Below are positions 1 through 64,000 of a stretch of DNA of 64,000 nucleotides, one piece after another. The translations under genes and the position numbers were made by a program. The first letter of the stretch is position 1; each line of letters starts with the position of its first letter. The stretch comes from an uncultured Eubacterium sp. (lineage in GTDB: Bacteria; Bacillota; Clostridia; Oscillospirales; Acutalibacteraceae). The notes below the pieces were generated by a model. It saw only the letters and a program-made list of their open reading frames with translations, did not search any database and had not been told where the DNA came from. The DNA is taken from positions 1 to 64,000 of the forward strand of contig CALWID010000011.1 in the NCBI GenBank assembly GCA_944380635.1. The letters are read 5' to 3'.

Positions 1-36
1 TGGTGACTGGAGTTCAGACGTGTGCTCTTCCGATCT
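1..36. other. Illumina adapter contamination
   Basis: Bases 3-36 match the TruSeq read-2 adapter, from GTGACTGGAGTTCAGACG through to GCTCTTCCGATCT. This is not genomic. Any reading frame that starts here, such as one beginning MCSSDL or containing VQTCALPIS, has an adapter-encoded N-terminus. Genomic sequence begins at about position 37. Confidence 0.97.
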
Positions 37-451
37 CACAACCGATGCACAAAGTGATTCCGATATACCGTCATCAATTGAAGCGGGCACTTCCGTTACG
101 GTTGACGGGCTTGAAATTTCATATATTTCCTGCAACGCCGATTATACGGATTATTATGAATACTGGCCTCCAAAAGACGGAAATAAAATAATTCGCGCGG
201 AATTTGAATTTAAAAATGTTTCCGATACGGACTGCTCGCTTTCATCATTTGACTGCTATGCAGACGGCGCTAAATGCGGAGAATATTTCGGTGCGGACGA
301 CTATTCCTCACCCACTCTTCAAACCATCTCGCCCAGCAGAACTTTCAAGGCTGTTGTATACTTTGAAGTTCCCGAAAACGCCCAAAACATAGAAATGGAA
401 ATGGAAACGAATTTCTGGACGGAAGATAAAATTATTTTCAGCGTAAAATAG
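37..451 (+). CDS. Truncated secreted protein with DUF4352/DUF5067-like domain (3' part)
   Basis: About 137 codons of a reading frame remain (first whole genomic codon at 38); its true start lies beyond the contig edge, where adapter replaces it. The residues form a beta-rich pattern: an SVTVDGLEIS strand, then RAEFEFKNVSDTDCS, then KAVVYFEVPENAQNIEM. This resembles the immunoglobulin-like DUF4352/DUF5067 domains found at the C-termini of Gram-positive lipoproteins. The family assignment rests on this pattern only. No signal peptide can be seen because the N-terminus is missing. A terminator hairpin follows within 20 bp, so this is the last gene of its transcript. Confidence 0.6.
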
Positions 452-466
452 CATTAAAAAAATTTT

Positions 467-494
467 AAAAGGTGCGCAAAAGCGCGCCTTTTTT
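467..494 (+). terminator. Rho-independent terminator
   Basis: A GGTGCGC/GCGCGCC stem with an AAAA loop, preceded by an A tract and followed by TTTTTT. It ends the truncated gene upstream. Confidence 0.85.
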
Positions 495-504
495 CGTCAT
501 TATA

Positions 505-534
505 TTGACAGAGTATACATATATATGCTATTAT
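505..534 (+). promoter_or_regulatory. Sigma-A-type promoter for the first Q-rich membrane protein
   Basis: TTGACA at 505-510 and TATTAT at 529-534 with an 18-bp spacer, 35 bp upstream of the start codon at 569. Confidence 0.65.
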
Positions 535-568
535 GAAATTACATTAATGAGAGGAGGTTTGCATACTT

Positions 569-1150
569 ATGGCAGACGAATATTATAATCCAAATACACC
601 TCAAAATAATCCTGAACCTCAACAGAATACTCAGCAGGATTATCAAACACCTAATACTGACGCTCAGCAGCAATATCAGGCACCACCGCAGCAGCAGCAA
701 TATCAAACCCCGCCGCAGCAGCAATATCAAGCGCCGCAGCAGGGTTATCAGCAGTATCAGCAGGCGCCCAATCAGCAGTATCAGCAGGCGCCAAACCAGC
801 AGTTTTACCCGCCTTATCAGCCGCCGCAGGAGCAAAAGGCGAATGTTGGGCTTGCGATACTCTCTTTTATAATTCCGCTTGCAGGGCTTATAATTTTCCT
901 TACTCAAAAAGACAAAAAGCCTAAAACTGCAAAAGTAAGCGGTATATGCGCGCTTGTAAGTTTTATTTTAAATATTGTTATAACAATTTTGATTTATGCT
1001 TTTGCGGGCGCTGCATTATTTTCAGCCGCGGATAGTTATGATGATTATTCATACGATTATTATGATGATTCGTATTACAGCGATTATTACGATTATGATG
1101 ACGCATACAGCGATTCATATGATGATATGTACTACGAATTCTACGAATAA
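569..1150 (+). CDS. Membrane protein with Q/P/Y-rich N-terminus and Asp/Tyr-rich tail
   Basis: A 193-residue protein in three parts. Residues 1-90 are low complexity, dominated by Gln, Pro and Tyr (QQYQ, PPQQ and QAPNQQ repeats). Residues 91-155 hold two hydrophobic helices separated by a basic loop (KDKKPKT). The last 35 residues are almost entirely Asp, Tyr and Ser. AGGAGG lies 11 bp before the ATG. The next gene encodes a paralogue that shares the MADEYY start and the PPQEQKAN-GLA-LS-IPLAGLII core. I do not recognise a named family. The two-helix core resembles small membrane proteins of gut Firmicutes in which a disordered cytoplasmic arm precedes a membrane hairpin. Function unknown. Confidence 0.8.
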   Translation: MADEYYNPNTPQNNPEPQQNTQQDYQTPNTDAQQQYQAPPQQQQYQTPPQQQYQAPQQGYQQYQQAPNQQYQQAPNQQFYPPYQPPQEQKANVGLAILSFIIPLAGLIIFLTQKDKKPKTAKVSGICALVSFILNIVITILIYAFAGAALFSAADSYDDYSYDYYDDSYYSDYYDYDDAYSDSYDDMYYEFYE

Positions 1151-1175
1151 AATAACAACTGAATTTTTAATTTGC

Positions 1176-1210
1176 AAAGCGGCTCTGTAAATCACAGCGC
1201 CGCTTTATAT
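1176..1210 (+). terminator. Weak terminator or attenuator between the paralogues
   Basis: AAAGCGGC pairs with GCCGCTTT across a 15-nt loop and is followed by a short AT-rich tract. It lies between the two tandem paralogues and may only partly stop read-through. Confidence 0.5.
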
Positions 1211-1258
1211 TTAAAATTAAACACTTGGATTTGATTAAAACAAAAGGAAACTTTGATT

Positions 1259-1828
1259 ATGGCAGATGAATATTACACGCCTGACAGCGGGCAAAAACAG
1301 GATACAAACGCCGCCGGTCAAAACACGCAGCAAAGCGCGAACACACCGCCGGATTATGCAAATTACACGCCGCCCCAGGGCTCTGCGCAGCAGCCCGTTC
1401 AGAATATTCCGCCGCAGCAGAATAATACGCAGCCGCCTTATAATAATGTTCCGCCACAAAACGGTTACAGTCAATATAATATGAATACGCGGCCGCCGTA
1501 TTATTATCCGCCGCCGTATTATTATTACCCGCCGCAGGAGCAGAAAGCAAACGCGGGGCTTGCGGTGCTTTCGTGGTTTATTCCGCTTGCGGGGCTTATT
1601 ATCTACCTAACGGAAAAAGACACAAAGCCGAAAACGGCAGCAGCGTGCGGAAAATGCGCGCTTGCAAGTTTCATTATAAACATTGTGCTTTCGCTGGTTA
1701 TATATATTTTTATTTTTGCTGTATGGGGCGTTATGTTTACAGAACTTTTTGACTATTCGGTTGATTATATGACATCGGCAGAATATGTAGTAAGCAATAT
1801 TATAACGGCAGTAATAAATTTATTTTAA
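1259..1828 (+). CDS. Paralogue of the preceding Q/P-rich membrane protein
   Basis: 189 residues when started at the ATG at 1259. That start matches the paralogue's MADEYY N-terminus and follows AAAGGAAA by 9 bp; a TTG at 1253 is less likely. The Gln/Asn/Pro-rich arm (about residues 1-85) ends in a Tyr/Pro run. Next come a GLAVLSWFIPLAGLIIYL helix, a basic loop (EKDTKPKTAA) and a second helix. The C-terminal tail lacks the Asp/Tyr-rich extension of the neighbour. The pair is evidently a tandem duplication whose arms have diverged faster than the membrane core. No catalytic residues are visible and the function is unknown. Confidence 0.8.
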   Translation: MADEYYTPDSGQKQDTNAAGQNTQQSANTPPDYANYTPPQGSAQQPVQNIPPQQNNTQPPYNNVPPQNGYSQYNMNTRPPYYYPPPYYYYPPQEQKANAGLAVLSWFIPLAGLIIYLTEKDTKPKTAAACGKCALASFIINIVLSLVIYIFIFAVWGVMFTELFDYSVDYMTSAEYVVSNIITAVINLF

Positions 1829-1850
1829 AACTAAATAATTGCATTAAAAC

Positions 1851-1890
1851 ACGCCGCCCGGGTATTTGCTCAGGCGGCGTATTATTTGTT
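1851..1890. terminator. Terminator between convergent genes
   Basis: ACGCCGCC pairs with GGCGGCGT (1873-1880) and is followed by ATTATTTGTT. It sits between the plus-strand paralogue and the minus-strand acyltransferase and could serve both. Confidence 0.75.
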
Positions 1891-1928
1891 ATTAAACTAT
1901 TTATTCGGCAAACCGTGCCGTTTTATGA

Positions 1929-2861
1929 CTAAGCGTTCTCACGCCATTTGAGGATTATTTCCGGGTGAGCGAAAATTTCATCAAGTTTTTCAAAAAACGG
2001 TTTGCAGTCGCCGTAATCAAGGGCACGGTGGTCTATGGCTACCGTAATGGGCATAATCTGCCTTATCTCTATTTTTTTATTTCCGTTTTCATCTTTTACC
2101 ACCGTGGGGCGGTCCTGAATGGCGCTGACGGCAAACGCGGTTGTTTGCGGCGGAATAATCTCCAGCATAAAACATTCGCCTTTCTGCCCCCTGTATACGG
2201 AGCCGAAATTTGAAATTGTAGTTGTGCCCTGCTCAATATCATACTTTGTTAGCCTATCCTTAACGGGAATACTGTAATACTCTTTTTTAGCATTGCCTGT
2301 AAGCGTATGAACCTGGTGCTTGCCGGGCATTTTTGAGCCGTAAAGGCGGCAGATTGTCTGCCCTATCTTGCCTTTTCTTAGGCCCTGCAAAGTATTATCC
2401 AAAGACACCTCGTACATAACTTCATCCATATTACTGTTATTCGCGCGCCTTGAAGTATCATTAATGGCATGTGCAATGCCGAGCAGGGATTTACTGCCGA
2501 GATCGTGCATATTAACGGTCATCATTTCTCCTGTTTTAAGTATCATAGGCATGGAAACATCAATTTTATCATGATATATAAGGGTGCCGCGCACAAGTTT
2601 TCTGTTAAACTCCAGGGTAGTATTCATTTTAGGCGAAGTTTTAATTCCCTCGCACAAAATTTTCAGAACCAGCGTATTTATGGTTATTTTATCCGCGCGG
2701 TTCGTTACTCCCTCATTAAGTTTTTTATAATACTTCATCATATCCGTAACATCCGCCTCATAACTTGCCGTAACATGAGGAATTTCTTCCCAGCTTTGGG
2801 CAGTCATATTGGAAACTATTTTTCTTGCAATCCCGAAAAATTCTTTTTTATAAACAGACAT
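1929..2861 (-). CDS. Stand-alone 2-oxo acid dehydrogenase E2-like acyltransferase
   Basis: 310 residues corresponding to the catalytic (CAT-like) domain of dihydrolipoamide acyltransferases. Visible family signs are SNFGSVY near residue 225, PPQTTAFAVSAI and a terminal AIDHRALDYGD, in which His278 and Asp282 match the catalytic HRxxD. The residue after that Asp is Tyr rather than the canonical Gly. There is no lipoyl domain and no peripheral-subunit-binding domain, and no E1 or E3 gene is nearby, so it is unlikely to work in a standard pyruvate dehydrogenase complex. Similar orphan E2-like proteins occur in Clostridia, and their acyl acceptor is unknown to me. The start is supported by AGGAGAATA upstream. 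Confidence 0.8.
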   Translation of the reverse strand: MSVYKKEFFGIARKIVSNMTAQSWEEIPHVTASYEADVTDMMKYYKKLNEGVTNRADKITINTLVLKILCEGIKTSPKMNTTLEFNRKLVRGTLIYHDKIDVSMPMILKTGEMMTVNMHDLGSKSLLGIAHAINDTSRRANNSNMDEVMYEVSLDNTLQGLRKGKIGQTICRLYGSKMPGKHQVHTLTGNAKKEYYSIPVKDRLTKYDIEQGTTTISNFGSVYRGQKGECFMLEIIPPQTTAFAVSAIQDRPTVVKDENGNKKIEIRQIMPITVAIDHRALDYGDCKPFFEKLDEIFAHPEIILKWRENA

Positions 2862-2947
2862 AAAATTTATTCTCCTAACCTACCTGTTATGATTGTTTTT
2901 AGTTACAGCGCCGTGCTGTATTCAACTTCAACTTTAATCTAATGATA

Positions 2948-3000
2948 CCGGTTGCGGCGGTGCAAAATCAATCAACTTTGATTTACAATGCCGCAACCGG
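2948..3000 (-). repeat. Strong inverted repeat upstream of the E2-like gene
   Basis: A perfect 11-bp stem (CCGGTTGCGGC with GCCGCAACCGG, 2948-2958 and 2990-3000) around a 31-nt centre that itself holds AAATCA/TGATTT. No U tract follows on either strand, so a processed or regulatory RNA stem, or a protein-binding palindrome, fits better than a terminator. Confidence 0.55.
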
Positions 3001-3022
3001 AGTTTACAAAGCGGTTTACATT

Positions 3023-3083
3023 TCAAAAAAATTAAGGAATCACCCGGATATACGAAAAAAATTCCCTCTCCAAGCGATTCCTT
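3023..3083 (-). terminator. Terminator of the XRE membrane regulator
   Basis: AAGGAATC (3034-3041) pairs with GATTCCTT (3076-3083). Read on the minus strand, the stem is followed by AATTTTTTT. It lies just after the XRE gene. Confidence 0.55.
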
Positions 3084-3125
3084 GTTTTATTTTGTAATGA
3101 AATTCGGCAAAATGCCGCAGTATTT

Positions 3126-3815
3126 TTATTTTTTATTTTTGTTCTTTTTATTTGCTACGGCAACTGCCGCGCCTATGTAATAAATGGGTATTGTGAGAAA
3201 AAGTATCCACAGCGGGTGCCACAATCCAAAATGAAAACCGCCGATGAAAAACAGAATTAAAACCACTGCCGGATAGCAGAAAATAAGAAGATTTTTCTTT
3301 TCATAAGCGATTATGCCTGTATAAAACAGCGGTATCGTAAGCAAAAACACCCAGGAGGATTTCCAAAGGCCGCTGTTTATAACCCCAAGCGCTATCATAA
3401 CAAAAATTGCTATGAAAGGATACGCGGCGAAAAGCCAGGAGCGCTTTTTCTTTTCCGGCTTATTTTCGGAAATTGTTTTTCCGTACCTTTGGGGCATTAC
3501 AATCGGTTCACTGTTAACGGTTGTTTGAGTTTTGCCGCTTTCGTAAGAAAAGTTATCAAGCGTATCCTCATTAGGAGCGGTATCCTTTTCCGCCAGGGAT
3601 TCTTTTGGCGATTCAACGCAGTTTAAAATATCATCTACCGATACGCCGTAAAGTTTTGAAAGTTTGAGCATATTATCCGTATCGGGAACGGCATAACCCT
3701 GCTCCCACTTAGAAATTGACTGCCTTGAAACACCGAGTTTTTCGGCAAGTTTTTCCTGGCTGAGATTATTTTCAGTTCTTAATTTTTTTAGATAATCACC
3801 CTGTTTAATGGACAT
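3126..3815 (-). CDS. XRE-family regulator with C-terminal membrane segments
   Basis: 229 residues from the ATG at 3815, which follows GAGGAAAT; a Met nine codons earlier has no ribosome binding site. Residues 5-60 form a Cro/C1-type helix-turn-helix (LSQEKLAEKLGVSRQSISKW). A polar linker follows to about residue 125. The rest is three or four hydrophobic helices (AAYPFIAIFVMIALG, VFLLTIPLFYTGIIAY, LWILFLTIPIYYIGAAVAV) with a lysine-rich end. This architecture is common in Firmicutes and suggests a membrane-tethered repressor that may sense envelope state. It stands alone between terminators. Its targets cannot be inferred. Confidence 0.85.
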   Translation of the reverse strand: MSIKQGDYLKKLRTENNLSQEKLAEKLGVSRQSISKWEQGYAVPDTDNMLKLSKLYGVSVDDILNCVESPKESLAEKDTAPNEDTLDNFSYESGKTQTTVNSEPIVMPQRYGKTISENKPEKKKRSWLFAAYPFIAIFVMIALGVINSGLWKSSWVFLLTIPLFYTGIIAYEKKNLLIFCYPAVVLILFFIGGFHFGLWHPLWILFLTIPIYYIGAAVAVANKKNKNKK

Positions 3816-3927
3816 ATTATTTCCTCTCAAGAGCCACCTCAAGAACTCCGCTTGAAAAATTATAACTTATTATACATAATTCAAAACGGAATTTCAAGTG
3901 TAATTATACGGTACAATTATCAATTTC

Positions 3928-4950
3928 TTATTTGGCAAGTTGTATGGTAATGACTGCACCCTCGTTTTCCCTGCTTTTAATTGAAACGCTGCCTCCTAGG
4001 TATTCCGCAGTGTGTTTAACTATGGCAAGGCCAAGGCCCGTGCCGCCCGTTGCCTTTGAGCGTGATTTATCCACACGGAAAAATCTTTCAAACACACGGT
4101 CAAGATATTTTTCGGGAATTCCGATACCTGTATCGCTGACAGTGAGCGACGCAAATTTTTCTCCCGCGCTGACGGCAACCTCCACTTTACCGTTTTCAAC
4201 ATTATATTTTATGGCGTTTTCCACAATATTATAAACAAGTTCCTCAATAAGTGATTTTGTACCGCGGACACGGCATTCATCACCCGATACCGTTACACAA
4301 ACATTTTTCTTTTTGGCTTTAACGGAAAGCGCCTCTACGCAATAATTAACAACAGGCATTAAATCAACATAATCAATTATGGGCTTATAGTCATACTCTT
4401 CAAGTTGTGAAAGTTGGATTATATCATGCGTAAGATTTATAAGGCGCTGGGATTCCTTATAAATTATTGCGCCGATTGCCGGCACATCGCCCGGCTGCAC
4501 CATATTGCTTTGCAGCATTTCTCCGTAACCAGAAATTGAGGTAAGCGGCGTTTTCAGTTCGTGTGAAACATTTGCCGTAAAGCGTTTTTTCATATTCAGC
4601 AATTTTTCTTTTTCATCAAGTTGAATCTGAATTTTTTGTGCAAACGGCTTTAATTCATTATATTTGCAGTTTTTGCTGATATGCGCAATATCATCGCCCA
4701 TTTTTTCTATATCAGAGCATAAAATTTTTGAGATAATAAACGCCGCGGCAAATGAAATCAAAAGCGTAACGGCAAGCACGGGAATAATAGTTGCCGCCAA
4801 AAGCAATGCCGTTTCTTTTGCGCTTGCGCCTGTATTGTTTTTAATATATACTGCGCTGAAAATGCCAAAAGCGGCAATGGTTACCAAAACGGAACACACC
4901 GCCGCAATAAGCACCGTATTAAAGATTTTACCGGTCATTCTGCCTGTCAT
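3928..4950 (-). CDS. Sensor histidine kinase of the phosphate-linked two-component system
   Basis: 340 residues. Two transmembrane helices (about 8-36 and 46-75) are joined by a very short outer loop, so there is almost no extracellular sensor domain. HisKA follows with the phospho-acceptor in FTANVSHELKTPL (His130). The ATPase domain has an N box (ELVYNIVENAIKYN) and G boxes (VSDTGIGIP, GGTGLGLAI). It is third in the order cotransporter, regulator, kinase, which suggests a PhoR-like role in phosphate homeostasis. The tiny loop suggests it senses the membrane or a partner, possibly the cotransporter with its PhoU-like tail. The start codon directly follows a GGTGATTAG supplied by the structured intergenic element. 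Confidence 0.88.
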   Translation of the reverse strand: MTGRMTGKIFNTVLIAAVCSVLVTIAAFGIFSAVYIKNNTGASAKETALLLAATIIPVLAVTLLISFAAAFIISKILCSDIEKMGDDIAHISKNCKYNELKPFAQKIQIQLDEKEKLLNMKKRFTANVSHELKTPLTSISGYGEMLQSNMVQPGDVPAIGAIIYKESQRLINLTHDIIQLSQLEEYDYKPIIDYVDLMPVVNYCVEALSVKAKKKNVCVTVSGDECRVRGTKSLIEELVYNIVENAIKYNVENGKVEVAVSAGEKFASLTVSDTGIGIPEKYLDRVFERFFRVDKSRSKATGGTGLGLAIVKHTAEYLGGSVSIKSRENEGAVITIQLAK

Positions 4951-5105
4951 CTAATCACCATAGCCTTTCAAAAGGCTGCGAATAAGTAAAAAACATTAAC
5001 GCCTTATGCAGCCTGACAAGGCGTTAACATACGAATTTTGAAAACCGCAGCCGGAAATACAATTCTGCTTGGCATAAATTTCCGCCTGAGCGCCATAGTT
5101 GGTTT
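4951..5105 (-). repeat. Structured intergenic element, copy A
   Basis: Read on the minus strand it holds, in order: a hairpin (CGGAAAT/ATTTCCG); GGCTGC; a perfect 10-bp hairpin (TTAACGCCTT/AAGGCGTTAA, 4996-5005 and 5018-5027); GCAGCC, which can pair with the GGCTGC; then AAAGGCTATGGTGATTA directly before the kinase start. Copy B upstream of the murF-like gene has the same order, and a more divergent copy C lies upstream of aroK. The last segment resembles an extended Shine-Dalgarno sequence. Confidence 0.65.
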
Positions 5106-5109
5106 TACA

Positions 5110-5784
5110 TTAATCGCCCAACTTATAGCCTACATGGCGGATTGTTTCAATAAGCGCGCCGCTTTCACCGAGTTTTTTTCTGAGGGTAAGGATATGGCTG
5201 TCCACCGTGCGGGATTCGCTTTCACTGTCATACCCCCACACTTTATTAAGCAGCTGCTCTCTTGTAACGGCTATGCCTTTATTCAGAATAAGGTATTTTA
5301 AAATTTCATATTCCTTAAAGGTAAGTTCCACCTCTTTATCAAAGGAATAAACCTTGTGCTTTTTATCATCAAGCGTAATTGATTTATATGTATAATTTTT
5401 ACGCTCGTCCCGCTCGCCCGTACGGCGCAGAACGGCTTTAATTCTGGAAAGAAAAATCATTACGGAAAACGGCTTTGTAATGTAATCGTCGGCGCCGCTG
5501 TCCAGCCCTTTTATGGCGTCAATTTCCGAATCTTTGGCAGTTACCATAACTATCGGCACATGTTTAAAATCAGCGCTTCTGCGCAGTTTCTTAGTTATGG
5601 TAAGCCCGTCCTCACCCGGAAGCATAACATCAATTACAATAAGATCCGGCTTTTCTTTTTTAAGTTCTTCATAAAACGATTTGGGATTATCAAATCCGCG
5701 CACTTCATATCCGTTGCCCTGAAGAGCGTAAGACTCCAGTTCGCGAACGCTGTTATCATCCTCTAAAATATAAATAAGCGGCAT
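5110..5784 (-). CDS. OmpR/PhoB-family response regulator
   Basis: 224 residues. The receiver domain spans residues 1-120 with the acidic pocket (LEDD), phospho-acceptor Asp52 in IDVMLPGEDG, and TKPF near residue 105. The C-terminal winged helix (about 130-222) shows LTFKEYEILKYLILN and SRTVDSHILTLRKKLG. GGAGGTG precedes the ATG. It lies 24 bp after the Na/phosphate cotransporter and upstream of the histidine kinase, so the three form one transcription unit. A PhoP/PhoB-like role is inferred from context. The downstream kinase is separated by the copy A element rather than the usual overlap. Confidence 0.9.
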   Translation of the reverse strand: MPLIYILEDDNSVRELESYALQGNGYEVRGFDNPKSFYEELKKEKPDLIVIDVMLPGEDGLTITKKLRRSADFKHVPIVMVTAKDSEIDAIKGLDSGADDYITKPFSVMIFLSRIKAVLRRTGERDERKNYTYKSITLDDKKHKVYSFDKEVELTFKEYEILKYLILNKGIAVTREQLLNKVWGYDSESESRTVDSHILTLRKKLGESGALIETIRHVGYKLGD

Positions 5785-5808
5785 AAAAACACCTCCGTTA
5801 ATATTATC

Positions 5809-7560
5809 TCAGTTAAGTGAATATTTTTCAAGATACGAATCAAGGTTTTCAACAAATTCTTTATCGCTTTCCTTCAGTTCGCGGGTATACTCGTGCACAT
5901 TATATTCGCCGCTTTCAAGTTCTATCATTGAAACGGCAAGGCTTGAGCAATGGTCCGCGATTCTTTCAAGCGCGTTTATTAGGTCCAGAAACACAAAGCC
6001 CTGGTCAACCGAGCAGGTGCCGTCCTCAATACGCTTTAAATGCCTGTTTTTAAGTTCTTTTTTAAGTTTGTCTATAACCTCTTCAAGCGGCTCTATTTCT
6101 CGCGCTTTTATAATATCGTTCATTTTAAAAGATTCAATGGTGAGATTTATTATCTTTGTAACTGCCGCAAGCATTACGGACAGGTCATATTTTGCTTTAT
6201 CGGAAAAGATAATATTCTTTTTTATAATATTCTTTTTGATTTTTAAAATATCCTCGCAATAATCGGATATTTTTTCCAGGTCTTCTATCGCGTGATGCAG
6301 AATGAAAACATTTTTACTGTCCTCATCAGTTAATTTTAAAGCGCTGACTTTAACAAGATATGTTTCAAGAATTTCCTCGTATTTATCCGTTTCCTTTTCG
6401 TTTTCCGATATTTTGGAGGCTTTGTCATTATTATAATTTTTAATAAGTGAAAATGCCGTTATAGCGGTTTTCTCAACAAGATTCGCCATCTGAACAGTTA
6501 CTTCCCTGCTCTTTTCAACAGCGTAAGACGGAGTAAGCAGGAAGCGCTCGTCCAGCAGAACAGGCGGCTTTTCAGTTCCTTTTTTATCGTCTTTAATAGT
6601 CATATAAGCAAGTTTTTCAAGTTGCTTTGTAAACGGCAGCATAACAAAAGTTGAGAATATATTGAATACGGAATGAATTATTGCTATCTGCGACGGCGTT
6701 ACAGCATTTTGCATAAAATCAAACTTAAATATTGCATTGCTGCCGTAAAACAGAACAACGGCAAGCAGCACGCCGATTATATTAAAATAAAGGTGCGCAA
6801 ACGCGGCGCGTTTCGCGTTTTTATTTGTGCCTATGGACGCGATAAGCGCCGTTACGCAAGTACCTATATTCTGGCCGAGCACAATAGGAAAAGCCGTGCC
6901 GAAAGACACCGTACCAGTAAGCGAAAGCGCCTGAAGTATGCCTACCGACGCGCTTGAAGACTGAATTATCGCGGTAAGTATCATACCGGCAAGAATACCG
7001 AGAACAGGATTGCTGAATTTAAGCAGAATAGAAGTAAACTGCTGATTATCGGCAAGACCGCTCATAGAATCGCTCATAAATTCCATACCTATCATAAGTA
7101 TGCCGAATCCCGCGATTATACCGCCTATATTTTTGCGCTTATCATTTTTTGAAAACATAAGCAGAAATACGCCTATAACGGCAAGAACAGGCGCGAAAGA
7201 AGACGGCTTCAGCAGGTTTACAATTAAACTATCCCCGCTGATACCGGTAAGTGAAAGAATCCACGCCGTTGCTGTTGTGCCTATGTTGGCGCCCATAATA
7301 ACGCCGATGGCGCGCGAAAGTTCCATAATTCCTGAATTAACAAAGCCGACTACCATAACAGTAACCGCCGAGGAAGACTGAATAACCGCCGTAACGGCGC
7401 AGCCGAGCAGAACGCCTTTATATGTTTTATCAGTCATTTTTTCAAGAATCTGCTCAAGTTTACCGCCCGAAACTTTTTCAAGCCCGTCGCCCATCATATT
7501 CATACCGTACAGGAAAAGCGCAAGCCCGCCCAAAAGGGAAAAAACAGAATAGATACTCAT
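5809..7560 (-). CDS. Na+/phosphate cotransporter with PhoU-like tail (NptA/YjbB type)
   Basis: 583 residues. The N-terminal half (about 1-310) is a Na_Pi_cotrans membrane domain with two inverted copies marked by QSSSAVTVMVVGFVNSG and QSSSASVGILQAL, the QSSS signature of this family. The C-terminal part (about 340-560) is helical and charged and corresponds to a PhoU-like domain. It imports phosphate with sodium, and the PhoU part probably tunes uptake or signalling. It is the first gene of the minus-strand operon with the two-component system and diverges from the ABC exporter operon across about 230 bp. Confidence 0.9.
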   Translation of the reverse strand: MSIYSVFSLLGGLALFLYGMNMMGDGLEKVSGGKLEQILEKMTDKTYKGVLLGCAVTAVIQSSSAVTVMVVGFVNSGIMELSRAIGVIMGANIGTTATAWILSLTGISGDSLIVNLLKPSSFAPVLAVIGVFLLMFSKNDKRKNIGGIIAGFGILMIGMEFMSDSMSGLADNQQFTSILLKFSNPVLGILAGMILTAIIQSSSASVGILQALSLTGTVSFGTAFPIVLGQNIGTCVTALIASIGTNKNAKRAAFAHLYFNIIGVLLAVVLFYGSNAIFKFDFMQNAVTPSQIAIIHSVFNIFSTFVMLPFTKQLEKLAYMTIKDDKKGTEKPPVLLDERFLLTPSYAVEKSREVTVQMANLVEKTAITAFSLIKNYNNDKASKISENEKETDKYEEILETYLVKVSALKLTDEDSKNVFILHHAIEDLEKISDYCEDILKIKKNIIKKNIIFSDKAKYDLSVMLAAVTKIINLTIESFKMNDIIKAREIEPLEEVIDKLKKELKNRHLKRIEDGTCSVDQGFVFLDLINALERIADHCSSLAVSMIELESGEYNVHEYTRELKESDKEFVENLDSYLEKYSLN

Positions 7561-7700
7561 AAAAATACCTCATAATCTTATTTATATAACCCTATGACGC
7601 GAATACCATAACAGGGCTTGGTCAAATAAATGCGGTTTTTATGTCAAATCCGTGTCAAATAACAGCGAAAAAAGAGCAAATAAAAGCGTGATTTTTTATG

Positions 7701-7729
7701 TTGACATCAAAGTTAATAAATGATATACT
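7701..7729 (+). promoter_or_regulatory. Consensus promoter of the exporter operon
   Basis: TTGACA at 7701-7706 and TATACT at 7724-7729 with an exact 17-bp spacer. The predicted transcript begins about 60 nt before a short leader gene. The intergenic stretch 7561-7700 must also hold the minus-strand promoter for the cotransporter, but I could not pick one confidently. Confidence 0.8.
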
Positions 7730-7795
7730 TTTTATTAACGATTTGTTCATATGTCCCGTTTGGGATAAATTTTAAGGAAAGGAGTGAATATAACG

Positions 7796-7918
7796 ATGAC
7801 AGCAAAAAGAATGATGAGTTACCAAAGATTAAATTATTATACTTATACCTATAAATATGAATATACAAAATTATGCCGGTATAGACATGCGGGCGCGTTA
7901 TATTCGCCCGATTTATAA
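7796..7918 (+). CDS. Tyr-rich 40-residue leader peptide of the ABC exporter operon
   Basis: A short frame with a strong ribosome binding site (AAAGGAGTG, 8-10 bp before the ATG) inside the transcript of the consensus promoter at 7701. It encodes 40 residues, nine of them Tyr, clustered as LNYYTYTYKYEYTK. It ends 83 bp before the exporter start, and a terminator-like hairpin lies between. By position it resembles bmrB, the leader peptide whose stalled translation releases attenuation of the heterodimeric exporter bmrCD in Bacillus subtilis; there is no sequence similarity claim. Alternatively it could be a small secreted or modified peptide exported by the adjacent transporters, though it has no obvious leader/core organisation. 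Translation is supported by the binding site; function is inferred. Confidence 0.6.
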   Translation: MTAKRMMSYQRLNYYTYTYKYEYTKLCRYRHAGALYSPDL

Positions 7919-7950
7919 ACCGTTTTATAAGCGTATATACAATTGTTTTT

Positions 7951-7988
7951 TGCCGACGACTTTTTTGAGCCGCCGGCATTTTATTTTT
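7951..7988 (+). terminator. Attenuator-like hairpin between leader peptide and ABC exporter
   Basis: TGCCG pairs with CGGCA across an inner, mismatched stem and is followed by TTTTATTTTT. The 3' arm (CCGGCAT, 7973-7979) is also exactly complementary to ATGCCGG at 7873-7879, inside the leader frame. A competing anti-terminator pairing is therefore possible and would depend on ribosome position. Confidence 0.6.
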
Positions 7989-8001
7989 CGGAGGTGAAAA
8001 T

Positions 8002-9825
8002 ATGCCGTGGATACCCGTACATGAGGACAAAAAAGTGCCCGTGTTCAAGAATATAATTTACGCCGTGAAAATATTGTTTAAAGCGCACAAACCTTATATA
8101 TTCTGGAACATACTTTCTGAATTTACATATTCAATATTCAGAACATTTATTCAGAGCGTGCTTTTTTTAAAGGTACTGCTTTCCGTAATAGAGGGCGGAT
8201 ATTCATTTTCTTATTATATAAAAATACTTATAATATTTTTCATTGTGGGCGTGCTTGATAAACTGCTTTCTAATATAAGCGATTATAAAAGCCTTGTGGG
8301 TCAAAAAATTGTTTATAAAAAACTTAACAATATGATATTCGATAAGGCGTGTGAGGTTGATATAAACTGCTATGAAAATCCGGAGTTTTATGACAAATAT
8401 CAGCGCGCTACGGAAATACTTACCGGAGGCTATTTTTTCGCGTTTGCGCTTAATCTTGCAAACATAGTAAGTTCGTTTATCGCTTTTTTATCCGTAACAG
8501 GTACTGTTGCAACGATAGACCCTGCGTATCTCGTTTTCCTTATACCTGTACTTCTTGTGTTTGTTGTTGAGGTTATAAAGAGCAAAACCGTTTACAAGCG
8601 TGATTTCAGCATGGCTACAAACAACAGAATAAAAGCCTATGCGCAGAGGACTCTTTTTCTGAAAGATTTTTCTAAGGATATTAGGACTTCTAATATTTTT
8701 GATGTAATTAAAAGCAGATTTGACAAAGCCGTTAAAAGCAATGTTGAAATACTGAAAAAATACGGAATGAAACTATTTCTGTTCAGTATGGCAAGTTCTT
8801 TGCTTGGCGAATTCCTGCCGATAGTGGGCACATATGCCTTTGCCGGCTATCAGTTTGCAGTTACTAACAGCCTTACAATATCCGGCTTTTCGGTGGTTCT
8901 TTCCGCAATAGATTCGGTTAGGCTGGCGGCGCAGTCAATGGCGCGGGGATTTTCGGAATTATCCGCGTCGGCATTTTATTTTCAGAACCTGCGCGATTTT
9001 TTCGAGTATAAACCGGAAGTTGTTTCTGGCAAAAAGCAGGCTGAGGAATTTGAAAGTTTGGAATTTAAAAATGTTTATTTTAAATATCCCAGCGCAAAAA
9101 CATATTCTGTAAGCAACCTGAGTTTAAAAATAGAAAAAGGGCAGACGGCAGCCGTTGTGGGCGTAAACGGCGCAGGCAAAAGCACTTTTGTTAAACTTCT
9201 TATGCGTTTTTATGATGTTACAGACGGCGAAATACTCTATAACGGAATAAATATTAAAGAATATGATTTGGAAAGCCTGCGCTCAAAAATTGCGGCGGTT
9301 TTTCAGGATTACAGAAATTTTGCGCTTACAGTAAACGAGAATGTTATGTGCCGCGAGTGCACGCCGGAGGACAAAATACTTGCGCAGGACGCGCTTAAAA
9401 AGAGCGGCATATACAGCAAAATAGAAACTTTTGACAACGGCGCCGATACGGTTTTGACGCGCGAATTTGATGAAAAAGGCGCCGGGCTTTCAGGCGGCGA
9501 GGCGCAGAAAATGGCTGTTGCAAGGCTGTTTGCAAGGGATTACGATATAGCCGTGCTTGATGAGCCGTCATCAGCGCTTGACCCTATTGCGGAATATAAA
9601 ATGTATGAAAACCTGATTAGGGAAACGAAAAACAAAACGATTATTTATATCTCCCACCGCCTTTCAAGCGCAGTGCTTTCAGATATTATTTTTGTGCTTG
9701 AAAACGGCAGACTTATTGAGAGCGGTAACCATAAGCAACTTATGGCAAAAGGAGAAAAATACGCAAAGATGTTTAAACTTCAGGCGTCCAGTTATCAGAA
9801 GGCGGGTGATGAGATTGATACATAA
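8002..9825 (+). CDS. ABC exporter half-transporter, first subunit
   Basis: 607 residues with six membrane helices (about 30-310) fused to a nucleotide-binding domain (about 345-590). Walker A is VNGAGKST near residue 390, the Q loop lies in VFQDYRNFALTVNENV, the signature is LSGGEAQ (about 495), Walker B is AVLDEPSSALDP with catalytic Glu (about 517), and the H loop is ISHRLSS. A strong GGAGGTG precedes the ATG. The next gene is a second half-transporter that overlaps this one, so the active pump is probably a heterodimer. The leader peptide and attenuator upstream, and the MATE pump downstream, favour drug or peptide export. The substrate is unknown. Confidence 0.9.
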   Translation: MPWIPVHEDKKVPVFKNIIYAVKILFKAHKPYIFWNILSEFTYSIFRTFIQSVLFLKVLLSVIEGGYSFSYYIKILIIFFIVGVLDKLLSNISDYKSLVGQKIVYKKLNNMIFDKACEVDINCYENPEFYDKYQRATEILTGGYFFAFALNLANIVSSFIAFLSVTGTVATIDPAYLVFLIPVLLVFVVEVIKSKTVYKRDFSMATNNRIKAYAQRTLFLKDFSKDIRTSNIFDVIKSRFDKAVKSNVEILKKYGMKLFLFSMASSLLGEFLPIVGTYAFAGYQFAVTNSLTISGFSVVLSAIDSVRLAAQSMARGFSELSASAFYFQNLRDFFEYKPEVVSGKKQAEEFESLEFKNVYFKYPSAKTYSVSNLSLKIEKGQTAAVVGVNGAGKSTFVKLLMRFYDVTDGEILYNGINIKEYDLESLRSKIAAVFQDYRNFALTVNENVMCRECTPEDKILAQDALKKSGIYSKIETFDNGADTVLTREFDEKGAGLSGGEAQKMAVARLFARDYDIAVLDEPSSALDPIAEYKMYENLIRETKNKTIIYISHRLSSAVLSDIIFVLENGRLIESGNHKQLMAKGEKYAKMFKLQASSYQKAGDEIDT

Positions 9826-11620
9826 AAACAAATCTAAAACACACTCTACGCAGTCAAACATTTTTTATTTTATAAAACTTCTTTTTAAAATATCTCCGCT
9901 GCTTGTTATAGGGGAGGCTATGTGGGGAGTGCTGCTTAAACTGCCCACAAGGCTGGTTGCCGTAATAGGCGTAAAATATGTTGCAGACATAGTTACAAAT
10001 AACGGCGACCTTTCAAAAATAGGCGCCGCAATAGCGGGAATTGCCGCGATACTGCTTATCAGCGAAATAATTTGCTGGCTTTTCAGGGAATTTTACTGGA
10101 ACATAGCAAGAGAAAAAGCAAATGCGGGCCTAAGCACGATATTTTACGAAAAGGCAAAATCGCTTGACCTTGAATCTTATGACGACCCGTATTTTTACAA
10201 CAATTTTATTGTTGCCATCGAATCTTCTACGGGGAATTTGAACAACATACTCAGCATGATAAGAGAATATATGGGCGAACTGATTTCGCTTATTACAATA
10301 TGCACCGTAATACTTGCGTTAGACCCCGTATGCCTTTTGATAATACTTGCCATTGTTGTTATATTTACCCCGATAAGCAGAAAAATAGGTGCGCTTCAGT
10401 CCGAAAGGCGTATTGAAAACAACAGGCTGCACAGAAAGTCAGATTACTTTGCGCGCGTTTTTTATCTTCAGGATTACGCAAAAGAAGTAAGGATAAACAA
10501 TATAAGGCCGCTTTTAATAAAAAGATACGGCGAATCGGCGGACGATGTAATAGAAAACCAGCGCAAATATGTAGGCAAGATAGACCTTATTTATTTTTTC
10601 CAGGAAACAGGCGTGCAGGTGCTGGGATTTATGTTTATACTTCCGCTGTATCTGGGATATTGTGTAATTCAGTCCAAAACGCTTTCCGCAGGCGATTTTG
10701 TAGCCACCTTTAACGGCGCTTATTCGGTTGCCACTTCATTTTCATTTCTGACAGTAGCGATTGCGAGAAACTTTTCAGAACAGGCAAAAATGATTGAAAA
10801 ATTCCGCGAGTTTCTAAGCAGGACCAACAACATAAAAGACGGCGGGCACACCGCGGAATGCGGCGAACCGGAAACGATAGAATTTAAGAATGTTTCATTC
10901 ACTTACCCGGGTAACGAAAAGCCGACTCTAAAAAACATAAACATTACCCTGCGCCCGTATGAAAAGATTGCGCTTGTGGGATATAACGGCGCAGGAAAGA
11001 CTACGCTTACCAACCTGCTGCTGCGCCTTTATGACACTACAAAAGGCGAAATACTGATAGGCGGAAAAAACATAAAAGACGAAACGCTTGAAAGCCACCG
11101 CGCAAGGTTTGCGGCAGTATTTCAGGATTTTCAAATATTTGCCGCCACGCTTGGTGAAAATGTTTCGCTAAGCACAAATGTGGATAAAAAAGAGGCTGAA
11201 AAGGCTTTAAAAAACAGCGGATTTACAAAAAAACTGCCTGACGGGATTAACACTGTATTATTAAGGGAGTTTGACGATAACGGAATTATGCTTTCAGGCG
11301 GAGAATCGCAGAAAGTTGCCGTTTCCAGAGCGTTTTACAAAAAATGCCCGTATATTATAATGGACGAACCTTCCGCAAACCTTGACCCGATAGCCGAATA
11401 CAACCTAAACAAATCCATGATTAACGCGGCAAAAAACAAGACAGTTATTTTTATCTCTCACCGTCTTTCAACAACACGGCATGCGGACAGAATATATGTT
11501 ATGGAAAATGGAGAGATAGTTGAAAGCGGAACGCACGAACAACTTATGGCAATGAACGGAAAGTATGCCTATATGTTTAAACTTCAGGCAAAAAAATACA
11601 CAACACAGGCGGCGGAATAA
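9809..11620 (+). CDS. ABC exporter half-transporter, second subunit
   Basis: 603 residues from the ATG at 9809, which overlaps the end of the upstream subunit by 17 bp and follows AAGGCGGG. Longer upstream reading has no binding site and is basic and unlike the family. The membrane domain is followed by an ATPase with Walker A YNGAGKTT (about 392), signature LSGGESQ (about 494), Walker B IIMDEPSANLDP and H loop ISHRLST. Both subunits keep the catalytic Glu and intact signatures, so neither ATP site looks degenerate, unlike many heterodimeric exporters. Translational coupling with the first subunit is implied by the overlap. Confidence 0.88.
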   Translation: MRLIHKNKSKTHSTQSNIFYFIKLLFKISPLLVIGEAMWGVLLKLPTRLVAVIGVKYVADIVTNNGDLSKIGAAIAGIAAILLISEIICWLFREFYWNIAREKANAGLSTIFYEKAKSLDLESYDDPYFYNNFIVAIESSTGNLNNILSMIREYMGELISLITICTVILALDPVCLLIILAIVVIFTPISRKIGALQSERRIENNRLHRKSDYFARVFYLQDYAKEVRINNIRPLLIKRYGESADDVIENQRKYVGKIDLIYFFQETGVQVLGFMFILPLYLGYCVIQSKTLSAGDFVATFNGAYSVATSFSFLTVAIARNFSEQAKMIEKFREFLSRTNNIKDGGHTAECGEPETIEFKNVSFTYPGNEKPTLKNINITLRPYEKIALVGYNGAGKTTLTNLLLRLYDTTKGEILIGGKNIKDETLESHRARFAAVFQDFQIFAATLGENVSLSTNVDKKEAEKALKNSGFTKKLPDGINTVLLREFDDNGIMLSGGESQKVAVSRAFYKKCPYIIMDEPSANLDPIAEYNLNKSMINAAKNKTVIFISHRLSTTRHADRIYVMENGEIVESGTHEQLMAMNGKYAYMFKLQAKKYTTQAAE

Positions 11621-11755
11621 TGCAAAATAAATACCTGAACTGAAATTTGTATAAAATATTGCCTGCCAAAACATAAAAATTAATAGAGTATTAACATTTA
11701 CAACAGCCGCGCCAAGTGATAGAATTGATAAAACAAAAAGATTTCGGTGATTAGT

Positions 11756-12454
11756 GTGAAAAAGAAAAAGCAAATGTCTGAATCGTTTTTGCTTGGCGTG
11801 ATACTTGCGCTTGCCGGCGGCTTTTTGGACGCTTACACATATGTTGCCCGAGGCGGTGTATTTGCAAACGCGGAAACCGGCAATATAGTTTTAATGGGTC
11901 TTAAACTTGCAGACGGCGATTTTAAAAGCGCGCTGCATTACCTTATACCCATAGCGGCATTTGCCTGCGGCGTGCTGGCAAGCGAACTTGTAAAAAAAGA
12001 ATTCAAAACGGGGGCAATACTTCACTGGCGGCAGATAACCGTTGCGCTTGAAATAGTTGTGCTGACCGCCATTTCCTTTGTTGAATCCACGGATTCAAAC
12101 AATATTTACACCAATGCTCTTGTAGCGTTTGCCGCTTCACTTCAGGTGCAAAGTTTCAGAGTAATAAGCGGTGTTTCGCTGACTACTACTATGTGCACGG
12201 GAAATCTGCGCAGCGCTACGGAAAATTTTTTCTCGGCGCTTTCAAATAAAGACAAAAACGCACTTAAAAAATCGGCAAAATATTTTACCGTTATAGGTTT
12301 TTTCATTGCCGGGGCGATAATCGGCGCGCTTGTTACCCGAGCGCTTGATATAAAAGCGGCGCTTGTTGCGGCGGGCATACTTGCACTTCCCTTTGCGCTT
12401 ATGTTTATTGATTTTGAGAAAAAGCGTAATAATACGGCGGAGGAGAAAAAATGA
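11756..12454 (+). CDS. YoaK/DUF1275-family membrane protein
   Basis: 232 residues if started at the GTG at 11756, three bases after a GGTGATTA that may serve as ribosome binding site; an in-frame GTG at 11747 would overlap that site. Six hydrophobic segments and the opening LGVILALAGGFLDAYTY, VFANAETGNIVLMG and SLTTTMCTGNLRSATE match the YoaK/DUF1275 family. The molecular function of this family is not established, though members often sit beside transport genes. Its stop overlaps the ATG of the MATE pump by 4 bp, indicating a shared transcript and translational coupling. Confidence 0.85.
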   Translation: MKKKKQMSESFLLGVILALAGGFLDAYTYVARGGVFANAETGNIVLMGLKLADGDFKSALHYLIPIAAFACGVLASELVKKEFKTGAILHWRQITVALEIVVLTAISFVESTDSNNIYTNALVAFAASLQVQSFRVISGVSLTTTMCTGNLRSATENFFSALSNKDKNALKKSAKYFTVIGFFIAGAIIGALVTRALDIKAALVAAGILALPFALMFIDFEKKRNNTAEEKK

Positions 12455-13854
12455 TAAAAGAACTTTTTAAAAAGAGCGACGGTGTTAATTCCGCCGAGGC
12501 GCAGTTTAAAAAGATGACCGAAACACCTATAAATAAACTGATAGCGTCGCTTTCCGTGCCGACCGTTATAAGTATGCTTATAACAAATATTTACAATGCT
12601 ACGGACACTTATTTCGTTTCAAAAATAAGCATATCGGCAAGCGGCGCCACAGGCGTTGTTTTCAGCCTGATGGCAATATTGCAGGCGTTCGGATTTATGT
12701 TTGGGCACGGCTCAGGCAGTTGTATAAGCCGCCATCTGGGCGCTCAGGATATTGAAAAAGCAAAGCGCTATTCCTCCACGGGCTTTTTCCTTTCCCTGAT
12801 AGCGGGCGCTGTTATAATGATTTTGGGGCTTATATTTATAACGCCGCTTATGATTTTTTTGGGCAGCACAGATACGATTTTGCCGTATGCGCGTGAATAC
12901 GGATTTTACATACTGCTTTCCGGACCGGCAATGACCGCAAGTTGTGTTATAAACAATATTTTAAGATACGAAGGCATGGCGGCGCTTGCCATGGTGGGGC
13001 TTACCTCCGGCGGCATACTGAATATGATTCTTGACCCGATACTCATTTTCTCCTTTGATATGGGAATAGCCGGCGCAGGGCTTTCAACAGCAGTATCGCA
13101 GTATATAAGCCTTGCTATTTTGCTGATAATGTACTACCGCGGCGCGGCGCAGAGCAAGATGAGCATTAAATTTATAACGCTTAAGCCGCGGTTTGTTTGG
13201 GAAATTATTGCAACAGGGCTGCCGAGCCTTGCAAGGCAGGGGCTTAACAGCGTATCAAATATGGTGCTCAATATTCAGGCTGCTCCTTTTGGGGACGCGT
13301 GCATTGCCGCAATGAGCATAGTGGCAAAAGTTTCAAACCTGCTGTTTTCCGTATGCGTCGGAATCGGGCAGGGATTTCAGCCGGTTTCATCTTTCAACTA
13401 CGGCGCGGGCAGATATTCGCGCGTTAAAAAAGGCATAAAATTCACCTGGGGATTTTCAACGATAGTTATATTTGTATTATCCCTTGCCTGCTTTATCTTT
13501 GCGCCGCAGATAGTAACTATGTTCAGACACGAGGCGGAAGTTGTTGAAGTGGGCAGAACCGCTCTTAGAATGTTGTGCGCGTCATTGGTTGTGCTGCCAA
13601 CCGTTATGATAGGAAATATGACTTTCCAAAGCATAGGCAAAAGCGGCAGGGCATTCTTTCTTGCGCTTACGCAAAACGGGCTGTTCTTTATTCCGCTTGT
13701 TCTTATTCTGCCGGAATTTATGGGTATTTACGGCATTGAAGCGGCGCAGCCGATAGCGTATGTTGTGGCGGCGGCTGTAACAGTTCCGTTTGTAATTTCA
13801 TTTATGAAAACCCTGCCGGCGGATAAACTGCCGAAATCGAAAAATTCCTATTAA
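12451..13854 (+). CDS. MATE-family efflux transporter
   Basis: 467 residues with twelve predicted membrane helices and the multidrug and toxin extrusion pattern: PTVISMLITNIYNATDTYFV at the first helix, GHGSGSCISRHLGAQD in the first loop, and the matching GIGQGFQPVSSFNYGAG in the second half. It would exchange sodium or protons for cationic drugs or metabolites. It closes the plus-strand export operon, overlaps the YoaK-family gene by 4 bp and is followed directly by a terminator. Its substrate is not evident. A second, unrelated-context MATE gene occurs at 26.3 kb with different base composition. Confidence 0.9.
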   Translation: MIKELFKKSDGVNSAEAQFKKMTETPINKLIASLSVPTVISMLITNIYNATDTYFVSKISISASGATGVVFSLMAILQAFGFMFGHGSGSCISRHLGAQDIEKAKRYSSTGFFLSLIAGAVIMILGLIFITPLMIFLGSTDTILPYAREYGFYILLSGPAMTASCVINNILRYEGMAALAMVGLTSGGILNMILDPILIFSFDMGIAGAGLSTAVSQYISLAILLIMYYRGAAQSKMSIKFITLKPRFVWEIIATGLPSLARQGLNSVSNMVLNIQAAPFGDACIAAMSIVAKVSNLLFSVCVGIGQGFQPVSSFNYGAGRYSRVKKGIKFTWGFSTIVIFVLSLACFIFAPQIVTMFRHEAEVVEVGRTALRMLCASLVVLPTVMIGNMTFQSIGKSGRAFFLALTQNGLFFIPLVLILPEFMGIYGIEAAQPIAYVVAAAVTVPFVISFMKTLPADKLPKSKNSY

Positions 13855-13860
13855 AACAGA

Positions 13861-13894
13861 AATGCCGCACAACCGTGCGGCATTTGCGTTTTTT
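13861..13894 (+). terminator. Terminator of the export operon
   Basis: A perfect 10-bp stem AATGCCGCAC/GTGCGGCATT with an AACC loop, followed by TGCGTTTTTT. Confidence 0.9.
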
Positions 13895-13927
13895 CACCTT
13901 TAAGCGTGTTAACTGAGTATATTTTAA

Positions 13928-14428
13928 TTACAGATTTATATAATAAACAAAAATATCTTCATATTCATTTATCTTATTTTTAAAGCCGCCGGGAATCCTG
14001 CCGAGGCAGTGAAAGCCGAGGCGCTCATATAAATGACGCGCGTGGATATTTGACTCAACCACGGCATTAAACTGAAGAATTTTAAAGCCCTTTTCTTTGG
14101 CTGAATCAAGGCAGCCCAGCACAAGTTTTTCCCCTATATGATTTCCGCGCATTTTTGAATCAACTGCGTAACTTGCATTTGCGATATGGCCGCACCTGCC
14201 TATATTATTCGGGTGCAATATATACAACCCAAGAATTTTACCGCTTATATTATCCTGAGCGACTGCGCTCACCGTCTGCGAAGAGAAAAACTCACGGGCG
14301 CTTTTTTCATTAAGCGTTTCAATCTGAGGGAATGCCTTTCCCTCCTCCACAACATCATTCCATATGCGAATCATTTGGGGCAGGTCTGCGCTTTCATATT
14401 CACGCACAACAATATTTTTTAAATCCAT
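13928..14428 (-). CDS. GNAT-family N-acetyltransferase
   Basis: 166 residues from the ATG at 14428, preceded by GAGG at 9 bp; earlier Met codons at 14437 and 14473 lie in or before that site. The GNAT fold is recognisable: VREYESADLPQMIRIWN at the N-terminus, the acetyl-CoA loop as VDSKMRGNHIGEKLVLGCL (a variant of Q/RxxGxG/A), and the C-terminal ARHLYERLGFHCLGRIPGGF. The length and the R-x-L-Y-E-x-x-G-F motif resemble acetyltransferases of small molecules or ribosomal proteins. The acceptor is unknown. It stands after the ddl terminator and may have its own promoter. Confidence 0.82.
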   Translation of the reverse strand: MDLKNIVVREYESADLPQMIRIWNDVVEEGKAFPQIETLNEKSAREFFSSQTVSAVAQDNISGKILGLYILHPNNIGRCGHIANASYAVDSKMRGNHIGEKLVLGCLDSAKEKGFKILQFNAVVESNIHARHLYERLGFHCLGRIPGGFKNKINEYEDIFVYYINL

Positions 14429-14442
14429 TATTATCATCCTCA

Positions 14443-14470
14443 GAAAAACCCGGCTGAAAAAACAGCCGGG
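14443..14470 (-). terminator. Terminator of the murF-ddl unit
   Basis: CCCGGCTG/CAGCCGGG with a 6-nt A-rich loop, followed on the minus strand by TTTTTC. It lies just after the ddl stop. Confidence 0.88.
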
Positions 14471-14475
14471 CATTT

Positions 14476-15672
14476 TTACATTTTTGAGCCTTTTGAACCT
14501 TTGGCGCCGCCGAAAGACGCTGAAGAAAGGATATTTGTATCAAACGAATAAGTAATTTCCTCATTGTTACGCTGCCTTTTAAGGGCAAGGGTAATAAGTC
14601 TGTCAAGCAGCTCAGGATATTTAATTCCTTTCGGCTCCCAAAGATAAAACGCCAGTGAACCTGGAATGGTATTAAACTCATTTATCCAAAATTCGCCGGT
14701 TTCAGAATCCATAAGGAAATCTATTCTTGCAACGCCGCTGCAGTCAAGATATTTAAAAGCGTCCACGGCGATACTTTTAATTTTTTCGGCAGTTTCGGCG
14801 GGAATATCTGCGGGAATTTTTCTTTTAAGGCTGCTCATACCCTTGCTGCCGCCTGTTTTTTTACCGCCGTCCATATATTTATCTTTATAAGAAAGAATCT
14901 TATCCGCGGAAATGGGCTCTTCAAGTTCTGACGCCTCAGCATCTGTATAATCGCCGAGAACGGAGCAGTTTATTTCCTTAAGGTTTACAACCGCCGGCTC
15001 AATAAGTATTTTATCAGCAAACTGAAAAGCAAGTTCAAGCGCGTCCTCAAGTTCCCGGCGGTTATCCGCCTTGCTGATACCAACGCTTGAGCCGAGGTTT
15101 ACAGGCTTTACAACAACGGGATAGCCGAATTTATTTTCAGTATCCGCTATAACCTTTTCCTCATCTTTATAGTCCTGAGAAGTGAAACGAATACCGTCCA
15201 GCACGGGAAATCCCGCCTCTTTAAGCATTATTTTCATTGCAAATTTATCCATACATATTGCGCTTGCAAGCACATCGCACCCAACAAAAGGCAGGTTAAG
15301 GGTTTTTAAAAAGCCCTGCAAAGCGCCGTCCTCAACATTTGTGCCGTGCACTATCGGAAAAGCAACATCTATGCACGCAATGGGCTTTACCTTTGAAAAG
15401 CGCTTATGCTCCTGCGGCACAAGATAAGTTTTGCTGCCATCAGTTACAATATTTATTTTTGTGCTTTTGGCAAGAAGAGCGGGAATATTTTTATACTCCT
15501 CAATCTTATCAAGGTATTCGCCCCAGTATAATTCATTTTTCTTTGTGATATATACGGGATAAACTGCATATTTATCCTTATTTATGCTTTGCATTGCCTG
15601 AACCGCTGAAATAACGGAAACCTCGTGCTCTACACTTTTGCCGCCGAAGAGCACTGCAACATTAATCTTCAT
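14476..15672 (-). CDS. ddl: D-alanine--D-alanine ligase
   Basis: 398 residues from the ATG at 15672, which follows GGAGGAACAAA. It joins two D-Ala with ATP to feed peptidoglycan pentapeptide synthesis in the cytoplasm. Signs are the N-terminal VLFGGKSVEHEVSVISA, the ATP-grasp VVKPVNLGSSVGISKA and the metal/substrate loop WINEFNTIPGS. The C-terminus ends in an unusual small-residue tail (SSASFGGAKGSKGSKM). It starts 17 bp after the MurF-like ligase that uses its product, so the two steps are co-expressed. Features of D-Ala-D-Lac ligases (VanA type) were not seen. Confidence 0.92.
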   Translation of the reverse strand: MKINVAVLFGGKSVEHEVSVISAVQAMQSINKDKYAVYPVYITKKNELYWGEYLDKIEEYKNIPALLAKSTKINIVTDGSKTYLVPQEHKRFSKVKPIACIDVAFPIVHGTNVEDGALQGFLKTLNLPFVGCDVLASAICMDKFAMKIMLKEAGFPVLDGIRFTSQDYKDEEKVIADTENKFGYPVVVKPVNLGSSVGISKADNRRELEDALELAFQFADKILIEPAVVNLKEINCSVLGDYTDAEASELEEPISADKILSYKDKYMDGGKKTGGSKGMSSLKRKIPADIPAETAEKIKSIAVDAFKYLDCSGVARIDFLMDSETGEFWINEFNTIPGSLAFYLWEPKGIKYPELLDRLITLALKRQRNNEEITYSFDTNILSSASFGGAKGSKGSKM

Positions 15673-15689
15673 TTTGTTCCTCCAAAAAA

Positions 15690-17249
15690 TCAATAATTAT
15701 CGGGAAGGTCGTTTTCTATAAGAATAACCTTCTGCGCGCCGGGAGCGGCGGACGCTTTATTGAACGCCTCAATAAAACTATCGCTCACCGTTATTTTTTT
15801 ATCGTCATATCCCGCGTCCGTAAGGCCGTTATATATAGCCTCGGTCTGCTTTTTGCCCACGAGATACACAAAGTCGCACACCTGAGCGGCGGATTTGCCG
15901 AATTCGTAATTGCACTTATCCTGCATTTTACCGAGTTCAACCATACCTGGTGTAATAAGAATCTTTGTGCCGTCAAACAAAGACAGTGTTTTAAGCGCCG
16001 CCTCACATCCGGCGGGATTTGAATTATAAGCGTCATCTATAATTGCCGTATCTCCCCTGCGGGTCAACTGCAGCCTGTGCGGCGGAGAGGAAAGTTTGCG
16101 GACATACATTTTAATATCATCCGCAGGCACGCCGAGTGAAACACAAACGGCAATTACGCCTGTAAGGTTTGTAACATTATGTTCGCCGATAAGAGGGGTC
16201 TGCAAATTTTCTATCTTCTGCCCGCGGCAGGATACGGAAAAATTAGTGCCTTTTTTTGAAACGCTGATATTATAGGCGTAAGTTTCATTTTGATCGCCTA
16301 TGCCGTAAGTGTGGTACCCTGTATCGGATTTTGTTTTAAGATTTTTGGAAATATTTTCATTATCTCCGTTTAAAAACATTTTTGACTTATCCGAAACGGC
16401 GTCATATAGTTCAAATTTAGTTTTAATAATATTATCTATTGATTTAAAAGTTTCAAGATGCTGCTCGCCTATGGAGGTAATTATGCCGTATTCGGGAAAC
16501 ACAATATCACAAATTTCTTTAATATCTCCCACATGACGGGCGCCCATTTCACAAACGAATATTTCATGAGTGGGGCGAAGTTGTTCCCTGATAGTTTTTA
16601 CTACTCCCATAGGAGTATTATAACTTTCAGGAGTCATCAGCACATTATATTTTGCCTTAAGCACCGTTGAAAGATAATATTTTACGCTTGTTTTGCCGTA
16701 ACTGCCGGTAATTCCTATAACTTTAAGATCAGGGCAGGCTTTAAGCATTTTTTTCGCGTCGTTTATATAGTACTGCCTTATTGCTTTTTCTATAGGTGAA
16801 TTGATAAAATTGCCTATAATCGGCAAAAGCGGCACAAGTGAAAGCGATATTCCCATACCGAGCAGGGCAAAACGCTCTTTGCCGGCAAAGAAAGCGGCGG
16901 CAAAAGCGGCAAGCCACACAATAAAATCCGTAACAAGCATACGCTTTACCCTTGCCGTATAAACAAGGGGCTTTTTAGCGTTTTTCATAGGCTTATTCAG
17001 CAAAGCGAAAATCAGCGCGAAAACATAAAAAACAATATAGAGCCACACGGCATTTGTAAACGCCGCCGCAGCCGAAAGCGCAAGAAGAATTATATTAATA
17101 ATATAATGCCTGAAATTTTGGCGCATCCATTTAAACTGAACTGATGATTTATACGAATTAAGTTGGAACATATGCGTTGTGCGGATAACACACAAAACGC
17201 TTGACGCCGCCGATATAATCAGGCAGATAATATTTAATGCAAGATACAT
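15690..17249 (-). CDS. murF: Membrane-anchored MurF-like Mur ligase
   Basis: 519 residues from the ATG at 17249. The central Mur-ligase domain has the P-loop GITGSYGKTSVK, GARHVGDIKEICDIVFPEYG, SIGEQHLETF and the later DDAYNSNPAGCEAAL, which match MurF (UDP-MurNAc-tripeptide:D-Ala-D-Ala ligase). The usual soluble N-terminal UDP-binding domain is replaced by about 150 residues with four or five hydrophobic helices, so the enzyme is probably embedded in the membrane. Co-transcription with ddl supports the MurF assignment. The start codon sits ten bases after the GGTGATT of the intergenic element copy B. Assignment to MurF rather than another Mur ligase is fairly confident. Confidence 0.8.
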   Translation of the reverse strand: MYLALNIICLIISAASSVLCVIRTTHMFQLNSYKSSVQFKWMRQNFRHYIINIILLALSAAAAFTNAVWLYIVFYVFALIFALLNKPMKNAKKPLVYTARVKRMLVTDFIVWLAAFAAAFFAGKERFALLGMGISLSLVPLLPIIGNFINSPIEKAIRQYYINDAKKMLKACPDLKVIGITGSYGKTSVKYYLSTVLKAKYNVLMTPESYNTPMGVVKTIREQLRPTHEIFVCEMGARHVGDIKEICDIVFPEYGIITSIGEQHLETFKSIDNIIKTKFELYDAVSDKSKMFLNGDNENISKNLKTKSDTGYHTYGIGDQNETYAYNISVSKKGTNFSVSCRGQKIENLQTPLIGEHNVTNLTGVIAVCVSLGVPADDIKMYVRKLSSPPHRLQLTRRGDTAIIDDAYNSNPAGCEAALKTLSLFDGTKILITPGMVELGKMQDKCNYEFGKSAAQVCDFVYLVGKKQTEAIYNGLTDAGYDDKKITVSDSFIEAFNKASAAPGAQKVILIENDLPDNY

Positions 17250-17400
17250 TTTAATCACCATAGCCTTTCCGGCTGCAAATCGTTCATTAAAAAGCATTAA
17301 CGGCTTTATTACAGCAGGATAAGTCGTTAATGGTTATTGCAGCCATCTCAAAATTATGCCGCCGGCAAATTTTGGCGGCAATATAATACGGTTAGTGTGA
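17250..17400 (-). repeat. Structured intergenic element, copy B
   Basis: Same order as copy A on the minus strand: hairpin TGCCGCC/GGCGGCA; GGCTGC; hairpin ATTAACG/CGTTAAT; GCAGCC; then AAAGGCTATGGTGATTA just before the murF-like start. The final 17 bases are identical to copy A, while the hairpin arms differ but keep their pairing. It separates the alpha/beta hydrolase gene from murF. Confidence 0.65.
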
Positions 17401-17410
17401 TTTTTTTACA

Positions 17411-18196
17411 CTAATCTCCTATTTTAAGGAATGATTTTAAAATATTTTGGAAAACATAGGGCTGGTCAAGAAACGAATAATGACCGGCATTTTGAATTTT
17501 GCAAAGGCCTACATCAGCGCCGGCAGAAGAAATTTCGCGTTCAAAGACCTCAGCGTCAGAAATCGGGGTGGCGGTATCGTTTACGCCCCAGATAAGCAGA
17601 GTTTGGCATTTTATATTTTTTAAAAGAGAGGTTAAATCCTCATTTACCGTTTTAACAAGCACTCCGCGCATAAGAGGCGAGGCGTTTGCGTAATCCGCCG
17701 AAGAAAACTTTTTGCGAAGCGCCTCCAGCGCCTGAGGAAATAATTTTCTTACGGGATAAAGGCTGAGGAAAAATTTTCCTATTTTATAAATCCTTGTTCT
17801 GAAATTCTGCTTTTTGCTGCGCACGGGCATAACTCCGGCGCTGTCCGCAAAAATAATTTTGCTGATACTAAAAGGCAAATCCTGCATGGACGCCATTTTT
17901 ATAATTACTCTGCCGCCGAACGAATGACCGAAAAGAATAACATTTTTTACATTAAAAGAGGAAATAAATTTAACGGTAAATTCAGCGTAATCGGAAACGC
18001 TCCACACCTGCGGCGGTTCCTCAGTGCCTCCGAAACCGGGGAAATCAAAGGAAACAACCGTAAATTTTTGGCTCAGAAGATTTGCAACCGAGTTATAAAC
18101 GCTTATATTTGCGCCCCAGCCGTGCAGGATAAACACATATTCCCCGCTGCCTTTTACCTCATAATTAACACTTATGCCGTCTATATCCTTAATCAA
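17411..18196 (-). CDS. Alpha/beta-fold hydrolase
   Basis: 261 residues with a TTG start preceded by AAGGGGG at 8 bp. The catalytic triad is visible: nucleophile Ser92 in GHSFGGR, acid Asp in LIWGVNDTATP and base His in NAGHYSFLDQP. The oxyanion region is HGWGANISVY. It resembles small esterase/lactonase-type hydrolases (BioH/MenH-like size). It lacks a signal peptide and is cytoplasmic. It is upstream of murF-ddl on the same strand but separated from them by the structured element, so co-transcription is plausible without a functional link. Substrate unknown. Confidence 0.85.
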   Translation of the reverse strand: MIKDIDGISVNYEVKGSGEYVFILHGWGANISVYNSVANLLSQKFTVVSFDFPGFGGTEEPPQVWSVSDYAEFTVKFISSFNVKNVILFGHSFGGRVIIKMASMQDLPFSISKIIFADSAGVMPVRSKKQNFRTRIYKIGKFFLSLYPVRKLFPQALEALRKKFSSADYANASPLMRGVLVKTVNEDLTSLLKNIKCQTLLIWGVNDTATPISDAEVFEREISSAGADVGLCKIQNAGHYSFLDQPYVFQNILKSFLKIGD

Positions 18197-18348
18197 GAGA
18201 TTGACCCCCTTAAACGGCGTATATAAATTAAAAACATTATATAAATTTTACCAAAAGAATTTTTATATATTCTATCACATTAATATAATATGTGCAATAA
18301 TTTATTTAATTAAAAAGAGGTTTTAAAAAACACAATTCAAAAAATCAG

Positions 18349-18408
18349 CCGCCGCAAAAATTATATCAGCCCCCATTCAGGCGGCGGAATTTATGCCGGT
18401 AAACGGCA
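18349..18408. repeat. Two tandem hairpins in a long intergenic gap
   Basis: CCGCCGC/GCGGCGG (18349-18355 and 18381-18387), then TGCCG/CGGCA (18394-18408). No U tract follows. The 360-bp gap 18197-18556 otherwise holds AT-rich sequence and one terminator; no gene was seen. GGCGGAATTTATGCC here resembles the 5' part of intergenic element copy A, so a decayed partial copy is possible. Confidence 0.4.
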
Positions 18409-18455
18409 CAGCGAAAGCGGGCGCAAAAAAACTGTGTAAATAAAATGATTTGCAC

Positions 18456-18489
18456 AACAAAAAATCCCGCGGATAAAAACTCCGCGGGA
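18456..18489 (-). terminator. Terminator of the aldo/keto reductase block
   Basis: TCCCGCGGA/TCCGCGGGA stem (18465-18473, 18481-18489). On the minus strand it is followed by TTTTTTGTTG. It ends the block of minus-strand redox genes. Confidence 0.85.
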
Positions 18490-18556
18490 AATAATTTTAT
18501 TGTTTGTTTTTTGAAATTACCGGGTTAAAACGCCGCTTTGCGCTATTTTTGCCGGC

Positions 18557-19402
18557 TTACTTCTGCCCGTCAACATCAGGCACCATTCGCGCATACGATT
18601 TAAGCATATCAGGTGTGCTGGTATAATAGCGTTTTTGCTTATCCATAGCGGCGATTTGTGCCATTTCATCATCTGTAAGGGCAAAATCAAACAAATCAAA
18701 ATTTGCCTTGATATGCTCAGGATTTTTTGAGCCGGGTATAACTATATTGCCGCTTTGAATATGCCAGCGCAGCATTATCTGAGCGTTTGATTTATTATAT
18801 TTTTCGGCAAGTTTTGAAAACAGCGGCTCATTTATCAGTTTTTTATCGCCGTGCCCCAGCGGATACCAAGCCTGAACTACAATTCCCTCTTTATCAAGAA
18901 ACGATTTTAATTTTCTTTCCTGCGAATAGGGGTGCAGTTCCGTTTGCAAAACAGCGGGTTTTACCGTGCATATATCAAGTATTTCTTTTATCTGATTTTC
19001 ATTGAAGTTTGAAAGACCGATTGCTTTTACCATACCCTCTTTATACGCCTTTTCCATAAGCCTGTACCCTGCAACATAATTACCTGCGGGCTGGTGAATA
19101 AGCAGTAAATCTATATAGTCCGTATCAAGTCTTTCAAGAGTTTTTTCAACGGCGTTTTCCTGCTCGTAAAAAGCGGGCCAGAGTTTTGTTTCAAGGAAAA
19201 TTTCTTCACGTGGCACGCCGGATTTTTTCATTGCCCTGCCTACCGCTTTTTCATTTACATAAGCGTTTGCCGTATCTATAAGCCTGTAACCGCACCCGAG
19301 AGCGGAAAGGACTGACGACTCCGCCTCATCAGGGCTTAATAAAAATGTGCCTATGCCCGCCATCGGCATTTTTATTTTGTTATTTAAAGTTGCGTATTCC
19401 AT
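18557..19402 (-). CDS. Aldo/keto reductase
   Basis: 281 residues from the ATG at 19402, with GAAAGG 11 bp upstream. An NAD(P)H-dependent TIM-barrel reductase of aldehydes and ketones. The catalytic tetrad is visible as Asp and Tyr in LIDTANAYVNEKAVG, Lys in LETKLW and His in LLIHQPAG; the cofactor end shows IVIPGSKNPEHIKANFDLFDF. It is last in a minus-strand series headed by a LysR regulator (LysR, iron alcohol dehydrogenase, serine hydrolase, flavodoxin, this gene). A related reductase lies at 28.6 kb in the facing block. The physiological substrate is unknown. Confidence 0.9.
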   Translation of the reverse strand: MEYATLNNKIKMPMAGIGTFLLSPDEAESSVLSALGCGYRLIDTANAYVNEKAVGRAMKKSGVPREEIFLETKLWPAFYEQENAVEKTLERLDTDYIDLLLIHQPAGNYVAGYRLMEKAYKEGMVKAIGLSNFNENQIKEILDICTVKPAVLQTELHPYSQERKLKSFLDKEGIVVQAWYPLGHGDKKLINEPLFSKLAEKYNKSNAQIMLRWHIQSGNIVIPGSKNPEHIKANFDLFDFALTDDEMAQIAAMDKQKRYYTSTPDMLKSYARMVPDVDGQK

Positions 19403-19500
19403 TAATCCCATATCCTTTCTGCCGGCAGTAACCAAACTAAAAATCACACAGCATTGCTTTGATAGTTCTCATTTCTGCCGGGTTTTAATATTTTCAAAAC

Positions 19501-20148
19501 TTAAGCAAGGTCTAATTCGGCAATCCATTCCTGAACATCGCTCTGCGAAACAGAGGAAGAAAAGCGCTCGCCCTCAAGCCAGTCGCCGGTGCCGGCGAGT
19601 TGCTCAAGAAGTTCTCCGCTCTCGCCTATTCCCGAACTTGACGAAGTGCAAAACGGAATTACGGTTTTGCCTGTAAAATCGTTTGCCTCTACAAAAGTAT
19701 CAACCGGCCACGCGGCAATTCCCCACCATATGGGGTAGCCGATAAATACCGTATCGTACTCGTCCCAGTTATCCACCGTATCGGCAGTAAGTTCAATATT
19801 GCGCAAAGATTCGTCCTCATGCTCACGGTTTACACGGCTGCCGTCCGCCGTCCAGTCAAGGTCATCATCCGTATACGGATCTGCGGGCACAAGTTCAAAC
19901 AAATCGCCGCCGGTTTCCTCAGCAATATAATTTGCCGCCTGCTGTGTGTTTCCCGTTGCGGAAAAATACACCACCAGCGTTTTGCCGCCGCTTTGTGTGT
20001 TATCATCTGCCGCCTGAGTTTCCTGTTGCGGCGTGGACTGCGACTGCGTTTCATTTTGAGATGTAGTTTCGTTTTGTTCCCGGGTACTGCAAGCGGTAAA
20101 AGCAACCGCAAGCAAAAGCACCATTAAAATTGATACTGCTTTTTTCAT
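19501..20148 (-). CDS. Flavodoxin-like lipoprotein
   Basis: 215 residues. Residues 1-20 are a lipoprotein signal with lipobox FTAC (Cys20), then about 33 residues of Gln/Thr/Ser-rich linker, then a flavodoxin domain from about residue 55: KTLVVYFSATGNTQQAANYI carries the FMN-phosphate loop, and TVFIGYPIWWGIAAWP the second FMN loop. Flavodoxins are normally cytoplasmic; the signal predicts an FMN protein anchored on the outer face of the membrane. It could pass electrons to extracellular acceptors together with the neighbouring dehydrogenases, but that is an inference. AGGAGAAAAATTT precedes the ATG. Confidence 0.88.
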   Translation of the reverse strand: MKKAVSILMVLLLAVAFTACSTREQNETTSQNETQSQSTPQQETQAADDNTQSGGKTLVVYFSATGNTQQAANYIAEETGGDLFELVPADPYTDDDLDWTADGSRVNREHEDESLRNIELTADTVDNWDEYDTVFIGYPIWWGIAAWPVDTFVEANDFTGKTVIPFCTSSSSGIGESGELLEQLAGTGDWLEGERFSSSVSQSDVQEWIAELDLA

Positions 20149-20172
20149 AAATTTTTCTCCTTTAAAATTTTA

Positions 20173-21264
20173 TTATATGCAAGCATTAACTATCTGCTCG
20201 GCAAGTTGCCAGTAAATGCTTGTTCTGCCGGTGTAATCGCCCGTAAACGCTATAACAAGTTCAAATTGCGGCACAACAAAAATATACTGCCCTGCGTGTC
20301 CCTGGGCGAAAAAGGTGGGATAATTACCGCTGCCGAAAGTGCGCACCCACCACTGATAGCCGTAATCCGCCGAACCGCTGTTTCGCTCAAACTGAAGCGA
20401 AGTTGACTGCTCTACCCATTCGCGGGGAACTACCTGCCTGCCCTGCCATTCGCCGCCGTCAAGATAGAGTTTGCCGAATTTTGCCATATCATAAATATTC
20501 ATATAAATGCCGTTGCCGCCGTCGCCTATACCCTGGGAATCAGTATCTATACGAACGCTGTTCATACCGACCGGTTCAAAAAGATACTCCCGCCCGAACT
20601 CATAAAGCGTTTCGCCGGTAACCTGCTGAATTACGGCGCAGAGCAGGTGCGTGTTTGCGGTTGAATAATTAAAAAATGTTCCCGGCTCGTGCGCCATAGG
20701 CCGGTTCAGCACAAATTCCACCCAGTTATCAGAATCGCGCCACTGCTGCTCAAACTCCGTGTCGCCGCAGTCTATGCCTGAGGTGTGCGTAAGCAGGTGC
20801 CTGATGGTTATGCGCCTCCACCTTTCGTCCTGCCTGTTTTCAAGTTGAGGAAAATATTCATAAATCGGCGTATCAACGCTTTCAATATACCCCCGGTCTA
20901 TTGCAATACCAACAAGCGCGCTTGTAACACTTTTTGACGCCGAATGAAGCAGAAAAACGGAGTTTTCGTCATAGCCATCTTTATAATACTCATCTATAAT
21001 ATATCCATTTTTAACTATGACAGAGGCAAGCAGCGGGAATGAGTCAAATATTTCGTGAATATCGCCAAGCGCTCCTGAATCAAAACCCTGATTTTCCGGC
21101 AAATCCTTTTGCCACTCCCACGGCTGTGCAGGCTCGGTTGTTTGAATTTGAGTTGTTTGGGAAATTTCAGCCGCAGACGAGGCCTGCTCCGGCTCTTCCC
21201 TGCCGCAGGCGGAAAAGGCAAAGCACACTGCCGCCGCCGTTAAAGCCGCAATCAATTTTTTCAA
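20173..21264 (-). CDS. Serine beta-lactamase-like hydrolase lipoprotein
   Basis: 363 residues with a TTG start (AGGAGAACAATT upstream). Signal peptide with lipobox FSAC (Cys20) and a Glu/Ser/Thr-rich linker to about residue 50. The class C beta-lactamase/esterase fold has the SxxK motif in LLHSASKSVTSAL, the YxN motif as NYSTANTHL, and GHAGQ as the third motif. Members act as esterases, D-amino-acid peptidases or penicillin-binding-like enzymes; resistance to beta-lactams should not be assumed. It sits between the iron alcohol dehydrogenase and the flavodoxin lipoprotein in a LysR-headed series. Confidence 0.87.
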   Translation of the reverse strand: MKKLIAALTAAAVCFAFSACGREEPEQASSAAEISQTTQIQTTEPAQPWEWQKDLPENQGFDSGALGDIHEIFDSFPLLASVIVKNGYIIDEYYKDGYDENSVFLLHSASKSVTSALVGIAIDRGYIESVDTPIYEYFPQLENRQDERWRRITIRHLLTHTSGIDCGDTEFEQQWRDSDNWVEFVLNRPMAHEPGTFFNYSTANTHLLCAVIQQVTGETLYEFGREYLFEPVGMNSVRIDTDSQGIGDGGNGIYMNIYDMAKFGKLYLDGGEWQGRQVVPREWVEQSTSLQFERNSGSADYGYQWWVRTFGSGNYPTFFAQGHAGQYIFVVPQFELVIAFTGDYTGRTSIYWQLAEQIVNACI

Positions 21265-21394
21265 AATTGTTCTCCTATATTAAAATTAAAAACTCTTTCA
21301 AAATCAGTTTATCATCAACAAGCGGCAATAGCAAATACCTATATTGTATTCACCGCCATAACCTGCGGGCATAAAAATATTATTTAGGCGATTA

Positions 21395-22561
21395 TCAGTA
21401 GCACTCATTTAAAATATCAAGTATTTCAGAATGGGTCATACTTTTAAAACTGCCCTTTGAAATGCCGCAGGAATCGGCTATTTCCTTTAGTTCGGTCTTG
21501 TCTTTAACGCCGAGTTTTCTAAGCGTTGAATGAAGCCCTATCTCTTTAATAAAATCTTCAAGGGCGTCTATTCCGGCAAGCGCCAGTTCCTCGTCTGTTC
21601 TTCCGTTTCGGGCAATGCCCCACACATTTTCCGCAAAGCGTACGAATTTCGGCAGACCGTATTTATAAATATGCCTGTAATACGCAGGATGTATTGCGGC
21701 AAGCCCGCAGCCGTGGTTGCAGTTTGTAAAAGCGCCAAGTTGATGCTCTATGTTGTGGCATTCAAAATCGCAGTTTTTACCCATTTTAATTACGCGGTTT
21801 TCCGCCATAGTGGAATCCCACATCAGGTTGGAGCGGGCAGTGTAATCCTTTGGATTTTTTATTGCCGCCCTAAGATTGCGGATAACGCTTTTCATAAGCG
21901 CCTCCATAATATCGTCTGAAACATTATCCTCATTCGGCTCGCTGAAATATGTTTCCATAATGTGGGAAAGTATATCAAACCCGCCGGAAACCATCTGCTT
22001 TTCCGGCACGCTGTAAGTGTAAACAGGGTCAAGCAGCGCAAAATCGGGATTAAGTTTCGGATAATCCCTGCCGGTTTTCACTTTCTTTTCCTCATTTGTG
22101 ATAACCGCTCCACCGTTGCATTCGCTGCCCGTGCCGGTAGCCGTAACTATAACGCCGAGCGGCAGCGGCTCAGTATCTATTACTCCTGGTCTTTCCCAGA
22201 AATCCTCCCATATATCGCCCTGATACCACGCGGCAAGAGAAACAGCTTTGCAGCAGTCCATAACCGAGCCGCCGCCTATTGCAAGGATTATATCAACATC
22301 GTTTTCCCTTGCTGACTTTGCGCCCTCCAAAACCTTTTTATATGTTGGATTAGGCATAATTCCCGAAAAATCAACCGTCTTTTTTCCGTCTTTTTTAAGT
22401 ATTTCGGCAACCTCGTCATAAATGCCGTTTTTCTTTACGGAGCCGCCCCCGTAAGCAATCATTACCGTGCTGTATGGCTTAACAAGGCTTGAAAGATATT
22501 CATTTACACAACCTTTGCCGAAATACACTTTTGTGCTGTTTTGAAAAATAAAGTTATTCAT
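21395..22561 (-). CDS. Iron-containing alcohol dehydrogenase
   Basis: 388 residues of the group III (Fe-ADH, butanol dehydrogenase/YqhD-like) family. The NAD(P) site has GGGSVMDCCKAVSLAA, and the metal ligands include ILSHIMET, HNIEHQLGAFTNCNHGCGLA and the following HPAYYRH. It would interconvert aldehydes and alcohols using NAD(P)H. GAAAGGAAATG precedes the ATG. It is the first enzyme gene downstream of the LysR gene, separated from it by that gene's terminator. This arrangement suggests LysR-controlled aldehyde detoxification or redox balancing. Confidence 0.92.
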   Translation of the reverse strand: MNNFIFQNSTKVYFGKGCVNEYLSSLVKPYSTVMIAYGGGSVKKNGIYDEVAEILKKDGKKTVDFSGIMPNPTYKKVLEGAKSARENDVDIILAIGGGSVMDCCKAVSLAAWYQGDIWEDFWERPGVIDTEPLPLGVIVTATGTGSECNGGAVITNEEKKVKTGRDYPKLNPDFALLDPVYTYSVPEKQMVSGGFDILSHIMETYFSEPNEDNVSDDIMEALMKSVIRNLRAAIKNPKDYTARSNLMWDSTMAENRVIKMGKNCDFECHNIEHQLGAFTNCNHGCGLAAIHPAYYRHIYKYGLPKFVRFAENVWGIARNGRTDEELALAGIDALEDFIKEIGLHSTLRKLGVKDKTELKEIADSCGISKGSFKSMTHSEILDILNECY

Positions 22562-22610
22562 AAAATCATTTCCTTTCAGATTAAACTGTTTGGGCGTTTG
22601 CAGGGTTTTC

Positions 22611-22658
22611 TTCTGATTCCATTATAAAAAAATCGAGACTTCCGCAGAAGTCTCGATT
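22611..22658 (-). terminator. LysR terminator, first copy of an inverted 48-bp repeat
   Basis: AATCGAGACTTC/GAAGTCTCGATT stem followed on the minus strand by ATTTTTTTATAATGG. The same 48 bp recurs on the plus strand at 26062-26109 with only four differences, three of them in the loop. Confidence 0.85.
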
Positions 22659-22694
22659 AGTTATTAAGTATTTACCTTTAGGTTAACAGCGATT

Positions 22695-23588
22695 TTATCT
22701 TTGAATTTCATTTTTTACAGCCCTGAGGAACTGTTTTACTACAGGCGACGGCTGCGGCGAATGGAGCAGACCGTACGGTATGGTATAATTCCAGTCTACC
22801 GGCAGAATTTTCAGCAGCGGGTGAACATACTGCCACTTGGGAACTGCCATCAGCACGCAGTTATTGTTTTCGCACTGGTTAAAGACATCAGTGCTGTAAA
22901 AATCAAAATCTATGATTTGAATTTGAGAATGATTTTTCCACAAATCATCTCTCAGCAAATCCACATAATGGCTCCAGCCTCTTTTCATCAGCATAAATTT
23001 CTCTGAGTATAAATCCTGAACGGTCAGTTTATCTTTACGCGCTAATTTATGGTGGATTGAAACGGCGCAGCAAATAGGCTCGCGTGAAATCTCCAATCCG
23101 GCGCACTGACGCAGGCTCAGCATAGTTTCATCAAAAATACCTGCCACAACATCAATATTCTGCCCCAGATTTGCAAGTATCTCCCTGGCGTTTTCAGGCG
23201 TATTGTCATACGGTATAAGTTGGAATTTTACGCCGGGGCAATCGTCCTGAAGGCGCGGCCATAAATCCACCAGCACCTGAGCCGGCGTCATGGGAGAGGT
23301 GCCGATACGGATAATATCCTCGCTCTGTTTCATAGCGTTTTTCGCTCTGGTAACGGAATCCTTGCAATACTGAATAATGTATTTCGCGTCCTGCGCTAAA
23401 GATTTTCCCGCCTGAGTTAACTGAAGTCCACGGTGCGTGCGCACAAAAAGCTGCAAATCCAAATTTTCCTCCAGCAAATTAATCTGCTTAATAACTGCCG
23501 GCGGGGAAATATACAGTTTTTCCGCCGCCTTATTAAAACTGCCGCACTGCGCTACGCATAAAAATGTTTCAAGTTGTGGGTTATACAC
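22695..23588 (-). CDS. LysR-family transcriptional regulator
   Basis: 297 residues with a GTG start preceded by AAGGGGAAA. N-terminal winged helix (residues 1-60: LETFLCVAQCGSFNKAAEKL, then ISPPAVIKQINLLEENLDLQ). The effector-binding domain follows from about residue 90, and the protein ends in PSPVVKQFLRAVKNEIQR. It is the first gene of the minus-strand redox block and probably controls it. The 3' end of a second, related LysR gene survives on the opposite strand at about 25.95 kb, showing that two LysR genes once bordered this interval. Confidence 0.92.
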   Translation of the reverse strand: MYNPQLETFLCVAQCGSFNKAAEKLYISPPAVIKQINLLEENLDLQLFVRTHRGLQLTQAGKSLAQDAKYIIQYCKDSVTRAKNAMKQSEDIIRIGTSPMTPAQVLVDLWPRLQDDCPGVKFQLIPYDNTPENAREILANLGQNIDVVAGIFDETMLSLRQCAGLEISREPICCAVSIHHKLARKDKLTVQDLYSEKFMLMKRGWSHYVDLLRDDLWKNHSQIQIIDFDFYSTDVFNQCENNNCVLMAVPKWQYVHPLLKILPVDWNYTIPYGLLHSPQPSPVVKQFLRAVKNEIQR

Positions 23589-23754
23589 TGTTAGATTTCC
23601 CCTTTGTTTTACACGCTGAAATGCGCTTAAATATTAAATTTAAACGCTTTTGCCTATTTGTTTAATTTTAACATCTGATTTTCGATTTTTGCAAATTAAA
23701 AATTAAAACCGTGCCGCCCACAGCGCCGGCGCCGATTGATATAACTCAATATCA

Positions 23755-26034
23755 TTGTATAAATTATATAACGATTTGTCAAACCTTAACGCAAAAACAG
23801 ATTTAAAACAATCAGGCAACAATTTAAGCGCCGCGCCAAATAAAAAACGCCCTGCCAGAAACAATGCTCAATACAGCGCGCTCCGAAACGATGCTGAAGC
23901 ACAGCAGAAAATTCTTGAAATGTTTGATAAATGTCTAAATTTATCTAATTCAGCGATAAAAAACAATGGTGAAATTAAACTCAGTATTAAAGAAGATGCG
24001 TTGGGTAAGTATGTTGATGTTGATACTGACCAGCAGATTATTGAAGGAAAAACTTTAAAAGAAAGTATATCCATTATTAATAAATATATGGACAAAAAAT
24101 TTAGAGGTAAAGTTTTTCCTCTTTCAGAAAACAGTAAGGCTTATATAGGTCATACAGGCATTGATGAATATTCACACCCTGCAAGAAAAAATATTAAAGA
24201 TGATATTTTGTTCTCAAAGTTAAAAGCAGGAACCGAGTTAGATAACTTGCTTTCAGTATCTGTTTTTGACGAACATAAAGAAGATAATGGACATCATCCA
24301 GAAGCAGTAGGGGGGTGGGATTATTATACAACTGTATTTAAAGTGGGAAATAATTTCTATCAGGGCAGAGTATCAATTGAAATCCGACAAAACGGAAGAG
24401 AATTTAAGGATATCACAAAAATAAAAGGAATCTCTCGTACAGCCAATCTAAGTGAAAAATCACCCGTTGACACAAGAAATTCCTTCAATAATAGTATATC
24501 CAATACAAATGAAAATGTCAAGTTTTCACTTAAAAGCGTCAATGAAAGCGCATATGAAAAAGCGATTAATAGTAATGACTTGGAAACAGCTCAGTATTTT
24601 GTTGATAAAGCAGCCGTTAAATGGGGAGCATTGACCGACAAAAACGGCAGACCTTTAAAAGTTTATCATGGCACAACTAATCAAGAGGAAAAAAGCGTTT
24701 GGAATAATAAGACAAAAACATATGATACGAATTATAAAAAATTCACTGTTTTTAAAAAGCAGTATGATGAACAATCAGGATACTTTTTTAACTCAAACAG
24801 AGATAATGCTGGCGGATACGGAGGAAATTTATATGAAGTGTATTTAAAAATGAATAAACCGCTTATTATTGATTGCAACAACGCCAATTATTCATCCATA
24901 GCATATAAAGGGCAGATAAAAGATACTTACGAATGGGCGGAATATGCTCAAAGTAACGGTTATGACGGCGTTATATTTAAAAATATCAGCGATGGTGTTG
25001 GCTATGGTGATTTACAGAATATTTCTGATGACTATGTTGTATTTAATTCATCACAGATAAAATCTGCCGAAGCCACTACATATGATGACAACGGTAATAT
25101 AATACCTTTAAATAAGCGATTTGGATTTTATCAGGATATTCGTTATTCAATAAAAGAAGATGATAATTATTCTTATGATACACTTATATCTAAGCCGGAT
25201 ATGGCATTAACAAATATTACTGACGGAATAAATTACACTTCGCGGGGAATCACCAGAAAAGATATAATAAATGAAGCGGTCAATAATGCAAAAACAGTTG
25301 GCAGAGAAAACGAAAATGGCAATGCGGTTATCTATGTTTATGATATTGCAAAAGAGATTATCGTGCCGAAAAAGGCTATCCAACACTCGCTCGACAGAAG
25401 AATAGAAGTTAATGGTCCTGTCGTAACGAATATAGGCAATATTCTTAAAAACTCCATACGAATCAATGAATTGATACCGAGAGGTGATAATATTGAACAG
25501 AGTTATGTACTTATCGGTGCGGCGAAAAGTCAACTAAATGAACCTTTTATAGTATCTTTTGTGGTCATTATAGTATCTTTTGTGGTCAACGAATTTACAA
25601 ATGAAGTCAAATCTATTGATGTTTTATACTCCGTAAATGCAAAAACAGAACCTGCCGGGAGCTTATCCCCAGAGCTTTCATCACAAAGTGATGTTTCTCT
25701 TACAGGTTCTAATATCAGTATATCCGATTTGCTTGATTATGTCAACAGGTATTATCCGGATATACTGCCGGAAGATGTACTTAGGCATTACTGCTATAAT
25801 GCCCGCCCTGATGGCGTAATCGGCGGAAGTGCGTTGTATTCTTTAAAGGAAGATGTAAATACCAGCGTATTTGAGAACAACGAGGAACTGAACGAAACCG
25901 CGAACAATATGTTAGATATACTGCGCCTGCGGCAGTTGCCGTGCCGTAGATTTCACGCGGACCTATTTACTGCGCCGCCCGTAATAAAACAGTTCCTTCA
26001 AACTGTACGCAAGGCAGCACAGCAATATGAGTAA
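23755..26034 (+). CDS. Fragment of a phage/ICE polyvalent effector fused to a LysR 3' end
   Basis: An open frame of 759 codons with a TTG first codon and no ribosome binding site, so it is probably an internal fragment. Modules in order: a barnase/EndoU-RelE-like nuclease-type domain (about 95-225, ending in GRVSIEIRQNGREFKDI); an ADP-ribosyltransferase-type domain (about 285-445: KVYHGTT, SGYFFNSNRDNAGGYGG, NGYDGVIFKNI); and a third nuclease-like domain (about 480-640: TRKDIINEAVNNAKTVG, IQHSLDRR). Short FSLK, YSIKED and YSLKED motifs separate them. The last 25 or so codons are the end of a LysR gene. These module types belong to polyvalent proteins of phages and conjugative elements. Whether it is expressed is doubtful. 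Confidence 0.6.
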   Translation: MYKLYNDLSNLNAKTDLKQSGNNLSAAPNKKRPARNNAQYSALRNDAEAQQKILEMFDKCLNLSNSAIKNNGEIKLSIKEDALGKYVDVDTDQQIIEGKTLKESISIINKYMDKKFRGKVFPLSENSKAYIGHTGIDEYSHPARKNIKDDILFSKLKAGTELDNLLSVSVFDEHKEDNGHHPEAVGGWDYYTTVFKVGNNFYQGRVSIEIRQNGREFKDITKIKGISRTANLSEKSPVDTRNSFNNSISNTNENVKFSLKSVNESAYEKAINSNDLETAQYFVDKAAVKWGALTDKNGRPLKVYHGTTNQEEKSVWNNKTKTYDTNYKKFTVFKKQYDEQSGYFFNSNRDNAGGYGGNLYEVYLKMNKPLIIDCNNANYSSIAYKGQIKDTYEWAEYAQSNGYDGVIFKNISDGVGYGDLQNISDDYVVFNSSQIKSAEATTYDDNGNIIPLNKRFGFYQDIRYSIKEDDNYSYDTLISKPDMALTNITDGINYTSRGITRKDIINEAVNNAKTVGRENENGNAVIYVYDIAKEIIVPKKAIQHSLDRRIEVNGPVVTNIGNILKNSIRINELIPRGDNIEQSYVLIGAAKSQLNEPFIVSFVVIIVSFVVNEFTNEVKSIDVLYSVNAKTEPAGSLSPELSSQSDVSLTGSNISISDLLDYVNRYYPDILPEDVLRHYCYNARPDGVIGGSALYSLKEDVNTSVFENNEELNETANNMLDILRLRQLPCRRFHADLFTAPPVIKQFLQTVRKAAQQYE
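25547..25588 (+). repeat. Exact 21-bp tandem duplication inside the polyvalent frame
   Basis: The 21 bases at 25547-25567 are repeated exactly at 25568-25588. This adds seven residues in frame (IVSFVV occurs twice) within the third module. Confidence 0.85.
25930..26034 (+). pseudogene. 3' remnant of a second LysR gene
   Basis: The codons for APPVIKQFLQTVRKA match the C-terminus PSPVVKQFLRAVKN of the intact LysR gene at 22.7 kb. The untranslated tail (AAAGGTAAATA) and the terminator also match. Upstream the similarity stops and polyvalent sequence begins, so the rest of this LysR gene has been lost. Confidence 0.7.
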
Positions 26035-26061
26035 TAACCAAAAGGTAAATAGCACATAACG

Positions 26062-26109
26062 AATCGAGACTTCTACATAGGTCTCGATTTTTTTATAATG
26101 GAATCAGAA
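26062..26109 (+). terminator. Terminator, second copy of the inverted 48-bp repeat
   Basis: AATCGAGAC/GTCTCGATT hairpin followed by TTTTTT. 44 of 48 bases match the terminator of the intact LysR gene, in opposite orientation. Confidence 0.85.
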
Positions 26110-26300
26110 AAGGTAGAAAGGACGGCAACAGGATGAAAGTGAAAAGAATAAGGCTGCTCTCTGCCTGCCGGATAGGCTTACAGGCTGAGGGATTTTCGCG
26201 ATACAACCCTGCGCATTACAGGCATTCCCGCCTGTTTTTGCAACGGCAGGTTTCGCTCTTTTAGGTGAGCCTGTTTTTTTGAAAGGAAGCGACGAAAATA
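26110..26300 (+). promoter_or_regulatory. Structured leader of the second MATE gene
   Basis: A 190-nt gap with two successive terminator-like hairpins: ACAGGC/GCCTGT (26218-26235, then T5), and CAG-GCTC/GAGC-CTG (26247-26273, then T7), the second ending 9 bp before the ribosome binding site GAAAGGAAG. Attenuation of the MATE gene is possible. I could not match it to a known riboswitch. Confidence 0.45.
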
Positions 26301-27650
26301 ATGGAGGACAACGCGGAAAAATACCTGTTTGAAAAAATGCCCGTTCCCAAAGCGGTGGCAACCTTGGCTGTTCCTACCATTATCAGTCAGGTTGTTACTA
26401 TGATCTACAATTTGGCAGACACCTTTTTTGTTGGTCAAATCGGCGACCCGCTGATGGTTGCCGCTGTTTCGCTGGTGTCCCCATGGTTTAACCTGCTCAC
26501 CGCTCTTGGCAATCTATTCGGCCTTGGCGGCAGCAGCCTAATCTCCCGAATGATGGGCGCTCAAAACCACAGAGATATTCGATATGTATCAGCATTCAGC
26601 ATATGGGGAGGGGCAGCGGTGACGCTGCTTTTTTCCCTTGCCACCTGGTTTGCCAGAGTGCCCCTTCTAAACTTTTTGGGCGCCAGTCCGGGCACCTATT
26701 CTTATGCGCAGGATTATCTTCTATGGGTAGTAGTGCTGGGCGGAGTACCTACCATGGTGAGCCTTGCGCTTGGCCATCTGCTGCGCAGCGAAGGCCACGC
26801 AAAGCAGGCAAGCGCCGGTATGATGTTCGGCGGTATACTTAATGTGGTGCTGGACCCGGTTTTCATTTTTGTGTTTAATTTGAATGTAACAGGAGCCGCC
26901 CTTGCCACGGCATTTTCCAACACCGCTTCGGTAGTTTTCTTTCTAATACAGTACCTGCGGCTTAAAGGAAAAACCGCGATTTCCCTGAACCCTCGGTACT
27001 TTACCTTCCGTTTCGTGCGGCCCATTTTCTCCGTAGGTCTCGCCTCGGCTTTAGCCACAACCCTCGGCAATGCCTCCAATATGGTAATTGTGCATCTGGC
27101 ATCCGGATACGGCGATATTCCGGTGGCTGCTTACGGAGTAGTAAAACGAATCGACCAGTTCCCACTGAATGTTTCCATGGGGTTGTGCCAAGGTTTTATG
27201 CCTCTCGTGGGGTATAATTTTTCTTCTAAGAATTATGTACGGATGCGTAAGGTATCCACTTTTTCCTGGAAAGCAGCCCTGGTTATATCCGCCTGTTTTG
27301 TTGCCTGCTTTGCCGCATTTGCACCGGGAATTCTTCATCTTTTTATCCCTGAGACGCAGACCAGTGCTTTGGGCGCATCTTTCCTACGGATTGCCTGTAT
27401 AGCAGTGCCGCTGACAAGTGTAAACTTTCTCATAAGTTATACTCTGCAAGCCATGGGAAAAGGGTTGCAGTCCGCTGTTCTTACCTCCTGCCGTCAAGGG
27501 CTGCTCAATATTCCCCTGCTTATTGTGATGAACTTGATTTTTGGCCTTTACGGTATGATTTGGACTCAATTGGCAGTAGAGATAATAATGCTTCCCGTTT
27601 CTTTGGGGATATATTTTCGCACATTCCGGGGTCTGAAAGCAGAAAGTTAA
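26301..27650 (+). CDS. MATE-family efflux transporter (accessory block)
   Basis: 449 residues with twelve membrane helices. Family signs include VPTIISQVVTMIYNLADTFF, GLGGSSLISRMMGAQ in the first half and GLCQGFMPLVGYNF in the second. It would export cationic compounds in exchange for Na+ or H+. Codon use is visibly richer in G and C than the flanking polyvalent sequence and than the MATE gene at 12.4 kb. It is the first gene of a plus-strand block (MATE, SDR, aldo/keto reductase, secreted esterase-like lipoprotein) that follows the LysR remnant. GAAAGGAAG precedes the ATG. The substrate is unknown. Confidence 0.9.
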   Translation: MEDNAEKYLFEKMPVPKAVATLAVPTIISQVVTMIYNLADTFFVGQIGDPLMVAAVSLVSPWFNLLTALGNLFGLGGSSLISRMMGAQNHRDIRYVSAFSIWGGAAVTLLFSLATWFARVPLLNFLGASPGTYSYAQDYLLWVVVLGGVPTMVSLALGHLLRSEGHAKQASAGMMFGGILNVVLDPVFIFVFNLNVTGAALATAFSNTASVVFFLIQYLRLKGKTAISLNPRYFTFRFVRPIFSVGLASALATTLGNASNMVIVHLASGYGDIPVAAYGVVKRIDQFPLNVSMGLCQGFMPLVGYNFSSKNYVRMRKVSTFSWKAALVISACFVACFAAFAPGILHLFIPETQTSALGASFLRIACIAVPLTSVNFLISYTLQAMGKGLQSAVLTSCRQGLLNIPLLIVMNLIFGLYGMIWTQLAVEIIMLPVSLGIYFRTFRGLKAES

Positions 27651-27780
27651 AACCTTTCAGTTCTTCCTTCACAGGCAACAAAAGTTTTCGTTTTTGCGCG
27701 CTTTCAGGCGAAGGAAATCCAAAACACAAATTAAAATATAAATTAAATCATCAGTTAATATTTGAAAGGAGTAAACAAGT

Positions 27781-28530
27781 ATGGCAAATTTGAACAATAA
27801 GGTTGCGGTTGTAACCGGTGGAAGTTCCGGCATAGGAAAAGCCATTGCGCAGCGATTTGCAAAAGACGGCGCAAATGTTATTATCGTGGGCCGCAGAGAA
27901 GCGCCTTTGCAGGAAGTGGCTGCTGCAGATGAAAAAATCTGTTATGTTGCCGGAGATGTCACCAAAACAGATACAATTAAAAAAATTATTGATACCGCGG
28001 AAAAGAAATTCGGTCGTTTAGACATTTTGGTAAACAGCGCCGGCTGGTGCCCTGTGCAGCCGATTACCGAGATGACAATTGCGGACTATGACAAGGCGTT
28101 CAGTCTTGATGTACGGGCTTTAGTGGAATTAACCATTTATTCGCTGCCAATGCTGCGCAAGGCAAAGGGCAATATCATCAACCTGTCCAGCGTAGGCTCT
28201 ACTCATCGCAGTAAAAATCTATCAATGTATCAAGGGGCAAAAGCGGCAGTAGATAATTTTACCCGCGTCTGGGCGCTGGAGTTAGCGCAGGACGGGGTTC
28301 GTGTTAATGCTATTGCCCCGGGAGCAATCAGCACTAATATCTGGAATGTGCCCGGCATTTCCGCAGAGGAGGCAAAAAAGCACAAAGACGGAATTGCCGC
28401 CGGTATTCCTTTCGGCTATTTTGGTGCGCCGGAGGACATTGCCAATATGGCCGCTTTCCTTGTAAGCGATGAGGCCCGCTATATCAGCGGCGGAATCTTT
28501 CCTGTGGACGGCGCTATGGGTGCGATATAA
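27781..28530 (+). CDS. Short-chain dehydrogenase/reductase (SDR)
   Basis: 249 residues of the classical SDR family. The cofactor motif is VVTGGSSGIGKAIAQRF (TGxxxGIG), followed by ILVNSAGW (an NNAG variant). The catalytic residues are Ser in INLSSVGS and Tyr/Lys in YQGAKAAVDN. The C-terminal VNAIAPGAISTNIW and YISGGIFPVDGAMG are typical. It is an NAD(P)-dependent oxidoreductase of alcohols, sugars or acyl groups. AAAGGAG precedes the ATG. It lies in the same orientation as the MATE pump and the following aldo/keto reductase, about 100 bp apart from each. Confidence 0.92.
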   Translation: MANLNNKVAVVTGGSSGIGKAIAQRFAKDGANVIIVGRREAPLQEVAAADEKICYVAGDVTKTDTIKKIIDTAEKKFGRLDILVNSAGWCPVQPITEMTIADYDKAFSLDVRALVELTIYSLPMLRKAKGNIINLSSVGSTHRSKNLSMYQGAKAAVDNFTRVWALELAQDGVRVNAIAPGAISTNIWNVPGISAEEAKKHKDGIAAGIPFGYFGAPEDIANMAAFLVSDEARYISGGIFPVDGAMGAI

Positions 28531-28626
28531 ATAAAAAAGGATAAAATTTATGGAAAAGTTACAGAGTGCAGGCGGCTCTGCACAGATGGAGAAATACTTT
28601 AATAAACGGAAAGGAAGTTGTGGATT

Positions 28627-29481
28627 ATGGAAACTGTAACGCTTAGGAACGGAGTAAAAATGCCGAGGCTCGGCTACGGCGTTTTTCAGGTAACAAACGA
28701 TGAATGCGAACGCTGTGTGCTGGATGCTCTTTCGGCAGGCTATCGCTCTGTTGACACGGCGCAATCCTACGGAAACGAGGAGGCGGTGGGAGCCGCAGTT
28801 CAAAAATCCGGCATTGCCCGGAGCGACTTATTTTTAACAAGCAAAATCTGGATGTCCAACGCAAGTTATGAAAAAGCGAAAGAGTCTATTGATAAATCTC
28901 TTAGGAATATGAAAACAGATTATCTTGACCTGATGCTGATCCACCAGCCGTTCGGCGATTACTACGGCGCATACCGTGCTATGGAAGAGGCTTATCACGC
29001 AGGTAAACTGCGTGCCATCGGCGTGTCCAACTTCTACCCAGATCGGCTCATCGACCTGTGCCGGTTTGCAGAGATTGCCCCAATGGTCAACCAGGTGGAA
29101 ACCCATGTGTTTCAGCAGCAAAAGATTGCCCACGAGTATATGGAAAAATACGGCGTTCAACACGAAGCCTGGGGGCCTTTTGCCGAAGGGAAAAAGAACT
29201 GCTTTACAAATCCGGTGCTGGTAAAAATCGGAGAAAAGTACGGCAAGACTGCCGCGCAGACCGCCTTGCGTTTTCTAATTCAGTCCGATGTAGTAGTGAT
29301 TCCGAAATCCACCCACAAAGAGCGAATGGAGCAAAACCTTGATGTGTTTGATTTTGCCTTGAGCAAAGAGGATATGGAAGCCATACGGGCGCTTGATGAG
29401 GGAAAGAGTTTATTCTTTGACCACTACGACCCCGCAACGGTAGAAATGCTCACGAATATGGGTAAAACAAGAGTAGTATAA
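28627..29481 (+). CDS. Aldo/keto reductase (plus-strand block)
   Basis: 284 residues from the ATG at 28627, downstream of GGAAAGGAAG; a TTG nine bases earlier is less likely. Catalytic residues are visible in SVDTAQSYGNEEAVG (Asp, Tyr), LTSKIW (Lys) and MLIHQPFGD (His). The C-terminal VVIPKSTHKERMEQNLDVFDF binds NADP(H). It shares the order of motifs and roughly the length of the reductase at 18.6 kb, so the two facing blocks each contain one member of this family. The substrate is unknown. The lipoprotein gene follows after 11 bp, suggesting one transcript. Confidence 0.9.
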   Translation: METVTLRNGVKMPRLGYGVFQVTNDECERCVLDALSAGYRSVDTAQSYGNEEAVGAAVQKSGIARSDLFLTSKIWMSNASYEKAKESIDKSLRNMKTDYLDLMLIHQPFGDYYGAYRAMEEAYHAGKLRAIGVSNFYPDRLIDLCRFAEIAPMVNQVETHVFQQQKIAHEYMEKYGVQHEAWGPFAEGKKNCFTNPVLVKIGEKYGKTAAQTALRFLIQSDVVVIPKSTHKERMEQNLDVFDFALSKEDMEAIRALDEGKSLFFDHYDPATVEMLTNMGKTRVV

Positions 29482-29492
29482 GGAAATCCGCT

Positions 29493-30386
29493 ATGAAACG
29501 AATAAAAAGGGCTTTTGTTTTAGCGCTTTGCACGGTACTGGCACTTTTGTGCTTTTACGGGTGTGCGAGGGGTAATCTTCAGGAAAATGAAGAAACGGCC
29601 GAAAGCGCCTCTACTGAGCAGAATAACGCCCCGACTTCGGAAAACAGCGGACAATCGCAGGAGTCGGGGAAATTACAAACGGGAATAATCGCAAATCAGA
29701 TTTTGCATGGCGAAACCGGCGAAATCCATTACAGTTATTATCTTCCGGACGGCTATGATAAAAGCCGTTCGTACCCGCTGATGATGGCAATACCCGGTTA
29801 TGATATGATGTGGTTCGGAGATGATTCGGCGGGTTCAAACCTCACCTGGCGCGGTTTCCTGAGTTGGACGGAACTTTCACAGGATATGATAGTTGTTTCC
29901 GCCCAGTTTACGGACTGGCACGAAACCTCCGCACGGCAGGCGATAGAGTTAACGCAATATTTTATAGATAATTTCGCCGTTGACAAAAATCGGGTTTACG
30001 CCTGCGGTTATTCCGCGGGCGGCGAAACCATGTCGCAGGCGGTATCCATGCGCCCCGATTTGTATGCGGCGTATCTGCATGGCTCTTCACAGTGGGACGG
30101 CGAATATGAGCCTGTTGCCGAAAACGGCGTGGCGGTATATATTTTTATGGCTGAAAATGACGAATATTACGGCTCCGAACGCGCGCGCAGCGCTTATGAT
30201 AATCTGTATGCCGCATATGAAAACACCGGTTTAAGCGAAAGTGAAATAAGCGCCGTTTTGCAAATCCAAACGCCCGGCAATGACTGGTTTGCCCAAAGGG
30301 GATTTACGGGATATTACCACGCAGGCGGAAATATCCTGTTTGATGAAGATGATATTTTGAACTGGATAATTTCAAAAAGCAAATAA
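29493..30386 (+). CDS. Secreted alpha/beta-hydrolase (esterase-like) lipoprotein
   Basis: 297 residues. Lipoprotein signal with lipobox FYGC (Cys24), a Glu/Ser/Asn-rich linker to about residue 65, then an alpha/beta-hydrolase domain resembling LpqC/depolymerase-type esterases: IHYSYYLPDGYD, the nucleophile in VYACGYSAGGETM, an acid in IFMAENDEYYG and a likely catalytic His in TGYYHAGG. It would act on esters outside the cell. It starts 11 bp after the aldo/keto reductase. A possible acid-side analogue in the facing block is the beta-lactamase-like lipoprotein, so each block pairs cytoplasmic reductases with a secreted hydrolase. Confidence 0.85.
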   Translation: MKRIKRAFVLALCTVLALLCFYGCARGNLQENEETAESASTEQNNAPTSENSGQSQESGKLQTGIIANQILHGETGEIHYSYYLPDGYDKSRSYPLMMAIPGYDMMWFGDDSAGSNLTWRGFLSWTELSQDMIVVSAQFTDWHETSARQAIELTQYFIDNFAVDKNRVYACGYSAGGETMSQAVSMRPDLYAAYLHGSSQWDGEYEPVAENGVAVYIFMAENDEYYGSERARSAYDNLYAAYENTGLSESEISAVLQIQTPGNDWFAQRGFTGYYHAGGNILFDEDDILNWIISKSK

Positions 30387-30510
30387 TAAATGTATATACC
30401 CGTTTGCTGCAAGAAGATAACGGGCTGCTTTCAATCAAATCCTTTTGTGTTACTTTAAGGCACTGTATGATTTCTTTGCCTATTTTGTTGAAAAATCAGA
30501 AATGCGCTCG

Positions 30511-31140
30511 CCCGCCCTGCCAGAAACATTGCTCATACAGAGCGCTCCAAAACGATGATGAAGCACAGCAGAAAATCCTTGAAATGTTCAATAAAGCGCT
30601 GGAAAGTTCAGAAAATAATGGTAAATTCAGAGTAAAACACAGTGAGAATCGCATATTGATGTTATATGAGAAAAAATATACGGCTCATACTATTTAGTAG
30701 AAGTTGTTGTTTAAAATAAGTATAAAAAATTATTGGTAGTTAGTGCATATATAAATAAAAAAGGTACAGTTACGCAAGTATCCGATGGTGTTAGCACCCC
30801 CGAATTATACGCCCAAAACGCGCTTGCTTCTTCTGTACCTACTAACAGTATATCCACTCCAAATGAAAATGTCAAGTTTTCACTGAAAAACCAGCTGAAA
30901 AACAAAGAAATTGACATTGGGAATTATACCTGCTAATTTGGTTTTTTATAAAAAATCAAACAAAGCGGCAAGGATTGCATTTTATGCCGCAAGCGCAAAA
31001 AAAGAACCGGCTGGGAGCTTATCCCCGCAGCTTTCGACAGCTGCTACCGATTCCAAAATCAGTATATCCAATTTGCTTTTTTATGTCAACAGGTATCATA
31101 TAGGTATAATCCGGGAAAAGTGTTTGGCTTTACGCAAGGC
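30511..31140 (+). pseudogene. Degraded second copy of the polyvalent effector
   Basis: Pieces in changing frames match the polyvalent frame at 23.8 kb. The stretch from CGCCCTGCCAGAAAC to the codons for DEAQQKILEMF matches closely. Further on come SAYINKKGTVTQVSDGVSTP, NENVKFSLK, then KKEPAGSLSPQLS and SISNLLFYVNRY, the last two matching EPAGSLSPELS and SISDLLDYVNRY of the first copy. Stops and deletions remove the ADP-ribosyltransferase module. It lies in the same orientation, 6.6 kb downstream, after the esterase lipoprotein. The 878-bp gap 30387-31264 holds no other gene that I can see. Confidence 0.75.
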
Positions 31141-31264
31141 AAAACGCTTTTTCGGATAATGATTTTATCAAAATTGCTGTCAAAATTTTTCAATTATATT
31201 TTTATGATAAATTCACAAAATACTTTTGCAAACGCAATTAAAACGCAAAAGAGGTGTGTAAATA

Positions 31265-31447
31265 ATGAAAAATGTAGTACCTGAGGCTAAAGAAGCTCTT
31301 AACAGATTCAAGATGGAAGCCGCTTCTGAGGTTGGTGTAAATCTTAAGCAGGGTTACAATGGTGACCTTACTTCCAAGCAGGCCGGTTCTGTTGGCGGTC
31401 AGATGGTTAAAAAGATGATTAAGGCTTATGAGGAATCAATGAAATAA
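31265..31447 (+). CDS. Alpha/beta-type small acid-soluble spore protein
   Basis: 60 residues. Matches the SASP family: a central MEAASEVGVNL, which is the germination-protease cleavage region (E-x-ASE-x-GV), and the DNA-binding SKQAGSVGGQMVKKMIKAYEESM. These proteins coat and protect DNA in the dormant spore and supply amino acids at germination. GAGGTG precedes the ATG. The gene is single, with its own terminator, as expected for forespore (sigma-G) expression, though I could not define a sigma-G promoter. Its presence indicates a spore-forming host. Confidence 0.93.
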   Translation: MKNVVPEAKEALNRFKMEAASEVGVNLKQGYNGDLTSKQAGSVGGQMVKKMIKAYEESMK

Positions 31448-31530
31448 GCTTTGCGGGTGTTAACCTGCGCCCCGAAAGGGGCTGATTGCCTGACAAGGCA
31501 ATCCTGCTGATTAAAAAATCAGAAAAAAAG

Positions 31531-31570
31531 GGCTGCGCCTGCAATAGCGGGTGCAGCCTGATTTTTATTT
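31531..31570. terminator. Bidirectional terminator between SASP and tadA
   Basis: GGCTGCGCC pairs with GGTGCAGCC; ATTTTTATTT follows on the plus strand and TTTTTTT on the minus strand. Three smaller hairpins precede it (31468-31522), including ATTGCCTGACAAGGCAAT. Confidence 0.85.
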
Positions 31571-31605
31571 ACTTATAATTTACCGCGGTTCAAAAAGTAT
31601 AAACT

Positions 31606-32076
31606 CTATTCTGAAACGCGGTTATTCTTTTTCCGTTTTTGCCTTAATTCCTGAAAGAAAAGTGAAAGCAACTGCGAGCACTCCTTTTCGTCAACGCCGC
31701 CCTCTATCTGTGGTTTATGATTATACGGCAGGCTGTTAAAATCAACTACCGAGCCAAACGAGCCCGCTTTTTTATCATACGCGCCGAAAATCACCTTTTT
31801 AATCCGGGAATTAATAACGGCGCCTGCGCACATTGGGCACGGCTCAAGAGTAACATACATTTCACACTGCCAAAGCCGCCAGCCTCCAAGAGTTTTACAA
31901 GCCTCGTTTATAGCGGATATTTCTGCATGAAGCAGGGCATTTTTGCCGTTTTCACGCATATTTCTGCCTCTGCCGACGATAACGCCGTCTTTAACAACAA
32001 CTGCGCCGACAGGCACCTCGCCCTCTTCAAAACTTTGCTTTGCAAGGCGCAAAGCCTCCTCCATAAACTTATTCAT
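31606..32076 (-). CDS. tadA: tRNA-specific adenosine deaminase
   Basis: 156 residues. Converts adenosine 34 of tRNA-Arg(ACG) to inosine. The zinc-dependent deaminase motifs are HAEISAINEA (His and catalytic Glu) and EPCPMCAGAVINSRIKKVIFG (PCxxC). Length and motif spacing fit TadA rather than free-nucleoside deaminases. The start follows the stop of the CPBP protease gene directly (TGATATG), so the two are translated from one message. A basic C-terminal end (RQKRKKNNR) is typical. Confidence 0.92.
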   Translation of the reverse strand: MNKFMEEALRLAKQSFEEGEVPVGAVVVKDGVIVGRGRNMRENGKNALLHAEISAINEACKTLGGWRLWQCEMYVTLEPCPMCAGAVINSRIKKVIFGAYDKKAGSFGSVVDFNSLPYNHKPQIEGGVDEKECSQLLSLFFQELRQKRKKNNRVSE

Positions 32077-32077
32077 A

Positions 32078-33376
32078 TCATACTTTCTGTATGCTTAACA
32101 GAACGGAAAAAATAAGATAAAGGCTTGAAACGATTAGAACGGGCGACGAAATAAACGCGCCTATCTTCTTAGCGGTTGTATTAGCAAACGGATATGTTTC
32201 GGGCTTATCAAGTTTAAAACTAAGCCGATGTTTAACTGCAAGAATAACGGTGCACGCGATACCGACAACTATCCAGAAAACGAACACGGCAGTACCCGAG
32301 TAATCGCTGATTTCACTGCCGAAACAATATTCAACGATAAGCGACAGAACGCTCATTCCGTTATTAAAGCCGTGAATTAAAACGGCGGGGATAATACTAT
32401 CCGTTTTAACAGTAACAAAGCCGAGAATAAGGCCCACCAAAGTTGCGAAAACAAACTGAATGAGATTACCGTGAAGAAGTCCGAAAACGAGTGAAACGCC
32501 GACCACGCCAACCGCCTTGCCGTATTTTTTTAGCAGGCCGAGCGAGCAGCAGCGCATTGCAAATTCCTCGCACACGGCGGGGACTATTGCTGTTGCAAGA
32601 GCCGAAATAATGCAGGCAAACGCATTTTCCGGGTCAGGAGTTTCACCCTGAGTGAGTTCATAGCCTAAGGACTCGGAAACAGTCATCATAACAGCGACAA
32701 TATAATCCGCCGCTATACAGCAAAGCATTCCGAAACCCACCCAAAGGCAAAGCGACGAAAACTTTAAGCGCTTATTTGGGATAAGCGGCGTTTCATAATT
32801 TTTCTTATTTGCAAGCGCCATTATGCCGAAAGGCACTGCAACCGCCAAAAGTTCCACAAAAATTATGCCGAAACTGTTTTGAAAAACAGAAGACGACATA
32901 TATAAATCATATAAGGTATCGCTGACCATCAGAAAAAATGACGATACCAACTGAACAACGATAAACGCAATAACGCAAAGCCCCATCATATTGCCGACTT
33001 TGCGGATTTGGCGCCGCTCTTCCTTGGCTTTCATCTGATAATACAGATTGCTGCTGTAATAATTTTGCGGATTTCCGCCCGGATACTGCGGATTTCCGTT
33101 ATAATACGGTGCGCCGCCGTTTTGTTGATACGGCTGATACCCGTTTTGATAAGGCGGATACTGCGGATTTCCGCTATAATGCGGTGCGCCGCCGTTTTGG
33201 TACGGCTGATACCCGTTCTGATAGGGCGGATAACCGCCCTGATAAGGCTGATAGCCGTTTGGATTTTGGGGATTTGCGCCTTGGTTTTGCGGGTTTGAGT
33301 TATTATACTGCGGATTTGAACCGGAATTTTGCGTATTCGGGTTCCCGTAAGGGTCAGGATTATAATATGTGTTCAA
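32078..33376 (-). CDS. CPBP-family intramembrane protease with repeat-rich N-terminus
   Basis: 432 residues, TTG start preceded by GAGGG. Residues 1-115 are Asn/Pro/Gln/Tyr/Gly-rich with near-repeats (YQPYQ, NGGAPYY, GNPQYP). The rest is a membrane domain with the CPBP (Abi/Rce1-like) motifs: EE in PAVCEEFAMR, His in FGLLHGNLIQ, and HGFNN. The family includes CAAX-type proteases and bacteriocin-immunity proteins; the substrate here is unknown. The cytoplasmic repeat arm resembles those of the proteins at 569, 1259 and 35326. Upstream of and adjacent to tadA. Confidence 0.85.
   Translation of the reverse strand: MNTYYNPDPYGNPNTQNSGSNPQYNNSNPQNQGANPQNPNGYQPYQGGYPPYQNGYQPYQNGGAPHYSGNPQYPPYQNGYQPYQQNGGAPYYNGNPQYPGGNPQNYYSSNLYYQMKAKEERRQIRKVGNMMGLCVIAFIVVQLVSSFFLMVSDTLYDLYMSSSVFQNSFGIIFVELLAVAVPFGIMALANKKNYETPLIPNKRLKFSSLCLWVGFGMLCCIAADYIVAVMMTVSESLGYELTQGETPDPENAFACIISALATAIVPAVCEEFAMRCCSLGLLKKYGKAVGVVGVSLVFGLLHGNLIQFVFATLVGLILGFVTVKTDSIIPAVLIHGFNNGMSVLSLIVEYCFGSEISDYSGTAVFVFWIVVGIACTVILAVKHRLSFKLDKPETYPFANTTAKKIGAFISSPVLIVSSLYLIFSVLLSIQKV
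33075..33265. repeat. Imperfect tandem repeat encoding the CPBP N-terminal arm
   Basis: Two imperfect copies of a unit of roughly 80-90 bp, encoding YQPYQNGGAPHYSGNPQYPP and a close variant, plus shorter YQNGYQPYQ units. Slippage could change copy number in frame. Confidence 0.7.
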
Positions 33377-33399
33377 ATAAGTCCCTCAAATCAAAATAA

Positions 33400-34275
33400 T
33401 TAGTCAAGTTCAGCGGCAAGTTTCTTTAAGTAAGCCTTGAGTTCATCCTTTGTTTCGGGATGTTTAAGGCCGACTTCAATATTTGCCTGAAGGATTCCGA
33501 ATTTATTGCCCATATCATAGCGAACGCCTTCATAATCAACGGCGACAACGCCATCGGTCTGAGCAAGAGTTTTCATAGCGTCGGTAAGTTGAAGTTCATT
33601 GCCTGCGCCGAGAGGGGTGTTTTCAAGAATATCAAAAATCTGCGGCGGGAGCACAACTCTGCCGAGAATTGAGAAATTGCCCATAATTTCCTCCGGCTTT
33701 GGCTTTTCAATCATATCGGTGCATTTGTAGCAATTACCCTCAAGCGGTTCTGTTTTAAGAGAGCAATATTTTGTGATAGCCATTCCCGGCACTTCCTTAA
33801 CGCCTACAACGCCCTTGCCGTATTTTTCATAAGCATCGCAAAGCTGCTTTGTGCAGGGAGTTTCTGAAAGGATAACATCATCACCGTAAAGAACGGCAAA
33901 AGGCTCGTTGCCTACAAAGTTTTTAGCGCACAAAACGGCATGACCGAGACCTTTTGTTTCCTTTTGACGAAGGAAATAAATATTGCCGAAACTTGAGCAG
34001 GCAAGCACATCTTCATAAATTTTCTTTTTGCTTTCATTGCCCTTAAGTTTATCCTCAAGTTCATAAGCATGGTCAAAATGGTCTTCAATAGCGCCTTTAT
34101 TTCTGTTTGTAATAACAAGCACTTCCTCAATGCCGGACGCAAAAGCCTCCTCAACTATATACTGGATAGCAGGCTTATCAACAATGTTGAGCATCTCCTT
34201 TGGCACTGCCTTTGACGCCGGCAGAACACGGGTACCCATACCTGCTGCCGGAATTATAGCCTTTCTTACTTTCAT
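33400..34275 (-). CDS. galU: UTP--glucose-1-phosphate uridylyltransferase
   Basis: 291 residues from the ATG at 34275, nine bases after GGAGG; a Met five codons earlier would overlap that site. Makes UDP-glucose from UTP and glucose-1-phosphate for cell-wall and capsule glycans. Family signs: the nucleotide-binding IIPAAGMGTRVLPASKAVPKE, GLGHAVLCAKNFVGNEPF, and VLYGDDVILSE. It supplies the substrate of the UDP-glucose dehydrogenase encoded at 54-55 kb. It lies between the RING/DUF2628 protein and the CPBP protease on the same strand. Confidence 0.95.
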   Translation of the reverse strand: MKVRKAIIPAAGMGTRVLPASKAVPKEMLNIVDKPAIQYIVEEAFASGIEEVLVITNRNKGAIEDHFDHAYELEDKLKGNESKKKIYEDVLACSSFGNIYFLRQKETKGLGHAVLCAKNFVGNEPFAVLYGDDVILSETPCTKQLCDAYEKYGKGVVGVKEVPGMAITKYCSLKTEPLEGNCYKCTDMIEKPKPEEIMGNFSILGRVVLPPQIFDILENTPLGAGNELQLTDAMKTLAQTDGVVAVDYEGVRYDMGNKFGILQANIEVGLKHPETKDELKAYLKKLAAELD

Positions 34276-34321
34276 AATCGAATCCTCCATTAATTAAATT
34301 CACAATATTTAAAATATTAAT

Positions 34322-35326
34322 TTAAAGATAAGCAATCATATCAGTAATTAAACTGAGCGCTAAAAACGCAATACAAGGGGCAAAGAAACTAACCCCGCCC
34401 TTGCCTGCAAGAAAAAGTTTTCTAATCTCCGCCGGGGGCATTTCTTCCCCGCTCTGCATTGCAAACGGCGACGGTGCGATAGTTGCGCCGGATTCAAGTT
34501 TTTTATCAACATCGGCAATAAGCGAAAAGACCCTGCGCCTGTAAAGCCGGTCTGCAAACGCAGCAATTATTATATGGATAACGGCAAGCGCCGCAAACAA
34601 AATCAGATATGCTGTAATAACGCCGGAAGAGTTAATAAGCGAATTTAACTGAGAATAATACTCCGCAGATGAAATTGAAGTATTCTGCACAAGTTCCATT
34701 GCTCCGTTTGAAAAAGCAGTAAGCTGCTTTGTAAACACCATACTGATTATAAATCTTGCCGCAAACTCAAGAGCAAGGAAAAGAGTGCCGGGGCCGTACA
34801 TTTTTCTGAAAAACAGATAATACGGGCCGAAAATAAAGGCGCTCCAGTTCCAGCCGATTTTTTTATTCTTTTTAAACTTTGTAACAAATTTAATAAAATT
34901 CGTGCCGATAACCGTTATAATATCCGAAAGGAGGACGCCGTCTATCTTCTCATCATTTTTAAAAATGAAAGCAGATTTTTTGCTTGGCTCATTTCCTGTG
35001 GGAATCGGTATATGTGTATACTCGCTTGACGGCTGCTGATTTTTGCCTGTATCAGCAGATGGCTGAGCGCCTTGCGGCGGAACATAATACGGGCCGTTTT
35101 GCTGAGCGCCGGGCTGAGCCGCATGCGGCTGCTCCTGAACATTCTTATGCTGATTTCTGTTATAAACAAAACCTTTTGAATGAAGTTCTGAATTAGCGCA
35201 TTTACCTATTTTTTCATAACACTGCCTATGATGCGGAGTACCGCACTCAGGGCATGTAACAATATCATCCCCGCTTTTGAAAGCAACGCCGCAAACGGGG
35301 CATTTTTGGTTTTCATAAAGGGACAT
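34322..35326 (-). CDS. Prokaryotic RING-type zinc-finger protein with DUF2628-like membrane domain
   Basis: 334 residues. Residues 9-45 hold a compact zinc site, CPVCG...CPECGTPHHRQCYEKIGKC, which matches prokaryotic RING finger family 1. A Gln/Pro/Gly-rich linker (about 55-115) follows. Next is GWNWSAFIFGPYYLFFRKMYGPG and several hydrophobic helices, as in DUF2628 membrane proteins. Such fusions are found in Clostridia; function is not known. No E2 or ubiquitin-like gene is nearby, so ubiquitin ligase activity should not be assumed. AAGGAG precedes the ATG. A divergent promoter region separates it from prfB. Confidence 0.82.
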   Translation of the reverse strand: MSLYENQKCPVCGVAFKSGDDIVTCPECGTPHHRQCYEKIGKCANSELHSKGFVYNRNQHKNVQEQPHAAQPGAQQNGPYYVPPQGAQPSADTGKNQQPSSEYTHIPIPTGNEPSKKSAFIFKNDEKIDGVLLSDIITVIGTNFIKFVTKFKKNKKIGWNWSAFIFGPYYLFFRKMYGPGTLFLALEFAARFIISMVFTKQLTAFSNGAMELVQNTSISSAEYYSQLNSLINSSGVITAYLILFAALAVIHIIIAAFADRLYRRRVFSLIADVDKKLESGATIAPSPFAMQSGEEMPPAEIRKLFLAGKGGVSFFAPCIAFLALSLITDMIAYL

Positions 35327-35424
35327 AAAATACTCCTTGATTGTTTTTCATTTAATTATACATTAAAGTAACACAAAAAATCAATAATTTAATTAAAATA
35401 AAGTAAATATATTTTTAACGGCAG

Positions 35425-35464
35425 CACTTGAAATACATAATAAACACTTGAAATACAGAATAAA
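35425..35464 (+). repeat. 20-bp tandem repeat in the prfB promoter region
   Basis: Two adjacent 20-bp units (CACTTGAAATACATAATAAA and the same with one T to G change). The second unit carries the -35 hexamer of the promoter at 35448. Confidence 0.85.
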
Positions 35465-35476
35465 GTTGTATATAAT
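35448..35476 (+). promoter_or_regulatory. Promoter of prfB
   Basis: TTGAAA at 35448-35453 and TATAAT at 35471-35476 with a 17-bp spacer, 74 bp upstream of the prfB start. Confidence 0.75.
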
Positions 35477-35550
35477 ATCATATACTGTTTTTACAATTTT
35501 AATCTTTTTTATAAATAACAAGAATAAACAAAGAGAGCAGAGGAAAAAAT

Positions 35551-36672
35551 ATGGTTGAATTTGATGATTTAAGGCTGAGGCTGCTTGAATCCGAAAAGCC
35601 CATTGAAAATCTTAAGGAAGCGCTTGCCATAGACCACATAAAAAAAGAGGTTGAAGACCTTGAAAAGCAGGCGGCCGCTCCGGGATTTTGGGATAACGCC
35701 GAGGAAAGCCAAAAAATACTTAAAAAAACAGGCTCATTAAAATCAAAAATTGAAAGTTACAGCAGTCTGAAAAGCGATTATGAAGACGCGCTTATGATGA
35801 TAGAACTTGCTAATGAAGAAAATGACGAAAGCATGGTTGAGGACTGCCGCAAATCTGTTGAGGATATTGAAAAGCGGGTTGAGGACCTTACGCTCACTAC
35901 CCTGCTGAACGGCGAATACGATTCAAAAAACGCGCTGCTTACTTTCCACGCCGGCGCCGGCGGAACAGAGGCTATGGACTGGGCGGAAATGCTTTTCAGA
36001 ATGTATAACCGCTGGGGTGAAAGGCACGGATACAAAGTTTCAACCCTTGATTATCTTGACGGCGATGTTGCCGGGCTTAAAAGCGCCACAATACTTATTG
36101 AGGGCGAAAATGCCTATGGTTATCTTAAGGGAGAAATGGGAATACACCGCCTGGTGCGTGTTTCACCGTTTGATTCTTCGGGCAGGCGCCACACTTCATT
36201 TGCGTCCGTTGAAGTTATGCCGGAAATTGACGATGATGTAAACATTGAAATTCGTGAAGAAGATATAAAAATGGATGTTTACAGAGCGTCCGGCGCGGGC
36301 GGTCAGAAAGTTAACAAAACTTCGTCCGCCGTCAGGCTTACCCATATACCTACGGGCATAGTGGTATCATGCCAGATAGAGCGTTCACAGCATCAAAACA
36401 GGGAAGTTGCCATGAGAATGCTTAAATCAAAACTTGTTGAAATAAAAGAACGCGAAAATCTTGAAAAAATAGAGGACATAAAAGGCGACCAAAAAGAAAT
36501 TGCCTGGGGCAGCCAGATAAGATCTTATGTTTTTATGCCGTACACAATGGTAAAAGACCACAGAACAGGCTATGAAATGGGCAATATAAACGCGGTTATG
36601 GACGGCGATATAGACGGCTTTATAAACGCATACTTAAAACAAAAAAGCGTTGAGGACGCTGAAAAGAATTAA
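35551..36672 (+). CDS. prfB: Peptide chain release factor 2
   Basis: 373 residues. Reads UGA and UAA stop codons on the ribosome: the anticodon-like tripeptide is SPF in HRLVRVSPFDSSGRRHTSF, and the peptidyl-tRNA hydrolysis loop is ASGAGGQKVNKTSSAVRLTH. Domain order and length are normal. The reading frame is uninterrupted: where many bacteria have an in-frame UGA and a programmed +1 shift near codon 25, this gene reads ENLKEALAID without a stop. It therefore lacks that autoregulation. It has its own promoter and a terminator that overlaps the next gene's ribosome binding site. Confidence 0.96.
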   Translation: MVEFDDLRLRLLESEKPIENLKEALAIDHIKKEVEDLEKQAAAPGFWDNAEESQKILKKTGSLKSKIESYSSLKSDYEDALMMIELANEENDESMVEDCRKSVEDIEKRVEDLTLTTLLNGEYDSKNALLTFHAGAGGTEAMDWAEMLFRMYNRWGERHGYKVSTLDYLDGDVAGLKSATILIEGENAYGYLKGEMGIHRLVRVSPFDSSGRRHTSFASVEVMPEIDDDVNIEIREEDIKMDVYRASGAGGQKVNKTSSAVRLTHIPTGIVVSCQIERSQHQNREVAMRMLKSKLVEIKERENLEKIEDIKGDQKEIAWGSQIRSYVFMPYTMVKDHRTGYEMGNINAVMDGDIDGFINAYLKQKSVEDAEKN

Positions 36673-36694
36673 AAAAACTTCCACTTCTAATAAT

Positions 36695-36732
36695 ACTCCT
36701 TCTGCAAAAAATAATTGCAGGAGGAGTTTTTT
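36695..36732 (+). terminator. prfB terminator that contains the ribosome binding site of the next gene
   Basis: ACTCCTTCTGCA (36695-36706) pairs over all 12 positions (one G-U) with TGCAGGAGGAGT (36716-36727), followed by TTTTTT and directly by the ATG at 36733. The 3' arm includes AGGAGG, the only plausible Shine-Dalgarno of the deacetylase gene. Confidence 0.88.
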
Positions 36733-37608
36733 ATGAATAAAAAAAATTTTTTATTGAGAGCGGCGCCTTTGATAATGGCTTTTTGCCTGATATTCAGCGC
36801 CTGCTCGGTTAAAACGGAAATGCCAAACGAAGAAACCGTACCTGGTACAACGGCGGAAAACACAACAAATGTTGCGGACACAACTTTAGAGGCGGACGCG
36901 GCAAACGGCAGCAAGCAGGATGTTGTGGATTACAGCGCCGAGCCGGTAATTTGGGGGCCGGGAAACATTAAAGACCATGAGAGGCCGACCGACCCTGAAA
37001 AACTGCAAAACAAATACAGCGAAATGAGCGCGCAATGGCTGCTGCCGGAGGGCAAAACGATATGCCTTACTTTTGACGAGGGGTATGAAAACGGCTACAC
37101 CGCTCAGATTTTGGACACTTTGGCGCAGAAAAAAGTGAAAGCCATATTCTTTTGCACTTATGATTATGTAAAGGATAATCCCGACCTTGTTTTGCGAATG
37201 ATAAATGAAGGTCATATTCTTGCAAACCACAGTTATTCGCACTACAATATGACGGAAATAGACCTTGAAACCGCAGAGGAAGAAATAACGCTTATGCACG
37301 ATTTCGTTAAGGAAACCTACAATTATTCCATGGAATATTTTCGCTTTCCCGAGGGCGTATTCAGCGAGCAGACATTAGCGCTTGCGGCGCAGTTGGGCTA
37401 CAGGAGCGTATTTTGGAGTTTTGCATATGAGGACTGGGACACTCAAAATCCGCCGGAAGAAAGCACTGCGTTTGAAAAAATAACTTCTTCCACCCATGAC
37501 GGTGAAATAATGCTGCTGCACGCAGTATGCGAAACAAACGCAAATATTTTGGGCGATGTTATAGACAATGTCCGAAATCAAGGCTATGAATTTACTACCG
37601 AACTTTAA
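36733..37608 (+). CDS. pdaA: PdaA-like polysaccharide deacetylase lipoprotein
   Basis: 291 residues from the ATG at 36733. Lipoprotein signal with lipobox FSAC (Cys22). The NodB-type deacetylase domain has LTFDEGYENGY (Asp-Glu in place of Asp-Asp, as in the PdaA group), ILANHSYSHYNM (metal-binding HxxxH), FRFPEGVFSEQTLALAAQLG and LLLH-type MLLHAV. These match PdaA, which deacetylates muramic acid on the way to the muramic-delta-lactam of spore cortex. The lipid anchor is an addition to the Bacillus protein. The ribosome binding site is buried in the prfB terminator, so expression probably depends on conditions that open it or on an internal promoter. Confidence 0.75.
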   Translation: MNKKNFLLRAAPLIMAFCLIFSACSVKTEMPNEETVPGTTAENTTNVADTTLEADAANGSKQDVVDYSAEPVIWGPGNIKDHERPTDPEKLQNKYSEMSAQWLLPEGKTICLTFDEGYENGYTAQILDTLAQKKVKAIFFCTYDYVKDNPDLVLRMINEGHILANHSYSHYNMTEIDLETAEEEITLMHDFVKETYNYSMEYFRFPEGVFSEQTLALAAQLGYRSVFWSFAYEDWDTQNPPEESTAFEKITSSTHDGEIMLLHAVCETNANILGDVIDNVRNQGYEFTTEL

Positions 37609-37743
37609 ACAGCAGAAATATGAGCAGGCATGAAAAAACCAAACCCGGCTAATACGGTTTGCTTTTGTATATTTCCGTTTTTTTGCTTTTATAAGACGAC
37701 AGGCGGCGGGTTTAAGCGCGGTCAGGAAGAATTATTACAGTCT

Positions 37744-37773
37744 GCGGCGGCGAGCATATCGCCGCCGTTTTTT
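37744..37773 (+). terminator. Terminator downstream of pdaA-like gene
   Basis: GCGGCGGCGA with TCGCCGCCG (37759-37767), loop GCATA, then TTTTTT. The 342-bp gap 37609-37950 also carries the mreB promoter; the open frame at 37630-37890 crosses this terminator and looks non-coding. Confidence 0.85.
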
Positions 37774-37855
37774 ATTGCATACTGCCCGCATAATTCCCTA
37801 TTGCAACAAACAATCTGTTTTTTGTTGAAAAATTTGTTAAATTTAAAAATTAGTA

Positions 37856-37884
37856 TTGTTATAAATTTTTATTTAATATATAAT
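37856..37884 (+). promoter_or_regulatory. Promoter of the mreBCD-PBP2 operon
   Basis: TTGTTA at 37856-37861 and TATAAT at 37879-37884 with a 17-bp spacer, 67 bp before the mreB start. Confidence 0.65.
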
Positions 37885-37950
37885 ATTTAATATCTGAAAA
37901 AATATACGGGCTTTTAAACTGCTTGTTTTGAAAGTGAGAGAATTATAAAA

Positions 37951-38931
37951 ATGATTTTAACAAAAGACATAGGAATAGATTTAGGAACTGAAAACACCCT
38001 GATATGCGACAGAAAAGGCAGAATACTTATAAGGGAGCCATCCGTTGTGGCGGTAGATGTTAAATCCCGCCGCGTACTTGCTACGGGAAACGAGGCAAAG
38101 GCAATGATAGGCCGCACGCCGGGCTCAATTATAGCGGTAAAGCCGCTTAAGGACGGCGTTATTGCCGATTTTGATATGACTGCGGATATGCTGCATAATT
38201 TTATTTACCGCTCTTCTAAAACCTCTATGTTTACAAAAACAAGAGTTATAATCACCGTGCCGAGCGGCGTTACGGAAGTTGAAAGGCGTGCCGTTGAGGA
38301 CGCGGCAAGAGCAGCGGGCGCTCAGGAAGTTGAACTCATAGAGGAACCTATGGCGGCGGCTCTCGGAGCGGGTCTGCCTGTTTTTGAGGCGTCAGGCTCT
38401 ATGGTTGTTGATATAGGCGGCGGCACCTGCGATATTGCCGTAATGAGTTTAGGCGGCATAGCGGCAAGAAAAAGCGTTAAAGTTGCGGGAAATGCGCTTA
38501 ACGAAGCAATCATAAATCATATGAAAAGAGCGCATAATCTGCTTATAGGCGATGTTACTGCCGAAGATATAAAGATAAAAATCGGCTCTGTTTCCGAATA
38601 TGACGGCGAGGGCGCTATGGAAGTGCGCGGCCGCAATCTTACGGACGGGCTGCCTAATTCTATTGAGATAACAAGCGAGGAAATAAGAGGCGTGCTCTCA
38701 GAGCCTGTAAGCGAAATAGTTGAGGCAATAAGGGAAACGCTTGAAGTAACGCTGCCGGAACTTGCCGCGGATATACTTGACAGAGGCATATATTTAACCG
38801 GCGGAACGGCGCTTTTAAGAGGTTTGCCGGAACTTATTGCAAAGGAAACCAAGATAGCCGTTCATCTGCCTGAAAATCCGATGGATGTTGTGGCAATCGG
38901 AACATCAGTTAAACTCAGAAGGGCGCGTTAA
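37951..38931 (+). CDS. mreB: Rod-shape-determining actin homologue MreB
   Basis: 326 residues with the actin-fold ATP sites: phosphate 1 DIGIDLGTENTLI, phosphate 2 MVVDIGGGTCDIAVMSLGG, and the adenosine motif YLTGGTALLRGLPELI. It polymerises under the membrane and positions the elongation machinery for cylindrical wall growth. It begins the operon mreB-mreC-mreD-PBP2 with overlaps or gaps of at most 16 bp. The length is normal for Firmicutes MreB/Mbl paralogues, and paralogue choice cannot be settled here, but adjacency to mreC and mreD supports MreB. Confidence 0.93.
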   Translation: MILTKDIGIDLGTENTLICDRKGRILIREPSVVAVDVKSRRVLATGNEAKAMIGRTPGSIIAVKPLKDGVIADFDMTADMLHNFIYRSSKTSMFTKTRVIITVPSGVTEVERRAVEDAARAAGAQEVELIEEPMAAALGAGLPVFEASGSMVVDIGGGTCDIAVMSLGGIAARKSVKVAGNALNEAIINHMKRAHNLLIGDVTAEDIKIKIGSVSEYDGEGAMEVRGRNLTDGLPNSIEITSEEIRGVLSEPVSEIVEAIRETLEVTLPELAADILDRGIYLTGGTALLRGLPELIAKETKIAVHLPENPMDVVAIGTSVKLRRAR

Positions 38932-38933
38932 AA

Positions 38934-39776
38934 ATGAAACAACTTTTTAAAAGCAGGCGTTTTAAAGTAATAGCCGGAGTAATTGCCCTGCTGCTTGTGG
39001 GCGCGCTTATCTGCGCCGCTAACGGCCGCGGGGAAACTGCGCAGTCCGGAATTATAGGCACTGTATTTACACCGGCAAACTGGCTTGCGTCTAAAATATC
39101 AGACGGAATTACATATGTATTCGGCGAGGCTACCGGAAACGAGGAATACCTTGAGCGCATAGACGAACTTGAAAACCAAGTTGGCTCATTGCAGGACCAA
39201 CTTGCCGACTATGAAAACTTAAAAAAGCAGAACGAACTGTATAAAGACGCTCTTGAACTTAAAGAGGAAAACCCCGACTATACATTTGTTGAGGCAAAGG
39301 CAATAAGCAGGGACGCTGCTGATATTTTCGGCTCTTACACCATAAATAAAGGCACGGCAAGCGGCATAAAAGACGGCGACGCTGTGCTTTACGGAAATTA
39401 CATAGTAGGAATAATAGACAGAGCCTACCCCACCTACAGTGTTGTAAAAACTATTCTTGACCCTGATTTTTCCGTATCCGCCTACGAAATTGTTTCAGGC
39501 GAAATATCATATGTTACCGGCCGTGCCGAACTTGCGCCTGAGGGCAAGTGTATAATGGCAAACCTTGATTCTTCAACCGCCGTTACATACGGCTCAATCA
39601 TAGCAACAGCCGGAATAAGCGGAAAAATACCCGAGGGGCTTATTATAGGCACTGTTGAGGAAATTCAGGAGGACACTTCTTCCATTGCCTCATACGCCGT
39701 TATAGAGCCGGGCGTTAATGTAAACAACATTTCCGAATGCCTTGTGCTTACCGGGTATGAAAGCGAGGCGCAGTAA
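38934..39776 (+). CDS. mreC: Rod-shape-determining protein MreC
   Basis: 280 residues. One N-terminal membrane helix (VIAGVIALLLVGALICA), a coiled coil (about residues 63-100: YLERIDELENQVGSLQDQL and on), then the two beta-barrel extracellular domains (AISRDAADIFGSYTINKGTASGIKDGDAV; GIIDRAYPTYSVVKTILDP). It links MreB inside with PBP2 outside. It begins 2 bp after the mreB stop and its stop overlaps the mreD start. Confidence 0.92.
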   Translation: MKQLFKSRRFKVIAGVIALLLVGALICAANGRGETAQSGIIGTVFTPANWLASKISDGITYVFGEATGNEEYLERIDELENQVGSLQDQLADYENLKKQNELYKDALELKEENPDYTFVEAKAISRDAADIFGSYTINKGTASGIKDGDAVLYGNYIVGIIDRAYPTYSVVKTILDPDFSVSAYEIVSGEISYVTGRAELAPEGKCIMANLDSSTAVTYGSIIATAGISGKIPEGLIIGTVEEIQEDTSSIASYAVIEPGVNVNNISECLVLTGYESEAQ

Positions 39777-40306
39777 TGGATATTTCCTACAAACAGCGCA
39801 CGCTTAAAGTTGTTGTTTACCTACTTTTAACGGCAGCGGCGGCGCTTATTCAGAATACTGCCGGGCTTACGCTTGAAATAGGCGGCGCAAGGTGTTTTAT
39901 TCTGCTGCCGGTATGTATGATACTCGGAGCTGGCGAAGATGAGAGATTTGCCGCCGTAATTGCTCTTGCGGGCGGAATGCTGTGGGACTTAAGTTCCTCC
40001 GTACACCTTGGATTCAACGCCGTTTATATGTGCATAATGTGCTTTTTCGGCGCAGCGCTTATAACTTATATAATAAGAAACACTTTTATAACAAATTTCA
40101 TTTTCAGCACGGTATTTATTCTTATTTACTGCCTGCTTTACTGGCTGTTCTTCATAATAATAAAAGATGTGCGCGGCGCGGAACTGAGTTTATTTACTTT
40201 TTATTTACCGAGCGCGCTTTATACGATTATTGCAACCCCTGTAATATATTTCAGCCTTAAGCCCGTAAAGCGTTCGCTGAACAAACCTATCAGAGCATTA
40301 AACTAA
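39776..40306 (+). CDS. mreD: Rod-shape-determining protein MreD
   Basis: 176 residues, mostly hydrophobic, with five or six membrane helices (VVVYLLLTAAAALIQNTAG; FAAVIALAGGMLWDLSSSVH; FIFSTVFILIYCLLYWLFFI). Sequence conservation in this family is low, so the assignment depends on topology and on its position between mreC and the PBP2 gene. Its start overlaps the mreC stop (TAATG). Confidence 0.85.
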   Translation: MDISYKQRTLKVVVYLLLTAAAALIQNTAGLTLEIGGARCFILLPVCMILGAGEDERFAAVIALAGGMLWDLSSSVHLGFNAVYMCIMCFFGAALITYIIRNTFITNFIFSTVFILIYCLLYWLFFIIIKDVRGAELSLFTFYLPSALYTIIATPVIYFSLKPVKRSLNKPIRALN

Positions 40307-40322
40307 AAGGAGCAATCAAACT

Positions 40323-42338
40323 TTGAGAAGCAGACATTTCAGCGCAAGAAGCCTTATTGCGATAATACTTGTTATTGCGCTATTGTGCACATTCGGCTAC
40401 TCGCTTTATGATATACAGATAGTAAACGGCGAATACTACCGCGCCCAAAACAGCACGGAGGATACATACACCGTTTCCATAGAGGCGGCAAGGGGCGAGA
40501 TTGTGGACAGAAACGGAAACCCGCTTGTTACGAACCGGCAGGGTAATTCCATAATTCTGGACGCCGCCTATTTTCCGTCCAGCAGCGACAATGCGTCAAG
40601 AAACGCCGTTATTATAAACCTGATACGCCTGTTTGAAAAAAACGGCGAGGAATATGTTAACAACCTGCCGCTGAGATTAGGTTCCGGCGGAATAGAATTT
40701 ACGGAAGATGAAGACGCCGTTGCCACGATGAAGAGCAAAGATATGTTTAATCTTCAAAACTACGCCACTGCTCAGAACTGTTTTGACGCAATGGTTGAAA
40801 AATACGGTCTTGAGGGTTATGATACCGAAACCGCTCTTAAAGTCGGCGCTATAAGATATGAACTTACAAGGCTGCTGTTTTCAATAGAAAACCCCGTTAC
40901 AATTGCTGATGATGTCAGCGACGAAACCGTGGCGGCGATAAAAGAAGACCGCCAGGATTATCTCGGCGCTGATGTTCAGCCTGTTGCATACAGAGAATAT
41001 GCTGATTCCACTCTTGCGCCGCACATTCTCGGCACTATCAGAAAAATCAACGCTGAGGAATACGCTGAACTGAAAGACCAGGGTTACGGCATTAACGATA
41101 CCATAGGCGAAAGCGGTATTGAAGCCGCTATGGAAAGTGAACTGCGCGGCACGCCGGGAGAACTGACCATAACTATTGATTCAGACGGAAATGTTACTGA
41201 AGAAATAACAAAAGAGCCGATTCAGGGCAACACCGTAGTGCTTACCATAGACCGCGACCTGCAAAAATTAGCGCAGCAGAAACTTGAGGAAACCTGCAAC
41301 GAGATAAGCGCATCCGAAGGCGCGGGCGCTGTTGTTGTGGAAGATGTGAACACCGGTGCAATACTTGCCGCGGCGTCATACCCCGCATATGACCTTCAGG
41401 ATTATTATGATGATTACTCTTCGCTTGTTTCAAACCCGAGGCAGCCGCTTTTCAGCAGATTTGCGCTCGGCACATATGCCCCCGGCTCAACATTTAAGCC
41501 TGCTATGGCGTGCGCTGCGCTTGAGGAGGGAATTATTACCGAAAGCACCACTTTCAGATGCCGAGGCACCTGGCAGTATTACGATGTTAGATTCCAATGC
41601 TTAAACGGACGCGCGCACGGCACCGAAAATGTACGCGAGGCGCTGAGGGATTCCTGCAACATATTCTTTTATAATGTTGCGGACAGAATGGGCATTTCAA
41701 AAATAGACGAGTATGCCTCTATGTTTGGTCTTGGTGAAAAGACCGGCGTTGAAATAAGCGAGGCGTCCGGTGTGCTTGCCGGCCCTGCAAGCGCGGAAAG
41801 ATACAACAGAACTTGGCAGATGGGTGATACGATTCAGGCGGCAATAGGCCAGTCAGACAACCTGTTTACACCGCTTCAACTTGCAAATTACTGCGCTACT
41901 GTGGCAAACAGCGGCACAAGATATGAAATGCATTTCGTGAAATCCGTAATAAATACCTCAAGCGGCTCTATTGAAGAGACCGGCGCAACAGTTGCGGAAG
42001 AACTGCCTATTTCACAACACACTTTTGATATAGTGCACGAAGGTATGAGGATGGTTGCCCAGCAATACACCCTTAGCAACATATTTAAAAACTCCGGCGT
42101 TGATGTTGCCTGCAAAACGGGTACTTCGCAGGTTATCAGAAACGGAAAAGAAACAAACAACGGTTTCCTTATCACCTTTGCGCCTTATGAAAATCCGGAA
42201 ATTTCGATTGCTTCAGAAATAGATTTTGCCGGTTCCGGTACATCAACTGCCGAACTGACATCTTCTATAATTGAATATTATTATTCAAACAACACGGACG
42301 AACAGCCCGCCCAGAGCACCGGTTCTCTGCTTAACTGA
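40323..42338 (+). CDS. mrdA: Penicillin-binding protein 2 (elongasome transpeptidase)
   Basis: 671 residues, TTG start with AAAGGAG ten bases upstream. One N-terminal membrane anchor (LIAIILVIALLCTFGYSLYD), a dimerisation domain with EAARGEIVDRNGNPLVTNR, and a transpeptidase domain with the active-site SxxK in APGSTFKPAMA (Ser about 391), SxN as DSCN and KTG in CKTGTSQV. It cross-links peptidoglycan during side-wall growth. As the fourth gene of the mre operon it is the PBP2-type partner of a SEDS glycosyltransferase encoded elsewhere. Confidence 0.92.
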   Translation: MRSRHFSARSLIAIILVIALLCTFGYSLYDIQIVNGEYYRAQNSTEDTYTVSIEAARGEIVDRNGNPLVTNRQGNSIILDAAYFPSSSDNASRNAVIINLIRLFEKNGEEYVNNLPLRLGSGGIEFTEDEDAVATMKSKDMFNLQNYATAQNCFDAMVEKYGLEGYDTETALKVGAIRYELTRLLFSIENPVTIADDVSDETVAAIKEDRQDYLGADVQPVAYREYADSTLAPHILGTIRKINAEEYAELKDQGYGINDTIGESGIEAAMESELRGTPGELTITIDSDGNVTEEITKEPIQGNTVVLTIDRDLQKLAQQKLEETCNEISASEGAGAVVVEDVNTGAILAAASYPAYDLQDYYDDYSSLVSNPRQPLFSRFALGTYAPGSTFKPAMACAALEEGIITESTTFRCRGTWQYYDVRFQCLNGRAHGTENVREALRDSCNIFFYNVADRMGISKIDEYASMFGLGEKTGVEISEASGVLAGPASAERYNRTWQMGDTIQAAIGQSDNLFTPLQLANYCATVANSGTRYEMHFVKSVINTSSGSIEETGATVAEELPISQHTFDIVHEGMRMVAQQYTLSNIFKNSGVDVACKTGTSQVIRNGKETNNGFLITFAPYENPEISIASEIDFAGSGTSTAELTSSIIEYYYSNNTDEQPAQSTGSLLN

Positions 42339-42361
42339 CGCAAATTTTGCTAATTTTGTTA

Positions 42362-42390
42362 TTGAATATATATACATTTTATGGTATTAT
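42362..42390 (+). promoter_or_regulatory. Promoter of the mgsA-hisS region
   Basis: TTGAAT at 42362-42367 and TATTAT at 42385-42390 with a 17-bp spacer. Confidence 0.55.
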
Positions 42391-42455
42391 GTTAATATTG
42401 ATTTAAATAGTAAATTTATTAATTGATATTTTAAATAATATAAAAGAGGTATTTT

Positions 42456-42866
42456 ATGAATATTGCACTTATTGCACATGACGCAAAAAAAGAACTGCTT
42501 GTTCAGTTTTGCATTGCCTACTGCGGCATAATGAGCCGCCACGATTTGTGCGCAACAGGCACAACGGGCAAACTTGTTCATGACGCTACCGGGCTGAATA
42601 TTAACTGTTTTCTTTCAGGCAGCCAGGGCGGCGGGCAACAGGTTGCAAGCCGCATTGCGTGCAACGAAATTGATTTGCTTATATTTTTCAGGGACCCGCT
42701 CAGCCCAAAACCGCACGAGCCTAACGACAATGATTTGCTTAGGCTTTGCGATGTTCACAATATTCCGTACGCAACAAATATTGCAACGGCGGAGGCGCTG
42801 ATAAGAGGCGTTGAACGCGGGGATTTTGAATGGCGCGAGATAGTAAATCCACGCTATAATTCTTAA
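42456..42866 (+). CDS. mgsA: Methylglyoxal synthase
   Basis: 136 residues. Converts dihydroxyacetone phosphate to methylglyoxal, a bypass that relieves sugar-phosphate stress. Diagnostic motifs are IALIAHDAKKELLV, CATGTTGKLV, the phosphate-binding GSQGGGQQVASRI and the catalytic Asp segment LIFFRDPLSPKPHEPNDNDLLR, all intact. AGAGGTATTTT precedes the ATG. A terminator separates it from hisS. The aldo/keto reductases and alcohol dehydrogenase elsewhere in the window could in principle remove methylglyoxal, but nothing links them directly. Confidence 0.96.
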   Translation: MNIALIAHDAKKELLVQFCIAYCGIMSRHDLCATGTTGKLVHDATGLNINCFLSGSQGGGQQVASRIACNEIDLLIFFRDPLSPKPHEPNDNDLLRLCDVHNIPYATNIATAEALIRGVERGDFEWREIVNPRYNS

Positions 42867-42868
42867 AA

Positions 42869-42899
42869 CAACGGGCAGGTGCAAACCCGCCCTGTTTTT
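42869..42899 (+). terminator. Terminator after mgsA
   Basis: ACGGGCAGG pairs, with one bulge, with CCCGCCCTGT and is followed by TTTTTC. hisS begins 18 bp later, so some read-through into hisS is likely. Confidence 0.75.
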
Positions 42900-42916
42900 C
42901 TGACGGAGATAATTTT

Positions 42917-44263
42917 ATGGCACTTATAACAAAAGCAGTTAAGGGTACAAAAGATGTTTTACCCGGAGAAGTTTACAAAAACCAGTATATTGAAAGCACA
43001 GCGCTTGATGTTGCCGGGAGATTCGGCTTTAAAGAAATACGCACGCCCGTATTTGAGCATACGGAACTTTTTCAGCGCGGTGTTGGCGATACAACGGATG
43101 TTGTTCAAAAAGAAATGTATACTTTTGACGACAAAGGCGGCAGAAGTATAACCCTGCGGCCCGAGGGCACGGCGGGCGCGGCAAGAAGTTTTCTTGAAAA
43201 CGGCTTATGCAATGAAACGCTGCCGCAAAAAGTTTGCTATCTTACTTCCTGCTACCGCTATGAAAAACCGCAGGCCGGCAGGCTGCGTGAATTTCACCAG
43301 TTTGGAGTTGAGTGTTTCGGGGCGCAGTCTCCCCTTGCGGACGCGGAAATAATTTCACTTGCAGATACTTTATTTAAAGAATTAGGCGTTAAAGATTTAT
43401 CTCTTGAGATAAACTCAATCGGCTGCCCAACATGCCGCGCAGAATACCACAAAGCGCTGCGTGAATATTTTTCAGGCAGAAAGGACGAACTGTGCGACAC
43501 CTGCAAAGGCCGCCTGGAAAGAAACCCAATGCGTATTCTTGACTGCAAATCACCTGTTTGCAGCGAAATTGCAAAAGGCGCGCCGGTTGTGCTTGATTAT
43601 CTCTGCGACGAATGTAAAGAGCATTTTGAAAAGGTAAAGTCATATTTAAAAGCGCTTAACATTGAATTTACCGTTAATCCAAAGATTGTAAGAGGCCTTG
43701 ACTACTACACCAAAACCGTATTTGAATTTGTTTCTAATTCAATAGGCGCACAGGGCACCGTATGCGGCGGCGGCAGATATGACGGGCTTGTTGAGGAACT
43801 CGGCGGGCAGAAAACTCCGTCGCTCGGATTTGCGCTCGGAATAGAAAGGCTTATGCTGCTTATGGAGGCACAGGAATGTGAATTTCCGCAGGAGGCAAAG
43901 CCGGATTTGTTTATTGCGGCGCTCGGTGAAAAGGCGCAGTTAAAAGCAGTTGAAATTGCCAAAGATATGCGTGAAGAGGGATTTACCTGCCTTTATGATG
44001 TAAACGGCAGAGGATTAAGAGCGCAAATGAAATATGCTGACAAACTCGGCGCAAAGTACACCGTTGTGCTCGGTGAAGATGAAGTGCAAAGCGGCATTGC
44101 CAAACTTAAAAATATGGAAAGCGGCGAAGAAACAGAGATTGCCCTTCAGACTTTTGTAAGCGGATTTTACAGCATTTCGCTTGAAAAGGAACTTGACGAA
44201 CTTACAATAAACGGCGAGGAATTTGATTTCAAGTCCCTTTTCGGGGTTGAAAATAAAGACTGA
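42917..44263 (+). CDS. hisS: Histidyl-tRNA synthetase
   Basis: 448 residues. Class II synthetase: motif 1 region FGFKEIRTPVFEHTELFQRGVG, motif 2 SCYRYEKPQAGRLREFHQFG, the histidine-specific VRGLDYYTKTVFEF and motif 3 SLGFALGIERLMLL, followed by the anticodon-binding domain (from about residue 325). Charges tRNA-His. CGGAG precedes the ATG. No T-box leader could be seen; the gene follows the mgsA terminator after only 18 bp. aspS follows within 20 bp. Confidence 0.96.
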   Translation: MALITKAVKGTKDVLPGEVYKNQYIESTALDVAGRFGFKEIRTPVFEHTELFQRGVGDTTDVVQKEMYTFDDKGGRSITLRPEGTAGAARSFLENGLCNETLPQKVCYLTSCYRYEKPQAGRLREFHQFGVECFGAQSPLADAEIISLADTLFKELGVKDLSLEINSIGCPTCRAEYHKALREYFSGRKDELCDTCKGRLERNPMRILDCKSPVCSEIAKGAPVVLDYLCDECKEHFEKVKSYLKALNIEFTVNPKIVRGLDYYTKTVFEFVSNSIGAQGTVCGGGRYDGLVEELGGQKTPSLGFALGIERLMLLMEAQECEFPQEAKPDLFIAALGEKAQLKAVEIAKDMREEGFTCLYDVNGRGLRAQMKYADKLGAKYTVVLGEDEVQSGIAKLKNMESGEETEIALQTFVSGFYSISLEKELDELTINGEEFDFKSLFGVENKD

Positions 44264-44282
44264 ATTGCGGAGATATAAAAAA

Positions 44283-46076
44283 ATGGAAACTATAAAAGGA
44301 CTTAAAAGAACAGATTACTGCTCAAATTTGAGAATAGACGATTGCGGCAAAGAAGTTACCCTTTTCGGCTGGGCACAGCGCCAAAGGGACCTTGGTAATC
44401 TTATTTTCATTGATTTAAGGGACAGAACCGGCATAGTTCAACTTTCATTCAGCGATAAAACAAACAGAGATACTTTTGAAAAAGCCGGCTCGGTGCGAAG
44501 CGAATATGTGCTTGCCGTTAAAGGCAAAGTTGTTGAAAGGGAAAGCAAAAACCCCGAACTGCCCACGGGCGATATTGAAATTGAAGTTACCGAACTGCGC
44601 ATTATAAGCAAGGCGCAGACACCGCCGTTTGAAATTTCAAAAGCGGATGAAGTTGGCGATGAAACAACGCTTAAATACAGATACCTTGCTTTAAGGAACG
44701 AGAAACTGACAAAAAATATTCTTATGCGCAACAAAATTGCAAAGATTGCACGCGAATATTTTTATGACAATGATTTTATTGAGATAGAAACGCCGATGAT
44801 GATAAAATCCACACCGGAGGGCGCCAGGGACTATGTTGTGCCCAGCAGGATTCACAACGGCAAATTCTACGCTCTGCCCCAAAGCCCGCAAATCTACAAG
44901 CAGTTGCTGATGATAGCGGGATTTGACAGATATATTCAACTTGCAAGATGTTTCAGGGATGAAGACCTGCGCGCTGACCGCCAGCCGGAATTTACGCAGA
45001 TAGACCTTGAAATGAGTTTTGTTGATACTGACGATATTATGGAAATGGCAGAGGGATTTATCAAAAAACTGATGAAAGAAACTATTAATATTGACATCCC
45101 CACTCCCCTGCCTAAAATGACTTATGCCGATGCTATGAATAAATACGGCTCTGACAAACCGGATACCCGCTTTGATATGCTTATTAACGACATAAGCAGC
45201 TGGGCGGTAAAAACCGATTTCGGCGTTTTCAAAAATGCTGTTGAAGAGGGCGGCACTGTAAGGTGCATAGTTGCAAAAAACGCCGCGTCTGTTTACAGCA
45301 GAAAGAAAATAGATAAACTTACCGAGTATGCAAAAGGCATAGGAGCCAAGGGGCTTGCCTATATCAGATGGGCGGACGAAAATCCGAACTGCTCTTTTGC
45401 CAAATTCCTTAAAGACGGGGAACTTGAAGAACTGCTTTCCTCACTCGGCGCTGAAAAAGGCGACTGCGTGTTCATTATAAGCGGTAAAACGGCGCTTACG
45501 CTTTCCGTTCTCGGCGCGCTCAGGCTTGCAGTTGCAAAAGAACTTGATATTATTCCTCAGGGCAAATGGAATTATCTTTGGATAACTCAAATGCCGTTTT
45601 TTGAATACGATGAGGAAAGCGGCGAATGGGTTGCCATGCACCACCCGTTTACAATGCCTATGGAAGAGTGCATACCTTACCTTGATACGGATAAAGCAAA
45701 AGTGCGCGCAAAGGCGTTTGACCTTGTGCTTAACGGCACGGAACTTTCATCCGGCTCAATGAGGATTACAGACTGTGAATTGCAAAATAAAATGTTTGAA
45801 CTTCTTGGGATGTCTCAGGAAGAAATAGACGCCAAATTCGGTTTCCTTGTTGAGGCATACAAATACGCCTCTCCCCCGCACGGCGGTATGGGCATAGGGC
45901 TGGACAGACTTGCCATGCTCATCTGCAAAGCGGACAGCCTGAGAGATGTTACGGCATTTCCGAAAGTGCAAAACGCAAGCGAACTGATGAGCGGCGCGCC
46001 GACTTATATAGATGATATTCAACTTGAAGAACTCGGCATAAAAATAGCAAAGGCGGAGAGCGAAAAAGATGAGTAA
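44283..46076 (+). CDS. aspS: Aspartyl-tRNA synthetase
   Basis: 597 residues from the ATG at 44283 (GCGGAGAT upstream); the frame is open further upstream but only inside the hisS end. Class II synthetase of the bacterial type: N-terminal OB-fold (VTLFGWAQRQRDLGNLIFID), motif 2 region ARCFRDEDLRADRQPEFTQID, a GAD insertion in the middle, and motif 3 PPHGGMGIGLDRLAML. Bacterial AspRS may also charge tRNA-Asn when asparaginyl synthetase is missing; this cannot be decided here. It overlaps the next gene by 8 bp. Confidence 0.96.
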   Translation: METIKGLKRTDYCSNLRIDDCGKEVTLFGWAQRQRDLGNLIFIDLRDRTGIVQLSFSDKTNRDTFEKAGSVRSEYVLAVKGKVVERESKNPELPTGDIEIEVTELRIISKAQTPPFEISKADEVGDETTLKYRYLALRNEKLTKNILMRNKIAKIAREYFYDNDFIEIETPMMIKSTPEGARDYVVPSRIHNGKFYALPQSPQIYKQLLMIAGFDRYIQLARCFRDEDLRADRQPEFTQIDLEMSFVDTDDIMEMAEGFIKKLMKETINIDIPTPLPKMTYADAMNKYGSDKPDTRFDMLINDISSWAVKTDFGVFKNAVEEGGTVRCIVAKNAASVYSRKKIDKLTEYAKGIGAKGLAYIRWADENPNCSFAKFLKDGELEELLSSLGAEKGDCVFIISGKTALTLSVLGALRLAVAKELDIIPQGKWNYLWITQMPFFEYDEESGEWVAMHHPFTMPMEECIPYLDTDKAKVRAKAFDLVLNGTELSSGSMRITDCELQNKMFELLGMSQEEIDAKFGFLVEAYKYASPPHGGMGIGLDRLAMLICKADSLRDVTAFPKVQNASELMSGAPTYIDDIQLEELGIKIAKAESEKDE

Positions 46077-46653
46077 TTTCTTTGCAATGGTAAGCCGTAT
46101 GAGGCTTATTGACCGCTGGGCGCTTATGCAGAATGCGGCTGAGGAAAATATTGCGGAACACAGCCATAATGTGGCGGTTATTGCTCATGCTTTGTGCGTT
46201 ATTGGAAATAAAAAATTCGGCAAAAAATATAATGCCGAAAGGTGCGCGCTGTTAGCAATTTATCACGATACAACGGAAGTCATTACAGGCGATATGCCCA
46301 CTCCGGTTAAATACGGCAGCGATGAAATGAAAAAAGTTTATAAAAATGTGGAGGCGCTTGCCGGAAACAGGCTGCTTGATATGCTGCCGCCTGAGTTCAG
46401 GGACGAATATAATCCGCTCTTTAACAAAGATTCAAAAGACGAAGAACTATGGAAAATAGTTAAAGCGGCGGATAAAATTGACGCCCTTATAAAATGCATA
46501 AACGAAACACGAATGGGAAACCGCGAATTTGAAAAAGCCCTTGAAGCGCAGGAAAAACTGATAGATGAAATAGATATGCCGGAGGTAGAATATTTCAGAA
46601 AAGAATTTTTACCCGCATATTACCTTACTCTTGACGAACACACAAAGCGTTGA
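46069..46653 (+). CDS. yfbR: 5'-deoxynucleotidase YfbR-like HD-domain protein
   Basis: 194 residues. HD-domain phosphohydrolase: RWALMQNAAEENIAEHSHNV, then IYHDTTEVITGDMPTPVKY with the HD pair, and the C-terminal VKAADKIDAL. These are the markers of YfbR, which removes phosphate from deoxynucleoside 5'-monophosphates. Its start lies inside the end of aspS (8-bp overlap), so the two are co-translated. Length agrees with the family. Confidence 0.9.
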   Translation: MSNFFAMVSRMRLIDRWALMQNAAEENIAEHSHNVAVIAHALCVIGNKKFGKKYNAERCALLAIYHDTTEVITGDMPTPVKYGSDEMKKVYKNVEALAGNRLLDMLPPEFRDEYNPLFNKDSKDEELWKIVKAADKIDALIKCINETRMGNREFEKALEAQEKLIDEIDMPEVEYFRKEFLPAYYLTLDEHTKR

Positions 46654-46673
46654 TTTCAAGCAATAAAAATTTT

Positions 46674-46748
46674 GCCGATTGCCTTAAATCAGGGCAGTTA
46701 AGCAAATTTATCAGCAGACTGAAACGGTGATTTTATATCGGCGTTTTT
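46674..46748 (+). terminator. Large stem structure after yfbR
   Basis: GCCGAT (46674-46679) can close with ATCGGC (46737-46742), followed by GTTTTT, enclosing a TGCC/GGCA-type hairpin. It could act as a terminator for the hisS-aspS-yfbR unit. Confidence 0.4.
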
Positions 46749-46775
46749 AAATATTAAATTATTTGAGGTGTTTTT

Positions 46776-47294
46776 ATGAGCGCAATAGATACTATAAAAT
46801 CAAGACGCAGCGTAAGAAAATATAAAAGCGACCCGGTGCCGCAGGAACTGCTGGACAAAATCATTGAGGCAGGGCTGTACGCGCCAAGCGGAATGGGCAG
46901 GCAGGCAACTATAATTATTTCCGTCACAAATAAAGAAGTGAGGGATAAACTTTCAAAACTTAATGCAAAGATAATGGGCACAGACAGCGACCCGTTTTAC
47001 GGCGCGCCTGCGGTGCTTATTGTTCTTGCAAAAAAGGACTGCCCCACGGGAATATATGACGGCAGCCTTGTTATGCAAAATCTTATGCTCGCGGCGCACG
47101 AGTTAGGGCTCGGCAGTTGCTGGATACACCGCGCCAAAGAGGAATTTGATATGCCGGAGGGCAAAGAAATCCTGAACTCTTTGGGAATTGACGGCGAATA
47201 TGAAGGAATAGGGCACTGCATTATAGGCTACGCAGACGGCGACGCGCCCGCCCCCGCCGAAAGAAAAGAAAACAGGGTATTTTATATAAAATAA
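46776..47294 (+). CDS. Nitroreductase-family protein
   Basis: 172 residues. FMN-dependent reductase fold: IKSRRSVRKYKSDPVPQELL at the N-terminus (FMN phosphate contacts), GLYAPSGMGRQ, and GLGSCWIHRAKEEFDMPEG. It would reduce nitro compounds, quinones or flavins with NAD(P)H. GAGGTG precedes the ATG. It is shorter than the E. coli NfsB type and matches the small clostridial subgroup. A terminator shared with the convergent eda gene follows. Confidence 0.9.
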   Translation: MSAIDTIKSRRSVRKYKSDPVPQELLDKIIEAGLYAPSGMGRQATIIISVTNKEVRDKLSKLNAKIMGTDSDPFYGAPAVLIVLAKKDCPTGIYDGSLVMQNLMLAAHELGLGSCWIHRAKEEFDMPEGKEILNSLGIDGEYEGIGHCIIGYADGDAPAPAERKENRVFYIK

Positions 47295-47310
47295 ATATTA
47301 TTTTGAGCAA

Positions 47311-47349
47311 AAAAGCGCCCGGCAGGACTTAAAATCCGCCGGGCGTTTT
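47311..47349. terminator. Bidirectional terminator between nitroreductase and eda
   Basis: CGCCCGGC (47316-47323) pairs with GCCGGGCG (47338-47345); TTTT follows on the plus strand and a longer T run on the minus strand. Confidence 0.88.
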
Positions 47350-47364
47350 CTGTTTGCCGTATAT

Positions 47365-48021
47365 TTACTTTGCCATTTCGGCTCTTGCCTCTTTAATACG
47401 CTCAACAAAGAGTTTGCCTGTTTCTGTAATTTTATCATAATCGCCTGTTTTAGCGCCGGCGATAAGAGACGAGCCTGCTCCGCAGGCAAAAGCGCCTGCT
47501 TTAATCCAGTCTTTAACATTATCAACATTAACTCCGCCGGACGGCATCATTACAGCATTAGGAATAGGGCCGTGAATATCTTTTATGAACGCCGGGCCTG
47601 CTATATCGCCCGGAAATACTTTAAGAACATCTGCGCCGCATTCCATTGCCGCAACTGCCTCAGTAGGTGTATATATGCCGGGCATTGACGGAATACCGTA
47701 ACGGTTACAGCATTTAACGGTTTCAGGGTCAAAATACGGAGAAACAATATATTCAGCGCCTGCAAGAATAGCAATTCTTGCGGTTGCGGCATCCAGCACA
47801 GTGCCCGCGCCGATAATAATTTCACCGTTATTATACTTTGCTTTCATTTCCTCAATAAGTTTATCCGCGTGCGGAACGGTGAAAGTAAGTTCTATTGCGG
47901 CAACGCCGCCTTTGATACAGGCGTCTGTAATTTTTTCCGCCTCTTCTATTGAAGTTGCCCTTACTACCGCAACTATTCCCACTTCATGAATTTTAGCAAG
48001 CGTTTCAATTTTATTTGCCAT
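47365..48021 (-). CDS. eda: KDPG/KHG aldolase
   Basis: 218 residues. Splits 2-keto-3-deoxy-6-phosphogluconate to pyruvate and glyceraldehyde-3-phosphate. TIM-barrel class I aldolase with the general-base Glu region GVAAIELTFTVP, GAGTVLDAATA, and the Schiff-base Lys in ADVLKVFPGD. GGAGGATAATAAGA precedes the ATG. Last gene of the minus-strand hexuronate unit uxaC-kdgK-eda, where it performs the final cleavage. Confidence 0.94.
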   Translation of the reverse strand: MANKIETLAKIHEVGIVAVVRATSIEEAEKITDACIKGGVAAIELTFTVPHADKLIEEMKAKYNNGEIIIGAGTVLDAATARIAILAGAEYIVSPYFDPETVKCCNRYGIPSMPGIYTPTEAVAAMECGADVLKVFPGDIAGPAFIKDIHGPIPNAVMMPSGGVNVDNVKDWIKAGAFACGAGSSLIAGAKTGDYDKITETGKLFVERIKEARAEMAK

Positions 48022-48047
48022 TCTTATTATCCTCCATATAATTTTTA

Positions 48048-49145
48048 TTATCTCTGCACTCTTGCAGAGCCGCCGTTTACCTTTGCCTCAACTTCCTTCA
48101 GCGACGCCATTGAAGTATCGCCCGGTGTTGTCATGGCAAGAGCGCCGTGAACAGCGCCGTAATTAACTGCTTTCTGAGCGTCCTCATAAGTCATAAGGCC
48201 GTAAATAAGGCCTGACGCAAAACTATCTCCGCCGCCGACGCGGTCAAGTATCTCAAGCGCGGGGAATTCAATTGAATGATATATCTTCCCGTCAGCATAG
48301 CAGATTGCTTTCCATGAGTTTACGGTGGCGGTAATAACCGTTCTGAGCGTTGTTGCTATAACTTTGAAATTAGGATATGCCTTGCAAACTTCACCCAGCA
48401 TTTTTACATATCCTTCCATATTAAGTTCTTTCAAATCCGCGTCATTGCCCTCTACTTCAAAGCCGAGGCAGGCGGTGAAATCTTCCTCATTGCCTATCAT
48501 AACATCAACATATTTTGCAAGTTCCCTGTTTACTTCCTGAGCCTTTTTAACGCCGCCGATGTCATTCCAGAGAGAAGGGCGATAGTTAAGGTCATAAGAA
48601 ACAACGGTGCCGTATTTCTTTGCGGCTTTAACAGTCTCAATTACAACCGCGGCAGAATTTTCAGAAAGAGCGGCGTAAATTCCGCCGGTGTGGAGCCAGC
48701 GAACTCCAAGGTCGCCGAAAATATGATCCCAGTCTATCTCGCCGGGCTTAAGTTGGCTGATAGCGGTATGGCCTCTGTCCGAAGTGCCGACTGCGCCGCG
48801 GATACCGAAACCGCGCTCTGTGAAGTTTATGCCGTTTCTTGTTGTTCTGCCGATACCGTCATATTTTACCCATTTAATAAGGGAAGTATCAACACCGCCC
48901 TGAAGAATTAAATCCTCCAGCAGGTAACCTACTTCATTTTCCGCAAAAGCGGTAACAACGCCTGTTTTCATACCAAAGCAGCGTCTCAGCCCGCGGGCAA
49001 CATTATATTCGCCGCCGCCTTCCCATGCTCTGAAAGAACGCGCCGTTTTGATTCTGCCCTCGCCGGGGTCAAGGCGAAGCATAATTTCGCCGAGTGAAAT
49101 CTCATCAAACATACATTCCTCTTTGGGTCTTAAATTAAGATTCAT
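48048..49145 (-). CDS. kdgK: 2-keto-3-deoxygluconate kinase (PfkB family)
   Basis: 365 residues from the ATG at 49145, which follows CGGAGG; the frame extends upstream without a site. PfkB-family sugar kinase: N-terminal SLGEIMLRLDPGEGRIKTA, the GGGEYNVARGL glycine motif and the catalytic GGGDSFASGLIYG. Its place between uronate isomerase and KDPG aldolase indicates that the substrate is 2-keto-3-deoxygluconate. The extra N-terminal residues MNLNLRPKEEC precede the usual family start. Confidence 0.88.
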   Translation of the reverse strand: MNLNLRPKEECMFDEISLGEIMLRLDPGEGRIKTARSFRAWEGGGEYNVARGLRRCFGMKTGVVTAFAENEVGYLLEDLILQGGVDTSLIKWVKYDGIGRTTRNGINFTERGFGIRGAVGTSDRGHTAISQLKPGEIDWDHIFGDLGVRWLHTGGIYAALSENSAAVVIETVKAAKKYGTVVSYDLNYRPSLWNDIGGVKKAQEVNRELAKYVDVMIGNEEDFTACLGFEVEGNDADLKELNMEGYVKMLGEVCKAYPNFKVIATTLRTVITATVNSWKAICYADGKIYHSIEFPALEILDRVGGGDSFASGLIYGLMTYEDAQKAVNYGAVHGALAMTTPGDTSMASLKEVEAKVNGGSARVQR

Positions 49146-49167
49146 AAAAAAGCCTCCGTGAAAAGAT

Positions 49168-50556
49168 TTATTCAAAATTAAAATATTTAACTGCGTTATT
49201 ATAAGATATGCCGCAAACGATTTCCTTAAGCATTTCCTCGTCATCGGCGTACCAGCCGTCCTCTACCCATCTGCCGATAAGGCGGCACATAATTCTTCTG
49301 AAATATTCATGCCTTGCGTATGAAGTAAATGAGCGTGAATCGGTTTCCATACCTATAAATTTGCCGAGTATTCCAAGATTTGCAAGCGTTTTTAGTTGCT
49401 GGGTCATACCGTCCATAGTATCAAGGAACCACCACGCCGGGCCAAACTGAATTTTTGACTCCGTTTCACTGCTTTGGAAATTTCCGAGCATTGTTGCAAG
49501 AACGATATTATCTTTATTATTAAGATTGAAAAGCACTGTTTTCGGCAGTTTGCCTTTAACCTCAAGCGAATCAAGAAAACGGCTTAAAGTATATGCCGTT
49601 TGGTCATCACCAACGGAATCAAAACCGGTATCAGCGCCGAGAAGTTCAAATTTTGCCGTATTATTGTTGCGCATAGCGCCGATGTGTATTTCAAGCGCCC
49701 ATCCGAGTTCATAATATTTTTCACCGAGGGCGGTCATAACCGCTGTTTTATAAGCGTCCCGCTCTTTCTTTGTTACCTTACCGCCGTTCATCGCTTTCTG
49801 AAAAGCGGATTCAATATCCTCCTCATCAGCCGGCTCATATGGCATATAATCAAAAGCATGGTCCGAAACACGGCAGCCGTGCTCATTGAAATAATCCGCT
49901 CTTTTAAGCAGGGCGGCGATTACATCGCTGTATTTGTTAATTTCCATACCTGCCGCGCCGGCAAGAGTATTTATATAATCGGCAAAGCCGTTTTGCTCAA
50001 TGGAAAGCGCTTTATCGGGTCTGAAACCCGGAAGCACGCGGCAGCCGAAATTTTCTTTTGCAAGCAGAGAATGATATTCAAGGCTGTCCGCCGGGTCATC
50101 CGTTGTGCAAACGATTTTTACATTTGAATTTTTAATAAGGCTCTGCGGCCTGAAATCACCGTTTTTAATAGCGGCGTTAGCACGGTCATAAATATCATCA
50201 GCCGTTTTTGCCGAAAGCGGGTCATTAATACCGAAATAGCGCTGGAGTTCCAGATGAGCCCAGTGATAAAGCGGATTGCCTATGGCATACTGAAGAGTAT
50301 AAGCGAATTTTTCAAACTTTTCCCTGCCGCTTTTTGAGCCGGTGCAGTAATCCTCTTCAACGCCGCACGAACGCATGGCGCGCCATTTATAATGGTCGCC
50401 CGAAAGCCACAATTCAGATATATCTGCCGGAATTTTATTCTCATATATCTCCTTGGGGCTTAAATGGCAGTGGTAATCGCAGATTGGCATATCCGCGCAA
50501 AAATCAAAAAATAATTTTTTTGCCGTATCGGTATCAAGCAAAAAATTTTTATCCAT
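49168..50556 (-). CDS. uxaC: Uronate isomerase
   Basis: 462 residues from the ATG at 50556; a TTG four codons earlier is less likely. Converts glucuronate to fructuronate and galacturonate to tagaturonate. Amidohydrolase-like fold with DYHCHLSPKEIYENK at the N-terminus (metal-binding HxH), LYHWAHLELQRYFGI, and GMETDSRSFTSYARHEYFRRI near the C-terminus. First gene of the hexuronate unit. The reductase and dehydratase (uxuA/uxuB or uxaA/uxaB) that link it to kdgK are not in this window. The gene ends 22 bp before the kinase start. Confidence 0.94.
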   Translation of the reverse strand: MDKNFLLDTDTAKKLFFDFCADMPICDYHCHLSPKEIYENKIPADISELWLSGDHYKWRAMRSCGVEEDYCTGSKSGREKFEKFAYTLQYAIGNPLYHWAHLELQRYFGINDPLSAKTADDIYDRANAAIKNGDFRPQSLIKNSNVKIVCTTDDPADSLEYHSLLAKENFGCRVLPGFRPDKALSIEQNGFADYINTLAGAAGMEINKYSDVIAALLKRADYFNEHGCRVSDHAFDYMPYEPADEEDIESAFQKAMNGGKVTKKERDAYKTAVMTALGEKYYELGWALEIHIGAMRNNNTAKFELLGADTGFDSVGDDQTAYTLSRFLDSLEVKGKLPKTVLFNLNNKDNIVLATMLGNFQSSETESKIQFGPAWWFLDTMDGMTQQLKTLANLGILGKFIGMETDSRSFTSYARHEYFRRIMCRLIGRWVEDGWYADDEEMLKEIVCGISYNNAVKYFNFE

Positions 50557-50664
50557 AAATTTTTCCAAAATATCGCCTTCCGAACATCAATAAAATTACA
50601 GTCTTATTATATACTTTACTCAGTACCATTTCAAGCAGTAACTTCATATAATAAAATTAAATTA

Positions 50665-50693
50665 TTGAATAATTACAGCATTGCTGATATAAT
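50665..50693 (+). promoter_or_regulatory. Promoter of the LOG-family gene
   Basis: TTGAAT at 50665-50670 and TATAAT at 50688-50693 with a 17-bp spacer, 37 bp before the ATG. Confidence 0.75.
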
Positions 50694-50729
50694 AAATTAG
50701 TATAAATTGACGAATAAAGGAATGATTAT

Positions 50730-51317
50730 ATGAATATATGCATTTTTGGCGCCTCAAGCGATATAATAGATGAGAAATATTCAAAGGCGGCGTATGACCT
50801 TGCCGCCAAAATGGCAAAACGCGGGCACGGGCTTATTTTCGGCGGCGGCGGAAAAGGCGTTATGGGCGCCACGGCGCAGGCTGTTTACGATAACGGCGGA
50901 TTTGTTTACGGCGTTGCCCCCGAATTTATGAGCGAATACAATGTTTTCTTTAAGCACTGCACCAAATTTAAGCACACCAAAACAATGGCGCAGCGAAAAA
51001 CTTTTATGGAAGATAATTCAGACGCCTTTATTATTGCTCCAGGCGGTATAGGCACATACGAGGAATTTTTTGAGGTTTACACATTAAAGCAGTTGGGCAG
51101 GCACAGCAAAGCAATTGCTCTTTTCAATCCGTACGGATATTATGACAAAATGATTGATATGCTGAAAAACACCGTAAACGAAAAATTTATGAATAATTCA
51201 TCGCTGGAACTGATAAAAGTATTTGACGACGCTGACGCTCTGCTTGATTATATTGAAAATTACAGCGGCGAAAAAGTTGATGTGCAGAAATTAAGATATG
51301 ATTTAAAAGATGAATAA
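50730..51317 (+). CDS. LOG-family nucleoside-monophosphate phosphoribohydrolase
   Basis: 195 residues. Shares the LOG/TIGR00730 pattern: an N-terminal Rossmann strand (NICIFGASSD), GGGGKGVMGATAQA, and the diagnostic IAPGGIGTYEEFFEVYTLKQLG (PGGxGTxxE). Enzymes of this family release a base (in plants an active cytokinin) from its riboside 5'-monophosphate; in bacteria the physiological target is often a nucleotide of salvage or stress metabolism. Single-gene transcript with its own promoter and terminator. AAAGGAATGATTAT precedes the ATG. Confidence 0.88.
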   Translation: MNICIFGASSDIIDEKYSKAAYDLAAKMAKRGHGLIFGGGGKGVMGATAQAVYDNGGFVYGVAPEFMSEYNVFFKHCTKFKHTKTMAQRKTFMEDNSDAFIIAPGGIGTYEEFFEVYTLKQLGRHSKAIALFNPYGYYDKMIDMLKNTVNEKFMNNSSLELIKVFDDADALLDYIENYSGEKVDVQKLRYDLKDE

Positions 51318-51325
51318 ATAAAAAT

Positions 51326-51371
51326 GGCCCTGCCTGAACCGAACGGCTCAAACAGGGGCTTTTATTTTTTC
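51326..51371 (+). terminator. Terminator of the LOG-family gene
   Basis: GCCCTG pairs with CAGGGGC around an inner GAACCG/CGGCTC stem, followed by TTTTATTTTTTC. Confidence 0.7.
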
Positions 51372-51484
51372 TCTTTTTTAAATTTTAACTTTAGCGTATT
51401 GCGCCGTGCGAACACTTAACAGTTAAATGCGCGGTGGGATTTGCAATAAATATAATAAGCAGTTTTATAAAAACAATGCGTTTT

Positions 51485-53173
51485 TTACCAACTGCCGCCG
51501 CCACCGCCGCCTGCGCCGCCGCCGGCAAATCCCCCTCCGCCGCCGGAAGAAGTCTGCGGCGCGGAAGTCATAGCCTGCGAAGCACTGTGCATAGTGCTGC
51601 TCATAAAATGCCACATCATAAAGGTGTTGAACCTGCCGGAGCCGTAATACCATTCCGGAGGCTCCATTGCGATATCCTCAAATTTCTTTACCCATGCGTC
51701 GCTTACTCCAAGCACATAAGCATACGGCAGGATATTATAAAAATACTTGGGATCATCAAAAACAAGTTTTTCAAGCCTGTCTTTTTCCGCAGTTTCAAGG
51801 AACATTTTAAAGCCCTCTATCTTTTGCAGAATTTGATGGCCCTTATCAGTTCTTTTTCTTACAAAGAAAGAGAGTATAAACGCCGCGGCAAGAATAACTA
51901 TGCCTGCAATAAAAGCGGCATATCTATCCCCCGTGCCGAAAGTTTGATTAAAGATAGAAATGTCCGCGGCAAGGCAGACTGCAACAAGCGCCCAGCAAAC
52001 AACTCGCATTATAAGGGAAGTATTTGAAAACACTTTTTTTCTGTTGCTCATAGTATTATAATTTACGGCAATCTTATTTAAAGTTTTATAAAAAACATTT
52101 TCAAGGTCATCATTAGTTACGCTTGTTTTGCCGCTTTCAAACAAACCTTCAAAAAAGATTTTTTTGTTTTCATCAGGCCCGTTATAAGTTTTTCTGCGCT
52201 CTATAACAAAATCGGCGCCGTCATAATAATCGCTGCTTTTTGTTTCATTTATTGCTATATATCCCTCATTGGCAAGTTCTATAAGCATAGGCACCATATC
52301 TTCGTTTGCAAGCGTGCCTTTATACCAATAGGCAACATCGGCGCAGTTCATACCCTGCGGCGGATAAAATTCAACAACTTTTACAACCTTTTTATCCTTG
52401 CCGAATCTGCGCCAAATAACGGCTACCGCAATCAGGCAGACCGCGGGAACCGCCACCATTGCGCAAAGTTTTGCAATATGGGCAGAAGTGTCAAAATAAA
52501 AATATCCGTCCGGCAGTTCAAGCCTAACCGTAAAAGCCTCGTACGGGCCGAGTTCGCGGGTTAATCTGCCGGTTATTTCCAGGTCGTTTACATAATACTC
52601 TATACTGCTTGTACCCTCAAAACCGTAACTGCCGGCTGAAAATCCGAGCATATCGGGATTAAATTCCTTAGGCATAGTTATGCTGAAAGTTATATTATCA
52701 ATATATGTATCCCAGCCGGAGCCGATAATGTTATAATACAACTCGTCGGTACCGTCCATAACATCCTGCCCCAAAGCATAATTATATGAGATAGTGTAAT
52801 GATGGTCGCCGGTCAAGGTAGTATCCTCATCACCTATCTGCAAAACGAGTTGTGAATTTTCAGTTGATTTAGAATAATTATCGCTGCAGCGGATATTATT
52901 TATCTTCGCGCGTGTAACGGCGGTTGAGCCGTCCGCCCGCTCAATATTATTTTTCAGCGGGATATATCTGTATATACCGTGGCGCGCCTCATTAAAATGA
53001 ACATCAATATTTTCCGTTACCCTTAAAACATTATCCTCCGCCACATTTACAGAAACATCATAGGCGGTTATATAATAAGGCTCCTGGGGATGCTCCGCGC
53101 CGAAAGCGGTAAACGAACAGAAAAGAACAATAACCGCCGCGGCGGCCGGTAATAATTTTTTAAGCAATTTCAT
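51485..53173 (-). CDS. DUF2207-domain membrane protein
   Basis: 562 residues. Signal peptide (LLPAAAAVIVLFCSFTAFG), then a DUF2207-type extracellular domain (about 28-240) with repeated beta strands, a membrane helix (LCAMVAVPAVCLIAVAVIW), a cytoplasmic winged-helix-like region (ADVAYWYKGTLANEDMVPML), two further helices, and a Gly/Ser-rich C-terminus (GGGGGFAGGGAGGGGGGSW). The same organisation occurs in YciQ-like proteins. It follows a LemA gene with a 1-bp overlap, a common pairing. Role unknown; envelope stress has been suggested for such pairs. Confidence 0.85.
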   Translation of the reverse strand: MKLLKKLLPAAAAVIVLFCSFTAFGAEHPQEPYYITAYDVSVNVAEDNVLRVTENIDVHFNEARHGIYRYIPLKNNIERADGSTAVTRAKINNIRCSDNYSKSTENSQLVLQIGDEDTTLTGDHHYTISYNYALGQDVMDGTDELYYNIIGSGWDTYIDNITFSITMPKEFNPDMLGFSAGSYGFEGTSSIEYYVNDLEITGRLTRELGPYEAFTVRLELPDGYFYFDTSAHIAKLCAMVAVPAVCLIAVAVIWRRFGKDKKVVKVVEFYPPQGMNCADVAYWYKGTLANEDMVPMLIELANEGYIAINETKSSDYYDGADFVIERRKTYNGPDENKKIFFEGLFESGKTSVTNDDLENVFYKTLNKIAVNYNTMSNRKKVFSNTSLIMRVVCWALVAVCLAADISIFNQTFGTGDRYAAFIAGIVILAAAFILSFFVRKRTDKGHQILQKIEGFKMFLETAEKDRLEKLVFDDPKYFYNILPYAYVLGVSDAWVKKFEDIAMEPPEWYYGSGRFNTFMMWHFMSSTMHSASQAMTSAPQTSSGGGGGFAGGGAGGGGGGSW

Positions 53174-53751
53174 TAAAACTCTACCTTTACAGCCTGTTTT
53201 TCCTCTTCATTTTCAATGGCGAACATCTGCTTTTTGCCGAATTTAAACATCTTTGCAATGATTGAGGACGGAAACATTTCAATTTTATTATTATAGCCCT
53301 TTACAACGGCATTGTAATATTTTCTTGCGTTTGCTATATCCTCTTCAGTTCTTTGAAGTTGATTATTAAGGTCAAGAAAATTTTGATTTGCTTTAAGGTC
53401 AGGATACTGCTCGGCAAGAATATTAAATCCCGCAAGGCTTTTTGAAAGTTCGGAATTTGCCTGCATTTTCTGCTCGGCGCTCATACTGTTGTAATTACCG
53501 TTTCTTGCGGATATAACGCTTTGCAGAGTTTCCGCCTCGTGCTTTGCGTAGCCTTTTACGCTTTCAACTATATTAGGGATAAGATCCCACCTTTTTTTGA
53601 GGTAAACATCCATAGTGGCGAACGCCTCCTCAACCGTGTTTCTGAGATTTACAAGCGAATTATAAGTTGCGCCCGTATAAATGCCCAAAACAAGAATTAT
53701 TAAAACGATTACCGCGGCAATTATAATAACCGCTATTGTGCCTGCGCCCAT
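53173..53751 (-). CDS. LemA-family protein
   Basis: 192 residues from the ATG at 53751, seven bases after GGAGG; the Met two codons earlier is too close. One N-terminal membrane helix (VIIIAAVIVLIILVLGIYTG), then helices with the LemA signature: YNSLVNLRNTVEEAFATMD, VYLKKRWDLIPNIVESVKGY and AKHEAETLQSVISARNG; VKGYNNKIEMFPSSIIAKMF closes the domain. LemA proteins are membrane-bound with an unknown molecular role. Co-transcribed with the DUF2207 gene (stop/start TAATG). Confidence 0.92.
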   Translation of the reverse strand: MGAGTIAVIIIAAVIVLIILVLGIYTGATYNSLVNLRNTVEEAFATMDVYLKKRWDLIPNIVESVKGYAKHEAETLQSVISARNGNYNSMSAEQKMQANSELSKSLAGFNILAEQYPDLKANQNFLDLNNQLQRTEEDIANARKYYNAVVKGYNNKIEMFPSSIIAKMFKFGKKQMFAIENEEEKQAVKVEF

Positions 53752-53924
53752 AATCATTCCTCCGTTAATATTATTACAATTTTACTTTACCATACGCAAA
53801 CTATATATGCAAGCAAATTATTTTAAGCGCAGACAAATTACGCGGAAATTTACCGTATAAAATTTATAAATTAAAATCGCGCTTCTCATAAGCATAAAAA
53901 TCCGGAAAACTAATATTTTTAACA

Positions 53925-53953
53925 AAAAAATGCCCCGAAAAATCGGAGCATTT
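53925..53953 (-). terminator. Terminator of ugd
   Basis: AATGC-CCGA pairs with TCGG-GCATT with one mismatch; on the minus strand TTTTTTT follows. Confidence 0.8.
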
Positions 53954-53995
53954 TAAATTAAACAGGCATAAGCCTTGAATATTTTATTTTTGCAT

Positions 53996-55216
53996 TTAAT
54001 CCCTGTTGTAAATATCCCTTGTATAAATTTTATCAGCAACATCCTGAAGTTCACCGCTCATTCTGTTTGCGATAATAACTCTGCTCTGCTTTTTAAATTC
54101 ATCCAGGTTATTCACAACTTTATTGCCGTAAAAATAACTGCCGTCTTCAAGCGTCGGCTCATAGATAATAACCTCTGCGCCCTCGCCTTTAAGGCGTTTT
54201 ATAACGCCCTGAATAGAACTTTGGCGGAAATTATCAGAATTTGATTTCATAGTGAGCCTGTATACGCCGACGGTGGCAATATTATCTGCGCTGTGATGGG
54301 CTTTCTGAAGCACGCGGGACGCGATAAAATCCTTTCTTGTGTCATTTGAATCAACAATGGCGCGAATAAGATTTTCCGGAATATCCTCATAATTCGCAAG
54401 CAGTTGTTTTGTATCCTTAGGCAGGCAGTAACCGCCGTAACCGAAAGACGGGTTATTATAATGAGTGCCTATTCTTGGGTCAAGCCCTATGCCCTCAATA
54501 ATTTCCTTTGTGTCAAGCCCGTGGATTTCGGCATAAGTATCAAGTTCGTTAAAATAACTTACACGAAGAGCAAGATAGGTGTTGGCAAAAAGTTTAACAG
54601 CCTCCGCCTCAGTCGGCTTTGTGAAGAGAACGGGTATATTCTCTTTTACAGCGCCCTGCTCAAGAAGGGACGCAAAAGTATGAGCCGCTTTTTCAAGTTT
54701 TTCGTTATTTTTATCATAGCCTACTATTATTCTGCTTGGATAAAGATTATCATAAAGCGCCCTGCCCTCTCTTAAAAATTCCGGGCTGAAAATGATATTT
54801 GCGCCGGGATATTTTTTTGCAAGGGATTTGGTATACCCTACGGGTACAGTTGATTTTACAACCATAACGGCGTCTTTATTAACGCTCAGCACCAAATCTA
54901 TAACAGCCTCAACAGAAGAGGTGTTAAAATAATTCTTCTGGGCGTCATAATCCGTGGGTGTGGAAATAATTACAAAATCCGCCTTTGAATAAGCGTCAGC
55001 CCCGTTTGTTGTTGCGGTTAAATCAAGTTCTTTATTGGCAAGAAAATCAGATATTTCCTTATCAACAATAGGTGATTTCTTTTCATTAATAAGTTTAACT
55101 TTTTCCTCAACAATATCAACGGCATAAACAGTGTTGTGCTGAGCAAGGAGCACCGCGTTAGAAAGGCCGACATAACCTGTGCCGGCTACTGCGATTTTGT
55201 ATTTTTTATTTTCCAT
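53996..55216 (-). CDS. ugd: UDP-glucose 6-dehydrogenase
   Basis: 406 residues from the ATG at 55216 (GAGAGGAAAATTT upstream). Oxidises UDP-glucose to UDP-glucuronate with NAD. Motifs: the Rossmann [36 protein letters not shown], and the catalytic Cys loop [14 protein letters not shown]. The C-terminal domain includes [18 protein letters not shown]. It uses the UDP-glucose made by GalU (33.4 kb) and points to uronic-acid-containing surface polymers. Single gene with its own terminator. Confidence 0.93.
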
Positions 55217-55295
55217 AAATTTTCCTCTCCGAAGTATTAGAGCGCTGAAACGGCGCGGCATACAGATTTTGCCGCCCCGTTTTGATTAACGGGTT

Positions 55296-56456
55296 TTACT
55301 TCTTTTTGAATTTATCAAAAAATCCTTCTTTGCCCTGATTTTTGGGCGCAACATAGGATTTATCAAACTGCTTTAACAATTCTTTTTGCTGAGAGGTAAG
55401 ACTTTTCGGTATATCAACTATTATTCTTACAAATTGGTCTCCCCTGCTGACGGAGTGAAGCCGCTGAATACCTTTGCCTTTAAGTTTAAAAACTTCATCG
55501 GGCTGAGTTCCGGCAGGCATATTATACTTAACATCGCCGTCCAAAGTAGGAACTTTAAGTTCAGTACCCAAAGCAGCCTCTACCATTGAAACATGCTTAT
55601 CATACCAAACATCATAGCCCTCGCGCTTGAAATATTTATGCGGTTTAATCTTAACCGAAATCTTCAAATTACCGGCAGGACCGCCGTTTGTACCGCTGTC
55701 GCCCATACCGCGGAGGTTGATAATACTTGTTTCATCAATACCCGCGGGAATATCAACTGACAACTTCTTTTTAAGCCTTACCTTGCCCTTGCCGGCGCAC
55801 TTGCGGCAGGGGGTTTCTATTATTTTACCACGACCGCCGCACACATTGCAAGTGCGTTGCTGAGTTACAACGGTGAAGCCCATTCTGTTTTGAACATTTA
55901 CATAACCTTTGCCGCCGCAATTTGAGCAGGTTTTGGCAGTGGTTCCCTTAGCGGCGCCCGTGCCGCCGCACTCGCTGCAGTCCTCAACACGGGGAACTTC
56001 AATTTCCTTTTTGCAGCCTTTGGCCGCCTCTTCAAAAGTAAGGGTAATACTCGTTTGAATATCTCTGCCCTTGCGCGGCGCGTTTGGATTTGAGCCGCCG
56101 AATCCGCCGCCGAATCCGCCGCCGAAAAATGAAGAGAATATATCGCCGAGGTCAATATCGCCGTCAAACCCGAAGCCGCCGGCGCCGTAGCCGCCGCCCG
56201 CGCCCTGACCGGCGCCGTAACTCGGGTCTACGCCTGCAAACCCGAACTGGTCATAACGCGCTCTTTTTTGAGGGTCTGAAAGCACTTCATACGCCTCGTT
56301 GCACTCTTTAAATTTTTCTTCCGCGTCTTTATCATCGGGATGCAAATCCGGGTGATATTTTTTTGCGGTTTTTCTGTATGCTTTTTTTATTTCGTCCTCC
56401 GTTGCGCCTTTTTGAACGCCGAGGACTTCATAATAATCTCGTTTTGATTCTGCCAT
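55296..56456 (-). CDS. dnaJ: Chaperone DnaJ
   Basis: 386 residues. J domain (residues 1-70) with the HPD tripeptide in [17 protein letters not shown]; a Gly/Phe-rich region ([23 protein letters not shown]); four CxxCxGxG zinc-finger repeats ([36 protein letters not shown]); then two substrate-binding beta domains. Stimulates the DnaK ATPase and delivers unfolded protein. GGGAGGAAAAT precedes the ATG. Last gene of hrcA-grpE-dnaK-dnaJ. Confidence 0.97.
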
Positions 56457-56484
56457 ATTTTCCTCCCTGAAAACAGTTATTTAA

Positions 56485-56511
56485 GGTGGCGGAATTCAAC
56501 ATTCCGCCACC
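56485..56511 (-). other. Stem-loop between dnaK and dnaJ
   Basis: A perfect 11-bp stem (GGTGGCGGAAT with ATTCCGCCACC) and a 5-nt loop. No U tract follows on the minus strand, so it is more likely an mRNA-stability or processing element setting the DnaK:DnaJ ratio than a terminator. Confidence 0.7.
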
Positions 56512-56529
56512 CGGAGAAAATACTTTTTA

Positions 56530-58368
56530 TCAGTTATCGTCCACTTCGGTGAAGTCGGCGTCTGTATAGCCGTTATCGCTGCCGCCCTGCTGAGCATTCG
56601 GGTCTGCGCCCGGCTGAGCGCCGCCCTGAGCGCCCTGAGCCGCCTGATAAAGTTTTTGGGATACCTCATAGAATTTATTCTGGAGGTCATCCTGGGCGGA
56701 CTTGATAGCGTCTAAGTTATCGCCCTTAAGCGCCTCTTTAAGAGTATTGCACTTTGTTTCAAGAGCGGATTTATCATCTGCGGAGAACTTATCGCCGTTT
56801 TCGGAAATAAGTTGCTCGGTCTGATAAGCAAGCTGCTCAGCGCCGTTCTTAAGGTCAACAGCCTCGCGTCTCTTCTTATCTTCCTCTGCAAACTGCTCTG
56901 CCTCTTTAACAGCCTTATCAATATCTTCCTTGCTCATATTTGAAGAAGAGGTAATACTGATGTGCTGCTCTTTGCCTGTGCCGAGGTCTTTAGCGGAAAC
57001 ATGAACGATACCGTTTGCGTCAATATCAAATGTAACTTCGATTTGCGGTACACCGCGGCGTGCCGGCAAAATTCCGTCCAAATGGAACATACCAAGAGTC
57101 TTATTATCCTTAGCAAACTGCCTCTCGCCCTGAAGTACATGAACTTCAACAGAGGTCTGATTATCAGCCGCAGTTGAGAATATCTGAGATTTTTTGGTAG
57201 GAATTGTTGTATTTCTTTCGATGATAACGGTGTTTACGCCGCCCATTGTTTCAATACCGAGTGAAAGCGGAGTAACATCAAGAAGAAGCAAACCTTTAAC
57301 ATCGCCGCCGAGTACACCGCCCTGAAGCGCGGCGCCCATAGCAACACATTCATCCGGATTGATACCTTTAAACGGCTTTTTGCCGCTGAATTTTTCAATT
57401 GCTTCCTGAACAGCGGGAATACGGGTTGAACCGCCTACAAGAAGAATTTTATCAATATCATTCATAGAAAGGCCGCTGTCCTGCATAGCCTGACGAACCG
57501 GGCCCATTGTTTTTTCAACAAGGTCCGCAGTCATCTGATTAAACTGCGCTCTTGAAAGAGTCATTTCAAGGTGTTTCGGGCCGGTAGCATCCTGAGTAAT
57601 GAACGGAAGTGAGATTTGAGCGGTAGTCATACCTGAAAGGTCTATCTTTGCTTTTTCAGCCGCTTCCTTAACACGCTGCATAGCCATTTTATCATTTGAA
57701 AGGTCTATACCGTTTGTTTTCTTAAACTCGGAAACAATCCAGTCCATAATTTTCTTATCAAAATCATCGCCGCCGAGACGGTTGTTACCTGCTGTTGCAA
57801 GAACTTCCTGAACGCCGTCGCCCATTTCGATGATAGATACATCAAATGTGCCGCCGCCGAGGTCATAAACCATAACTTTCTGGTCTTCTTCCTTATCAAT
57901 GCCGAAAGCAAGAGCAGCAGCCGTAGGCTCGTTTATGATTCTTTTAACATCAAGTCCGGCAATCTTACCGGCATCCTTAGTTGCCTGGCGCTGAGAGTCC
58001 GTAAAGTAAGCGGGAACTGTAATAACAGCCTCTGTAACAGGCTCGCCGAGGTAACTTTCCGCGTCTGTTTTAAGTTTCTGAAGAATTATTGCGGAAATCT
58101 CCTGCGGTGTATAGGCTTTGCCGTCTATATTTACTTTATAGTCTGAGCCCATATGTCTTTTAATAGAACTGATGGTTCTTTCAGGGTTAGTGATAGCCTG
58201 GCGTTTTGCAACATTGCCGACCATTCTTTCACCGTCTTTGCTGAACGCTACTACAGACGGAGTAGTTCTTGCGCCTTCTGCGTTAGGGATTACTACGGGT
58301 TCGCCGCCCTCAATAACAGAAACGCAACTGTTTGTTGTACCTAAGTCAATACCGATTATCTTTGACAT
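56530..58368 (-). CDS. dnaK: Chaperone DnaK (Hsp70)
   Basis: 612 residues. ATPase domain (1-360) with [32 protein letters not shown], and [14 protein letters not shown]; linker and beta-sandwich substrate domain ([19 protein letters not shown]); helical lid; a C-terminal Ala/Gln/Gly-rich tail ending in the acidic [10 protein letters not shown], typical of the co-chaperone-binding EEVD-like end. GAAAGGATG precedes the ATG. The length agrees with Gram-positive DnaK, which lacks about 24 residues in the ATPase domain. Confidence 0.97.
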
Positions 58369-58402
58369 AATATATCATCCTTTCGAAATTAATTTTAATT
58401 TA

Positions 58403-58963
58403 TTAATTTGCTGATTTTACCATTGCGGGGCGTACTACTTTTTCTCCTATTTTATACCCCTTTTGGAAAACATCAACAATTTCACCTGCTTTATATTTTT
58501 CATCTTCAACATGCATAACGGCATTGTGAAGATTCGGGTCAAAAGTTTCACCCGGCTCGCCGAAAGCCTCAATTCCGAGGTTATTAAGAACCGAAGTAAG
58601 ATTGTTGAAAGTCATCTCAACGCCTTTTCTGAAAGCGTCATAATCCTTTGTTTCGTTTGCAAGAGCCCTTTCAAGATTATCTATAACGGGCAGCAGTTCT
58701 TTTATGGTTTGTGCTTTTGCAAAGACATAAGCGTCCTGCTTTTCCTTTTCACTGCGCCTTTTATAGTTTGAATATTCGGCTGTTACACGAAGCAATCTGT
58801 CTTTCGTTTCATCAAGTTCCTGCTGCAAGGGATTTTCCTTTTGGGCATTTTCCTTTTCTGCCTCAGGTTCTTTTTTCTTTGCCTCTTCTTTTTTAGCCTT
58901 TGTTTCCTCCGCCGCTGCTTTCTGCTTTGGCTTTTTTTCTGTTTCCTTATCTTTTTTATTCAA
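58403..58963 (-). CDS. grpE: Nucleotide exchange factor GrpE
   Basis: 186 residues, TTG start with AGAAGGGGG upstream. A long Lys/Glu-rich N-terminal region (residues 1-50), a coiled coil (LQQELDETKDRLLRVTAEYSNYKRR) and the conserved beta domain (FDPNLHNAVMHVEDEKY; VFQKGYKIGEKVVRPAMVKSAN). It dimerises and exchanges ADP for ATP on DnaK. The TTG start overlaps the hrcA stop by 8 bp, so translation is coupled. Confidence 0.95.
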   Translation of the reverse strand: MNKKDKETEKKPKQKAAAEETKAKKEEAKKKEPEAEKENAQKENPLQQELDETKDRLLRVTAEYSNYKRRSEKEKQDAYVFAKAQTIKELLPVIDNLERALANETKDYDAFRKGVEMTFNNLTSVLNNLGIEAFGEPGETFDPNLHNAVMHVEDEKYKAGEIVDVFQKGYKIGEKVVRPAMVKSAN

Positions 58964-59993
58964 ATGTAACGCCCCCTTCTCGGAGATATTTTTTAACTGT
59001 ATTCATTATATATTCAGCCCGCGGAAGAACTGATGAGTAATCAATTCTTGTTGAGCCTATAATGCCTAAAACAGCGATTTGGCTGTTATTATAAGTGAAT
59101 TTTGAAACAAGTGTTACTGTATTTTTTAACATAGGGTGCGGATTTTCGTTTCCTATAAACAACTGCGTTTCCCGCCCTGTTTTCGCAAACTGCTCAAGCG
59201 CAGAGCGCACCTGCGAGCGAGACGCCAAAAACGAAAGGATTTTATATACTTCCTGCCCGAGTTCCTTGTGGGAAAGAAGATTTGTTTCGCCTTCAAATTC
59301 AAGCGAACCCTCCGCCGCTTCCGCGCAAAGCGAGCAAAGACTTGTAAGCGCCGGAAGCATATCAAACACCCTTGCGCCGAGGTCCGGGACGGTATTCTGA
59401 AGCAGCGCCAGATTAACATCCTTAAGCGCAGTGCCTATAAAATACTTGCCTGTTATATAATAAAACAGTTTTCTGAATTCCTCATCTGCCGCACAACTGA
59501 GCCTGCAGACGGACGATTTTATTTTGCCGCCCACGGAAAGCATTACTATCATAGCCTTATTATTCCCCGCCGGGATAAGTTCCGCGCCCTGAACACAATC
59601 AAGGCTGTCCCTGACCGTATTATACAGCGCCGCGCAATTTGTTTCCTGCGCAAGGAGCGTTGCGGCGTCGTGCAGTAATCTTTCCGGGTCGCCGGCATTT
59701 ACCGAAAGAGCCTCTTTAACCTGCTCTTTTTCATAATCGCTCGGCATTTTTGGAATCATAAGATTTTCAACATAATATCTGAATGACGCTTTGCTTGGAA
59801 TCCGACCGCCGCTTGTATGCATCTGCTCCAGCAGACCGAGTTCTGAAAGATACGCCATTTCATTTCTTATTGTTGCGCTGGAAATTTTATACGGCAAAAG
59901 CCCGGCAATGGTTTTTGAGCCGATTGGCTCGCCCGTTTTAATATAACTGTCAATAATCAGCGCTAAAATCGCTGCCTGCCTTTCACCTATCAT
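58956..59993 (-). CDS. hrcA: Heat-shock repressor HrcA
   Basis: 345 residues if started at the ATG at 59993, preceded by AAAAGGA; an alternative ATG at 60014 lies four bases from the CIRCE operator and lacks a ribosome binding site. N-terminal winged helix (ERQAAILALIIDSYIKTGEP; SSATIRNEMAYLSELGLL; HTSGGRIPS) followed by the GAF-like dimerisation domain. It represses this operon by binding CIRCE and is kept active by GroEL. First gene of the heat-shock operon. Confidence 0.94.
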   Translation of the reverse strand: MIGERQAAILALIIDSYIKTGEPIGSKTIAGLLPYKISSATIRNEMAYLSELGLLEQMHTSGGRIPSKASFRYYVENLMIPKMPSDYEKEQVKEALSVNAGDPERLLHDAATLLAQETNCAALYNTVRDSLDCVQGAELIPAGNNKAMIVMLSVGGKIKSSVCRLSCAADEEFRKLFYYITGKYFIGTALKDVNLALLQNTVPDLGARVFDMLPALTSLCSLCAEAAEGSLEFEGETNLLSHKELGQEVYKILSFLASRSQVRSALEQFAKTGRETQLFIGNENPHPMLKNTVTLVSKFTYNNSQIAVLGIIGSTRIDYSSVLPRAEYIMNTVKKYLREGGVTFE

Positions 59994-60017
59994 CCTTTCC
60001 ACCGTCCTTTTCATCAG

Positions 60018-60044
60018 TTAGCACTCTAACACCCAGAGTGCTAA
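60018..60044 (-). promoter_or_regulatory. CIRCE operator
   Basis: TTAGCACTC, 9-bp spacer, GAGTGCTAA: a perfect match to the CIRCE consensus bound by HrcA. It lies between the promoter and hrcA. Confidence 0.97.
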
Positions 60045-60056
60045 CTACATTCATAT

Positions 60057-60083
60057 ATTATAACCATTTTACTCGTTTGTCAA
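60057..60083 (-). promoter_or_regulatory. Promoter of the hrcA-grpE-dnaK-dnaJ operon
   Basis: On the minus strand TTGACA (60078-60083) is followed after 15 bp by TATAAT (60057-60062), or after 17 bp by TAATAT. CIRCE lies immediately downstream. Confidence 0.7.
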
Positions 60084-60131
60084 CACTTTTTTTGAAAATA
60101 AATTATGAATAAGATGATATTTTTATTTTAG

Positions 60132-60162
60132 GCACAAAAAAAAGCGGGCTTCTGCCGCCCGC
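60132..60162 (-). terminator. Terminator of the CHAP-domain gene
   Basis: GCGGGC (60144-60149) pairs with GCCCGC (60157-60162); on the minus strand TTTTTTTT follows. Confidence 0.88.
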
Positions 60163-60217
60163 ACATAAAACTCCGTTTACATATATAATGTTTTAAATAA
60201 AACAGATTTAATAAAAA

Positions 60218-60907
60218 TTAATATAGATTAACCGCGTTTTGAAGCATCTTACTGTTTATCATAACAGAATCATCTTTTTTCAAAAGTTCCACCTGTGAAA
60301 AATCAGGGATTTCCTTTTCCGCGGGGGCAACATAATTCATATCCCCCACCTTTTCCGTAAGGCGTGTTTTTATATTCTGAGTATTCTGCTGCTCAAGTTC
60401 TTTAAAATAATCATCACACATATAAATATAACCGTAAAATTTTTGACCGAAACGGTTTGTGCCGCTCTCAAAAACGGTTGTGTCAAAATAATTTCCGCCC
60501 CAATGGGACTGGGACGCCGTTACGGTAGTTCCGTCTATTTTTTCAACAACGGCAACATGGTTGCTCCAGCAGGCAACTGCTCCCAAGCGAGGCTCCTGAC
60601 CGTATTCATAATAGCCTTTTCTTTTATTGATAGACCACCATTCGCCGGCGCTGCCGCGTGTAATAAGCGGCTTTTCGCCTGTAATCTCATAAACCCTGCC
60701 GAAAGCATAAGCAACGCAGTTCGGCATTGGATAACCTGTTTGTGAATATACATTCAACTCGCTGTTATAATAAGCATTTGAGCGGGACGGCGAAGTGAGC
60801 CGCGGTTCAAATTCGTTTACCTGAGCAGACGCCGTTACGGGGAATGCCATTATAAGCATTACGAATGACAGCAGCATAACAGCAAGCGATTTTATTACAA
60901 TTTTCAT
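60218..60907 (-). CDS. Secreted CHAP-domain cell-wall hydrolase
   Basis: 229 residues from the ATG at 60907, downstream of GGAGGTAATA. A Sec signal peptide (SLAVMLLSFVMLIMAFPVTASA, cut after ASA) precedes the domain. CHAP features: the catalytic Cys in GYPMPNCVAYAFGRV, GAVACWSNHVAVVEKI with the catalytic His, and a Trp-rich strand (SQSHWGGNYF). CHAP enzymes cut peptidoglycan peptides as amidases or endopeptidases. There is no extra wall-binding domain; a charged tail of about 60 residues follows. Two WalR-like boxes upstream are consistent with a growth-linked autolysin. Confidence 0.87.
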   Translation of the reverse strand: MKIVIKSLAVMLLSFVMLIMAFPVTASAQVNEFEPRLTSPSRSNAYYNSELNVYSQTGYPMPNCVAYAFGRVYEITGEKPLITRGSAGEWWSINKRKGYYEYGQEPRLGAVACWSNHVAVVEKIDGTTVTASQSHWGGNYFDTTVFESGTNRFGQKFYGYIYMCDDYFKELEQQNTQNIKTRLTEKVGDMNYVAPAEKEIPDFSQVELLKKDDSVMINSKMLQNAVNLY

Positions 60908-60996
60908 TATTACCTCCAAAATTCGGGATAACACCCGCCAAAAGTTTTGCTCTGAAAACGCTGTAAAACTTTTGAAAGACACTTAACGATTAAAAT

Positions 60997-61013
60997 TGTA
61001 ACACATTTGTAAC
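60997..61013 (+). promoter_or_regulatory. WalR-like box 1
   Basis: TGTAAC-N5-TGTAAC, an exact match to the WalR (YycF) direct-repeat pattern TGT(A/T)A(A/T/C)-N5-TGT(A/T)A(A/T/C). It lies in the 352-bp gap 60908-61259 between the CHAP gene and the plus-strand small genes; that gap contains no other gene. Confidence 0.55.
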
Positions 61014-61046
61014 TTTTTAATCTATGTGAAATTTACACAAGCGTTT

Positions 61047-61063
61047 TGTAACCATTTTGTAAT
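61047..61063 (+). promoter_or_regulatory. WalR-like box 2
   Basis: TGTAAC-N5-TGTAAT, in the same orientation as box 1 and 50 bp from it. The surrounding sequence has further TTTTGTAA half-sites on both strands. Confidence 0.55.
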
Positions 61064-61259
61064 AGTTATGCACCTTTTACAAAATTTTATTAAAACTGTT
61101 GACAATTATTTATACATATTTTCTATTTTGTAAAATATCGTATATTCAAATTTACAATTTTTAACAATTTTTGAGTAAAAATTTATAAAAAAGCACTAAT
61201 AATAACGCGCGAAAATAAACAAATAATATTATTGCTAACGCAAATGAAAGGGTGGTAAT

Positions 61260-61427
61260 ATGCCGGATATTTTTAATTTAACAAATGAAATGAGCGCCTA
61301 TTTTAATTCTTTGCCAAAAAGCGTGCAAAGCGCGCTGATATACAGCGGCGCAAAAGCAAACAGCCTTGCGGATTTAAAACAACTTGTAAACGGGTTTACA
61401 GGAAATGAAACAGCCGAAAAAGAATAA
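61260..61427 (+). CDS. Small protein of unknown function (55 residues)
   Basis: ATG at 61260 with AAAGGGTGG seven bases upstream. The product reads MPDIFNLTNEMSAYFNSLPK and continues with VQSALIYSGAKANSLADL, ending NETAEKE. It is mainly helical and acidic at the end, with no signal peptide or metal site. Similar short proteins opening with a MSAYFNSLPKSVQ-type helix are familiar from Clostridia, but I know no function. The next small gene begins inside its end, 23 bp overlapped, so the two are probably translated together. Confidence 0.7.
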   Translation: MPDIFNLTNEMSAYFNSLPKSVQSALIYSGAKANSLADLKQLVNGFTGNETAEKE

Positions 61428-61617
61428 GGCGGTATCATCGCCTAACGGTTCTTTCAAACGGAAATACAGGCTTGACCCGAAAATTACAAATAAATATTGC
61501 GCGAATATGAGCAACCCAACGGTTCAGGCTGACAAAAGAACTGAAATGGGAATACCGATACCAAGCACGGAAAATGTGGAATATTCCAAGGAATACCAAG
61601 AGGAAAACAAACTTTAA
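61405..61617 (+). CDS. Small basic protein, resembling DUF3787-type clostridial proteins
   Basis: 70 residues, ATG inside the end of the preceding small gene, with AGGAA close upstream. Lys/Asn-rich first half; the second half GIPIPSTENVEYSKEYQEEN resembles the conserved tail (VxIPSExxVxxAKEWVDEN) of a small clostridial family often called DUF3787, whose members are associated with sporulating genomes. The family link is suggestive only. It is followed directly by a terminator, so the two small genes make a bicistronic unit divergent from the CHAP hydrolase. Confidence 0.6.
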   Translation: MKQPKKNKAVSSPNGSFKRKYRLDPKITNKYCANMSNPTVQADKRTEMGIPIPSTENVEYSKEYQEENKL

Positions 61618-61631
61618 AAAAGGCGCAAAAA

Positions 61632-61662
61632 AAAGACGGCACTATAAATGCCGTCTTTATTA
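61632..61662. terminator. Terminator shared by the small genes and the ABC-2 permease
   Basis: A perfect 10-bp stem AAAGACGGCA/TGCCGTCTTT; TTATTATT follows on the plus strand and TTTTTTG-type sequence on the minus strand. Confidence 0.85.
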
Positions 61663-61701
61663 TTATAGTATTATAATCATATTAATATATACTGCTTGAA
61701 A

Positions 61702-62541
61702 TTACAGGTGGAAAATAAGGTCATCACTCTTTTTGTTAAAGATTAAGATACCTATCAGCAGTGTGCCGAACGCCCACGCAAGCGCATAAATCAGCAGTTT
61801 CCAACTCATAGGCTGGCAATACAATACGCATTGTCGGAACAGTTCCAGCATGGAATACAGCGGATTTATCTTGATAACTATTTCTATCCACGGGGTATTT
61901 ATCTGCTGAAGAGGATAAATTATAGGTATGCAGTAGAAAAGCAGAGTGCAGAAAACATCCCAAATATATTCAACATCCCTGAAATACACCTGCAAAACGG
62001 AAAGAATAAGCCCCACGCCTATAACAAAAACAAGCAGTATCGCCATAGGTATAAAGAACAACAGCGCGTAAGCGTTTATCGTAAGTTTATCGCCGCCGTT
62101 AATTCCGGAAATTTTAAAGAAAATCCAAACGCAAATATAGCATATAATGGATATTGCAAAAGTTACGAAATTTGAAAGTATGCCGGAAAGCGGATACATA
62201 TATTTAGGAACATAAACCTTTTTAATTATAGGGGCATTGCTTCTGAATGAAGTAAGCGCCTTTTTAGTGGAAGAAGTAAAGAATTCAAAAAGGAGCCTGC
62301 CGGTAAAAAGATAGACCGGATAACAAATAATATATTTTCTGTTTGAGCCGAAAATATTTCCGAATACAACGGAAAGGACTATCATATTAAGAAGCGGCTG
62401 AAGAAAACTCCATAAAATGCCAAGCCATGAATCCCTGTACTTAAGTTTAACATTCTTGCGGGTTAATTCTCCGAGGAGGTTTCGGTATTTGCTGAACATT
62501 TCCAAGAAATGCCGCAGCCCGCTGTTTTTTATTTTATCCAT
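61702..62541 (-). CDS. ABC-2 type polysaccharide/teichoic-acid export permease
   Basis: 279 residues with six membrane helices. The N-terminal amphipathic segment (LGELTRKNVKLKYRDSWLGILWSFLQPLLNM) is the hallmark of TagG/Wzm-type permeases that move undecaprenyl-linked glycans. Helices follow to the end, including VYFRDVEYIWDVFCTLLFYCIPIIYPL. The matching ATPase (TagH/Wzt) is usually the next gene downstream but is absent here: a terminator and convergent small genes follow. It must therefore pair with an ATPase encoded elsewhere. Upstream lies aroK on the same strand. Confidence 0.88.
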   Translation of the reverse strand: MDKIKNSGLRHFLEMFSKYRNLLGELTRKNVKLKYRDSWLGILWSFLQPLLNMIVLSVVFGNIFGSNRKYIICYPVYLFTGRLLFEFFTSSTKKALTSFRSNAPIIKKVYVPKYMYPLSGILSNFVTFAISIICYICVWIFFKISGINGGDKLTINAYALLFFIPMAILLVFVIGVGLILSVLQVYFRDVEYIWDVFCTLLFYCIPIIYPLQQINTPWIEIVIKINPLYSMLELFRQCVLYCQPMSWKLLIYALAWAFGTLLIGILIFNKKSDDLIFHL

Positions 62542-62629
62542 TTTTTACACTCCAAAAAAACTAAAAAAACTGTGCTTAAAACGCAGTCATTATATCACAC
62601 GCTTTTTGATTTGTAAATAATAGTAACAA

Positions 62630-63118
62630 TTATTTAACCAATTCGGCAATCTCAAGGGCAATTTTTTTTACACTTCTGTTTCCGTTTACAACAAAATCAG
62701 CCGCATTAAGATATTTTTCCCTGCGCTCGTCAAACAGTTTTTTTGCGTTTTCCCTGTTTTTAAAAAGCGGCCTTGTTGAGGCGCTGCCCACCCTTTGGCA
62801 GATAACATCAAACGAAGTGTCTATAAAAACCACCTTTGCGCCCTGTTTTACAGCCTTTACATTGCGCTCATAAGTCATTGCGCCGCCTCCGGTTGAAATA
62901 ACGGCGCCGTTAAGATTAGCCGCTTTTTTGCACATTTCATATTCAAGGCCGCGGAAATAATCCTCGCCTTTTTCGGCAAATATTCTGCTAACCGTCATTT
63001 TTTCTTCTTTTTCGGCAAGGTCGTCTGTATCAACAAATTTTCTGCCTGTAAGTTTGGCAAGTTCACGCCCCACGGAAGTTTTCCCGGCGCCCATAAAACC
63101 ACACAAAGCAATATTCAC
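62630..63118 (-). CDS. aroK: Shikimate kinase
   Basis: 162 residues from the GTG at 63118, three bases after the GGTGATT of the intergenic element; a TTG at 63130 is possible. Phosphorylates shikimate in aromatic amino-acid synthesis. P-loop GFMGAGKTSVGRELAKL, the shikimate-binding DTDDLAEKEEKMTVSRIF and FRGLEYEM, GGGAMTYERN, and the lid region RPLFKNRENAKKLFDERREKY. It follows aroE on the same strand, the preceding enzyme of the pathway. Confidence 0.93.
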   Translation of the reverse strand: MNIALCGFMGAGKTSVGRELAKLTGRKFVDTDDLAEKEEKMTVSRIFAEKGEDYFRGLEYEMCKKAANLNGAVISTGGGAMTYERNVKAVKQGAKVVFIDTSFDVICQRVGSASTRPLFKNRENAKKLFDERREKYLNAADFVVNGNRSVKKIALEIAELVK

Positions 63119-63238
63119 AACAATCACCAAACCTTTCGCGTTATAAACCGTATTATATAATACAATAACGCATTTGTAATTACATAAGCCGCCGCAACAG
63201 TTTAAAAATTATGCCTTGGCAGATTTCGGCGGCAAAAT
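63119..63238 (-). repeat. Structured intergenic element, copy C (divergent)
   Basis: On the minus strand its 5' half, TTGCCGCCGAAATCTGCC and then GGCATAATTTTTA, matches copy B (TTGCCGCCAAAATTTGCC, GGCATAATTTT). Its 3' end AAAGGTTTGGTGATT matches the ribosome-binding end of A and B. The middle hairpin is GCGTTAT/ATAACGC. The GGCTGC/GCAGCC pair of A and B is missing. Confidence 0.5.
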
Positions 63239-63245
63239 AATCTTA

Positions 63246-64000
63246 TCAGCGTAATTTACGCGCGGACAACTCTTTTTCTGTTTTTGCTATTACGCTTTCA
63301 ATCTCTTTATTAGTAAATTCAACATCCATCCATATTTCCTGCGCAACAGCCGCCTGCCACACAAGCATTGACAGCCCGTTTGAGCATTTTATTCCGCCGC
63401 CGCGGGCATATTTTAAAAACAGCGTTTCGGCGGGGTTATAAATAACATCATACACCGCGCCGGCACTTAGCACCATATCTTTAGGCAAAGGCGATGAATC
63501 CACATTCGGATACATACCCGCGGAAGTGCCGTTTACAATAAGATCCCACCCGGAAGAAAGAGCCGAATACTCTTTTAAAGTTATATCTTTATTAAGTTTA
63601 TTTTTTATTTCATCTTTTATTTTAACCGCTTTGCCTTCAGATGATTTTCTGTAAGCAACAGTAAGGTTGCAGCCGTGCAGCACCGCCTCAAAGGCTATCA
63701 TTCTGGCAACGCCGCCGTTTCCGCAAAGCAGCACATTGCCCGCAAGTTCTATACCGGCAGAATCAAGCGCGCGCAGAAAACCCGAACAGTCCGTATTAAA
63801 GCCAACTGTTTTTTTGCCTGTTTTAACGGTATTAACCGCGCCGAAAAGGGCTGCTTTTTCATCAAGTTCATCAAGATATTTAATAATATTGATTTTGTGC
63901 GGAATAGTAACATTAAATCCGTTTAATTGCATAAGTTTGCCCGCCGAGGAAGAAAGGCTCTTTTCATCAAGTTCAAAAAGTTCATAAGAGCACTGCTTGG
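63246..64000 (-). CDS. aroE: Shikimate dehydrogenase (N-terminus beyond the window)
   Basis: The frame is open to the right edge (first codons read are CSYELFELDEKSL), so the start lies outside the window; the Met at 63932 is internal. Reduces 3-dehydroshikimate with NADPH. Family signs: GFNVTIPHKINIIKYLDELD with the catalytic Lys, TVGFNTDCSGFLRAL with the catalytic Asp, the cofactor loop LLCGNGGVARMIAFEA, and the C-terminal GLSMLVWQAAVAQEIW. It precedes aroK, with the copy C element in the 127-bp gap. Confidence 0.93.
   Translation of the reverse strand, partial: KQCSYELFELDEKSLSSSAGKLMQLNGFNVTIPHKINIIKYLDELDEKAALFGAVNTVKTGKKTVGFNTDCSGFLRALDSAGIELAGNVLLCGNGGVARMIAFEAVLHGCNLTVAYRKSSEGKAVKIKDEIKNKLNKDITLKEYSALSSGWDLIVNGTSAGMYPNVDSSPLPKDMVLSAGAVYDVIYNPAETLFLKYARGGGIKCSNGLSMLVWQAAVAQEIWMDVEFTNKEIESVIAKTEKELSARKLR

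What the first reader, a model, noticed from the sequence alone, without database searches (positions are those of the whole stretch)
7701..8001. Leader peptide and attenuator controlling a paired ABC exporter (bmrB-bmrCD-like)
A consensus promoter, a strongly initiated 40-codon Tyr-rich leader, a terminator-like hairpin and then two half-transporters. The 3' arm of the terminator (CCGGCAT) is exactly complementary to ATGCCGG inside the leader frame, giving a possible anti-terminator. The cluster of seven Tyr codons in ten positions upstream of that segment could make ribosomes pause. In B. subtilis, bmrB translation controls bmrCD in this manner in response to ribosome-targeting drugs. The peptide is too short for normal gene callers and may be undescribed.
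Basis: partly seen in the sequence, partly recalled or inferred. Interest (0 to 1): 0.75.

Follow-up and report, generated by a model that had tools for sequence, protein, structure and literature searches.

The report
Self-pairing leader switch before exporter
In front of two transporter genes of an uncultured clostridial bacterium lies a short reading frame whose start site is complementary to its own end, a match kept by paired changes across relatives; it is likely a switch that would turn the transporter on when ribosomes are held up, for instance by antibiotics.

Summary
The leader frame (7796-7918), promoter and a mismatched terminator hairpin (7951-7978) are present. A strong-SD leader plus terminator precedes 41 of 112 distinct orthologous exporters examined. 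For 43 leaders in 20 clusters, 0 of 100,000 re-pairings do as well (z -9); 269 ordinary gene starts show no such effect. Leader pairing with the terminator 5' arm (antiterminator) is also specific across relatives (z -3.5) but weak in this window. The peptides diverge and the Tyr cluster is private, so Tyr- or peptide-specific arrest is unlikely. Best model (inferred): A:B is an anti-antiterminator; a ribosome held at the leader start frees B, the antiterminator forms and the exporter is made. It works like bmrB/vmlR attenuation but fails tested defining features of both. Drug response is untested.

The parts
7701..7729 (+). promoter-like site TTGACA-17-TATACT
   Evidence: 11 of 12 consensus matches; a consensus match only
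7781..7795 (+). segment A: SD (GGAG 7781-7784) and start-proximal region of the leader; 5' strand of the predicted anti-antiterminator
   Evidence: 14 pairs with 7896-7909, one bulged A (7783); -18.9 kcal/mol; mean pairing probability to the leader 3' region 0.90 without ribosome; covariation in relatives
7796..7918 (+). leader ORF, 40 codons + stop
   Evidence: leader ORFs before the same gene in 41 of 112 distinct loci; a one-residue variant protein (R30K) in the public protein set
7873..7879 (+). segment B1 ATGCCGG (within codons 26-28, L-C-R), place of a recurrent [FL]C motif; in relatives the TGCC-type segment pairs with the terminator 5' arm/loop; here complementary to the 3' arm 7973-7979
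   Evidence: (28 of 43 leaders have [FL]C[RPQDS])
7896..7909 (+). segment B2: 3' coding end of the leader, pairs with segment A
7951..7988 (+). intrinsic-terminator-like hairpin 7951-7978 (two mismatches, -10.8 kcal/mol) and U-rich tract TTTTATTTTT
   Evidence: not listed by the simple scan
8002..9825 (+). ABC half-transporter 1 (607 aa)
   Evidence: PF00005 E 2.7e-28; Walker A, LSGG, DE and ISHR motifs
9809..11620 (+). ABC half-transporter 2; its start overlaps the end of the first gene
   Evidence: PF00005 and PF00664 (scanned from 9812); start chosen by eye

Best explanation
This is a leader-ORF region in which the leader's own ribosome-binding site is complementary to the end of its own coding sequence; the ORF is likely translated, and the pairing is predicted to act as an anti-antiterminator that lets an intrinsic terminator shut off the downstream ABC exporter pair unless a ribosome is held near the leader's start. 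Shown by sequence and comparison: the ORF, the A:B complementarity with covariation, and a terminator-like hairpin behind the leader. Predicted: with no ribosome, A pairs with B and the terminator forms (off); a ribosome held on the start region covers A, so B is free to pair with the 5' arm and loop of the terminator as they are transcribed (on); a ribosome that runs to the stop codon covers B and the terminator forms (off). Inferred and untested: that ribosome-targeting antibiotics are the natural trigger and that the exporter handles such compounds. In this window the antiterminator step is the weakest link, because its terminator 5' arm pairs poorly with its leader.
For: A:B pairing: mean own energy -18.2 kcal/mol over 43 leaders; 0 of 100,000 re-pairings among 20 clusters as good, z -9.0; window better than every cross pairing; 269 ordinary gene starts own -10.8 vs cross -10.6. 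Leader + terminator before 41 of 112 distinct loci, A:B not being a criterion for the call. In the 64 kb window 1 of 16 strong-SD short ORFs has A:B <= -15 and a terminator, and it is this one; in 828 kb of related loci 38 of 42 such rows (alternative starts and repeated genomes included) lie before the exporter. B:terminator-5'-arm pairing specific in 32 leaders of 17 groups, z -3.5, mean 1.9 and at most 7 of 2000 re-pairings as good, while the A:terminator controls are null. Masking A raises pairing of the terminator 5' arm/loop with the leader in 20 of 20 clusters, and more with own than with foreign terminators (0.56 vs 0.41, p 7e-5, 20 representatives). In 8 of 32 leaders even the equilibrium fold of the full terminator falls below 50% at some ribosome position. 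Nearest relative L089 (78% identical ABC1) has A:B -25.1 and B:5'-arm -17.5. vmlR works by such a logic (PMC9226507, passages).
Against: In the window itself B:5'-arm is only -7.0 kcal/mol, matched by 74% of cross pairings, and own 0.39 vs cross 0.44. In 24 of 32 leaders the full terminator stays at about 50% or more wherever the ribosome stands, in the window at 79-95%, so antitermination would have to be kinetic. In 10 of 43 leaders (L019, L027, L029, L035, L066, L080, L087, L125, L145, L160) segment A is paired to the leader end with probability 0.13 or less in unconstrained folding. L059 and L066 have A:B no better than half of the cross pairings; 6 of 43 are weaker than -15 kcal/mol, and A:B <= -15 alone is not rare (67 of 213 strong-SD short ORFs, leaders included). 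71 of 112 orthologs lack a leader within the limits used. No consistent protein-level selection on the peptide, so translation is inferred from SD and open frame only. No expression data.
Confidence: 0.68

Rival explanations
1. bmrB-like attenuator exactly: a ribosome pausing at the Tyr cluster frees ATGCCGG, which captures the 3' arm of the terminator.
For: The 7-nt complement exists and sits at the recurrent [FL]C segment; a ribosome at codons 18-22 lowers predicted terminator formation from 95 to 79-93%.
Against: The forced pairing is 2.2-8.0 kcal/mol worse than the terminator; 3'-arm pairing is not specific across relatives (z -1.1); 801 of 5000 codon shuffles have such a 7-mer; only L010 of the other 42 leaders has 4 or more Tyr in ten positions.
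Confidence: 0.12
2. Amino-acid attenuator of the trp type: uncharged Tyr-tRNA stalls the ribosome in the Tyr-rich stretch.
For: Nine Tyr in 40 residues, six within codons 14-23.
Against: The other 42 leaders average 7.6% Tyr against 22.5% here, and only L010 has 4 or more in ten positions; the downstream genes are ABC exporters, not Tyr metabolism.
Confidence: 0.05
3. Macrolide-type arrest at the R-Y-R motif (codons 28-30), as in tlrB (yxjB).
For: RYR is the one R/K-x-R/K motif of the window leader; RYR is needed for tylosin-dependent stalling in tlrB (PMC6851288, passages); the variant P0001 has RYK, which still fits.
Against: 23 of 43 leaders have any R/K-x-R/K, so it is not a shared feature; a ribosome there would cover B1 and lie about 55 nt before the hairpin (geometry, inference).
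Confidence: 0.08
4. The A:B helix only limits translation of the leader (or protects the RNA); the terminator is constitutive and merely sets a low level.
For: Equilibrium folding keeps the terminator at about 50% or more at every ribosome position in 24 of 32 leaders, the window included.
Against: Own-terminator specificity of B:5'-arm pairing across relatives; equilibrium terminator below 50% at some ribosome position in 8 of 32.
Confidence: 0.15

Closest known systems
bmrB-bmrCD attenuator of Bacillus subtilis (PMC4191407; passages seen)
   Same: Translated small ORF before two ABC half-transporter genes; terminator, antiterminator and anti-antiterminator; leader translation needed for induction by a ribosome drug.
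   Different: bmrB carries the three structures inside its coding region (nt 60-162); here the terminator lies after the leader stop and the anti-antiterminator uses the leader's SD. Both ABC subunits here have the Walker B glutamate; that BmrC lacks it is recalled.
vmlR uORF attenuator of Bacillus subtilis (PMC9226507; passages seen)
   Same: Anti-antiterminator at the uORF; a ribosome held there blocks it and lets the antiterminator form; uORF sequence variants still work.
   Different: The vmlR uORF has 3 codons, with its SD in a single-stranded region before the stem; here the leaders have 18-45 codons, the SD itself is paired, and the partner is the leader's own 3' end; the controlled gene is an exporter, not an ABC-F protein.
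toiL-topAI of Escherichia coli (PMC12121999; passages seen)
   Same: A uORF proposed to sense several classes of ribosome drugs through stalling at various sites.
   Different: toiL acts through the topAI ribosome-binding site, with Rho-dependent termination as a consequence; no antiterminator of this kind in the passages seen.
tlrB (yxjB) leader of Bacillus subtilis (PMC6851288; passages seen)
   Same: Leader peptide with an RYR motif before a resistance gene, with an intrinsic terminator.
   Different: No overlapping antiterminator was identified there; [quoted passage not shown]
Predicted 'ABC-leaders' from a terminator survey (PMC2965389; passages seen)
   Same: Premature terminators predicted before ABC transporter genes (205 candidates), one set before a multidrug export operon of two lactobacilli.
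   Different: The passages describe other groups and do not describe an SD:leader-tail pairing.

Membership tests
bmrB-type attenuator | small ORF directly before two ABC half-transporter genes | tested here: met
   among the 41 leader loci a second ABC frame follows in 25 of the 32 with enough sequence (9 cut)
bmrB-type attenuator | terminator lies within the leader coding region | tested here: not met
   leader stop 7916-7918, hairpin 7951-7978; bmrB feature
bmrB-type attenuator | anti-antiterminator inside the 3' part of the leader ORF | tested here: not met
   its 5' strand is the SD/start region 7781-7795
bmrB-type attenuator | induction by lincomycin, erythromycin or chloramphenicol that needs leader translation | not testable with these tools
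   no expression data for this uncultured genome
ribosome-mediated transcription attenuator (general kind) | leader ORF with SD, terminator, and competing antiterminator and anti-antiterminator supported by covariation | tested here: met
   across relatives:
ribosome-mediated transcription attenuator (general kind) | antiterminator pairing with the terminator 5' arm in the window itself | tested here: inconclusive
   -7.0 kcal/mol, no better than cross pairings
ribosome-mediated transcription attenuator (general kind) | translation-dependent read-through | not testable with these tools
   needs an experiment
vmlR-type attenuator | uORF inside the anti-antiterminator stem-loop with its SD single-stranded before it | tested here: not met
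   SD GGAG 7781-7784 lies in the helix 7781-7795/7896-7909 and the AUG just outside it; vmlR feature
amino-acid (Tyr) leader | regulatory codon cluster shared by orthologous leaders | tested here: not met
Rfam-described RNA families (T-box, riboswitches, leaders) | match at gathering score | tested here: not met
   0 matches in the whole window

The most novel reading that the evidence does not exclude
An undescribed class of attenuator in clostridial exporter operons in which the leader's own ribosome-binding site is the first strand of the switch: any ribosome held at the leader's start, whatever the peptide, releases the leader's tail to disarm the terminator, giving a peptide-independent, drug-class-general sensor of ribosome trouble.
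Probability: 0.45. Interest if true: 0.62.

Novelty: new variant of a known kind. Interest (0 to 1): 0.5.

Why it matters
If right, it shows how a group of uncultured clostridia would switch an ABC exporter by ribosome occupancy at a leader's start codon, with a compact design (leader RBS : leader tail : terminator) that needs no conserved arrest peptide. It gives a simple rule, own RBS complementary to own tail plus a following terminator, for finding such sensors where family libraries see nothing, and it is directly testable in a laboratory reporter.

Tried and rejected
Rfam at gathering score: nothing in the window. Pfam and NCBIfam on the leader: nothing. PDB and NCBIfam on the ABC pair: only generic exporter kin in the rows shown (best 60 and best 25), no substrate hint; PADLOC hits match mostly the ATPase part. 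The Tyr-starvation idea was dropped on composition. The 3'-arm antiterminator was modelled and dropped as the main mechanism. Protein-level selection on the leader was sought and not found: over 15 close, partly overlapping pairs pN exceeds pS in 10, pS exceeds pN in 4, one tie; 16 synonymous against 111 nonsynonymous differences, where a codon that changes its residue counts wholly as nonsynonymous. A pattern search for one leader subtype (GGAGGCAGAA...TTCTGCCC) found 0 of 80 genus genomes; it is uninformative, because no locus of that subtype was matched to a genome of this genus. Of the 43 ABC matches in the own genome the loci L003-L008 were scanned and show no such leader; the rest were not. 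Papers: searches (listings seen; two returned nothing) listed no description of this leader; that is no proof of absence from print. A 2016 term-seq survey of such regulators is recalled and was not seen.

Counting choices: chose, where several strong-SD starts passed, the one with the best A:B energy; this favours A:B slightly. L079, L082, L069 and L098 were dropped for too little upstream DNA; the short upstream stretches L118-L151 were not among the 112, but L125 and L145 from them were added. Searches used 32 leaders in 17 groups set by hand, one search used 43 in 20 clusters set by alignment score. The leader limits (SD of 6 or more, 17-60 codons, start within 560 nt) miss weaker leaders, so 41 of 112 may be low. 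mis-oriented the minus-strand loci among L090-L117; one search corrected this.

Full report
What is there. A near-consensus promoter (7701-7729) precedes a 40-codon frame (7796-7918) with a 6-nt SD match, then a hairpin 7951-7978 with TTTTATTTTT behind it, then two overlapping ABC half-transporter genes (8002-9825, 9809-11620). The hairpin is weak (-10.8 kcal/mol, two mismatches). Both subunits carry Walker A, LSGG, a Walker B DE and ISHR. The genome belongs to a group of uncultured clostridia; records of related loci are titled Eubacterium sp., Oscillospiraceae, Ruminococcaceae or Clostridia bacterium, class Clostridia in the nine looked up.

Is the leader real? Orthologs came from a scan of genome contigs (80 loci kept), from the genus (64 of 80 genomes with a match) and from the family (26 of 300). 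Of 112 distinct loci with at least 230 nt upstream, 41 have a strong-SD frame of 18-45 codons followed by an intrinsic terminator before the first ABC gene; a second ABC frame follows in 25 of the 32 that are long enough to tell. On a FastTree tree of 111 ABC1 proteins the leader-bearing loci cluster (16 changes against 33.4 when shuffled, 0 of 500 as low; near-copies contribute), and the window sits in a supported set of four leader-bearing loci (window, L089, L009, L010). A protein search found one near-identical leader (39 of 40 residues; R30K) elsewhere; the changed codon lies between segments B1 and B2.

The pairing that matters. Reading the leaders showed that the SD/start region (A) is complementary to the 3' part of the same leader (B), with different letters in different loci (e.g. 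GGCAAAAA/TTTTTGCC in L038, GGTGAACACA/TGTGTTCACC in L018, 14 contiguous pairs in L088). In the window A is 7781-7795 and B2 7896-7909, 14 pairs, -18.9 kcal/mol. Test: own A:B against A and B taken from different clusters. First set, 32 leaders in 17 groups: 0 of 20,000. Enlarged set, 43 leaders in 20 clusters: 0 of 100,000, z -9.0; 33 of 43 beat at least 90% of cross pairings. Ordinary genes with strong SD at a like geometry show no own-cross difference (269 starts). For the window alone, 0 of 5000 codon-order shuffles and 41 of 5000 synonymous recodings reach the observed energy; 455 of 5000 random places of the window do, so the single case is suggestive and the family is decisive. Against it: L059 and L066 are no better than half of the cross pairings, 6 of 43 are weaker than -15 kcal/mol, and in 10 of 43 segment A is hardly paired to the leader end in free folding.

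The antiterminator. In relatives a TGCC-type segment of B pairs with the 5' arm and loop of the terminator, the strand that is transcribed first (13 pairs in L088). For 32 leaders in 17 groups own pairs are better than re-paired ones (z -3.5, mean 1.9 of 2000 as good), but pairing with the 3' arm is not (z -1.1) and A:terminator controls are null. Folding the RNA up to the end of the terminator loop, masking A with a ribosome raises leader pairing of the 5' arm and loop in 20 of 20 clusters; part of this is trivial, since removing A frees B for any partner, so own and foreign terminators were compared: 0.56 against 0.41, p 7e-5. At equilibrium the full terminator falls below 50% at some ribosome position in 8 of 32 leaders and stays at about 50% or more in the other 24. 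The window is an exception to the 5'-arm pairing: B:5'-arm -7.0, own 0.39 against cross 0.44. It keeps TGCCGG and a CCGCCGGCAT element, but the latter lies in the 3' arm. So in this genome the antiterminator is either weak or differently built.

Mechanism. The arrangement A:B, B:5' arm, 5' arm:3' arm is the 1:2, 2:3, 3:4 logic of attenuators, with the leader's own ribosome-binding site as strand 1. Without a ribosome A:B forms and termination follows; a ribosome held at the start covers A and frees B; a ribosome at the stop covers B. This order is inferred from anatomy. The peptides diverge (pN above pS in 10 of 15 close pairs) while SD, frame and pairing persist, so ribosome position rather than a particular arrest peptide is the likely signal. 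vmlR is regulated by ribosomes held at a 3-codon uORF whose sequence can vary (PMC9226507, passages), and toiL is proposed to sense several drug classes by stalling at several places (PMC12121999, passages). That drugs are the trigger here is an inference from these cases and from the exporter.

Known or new. It is not a bmrB-type member by two tested features (position of terminator, position of the anti-antiterminator), nor vmlR-type (SD paired), but it works like both. No Rfam family matches and the paper searches listed no description. I rate it a new variant of a known kind.

Noticed in passing
L159, L160, L163, L164, L168 and L073-L076, L086 (upstream of ABC1): A second leader type of 18-25 residues with a V-[IAV]-V-S core near its end (e.g. 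PVIVSASC, PVVVSIFCS); the GTGTCC that encodes V-S is the strand that pairs with GGACA-like letters at the SD, so the peptide motif may only echo the RNA pairing.
   Followed up: partly
L073-L076 and L086, between terminator and ABC1: The last leader codons (e.g. CCAATTTCTGCTC in L076) resemble the complement of a segment downstream of the terminator (GAGCAGAAAATTTGG), with differing letters between loci; perhaps a further layer acting near the ABC1 start.
   Followed up: no
L039, L048, L051: The leader lies 354-507 nt before the predicted ABC1 start, much farther than in most loci; what fills the gap was not studied.
   Followed up: no
window 7857-7997: A 46-codon ATG frame overlaps the leader in another frame and ends just before the ABC1 start; not studied, probably chance.
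   Followed up: no
window 5809-7560 (minus strand); L070, L011: A divergent Na/Pi-cotransporter-PhoU gene (Pfam) borders the exporter; by eye similar DNA borders the leaderless relatives L070 and L011, so leader gain or loss may have happened at one syntenic site.
   Followed up: partly
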